Below, piece after piece: positions 1 through 64,000 of a stretch of 64,000 nt of DNA. A program made the position numbers and the translations under genes. Numbering within the stretch: the stretch's first letter is position 1; each line of letters starts with the position of its first letter. The stretch is from Strix aluco (taxonomy: Eukaryota > Chordata > Aves > Strigiformes > Strigidae), in contig NC_133933.1 in NCBI RefSeq assembly GCF_031877795.1, forward strand, positions 67,658,003-67,722,002. The letters are read 5' to 3'. The notes beneath the pieces are model-generated. The model made no database searches, was not told the origin of the DNA, and was given only the letters and a program-made list of their open reading frames with translations.

Positions 1-2631
1 TAACAGTGTAAGCTTTGCCCAGTAATGTATGCTCCAGCTTCTAGTAGAGCAAAGGCAATGCTGGTCTGCTACAAAGGTGTTATCCCCATCCTTGTGCCAA
101 TATTGATTTAGCTCTTTGTGATTCCAAATGTATGCAAAATAGCTTGTTACTGAAGACATACTTACATTCTGCATAGCCTGCAACTTAATGTAAATTCTTT
201 AGGATTGTTCTAACATCCTGGGGTGTTGGGAGAGGGGCTCTGTGCGTGTGCACGTGTGAGCACTATCAGGTGGTGATATAGAAAAAATAATTGGATAGCT
301 TCAAACAGAATGGCAGAGGGCAGCTTTAAAAATTTATTTTATTCCTTCCATTGCTTATAATTAGGAATTCTTATGGGAGACCTTTTCAGTTTGCCTGTCC
401 ATGTAACCCTTCTGCCTCTTTGAAGAATTGCTGCTTCTCCCTGATAGGGAAGTCTCTCCTCTCAAGAACAAAAAAAAAAAAAAGAAAAACAAAACAAAAA
501 CCCAACCTGGAAGGAGAATAGTACATTCTGAAAGAAGCAGGATTTTACGTTAGTCCCCAGTGTCTCATCATTCTCTGTCAACTCGATGTTACATTGACTT
601 TGCTCAGCCCTTGAAGGGAATCCTTGTTTTCCAGGGAAATTCATACTGCATGTGTATTATTCCACTAGCACTAATTATTCATGCTACAGAAATTCATGTT
701 TGGTGAACCTTGTGTGCCAGTCATGAGAGAGAAGGAATATTATAACCCTTTTGACCTGTGTGTCTGTATGCTGAAGAGACTACATGCGAGTCAGCACACT
801 TCCTAACATCAGGCAAATGTTAATCTACACCGTACATTGGACCAATCTATGCAATGGCATGGCTAGGCATAGTTTAATAAATGGCAGCACTGTGTGCTAT
901 TCAACCAACCTTAAAAGTTTGATCTGTAACTGGGTGATGGATTGTCTTTGCTGGTGAATTGTTCACTTATTGCACCTTTCATTGGGGCTATCATGTTTGA
1001 ATGTTGTTCTTACAGCTCTTACTTTGTATCGCTGTTAATGCCATTAATTGGGGCTGTAGTCTCTGACTGTTGTTGAGGTGATAGTTTTTCACTGATGAGA
1101 GTTCAAACGTAATTAAACTGAAGCTAGTCGTCAGTGAACTCGTTCATCCTAGAAATCTTGTCATCCTGATGCATAAACTTCTGTTAGAATATGAATTGCA
1201 CATTATTGATTTTTTGTCTAAGTCAAATAACTATTCAAAATCTGTCTAGCACATCCTTACTTAAGGATTTATTTTTGCAAATATCTTTAACTTCATTTTT
1301 ATGACCAGTTGTATTGTCTTGCTAGTAACTTTTTTCTATAGGAGTGCAGTCTATACACAAATAGGCTGACTTTACATGCGTTTACAAATTGCTTACTTGT
1401 GTATTTGCACCAAATAGCAAAAAGGACCTGTTGTCTTGTTTTTATGTGCACTTCCATGGTGTCAGTATCCTAGGTAGTTCTTTATCTTAAAATACTTAGA
1501 AACTGAGTTCCCCTCAATACTAAACCATTTCTTTATACCCAGAAATCTTTTTGATTTTTTTCTGTGGGGTTTTTTGTTTACTTGTATTTTTATTCAAAGC
1601 AGACTTTTGCAGTGCTAGTGAAAAAAGCATAAAATTAACAGCTTTCCAGATTTAACAGAACAGGCTAAGGATGAGTAGGAAATTAGTTTTGGCAGCATGC
1701 GGAGATGAATTGGTAACTTGGATTTTGTTCCCTTTTTGTCTGGAACTGTTCCACTGCTGAGGCTGGAGGTAGGATGCTAGCTGTTTAGCATTTTGTTGTC
1801 TTCTAGAGAACTCACTGAGCAAGTGATGTTTTTCTAACCAAGCCTGAATTTTTTTTAGTCAAGCCTGAGCTCTGACACAGATTTTTCATGTTATCCTCAG
1901 TCTTACTGCTGTGATCCAAGTGGCCAGTTGCAGTTATTTTTAAAGAAATCATGTGGCTAACTTTCAATCTACAAGGATAGCTGAGGGAACTATCACTTAC
2001 TTTACTGGTTACCAGTCCATGCATGTGATGCACTGTGTTAATGGGTTTGCCAGAGCTTTGAACACATGAGTGCACAAACATCTGTAGAGATCAATATCGT
2101 GCTGTCTTCAGAAGCTCAACTAGAACTGCTACAGTGTTGTTCCAATCTGTTTTGCTTGGGTACTGAGCTTCTTCAGTATCATGAAATAGGGCTTATTGTT
2201 TTTTTGAGGCAATAGTGGTGGGAAGAGGGTACTGCATTATAATAGAATTTCCTGTGGATGCATTTTGGAGAGAGATTATGGAATAATAGATGGTATCTTG
2301 TCAGAATGCTCTCAAGCAATCACGTTGTTACAGGCTTGGGAACAACACAAAACTTCTTCCTGGGTTTTCACAGGCAGTAGTCTTGCTTGGAATTCAGAGT
2401 TACAACTTAGTCCATTCTTTGGGAGTGTTTTACATCTTGATAATTAGAATGCATTCATATTTTTTTAATTGTTCCCTTTTTTTTTCCTTAAGGTGGATTT
2501 CTGGAAATGTGATCTATTTTGAAAGTAGATGACATAGAGTTGCTTAATGGTCATTCCCCTAAAAGCTTGTTTATGATACTGTTTGATTTTATGCTATATG
2601 CCTGATGTTTTCCCCCTCCCTCCATTTGCAG
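1..2631 (+). other. MAP7: MAP7 intron (5' border outside window)
   Basis: AT-rich; an A-rich patch at 466-501. No exon encoding the expected N-terminal MAP7 residues is visible, and no CpG-rich promoter region. Confidence 0.8.
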
Positions 2632-52246
<49,615 letters not shown>

Positions 52247-53980
52247 TAACCTTTCACAGCAGCTAGACTGTGTGCTTTGGAAAGACTCAGCTCCTTGCTC
52301 ACGTCGTAACAGCACAACATAAATGCTTAGGGGGGTGATATTCAGTGAGGGTAGTTCAGTACCTCACAGCTACTGGGTTGTTCACCATTAGCTTTGATTG
52401 TTTCACATCTCTTATCTCCTCGTTCCTGATGAAGAATGTTTTGTTATTTGCCTTCTTGCGAAGACCTTGACATATTTTTTGCAGTTAAATACCTAAGAAA
52501 AACAGACAGATTCTAATGCCATTACTTAATATTGCGCTGATTTTCTTTTTGGAAAAATGATCTAAAGTCACCCAAGGAGGTGGCCTGAAGTTTGAGATTT
52601 TCTGGGTTTGTGCCTAGCTGTGTCATTCAGCTCTCTGTAGTCCTCTGTTTTAATAAGACTGACTGCCCACAGCTGAGCACATGGGTCTTTCACATGAGAT
52701 TTCAAAAGAAAATTCCTGTCACACATAAAGCAGTATGGCATTGTCAATATTTATCTGAAGTTTGTGTTCTCTGTTTGTAACAGGCCTTTACTGCACTGCA
52801 GAAAGGCTTTTGAGTGTGTTTTTGGTTGGGTTTTTTTAAACAGTACTATTTGAGAGAACTTGCAGTTATTGAAAGGAATTATTAACAGAAATGCCTCCCT
52901 CAAGCACCAAAACTACGCTTAGAGATTTGGGCCTCAGTAAAATGCAATGTTGAGCTCTTAGTTATAACAATGATTTTTTTAATTATTTTTTTAATCACAC
53001 TTTTATTCCATGTTTGTAGCCAGTGGCAGCTCTAAAGCTCTACATGCATGCAAGAGTTACAGCTTGGTCAGAAGTACGTCAAAAGACAGGAAACTCTTCA
53101 GAAATGTTTTCATAAGAAACTGTTCTACTTGGGTGCAGATGTTTTTTCCAGAAGAATGGTTCCAAAATTTTGGTATTCCACCCAGCTCAACATGAAGCTC
53201 CAGCCTTGTATTTAAAAACAAGTGTATTGATCAAAGGTGGAATTGGATTACTAATAGATGATGACCATTATTATTAGATTACTATTCTCTTACAAATTAA
53301 AACCTACGTTAAAAAAAGTGCTGCGTAATTTCAAGGCTCTGTGCTACATTTTTTCCTGAAAATGAAATGTATCCTGTATACATGTAAGAAAATTAGTTGA
53401 ATTTAAACATACTACTACTTTTTTTTGTTCTTTAACTCCTTTTAAAATGAAGTATCAATATCAAAATATAAGATCAATTTCTAATTTTGCCAGATTTGTT
53501 CATTCTTTCCCTGTTGCAAGTATGTTTGGAAATAATTTACCACTTGCAGAACAGAGGTTTCTGTATTCAAAGACATCTCACCCAAATCTATATGGTAGCT
53601 GCTATGTTCTGAACATGCTCTATGCAACATTTACCTGCCTCAATGTGCCTTTGCTCCTTCTGCTGGACTAGTAGTGCCTACAGTGCATGCAAGGATCAGC
53701 CTTAAGGCTTGCCCTACTGTTTCTTACAAGTTTCTCACAATTTCTCTGAGTTGTCCCTCAGCAGTTACTTCCTATAGTAACCTGTTAGTAGTTTGCTACC
53801 TTTATACTACAGGTTAATTCAGTTATTTTCTAAAGTCAAGTCCCTGGAGTCTGCTCTGAAATAAGGGACATGGAACAGAAATAAAATCAAGATGAATGCA
53901 GAGGAACCTGTGTACTTGAGAAATGCTTCTTCAGTAGAATCAGGCTGTTACGTGAATAAAACCTCATGAATACAGCACTG
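52247..53980 (+). other. MAP7: MAP7 3' untranslated region (inferred)
   Basis: About 1.7 kb from the stop to the best poly(A) site. AT-rich and without a convincing exon; small open frames inside it have no recognisable content. A variant ATTAAA at 53296-53301 and AATAAA at 53880-53885 could give shorter transcripts. Confidence 0.6.
53955..53960 (+). terminator. MAP7: Likely MAP7 poly(A) signal AATAAA
   Basis: Canonical AATAAA followed about 20 nt later by a U-run and G/U-rich stretch (53981-54003), the usual arrangement of signal and downstream element. A second AATAAA lies at 53880-53885 but lacks such a clear downstream element. Confidence 0.6.
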
Positions 53981-54260
53981 TTTTTTTGGAGGGGGTGGTG
54001 AGGAAACCAAAAACAAACCATGGAAGATCAGCCAAGCGTAACATGTTTTCCAAACCATTGGGGGCAATGTAGCCGTAGTCCTCAAGCACACTTAAGCCAG
54101 CCAAGGTGTTCAAGGGATTGCCTTTTGACCTGCTCCAATTCTTGTTATTGGAACATCTCTTTTGTATGATGGAATTGTAAGTAGCAGGAAAACTTTAACT
54201 ACAGAAACCAACAAAAAGAATTGTCTTCTCTGAAAGTTCAGGCTCTTGGATCTGGTAAGT

Positions 54261-54271
54261 TTTAATTTAAT
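54261..54271 (-). terminator. Possible poly(A) signal of ARM-like gene (two overlapping ATTAAA)
   Basis: On the minus strand two overlapping ATTAAA hexamers lie 16-26 nt after the TAA stop. If used, the 3' UTR would be very short (about 50 nt). No AATAAA is seen on this strand between 54,000 and the stop. Confidence 0.35.
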
Positions 54272-54286
54272 ATTGTGACTTAAATA

Positions 54287-54408
54287 TTAACTGTCGTCTT
54301 GGCAAATAGCTGCCCTGAGGAGCTCTTGAGTTTCTTCTGTTTGTTGACGGACTTGCTCAAGGAGTTTGGCCATTTGGCTTTTTCTGAATGCTAATGAAAA
54401 TTCCGGAT
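54287..54408 (-). CDS. ARM-like gene, last coding exon with coiled coil
   Basis: Acceptor tttttcctcttcag (read on the minus strand); phase 1 in; TAA at 54287-54289. Encodes DPEFSLAFRKSQMAKLLEQV then RQQTEETQELLRAAICQDDS. A 30-residue amphipathic helix suggests a C-terminal coiled coil or dimerisation helix. Confidence 0.85.
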
Positions 54409-57400
54409 CTGAAGAGGAAAAATAAATGTTAGGCAACCTGCTGGTTTTCCCTGTATTTTAATGCAGATGCTTAGAAAGCTTTATATTTCAGGTTAGATAC
54501 AGTTGATGGTTCTTATTACAGTGTAAAGTATAGAGAAGTTAGAACAATATTCTTCTACTACACAAAGATACTAATTGAGTTTTCATCCCTATGACTGTTC
54601 AAGATTGTTTGCTGCTAAAGTCTCCTAATCTACATGTCTAAAGCTCAGTTGCCAAATTCAGCCTTATGCAACAGGTGCATACCAAGACGTAGCAGGCTTT
54701 TGGCTCTGGCTCTACATATGTGAAGATACACTCTATATACATTTGTTACCATATTATAACTCTCATCTGTACTCAACTTCTACCCAAAACCAAAAAAACG
54801 AATCAAAAATAGAAAAAAATCAAGGAACAGAATGTAAAGTATGAAAAAGATGTGAGACTTCCCAGCTTTAACACCAGCTAATCATGTGATTTGCTTGCTT
54901 TATCAAAATAAAATAAATTCATATTTGAAAAGCTTTTAGGCTGTGTCTAGTGCCAAATATTCTTATATTGGATAAAAACATCTGTACCTGAAGTCCTGTT
55001 TCCCTGCTGATCAAAAAGCCTTTAGTTTTAAAGCAAACAAACAAAAATCCCTGCCTTTACCGTAAAATACTTAAAAACAGGTAAGGTAACAGCCACCCTT
55101 GAGATTATTCTGTTTGCTTAAGCGAGCAGAGCTAGTCGCCAGAGAAGTTGCCCAGCATTGTCATGTCTGTTACAAAGCAATGCCCGGGGCAGGCAGGAGC
55201 AGGCAGCGCCCAGGGGCTTGGCCCAGCAGGAAGGACATACCTTCTCGAAGTCTGCAAAATGTAGAGATGCCCAGCTGCTGAAAGCGGATCTCTTGGTGGG
55301 TAAGAAAATTCTTGAGGTAGTCCTGAATCTCTCCAATGTGATGCTTCAACAAAAGGATCATTTCTTCTGCATAAATGGGAGAACCACCGGAGATGAATAG
55401 GAGCCTTTAAAACTGATTTTTTTAACATCATTTAAGATTGTTAATGACTCGTCTACCTTCAGCTACAACCAACATTACTGTGAAGAATGGCAAAGGATGT
55501 CCATGTACTACAGCCTCTTATGGTATCGCTGGTACCTCAGGTAAATAAAACGCTGAGCGGGCTGCTGTGGTAGGAAGCTGGTCCTTGTGCAAGCTGCATG
55601 CTGATATAGGGACTGATCAGGCTGTCGTGCGAACCCATCCATGAAGCGATTATCCTGCTGGACTCTGTTCACTACTTGAGAGTCTGTTCTGTTGCAAATC
55701 CTCAATGGTAGGATTGAAACAGGTTTGCATTTTCCCTTACTAAAGACTCATTACAGGCTTTGGTTTCTCTCACATCTAAGGATTAAAATCTAACCACGCT
55801 TTTCTAAAGAACATGGCAAGAATCATATGACTAGCTTTTTCTTGCAAGTCTCAAAGGCTCTCAGCTGTGTGGGACAAGTATATTAGGCATAAAGCTCTTT
55901 GTTTTCTGCAGGTAAGAATAGTGCTCTTCCCGTTCTCTCTCAAACTTAAAAAAAATACAGGCTACATTCTTAAAAGCCACTTCACTGTTCCTGCTAATCT
56001 AGTCTAGAATTACAACAGCAGTGTTGTTCAGTAAGACGCCTTCCTCTTGCTGGCCAGGGAGCTTAGTTGATACATTTTGGAACACAACCACCTCCTTATA
56101 ATTGTCTCTCGCAACCTCTGCTTCTATCTGTGGGGAATGCCATCACCTTGTGTATACTGAGAAGGAGGGTCAAACAGAAAAATGCAACAATCTGTCTTGT
56201 CTTGAAACATTTTTTCATCATTCCCTTGGTAAGGAGTGTTCTATGCTATCCCCCTTTCCTACTTAGGTTGTTTTTAATGACCCCAGAATGGCTACAGACT
56301 AGCCCTGAAGAATGGTAGTGCTTGAGGAAGGCAACCAGCAGCTGAATCAGATCTTTATCTATGGTCCATTTTAATCCCCGGGCTTTCTCATGCACTCAAG
56401 CACTGGTTTTTGTGTATTTCAAGGGTGACTTGTAGGTGCTTTTATGCTAATAAATATGTAGAGACCAGATGCTATAGGAATGTTAAAGGTTGTTTGGTGC
56501 CTGACAGCTAACTCATTTGGGAAAGGGCTCATTTCACTCCAGTCAGTCATAAATCTCTTTGAAAGCAGAGTTAATGCTGTGTGACAGTTACCGTGACCTA
56601 TCATGTGCTGGATGATGGAGGCAGCTTGAAAGGATGGCTCAGTATGTTCCAGTTGGCCAGCCAGTCTCACCAAGCATTTTGTCAAGGGTTCATCCATCCA
56701 TTGGACCATGCGTAACGTGGCTCCTTCTGGAAGACAGAAAGATAAGAGAGTAGTCTGTAAATAGAAACTCCAGTGTTGAAGAAATGAAGATGAGAGGTCT
56801 GCCAGAAACCATACTGCCTAAACAGGAAATCCTTCATGCAGCTAGAGAAGCAAAATAGGTGCTGAACTTGTGCAATATGTATGTTTAGGTTGTAAAAAAG
56901 GGTCATGTCCTGAGGTTATGCTCTCAGTAAGGTAGGGCCGTGGATTTGATTCATAGAAAGACTGATGGGATTTTTAATTTGTTGGTTCTGTGTTCTGAAA
57001 GAATGAATCACTTCATGTACAAGATCCACTCTTGCCCAGTGGGCATCTCTTGCAAAATTAAATGTGACATTCGCCAGTTGCGTGGCAATTATACCAGATA
57101 CAAGAGAGGAAATGTTTGACAGACAGTATCCAATGCTGGGGCAGGCGGGGAAAATTTACACTGATCCTCTACCATGAGGAGTGCTGTATGTTCCACAGGT
57201 GCTAATTTGGGATCTCTTAAAAAGTCTATGTGCAAAAAATTTCAAGAGAAAGAGCCACTTATTATTTTAGTCTTTTTTAATTCTTATATTAGTTTGTGCT
57301 ATTGTGAAATGAATTCAGCCAGAGAAACTGGGTGACATTACAAATCAAAGTAGACAGACCACGTACAACAGTAAAGTTCAGCACAAAGAATTTCGAGTAA

Positions 57401-60400
57401 AAAATTTTAAGCAGTTCAACAGAAAAAAAGTGCAAAACAGAGCCCACGTGTCCTGCCAGTGAGTCAGATCTTGGTCTTGAAGCTTCTGGCAAAATTCCCA
57501 GTGAATTTAAAGAGGAAGACCTGGGCTGTATGTCCACCTGTACTTCATCTCCTATTAGGATTAATAAAGGACATGTACACTCTCAGATTAAGCCATTTAT
57601 GGTGGGGTTGCTTCCCTACCTTGCTTTGCTAACTCAGCAAGGCAAGATGTCACATAACGGAGAGAGTCTTCTTGAGTGTCGGTAGAAAGCATGGTCTGGA
57701 GGAGACCTTCAACACATGGGCTCTCAATGATTCTCTACAACAAGAGAAAGATTCATGTTTAGCACTTCCATTATGTTTTAGTGGTGTCCGAGGACTTCCA
57801 AAGTACTGAATAACTCTTTGCAATACTGAGGGCTAAAACATTTAATAATGGAAATGTCTCCTCTCAGATCTACCACAGCCAGGTGACAAACACCTTGGGT
57901 TGTTCAGACATCACCTGATTTTAGGTATCTTGCCAAACAGGCAATTTCCAGAGCTTGCTCTGTCTGTGGGATCTTCTCATGATCACAGATCACTGCTGTA
58001 CCCAGTTGTATGTTAATATTAAGCTGTCATTTGTTCAAGTCTTGCTGCAGAGGTAAATAAGCTGAGTGCTCCATAGCAAAGCCTTGGGAAATGTGGAAGT
58101 CTTTCAGTTTCTCTTATTTGCCTCCAGGGCTTTGAAAACTTCCTAGTGTTGAAATGCTCTGATCTGCAGAAATGTGAGATGACCTCTCACTAGCAAAAGT
58201 GAGTTCTGGTTCTGGAGAGAAATGTTATGAATTAAACATTTTTGTGTATCCCTTATCTTTTAGGTTGATTCTGCTATGCCAAAAGTGGTATTGGACAGCA
58301 TGTCTCTGTACTGGGATGTACATTTTAGAGACTGAGTTGAAAACAGATAAGAGACTTCACCTGTGCTGACCTGGATTAAAAGCACATGAGACTAAGAAAT
58401 GAATCCTGAATGAGTCACCTGGAGGTGACTGGTTACTAGTGAAGTTGAACCACAAAGTCAGCTCTCTGGGAGGTCCCAATAATGGAAGCTGCTTGCTCCC
58501 TAAGGCAGCTCAGGTGTCTATCAACAAAAGGGAGTATCTTTTTTTGTGCGCTCATTTTATGTTGCAGTTTCTCAACTTGCTGCTTAGAGGCTAAAGCGGG
58601 ATTCAAGACTGCTGCCTTCCAAGCTCCCACACTCTGTTCGTGTCCTACTGGCATAACAACACCTTTTCTTCCTCTTGTGCCAAGGACTCGTGTTTTAGGG
58701 ATGGTTCATTCTTGGAAACCTGGTGCCCCCACTCAGGTCTGTGGATTCACTTGTGCAGTTAGAGCTAAATACTCTATACATTATAAAGCTTTATGAAGAT
58801 GAACCAGCTCCCTGCTGATAACAGAATAAAATCACAGAATTTAAGTGACAAATACGGCAATTTTTTTAAAGCAAACTTTGAAAAGATGATCCATTTTTAC
58901 TCTTACTGGGGGCCTTGAGTTTGAGAGAATCTGTTTCCCTGCAAAAATTGACTTCACAACTATCAGAGGTTCATATAATTCTTATCTTAGTGTAAATAAA
59001 AAAAAAAAAAGTTTTCCTTTTGGCTAGTTTAAATCTCTGGAACTAGTGGTAATCGGATCATGAACAAAGGAGAAAAAAAAAAAAGAACTGAATCTCAAAA
59101 AGCAGGTACTAGAAAGTGGGAAAAAAACAGACTAGGATTTGGGTTTTTTTTCCCCCAATATTGATTGTTACTAGTGGCACTGTTTGATTAAGGTACTCTT
59201 AAAAGGCAAGGAGAAAGGAAGTGCATCTGTGGATATGGATTTCATTAGAAGCAAAGTCAGCAATAGAGATCTTTATAGCAGCTTGGCACAACTAGTATCT
59301 TACCAAACAGGCAAATCGTATATCAATATCTGGGGTTATATTTAACAAACTGTGAGTGAAATTAGATCAGTGTTGAACACTGTAAATGGATAACTAAGGG
59401 CAGCCGAAGAGTGAGAGTTAGGAAATAAGGGTTCGGTTTATAACAAACCTCAGATTTTCCTGGAGGGTTCCTTTAATTAGTAAGAAATGTCTTTGTTAGA
59501 AGTATGTTTTATACCTATGATGCAGTCATTCTAATTAGGTAACCACATCACTCATAGGAAAAATTAGACATTTCTTATTTTCATTAGCATTTTTGTATTG
59601 TATTGGAAAAATATGAATAAAACCCCCTTTCATTATGGCACATCAGGTCCTCTTATTCATACACACAATTCTGTGTAGAGTATCCTTGATGTATGCCTCA
59701 TTTAAAAAAAAAATATCTGTGGGTAATGCTGATTTGATATAAATATAATTGCAACCTCCCAGGGTCTAGTTCAGTGACAGTGACCTACCTGTATGTTTTT
59801 GGAAAGGCTCAGGTTTTTGATGATACAAGCAGTATGGCCAACAATCACAGGGTCTGTTTTATGTGCTGATAGTAGCATCCCCAGGCTCTGTAGTAGCTCA
59901 GCACATGCCAGAGTGTCCTGAAAAGAGCAACCAGAATCTCAATTACATCAGGTATGGACAACACAATGCAGCTTTGCAGCAAACTATAGATAGATAGATC
60001 TTAGCTCTGAAAGATGAGCATTACTTAGCTCGTTTAAACCAATGGTGTAGTGTCTGGGTGCTGTGCTTTTTCTCTCAAAATATGGTCTACTGACTGGCAC
60101 TGATATACAGAGCGCTTGCTATGAAAAGCTGGAGTCTTTAAGGTCCAGTAGTTTACTTTTGTTTGCATCAAACACTTCCCAGAGGTTGTTGGTGGTCAGG
60201 GGAAGGATGTGTGATCCTGACTGGAAGGAGAAGTGGTTAGGGTACGTGTGAAAGGCGAAAGTAGGTGGTGAAGTAGCAGCAGCAGCAGCATGTCCTTGAG
60301 TACCTCATCAACTTACCTTGCCTACAATAATGGACTGTTTGTGATCAGGCATCACTTCAGTAACATGTTCCAAACAGCATCTTCTGAGTTTAGACATATG

Positions 60401-61842
60401 TTTCTCTGCTGCCTGATGGATATTTTAGAGGGACTTTACTGAGTTCCTCTCTCTCTGAATGTAGTCTTCCTCCAATTACCACTAGCATTAATTGAATCAG
60501 ACCTTCTCAGTTTGGATTACTGCCCAGGTAGTTTCCTCAGTAACAGTATGGATTAAGGGTGCACTGCTGTTTCTAAGAGAAACCTGATCTCAACAGGCTT
60601 TGGCTTAGGTCTACAGTTAAAAGCAAAATATTTCCTCTTGGAAGTGTTTTTACTTTCAGTTTCTTTCCCTTAGGAATTTGAGTTCTTTATGCAGTTCTTA
60701 TGCTTGTTAGTAATGAACTATGTTATTTGTGCTACTTAGAAATTGAGACACATTAGCAAGAGTGTTCAACATAAAACAGATCATCGGTCCTACATACAGT
60801 TGAGAAAAATCGCATAATTCTGAAACCTGTGAAATGTCAGGATAACCGAAGCAGCATTGAAAGGCAGATGTCTTTAAAAATTAGTTTAACTTGCATCTTT
60901 TACTTAGGTTAAATTGCAAAAATGTATCTTATTTTCTTTTAATAACAGCTGACATCTTCACTTCTGTTCGTTTTAAGCACTGTCACAACCAGCAATCCTA
61001 AAATAAAACATGAAAATAGATGGAAAGGGCAGTGCTATGCCTAAACTCAGGGCATTTAAAGAATCCTGTATGCCGATATAGCTGTAAATTCTCTCTGGTT
61101 TTATTTTCCTTTCTCTTCAAAGGCAGAAATAATATAATTTTAGATAATCCAATTAAATTACCATTGATGACTGTTTTCTGTGCTTTTGCACCGTGTCCTC
61201 TTTTCTATATAATCCCATCAGTTGCAGCACCCTTATTTGATTTGCTACAGCCTGACAGGAAGAAATTTTCTATGGACTATAAATGAATTTTCTAATATAT
61301 AATGACTTCCCTGCCAAGCTCTTCTGTTTATTTAGGACCTACATTAGTAAGTGACAGTATTTTGCTGAACCTCTTTTCTGGTTGGTATATGGCTGGGATC
61401 CAAATTTTGTTTTCTGGCTGAGTCCTGCACAGTACGAGAGAATCACGAGAAAACTGAGTAAAAATGGATTGGTGGTTTAGATGGATATTGATCTAATTTC
61501 TCCCAAGATTTAAAAAAAAAAAAAAAAAGGCAAGGAAAAGCATTCCAGCAGCAACTGTGCTTACAATTGCAATGCTGCACTCACATCCCTTATCCAGGGA
61601 TTTCTTGCCAAGATAAATATTATCCCCTGTTTACCAGGTAGCAAGATGGGAAGGCAAAGTTATTTTGTACCTGGAGTGGAAAGACAGTGACATCATCTGG
61701 AGTAGACAGACCCCTGTCACCCTGACTTCCAGGTCTTTGTTCAAAGGCATATGACTTAAAGGGCTGTTTTCTCACAAAGCCTGACTCTTTCTTTAGTATT
61801 TCAGGGTTGGCCTGTCCTTGTGAGAACTGAATAAAATTCCCC
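54287..61842 (-). CDS. Unidentified armadillo/HEAT-like repeat protein, C-terminal part, 7 exons
   Basis: Seven exons on the minus strand (61671-61842, 60317-60412, 59789-59917, 57620-57734, 56592-56726, 55241-55366, 54287-54408) join with GT-AG borders and phases 2,0,0,0,1,1,1 into 297 open codons plus TAA. After a ~57-residue polar N-terminal segment, the protein becomes regularly amphipathic and helical with Leu/Ala/Ile spacing of armadillo repeats (DTLACAELLQSLGMLLSAHK; VGHTACIIKNLSLSKN; LRYVTSCLAELAKQ; LTKCLVRLAGQLE; FQAASIIQHMIGHEE; FLTHQEIRFQQLGISTFCRL). It ends in a short coiled coil, FRKSQMAKLLEQVRQQTEET. I do not recognise the family member. STKLD1-like pseudokinases with ARM-like C-termini are one guess, but no kinase motif is seen in the window. 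The 5' end is not resolved. It is convergent with MAP7. Confidence 0.82.
55241..55366 (-). CDS. ARM-like gene coding exon
   Basis: 126 nt, acceptor cccatttatgcag, donor gtatgt; phase 1 in and out. Encodes EEMILLLKHHIGEIQDYLKN then FLTHQEIRFQQLGISTFCRL, an apparent ARM/HEAT helix pair. It joins the previous exon seamlessly (MIGH|EEMILLL), so no exon is needed in the 1.2-kb intron between them. Confidence 0.87.
56592..56726 (-). CDS. ARM-like gene coding exon
   Basis: 135 nt, acceptor tctttctgtcttccag, donor gtaact; phase 1 in and out. Encodes EGATLRMVQWMDEPLTKCLV then RLAGQLEHTEPSFQAASIIQ and HMIGH. The exon covers about one 42-residue ARM repeat unit. Confidence 0.87.
57620..57734 (-). CDS. 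ARM-like gene coding exon
   Basis: 115 nt, acceptor ctttctcttgttgtag, donor gtaggg; phase 0 in, 1 out. Encodes RIIESPCVEGLLQTMLSTDT then QEDSLRYVTSCLAELAKQ, again about one ARM repeat. Confidence 0.87.
57735..59788 (-). other. Intron of ARM-like gene
   Basis: 2.05 kb with A-runs near 58998 and 59076. No exon is required by phase and none is seen. The introns 54409-55240, 55367-56591, 56727-57619, 59918-60316 and 60413-61670 are likewise empty apart from (AGC)5 at 60275 and A17 at 61512. Confidence 0.7.
59789..59917 (-). CDS. ARM-like gene coding exon
   Basis: 129 nt, acceptor ggttgctcttttcag, donor gtaggt; phase 0 both sides (43 codons). Encodes DTLACAELLQSLGMLLSAHK then TDPVIVGHTACIIKNLSLSK and NIQ. 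This is the clearest ARM-like unit, with the short-helix/long-helix pattern and a conserved-looking Asn near the end (IKNLSLS). Confidence 0.88.
60275..60290. repeat. (AGC)5 microsatellite
   Basis: Five AGC units in the ARM-gene intron just 3' of the exon at 60317-60412 (27 nt from its donor side). Confidence 0.85.
60317..60412 (-). CDS. ARM-like gene coding exon
   Basis: 96 nt, acceptor aaaatatccatcag, donor gtaagt; phase 0 both sides (32 codons). Encodes AAEKHMSKLRRCCLEHVTEV then MPDHKQSIIVGK. The acceptor is followed by further CAG triplets, so its exact 5' border could shift by a few residues. Confidence 0.8.
61671..61842 (-). CDS. ARM-like gene coding exon, polar linker upstream of repeats
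   Basis: 172 nt, acceptor aaaacttccctcttgcag, donor gtacaa; phase 2 in, 0 out. Encodes GNFIQFSQGQANPEILKKES, then GFVRKQPFKSYAFEQRPGSQ, then GDRGLSTPDDVTVFPLQ. Its outgoing phase fits the exon at 60317. It is not clearly helical and is supported by splice signals, phase and 57 open codons, not by homology. A longer antisense-strand frame here (61801-62031) is a competing frame with no splice support. Confidence 0.62.
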
Positions 61843-64000
61843 CTGCAAGAGGGAAGTTTTCCAGTGCTTGCTGGGAATCACTGTCAACTGCCTGGCCAGG
61901 AAATTGCTAAAAAGGGGTTTAAGCAGGGAGAGGAGCTCCTGTGAAGCATTCCCGGGTGTTTGCTTCATGGTAACGAAAGGGCAGATGAATTCTGCCCTAT
62001 TGTATCCTGGGTAGTATTTGTAATAATTCAAGCATCACTTGACTTGGTTGTAAAGGTTAGCTTTGTTCGGTGGTTTGTTTTCTAACAGCTGTTCCCATGG
62101 AGAAGTCCCTCTTTCACTCACAGAGAATTCAGCCTGAGTTAGAGAAAGAAACCTTGAAAAGACTTGAAAAACAGGCCAGAAAAGGCATGGAGGTGGGGAG
62201 GCAGGATATGAGTAAGGAGAGGTCAGCCTCTTCTCAGAGTGCCCAGGGCTCGCTTGCACAAAGCAGCAACATTCAGTAGTCAGGGACAGCCGTGTTTGCT
62301 CACTAAAACAAATTTTGAGATGTAGATACTTCTCACTGGAGAATAAACTCTCAAGGGTGATGCTTTGCTTTCCAGCCTCCTGCTGCTGACCCTTTTCCCC
62401 CATGAAGGACGGGCTGTTTCACTGCTGGTGTAACAAGGCTGAGCTCCCCATGCCTTTGTTCCCACTGACGCTGTGCTGTGCCCTTTGTAGCTGGGGGTTT
62501 GAAGCACTGGTAAAGACAGGTTGCAGGAGCAGGGAGGAAAGGAGTTGCGGGTAATCTTTGCTGGGAGAACAAGTGCAAATAGTGTCTGGGGGCAAGAAAA
62601 GCAAATGTGAGGACAATGTTCCAGCATAATGCCTCATACTGAGCAACATTTTTACTGTGTAAATAGCCTCCAACTAACTTAATGTATTTCAGTTGTAAGC
62701 TTCTTGAGAGCAAATTGTGTTTTGATTGCATGAGGCAGTTTGTCAAGCAATGAAGATGTTTGGTGCTAATGCAGTCAGCACAAAACCTACAAAGCCACAG
62801 TGCCTTTGAAAAGCTCTGTGCTCTACTTGCTGCTTCCCAGGCGTTGAGCTTACCTGTTTTTTCCATCATGTCCTGGAGTTAGAGGAGGTGCAATGTGGTT
62901 CACACTGTGCTGTGTACGTGCAGCTGAGGTGTAAGGCACCAGGCTTCCAATACCCAGAGGAAATTTCAAATCAGATTGAATGTATTTCAGCCTCAAGAAG
63001 CACCTAAGCCTAGCTGCGGTTACTCAGTCTGTCACTACTGCTTAAAGCAATGTGGCAGGAAAGGTTCTCACAATTTTTTTGCTTTATCTGCCCAAACTCT
63101 GACTTTCTTGAAAGGCTATTGTTCGCTTAAGACACTTATCAAAAACCTTTCATATCCATGTTCATAAGGATGTCTTTAATTACTGTAATGGAAAAGCACA
63201 TTTAAAAATAATTTGTCAGTTGCTACTTACTGATTTTTCTGTTTTATGTGGAGGATGAAAGTACAGCAGGGGTGTCTGTTTTGTTTATTTGCTGTGTTTA
63301 TTTCTAGTCAGACTTCTTCATGTATTTGCATAGCGTTGCACTGTTAATGGTGGTGTTAACCCTGAAGGTGGGCAAAAGAATCATTCTGTAACTAAGGACA
63401 TGTGGAGACACAGGAAAGTCCTAGTGAATTAGCTAAAGATAGACAGGATTTCAAATTGTATTAGTCCCCCTTGCTGTCTTGATCCTAATTCAAAACATGC
63501 TAAATTTATGCAAATGTACTTTTAATAACTGTCTATATAGGGAAGTGATGTGTTTTTGCACTTACTTTGCACTGATGCACTTTAAATGCATGCTCTAACT
63601 TAGTTTTTCTGTTTTTCAGTGTGTGGAGAAGCTCTGTAGTCAAGGACTAACTTCCTCGGCTGCCCCCATGGTTGCAGTCTCTCATGGTGCTATGTGTGTC
63701 CTGCCCCTTGTACACCCATCTGGAGATCTACAGTCTCTGGACTCTGCAGAGTCCCTGCACTCCCTGCAACTCTGGGGACCACAGGGAGGTGCAGGGCAGT
63801 ATCCACACATCCAAGGAATCTGACACCTGTCTCTCACGCCCCCCCCGCCCTTGGCCCCCTTACAGGTAATCTGATTAACTGCAGGATCCTTTGGATCCCA
63901 CTCACCACAAAAAATATGCTCCTCGGGTAGTTAGTGACAGTGCAGATACAGCTGACAAAACCTCATTATTTTGGGTGGGAGAGAGAAGGGTTGGGAAATC
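61843..64000. other. Unassigned end of window, 5' side of ARM-like gene
   Basis: Contains the candidate exon at 62854 and the longest open frame in the window (62351-62869, minus, 172 codons; no recognisable motif). A GC-richer block at 63620-63865 is bordered by splice-like signals on the plus strand. No promoter could be identified. Confidence 0.5.
62854..62872 (-). CDS. Candidate upstream exon of ARM-like gene (minimal extent)
   Basis: A strong donor (AACAG|gtaagctc on the minus strand) is preceded by a frame open upstream to about 63024, whose outgoing phase (2) matches the exon at 61671. It would read ...HSVNHIAPPLTPGHDGKN. The 5' border is uncertain: the acceptor ctcctctaactccag gives a 19-nt exon, and more distal AGs give up to ~170 nt. 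No in-frame ATG is present, so it would not be the first coding exon. Confidence 0.3.

Follow-up and report, generated by a model that had tools for sequence, protein, structure and literature searches.

A gene for a Vac8-like armadillo (ARM) repeat protein was identified on the minus strand of the Strix aluco genome. Its 3' part lies in the analysed stretch of 64,000 nucleotides, here called the window (67658003-67722002 on contig G000:C3). The product is, almost certainly, a full-length homologue of yeast Vac8, as judged from profile, alignment and fold comparison. The best explanation of its function, to which a probability of about 0.6 is given, is a membrane-anchored ARM adaptor acting as Vac8 does. 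With the Grus protein as guide, spliced alignment gave 14 exons with AG/GT at all borders and an intact open reading frame of 574 residues. The exons upstream of the window were placed by searching the same genome with an orthologue and then using the flanking DNA for spliced alignment. The 5' end of the gene is at contig position 67738801, 16.8 kb past the window end. The features are given below in window-scale coordinates; exons 10-14 each have AG/GT borders in the spliced alignment, and the tblastn matches refer to 20 relatives.

54287-64000, minus strand: in-window portion (3' part) of the Vac8-like gene, with exons 10-14
54287-54408, minus strand: exon 14 of 14, 122 nt including the stop codon TAA, residues 535-574, C-terminal helix; matched in 18 of 20
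55241-55366, minus strand: exon 13 of 14, 126 nt, residues 493-535; matched in 19 of 20
56592-56726, minus strand: exon 12 of 14, 135 nt, residues 448-493; matched in 19 of 20
57620-57734, minus strand: exon 11 of 14, 115 nt, residues 410-448; matched in 19 of 20
59789-59917, minus strand: exon 10 of 14, 129 nt, residues 367-409; matched in 19 of 20
64126-64259, minus strand: exon 9, outside the window
65354-65399, minus strand: exon 8, outside the window
66224-66349, minus strand: exon 7, outside the window
67576-67658, minus strand: exon 6, outside the window
68667-68789, minus strand: exon 5, outside the window
74998-75117, minus strand: exon 4, outside the window
76294-76413, minus strand: exon 3, outside the window
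77346-77465, minus strand: exon 2, outside the window
80574-80799, minus strand: exon 1, outside the window

Exons 2-5 are 120, 120, 120 and 123 nt long, are each entered in phase 1 and correspond to about one ARM repeat apiece. The exons inside the window encode the C-terminal 208 residues, the more variable part of the protein.

A preliminary description of this DNA had joined seven minus-strand exons. The chain could be rebuilt as claimed, with AG/GT borders, consistent phases and 296 residues plus a stop, and the helical-repeat sequence described for its product was recognised as regular ARM repeats. Each exon was compared by tblastn with the 20 relatives found in a database search with the 296-residue chain (20 of 20 listed). 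The last five exons (59789-59917 to 54287-54408) were matched in 18-19 of the 20 relatives, and the misses were P0017, P0019 and P0020, all shortened models. Conservation in other birds was observed in ten bird models (P0001-P0010), with per-exon E values from 4e-24 to 2e-13. The two 5' exons, 61671-61840 and 60317-60412, were matched in none of the 20 relatives and look like chance. Query coverage was 69-71%, equal to that of the genuine exons, in 17 of the 20, and 83, 43 and 28% in the remaining three. The Pfam matches of the chain (RAP80_UIM, ARM_LIN_2nd, Herpes_UL1 and CARD, E 0.01-0.18) and its six PDB matches (E 0.084-1.3) also look like chance. They were weak because the chain consists of the C-terminal part of the protein joined to two false exons, and the likeness to Vac8 was revealed only by full-length orthologues. 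The unmatched 5' exons could be taken to indicate a pseudogene or a chance exon chain in place of a gene. Such an interpretation can for practical purposes be dismissed: it is contradicted already by the conservation of exons 10-14, and further by the 14 intact AG/GT exons, by a product that shares up to 93.6% identity with bird models named "vacuolar protein 8-like" or "uncharacterized", and by the presence of the same protein in frogs. The locus is a genuine, pipeline-predicted bird gene.

MAP7 was found on the plus strand by a PF05672 match (E 2.9e-28) of three joined pieces at about 35.2-39.1 kb of the window. Three joined charged pieces at 2.6-15.4 kb are further MAP7 candidates, with a PF05672 E value of only 0.021, and MAP7 perhaps starts at 2.6 kb. 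Two single frames examined for MAP7 gave no Pfam match, and a 66-residue piece gave an E value of 0.3. On the other side, exons of a THRAP3/BCLAF1-family gene (PF15440, E 7.1e-27 and 3.3e-32) lie 17-20 kb beyond exon 1 and are divergent from the Vac8-like gene.

L012:4682-5608, plus strand: THRAP3/BCLAF1-family exon, PF15440
L012:7040-7753, plus strand: THRAP3/BCLAF1-family exon, PF15440

This gene is BCLAF1 by position; the Pfam family cannot separate BCLAF1 from THRAP3. Long GC-rich open frames were seen at L011 about 4000-5500, a stretch that may be the promoter island of the THRAP3/BCLAF1-family gene. A protein-coding, opposite-strand helical-repeat gene between MAP7 and the plus-strand THRAP3/BCLAF1-family gene was found, as had been described. 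The proposed tail-to-tail position relative to MAP7 holds for strand and order; the last exon of MAP7 was not located. In the human map, BCLAF1 presumably lies 3' of MAP7 on the same strand, with no opposite-strand protein gene between them. An open frame at 4341-4667 of the window, plus strand, resembles a segment of the reverse transcriptase of CR1-type LINEs.

The family had earlier been considered impossible to name, and is now identified as Vac8-like ARM by profile, alignment and fold match. In a profile search against solved structures, yeast Vac8 was matched from end to end (E 1.6e-76, 261.4 bits). After Vac8, a designed armadillo protein was matched at E 6e-46 and the best other natural protein at E about 1e-19. 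Vac8 and the 574-residue protein are 31% identical over 489 positions, in a colinear alignment with few gaps that is nearly full length and begins ahead of the first ARM repeat. Vac8 was also the top fold match of the predicted model. The two proteins have in common the ARM solenoid (Vac8 structures PDB 5XJG, 6KBM, 6KBN and 7YCJ), aligned from before the first repeat, and an N-terminal acylation-type motif of Gly2 and nearby cysteines. They differ ahead of the aligned part, where the bird protein has about 40 more residues (79 in the model versus 40 in Vac8). A further difference concerns the arginine triad in the groove of Vac8, which binds partner peptides and is kept only in part in the bird protein. 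For Cryptococcus Vac8, few of the yeast partners were found, yet the protein is called a true orthologue (PMC12734321), and for this reason the triad is possibly not family-defining.

ODAD2/ARMC4, importin alpha and beta-catenin/plakoglobin share the ARM fold and were rejected as best match, since all were far below Vac8 in the profile comparison with solved ARM proteins, with scores of at most 74 bits (importin alpha-7 73.9, ODAD2 69.3, plakoglobin 67.5). Importin alpha and beta-catenin were 13-18% identical to the bird protein in the structural alignments listed. The ARM_ARMC5 family was rejected as well, as four proteins gave 42-67 bits, below the family cut-off of 79.9. ARMC3 is an ARM protein longer than the Vac8-like protein and has other parts. 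It has been proposed as the mammalian counterpart of Vac8 (PMC8664900, PMC9735501), and one review calls it a mammalian orthologue (PMC9735501). Together with the rank of ODAD2, which next to Vac8 is one of the best-matched natural proteins, this could mean that the protein belongs to the animal ARMC3/ODAD2/ANKAR group and resembles Vac8 merely through shared ancestry. Such a membership is improbable, given the 69 bits of ODAD2, a protein of 1044 residues, against 261 bits for Vac8, and given an alignment to Vac8 that is near full-length and starts ahead of the ARM repeats. No ARMC3 chain was present in the VIA-align structural listing, which is not evidence against ARMC3.

The N-terminus of the protein is Met-Gly-Gln-Leu-Cys-Gly-Arg-Cys. 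Met1, Cys5 and Cys8 were invariant in all 42 sequences of alignment A4, which were selected as full-length from 132 proteins. The cysteines are at positions 5 and 8 in the bird protein, and the palmitoylated ones of yeast Vac8 are at 4, 5 and 7 (PMC6678646). Gly2 was found in 105 of the 118 N-termini that matched an N-terminal pattern; this pattern requires both cysteines, and cysteine conservation is thus measured only by the 42-sequence alignment. The other 14 of the 132 proteins fell outside the pattern and were mostly shortened models. Gly2 was replaced in one caecilian and in 12 turtle models. In the turtles, Ala, Ser or Asp was found in its place, with Cys5 and Cys8 kept (P0012, P0054, P0056, P0058, P0059, P0060, P0063, P0065, P0069, P0077, P0081 and P0084), which suggests that N-myristoylation may have been lost there. 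From the residues present, Gly2 is a putative myristoylation signal and Cys5 and Cys8 are putative palmitoylation sites. Residues 101-300 contained 56 of the 85 invariant columns, and this conservation makes them the likely main working surface.

The membrane-anchored adaptor would work as follows. The N-terminus would be lipidated by S-acylation of Cys5 and Cys8, common to all, and additionally by N-myristoylation of Gly2 in most sampled lineages. The lipid anchor would fix the solenoid to a membrane on its cytosolic side, and the late endosome or lysosome is the likeliest site. The concave groove would grip extended peptide segments of partner proteins, and the protein would serve as an adaptor or tether on the organelle surface, like Vac8. 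A lipid-anchored membrane adaptor, with putative lipidation and putative partners, is quite probable. The lysosome specifically is a more tentative proposal for the membrane concerned, at somewhat less than even odds. The groove residues are partly different from those of Vac8, and the partners are therefore probably different too; a binding mode in common with Vac8 but with different partners is the likeliest case.

The same anchored protein could also be placed on the plasma membrane or the cilium. Its role would then be in signalling or in the cilium and have nothing to do with the vacuole or lysosome. The motif and the fold suggest membrane attachment and not which organelle, and the groove residues are partly unlike those of yeast. 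Expression points in the same direction. The chicken gene LOC421690, "Vacuolar protein 8-like", is likely the same locus, and is one of 25 pituitary-enriched genes, a set that includes DNAH5. Its expression was low and tissue-biased, with mean FPKM values in the pituitary of 0.56, 0.82 and 0.61 at days 21, 22 and 42 (PMC5148799). A plasma membrane or ciliary location is nevertheless rather unlikely, as the protein resembles Vac8 from end to end and not the ciliary ODAD2. The LOC421690 data form one row of an expression table, and this row is the sole experimental trace found in the available parts of the literature.

The distribution of the gene was followed with two profiles in addition to the search with the 296-residue chain. 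The first was built from nine sauropsid sequences and one more and gave 210 proteins with E values of 1e-10 or lower. The second was built from six amphibian, two reptile and two further sequences and gave 235 proteins. Search candidates were the proteins sharing most words, and 146 distinct proteins were obtained over the three listings. Named sources among the matches listed were birds, crocodilians, turtles, tuatara, squamates and amphibians, with frogs well represented; no mammal, fish or invertebrate was named among them (best 120 of 210, best 120 of 235, and 20 of 20). The best twelve of 120 long alignments to database proteins showed 91.8-93.6% identity and carried bird names. Birds, reptiles and amphibians have automatic LOC models for the same protein, labelled "vacuolar protein 8-like" or uncharacterized, and the copy in the window is that of Strix aluco. 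The names of these models are pipeline-given. Models P0002, P0003, P0004, P0008, P0012 and P0013 were observed to lack exons 7-9 or 8-9, resulting in shortened solenoids, and are annotation errors or splice isoforms. The gene had been called unrecognised; pipeline predictions of it exist for many birds, reptiles and frogs, the chicken locus is named, and what stands of the description is that it is little studied. A move in the sauropsid lineage had also been considered as its origin, which does not agree with the presence of the gene in amphibians.

A tree of 45 tips was prepared from the aligned sequences with P0144 added. Amphibians, lepidosaurs, squamates, turtles, crocodilians and birds each formed a clade of their own; neither archosaurs nor archosaurs plus turtles were recovered, and the frog clade had a support of 0.165. 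The tree was rooted on yeast Vac8, with a long and unreliable root. As far as these sequences allow, tree and distribution fit a single gene passed on by descent and not one that arose anew in sauropsids. The frog line diverged before the mammal and reptile lines separated, and the presence of the gene in frogs, with no mammal named among the matches listed, hints at a loss in mammals.

In yeast, Vac8 is a vacuole hub that starts autophagosomes and recruits autophagy factors to the vacuole (PMC8664900), and it tethers nucleus-vacuole junctions (PMC8664900, PMC7290522). According to Hollenstein et al. 2021, it is unknown whether mammals have a coordinator of the Vac8 type, and ARMC3 is mentioned as a suggested homologue (PMC8664900). 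A survey from 2011 places vac8p "in fungi and plants" (PMC3141441), and in coral and Nematostella tables the name "vacuolar protein 8" was taken from KEGG or BLAST. No study of the vertebrate Vac8-like gene was found in the accessible parts of the literature, and the gene is apparently unstudied. With its acylation-type N-terminus, this full-length Vac8 relative in birds, reptiles and amphibians would offer a vertebrate counterpart that is testable in standard systems such as chicken cells and Xenopus. It is possible, although on the unlikely side, that the protein is the genuine Vac8 of tetrapods, which amphibians, reptiles and birds have retained and the mammal line has lost. The mammalian coordinator, for which ARMC3 is a candidate, would then be missing, and the lysosomes of chicken and frog would keep a lipid-anchored hub of the Vac8 type. 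If mammals are truly without the gene, what they use instead becomes a question.
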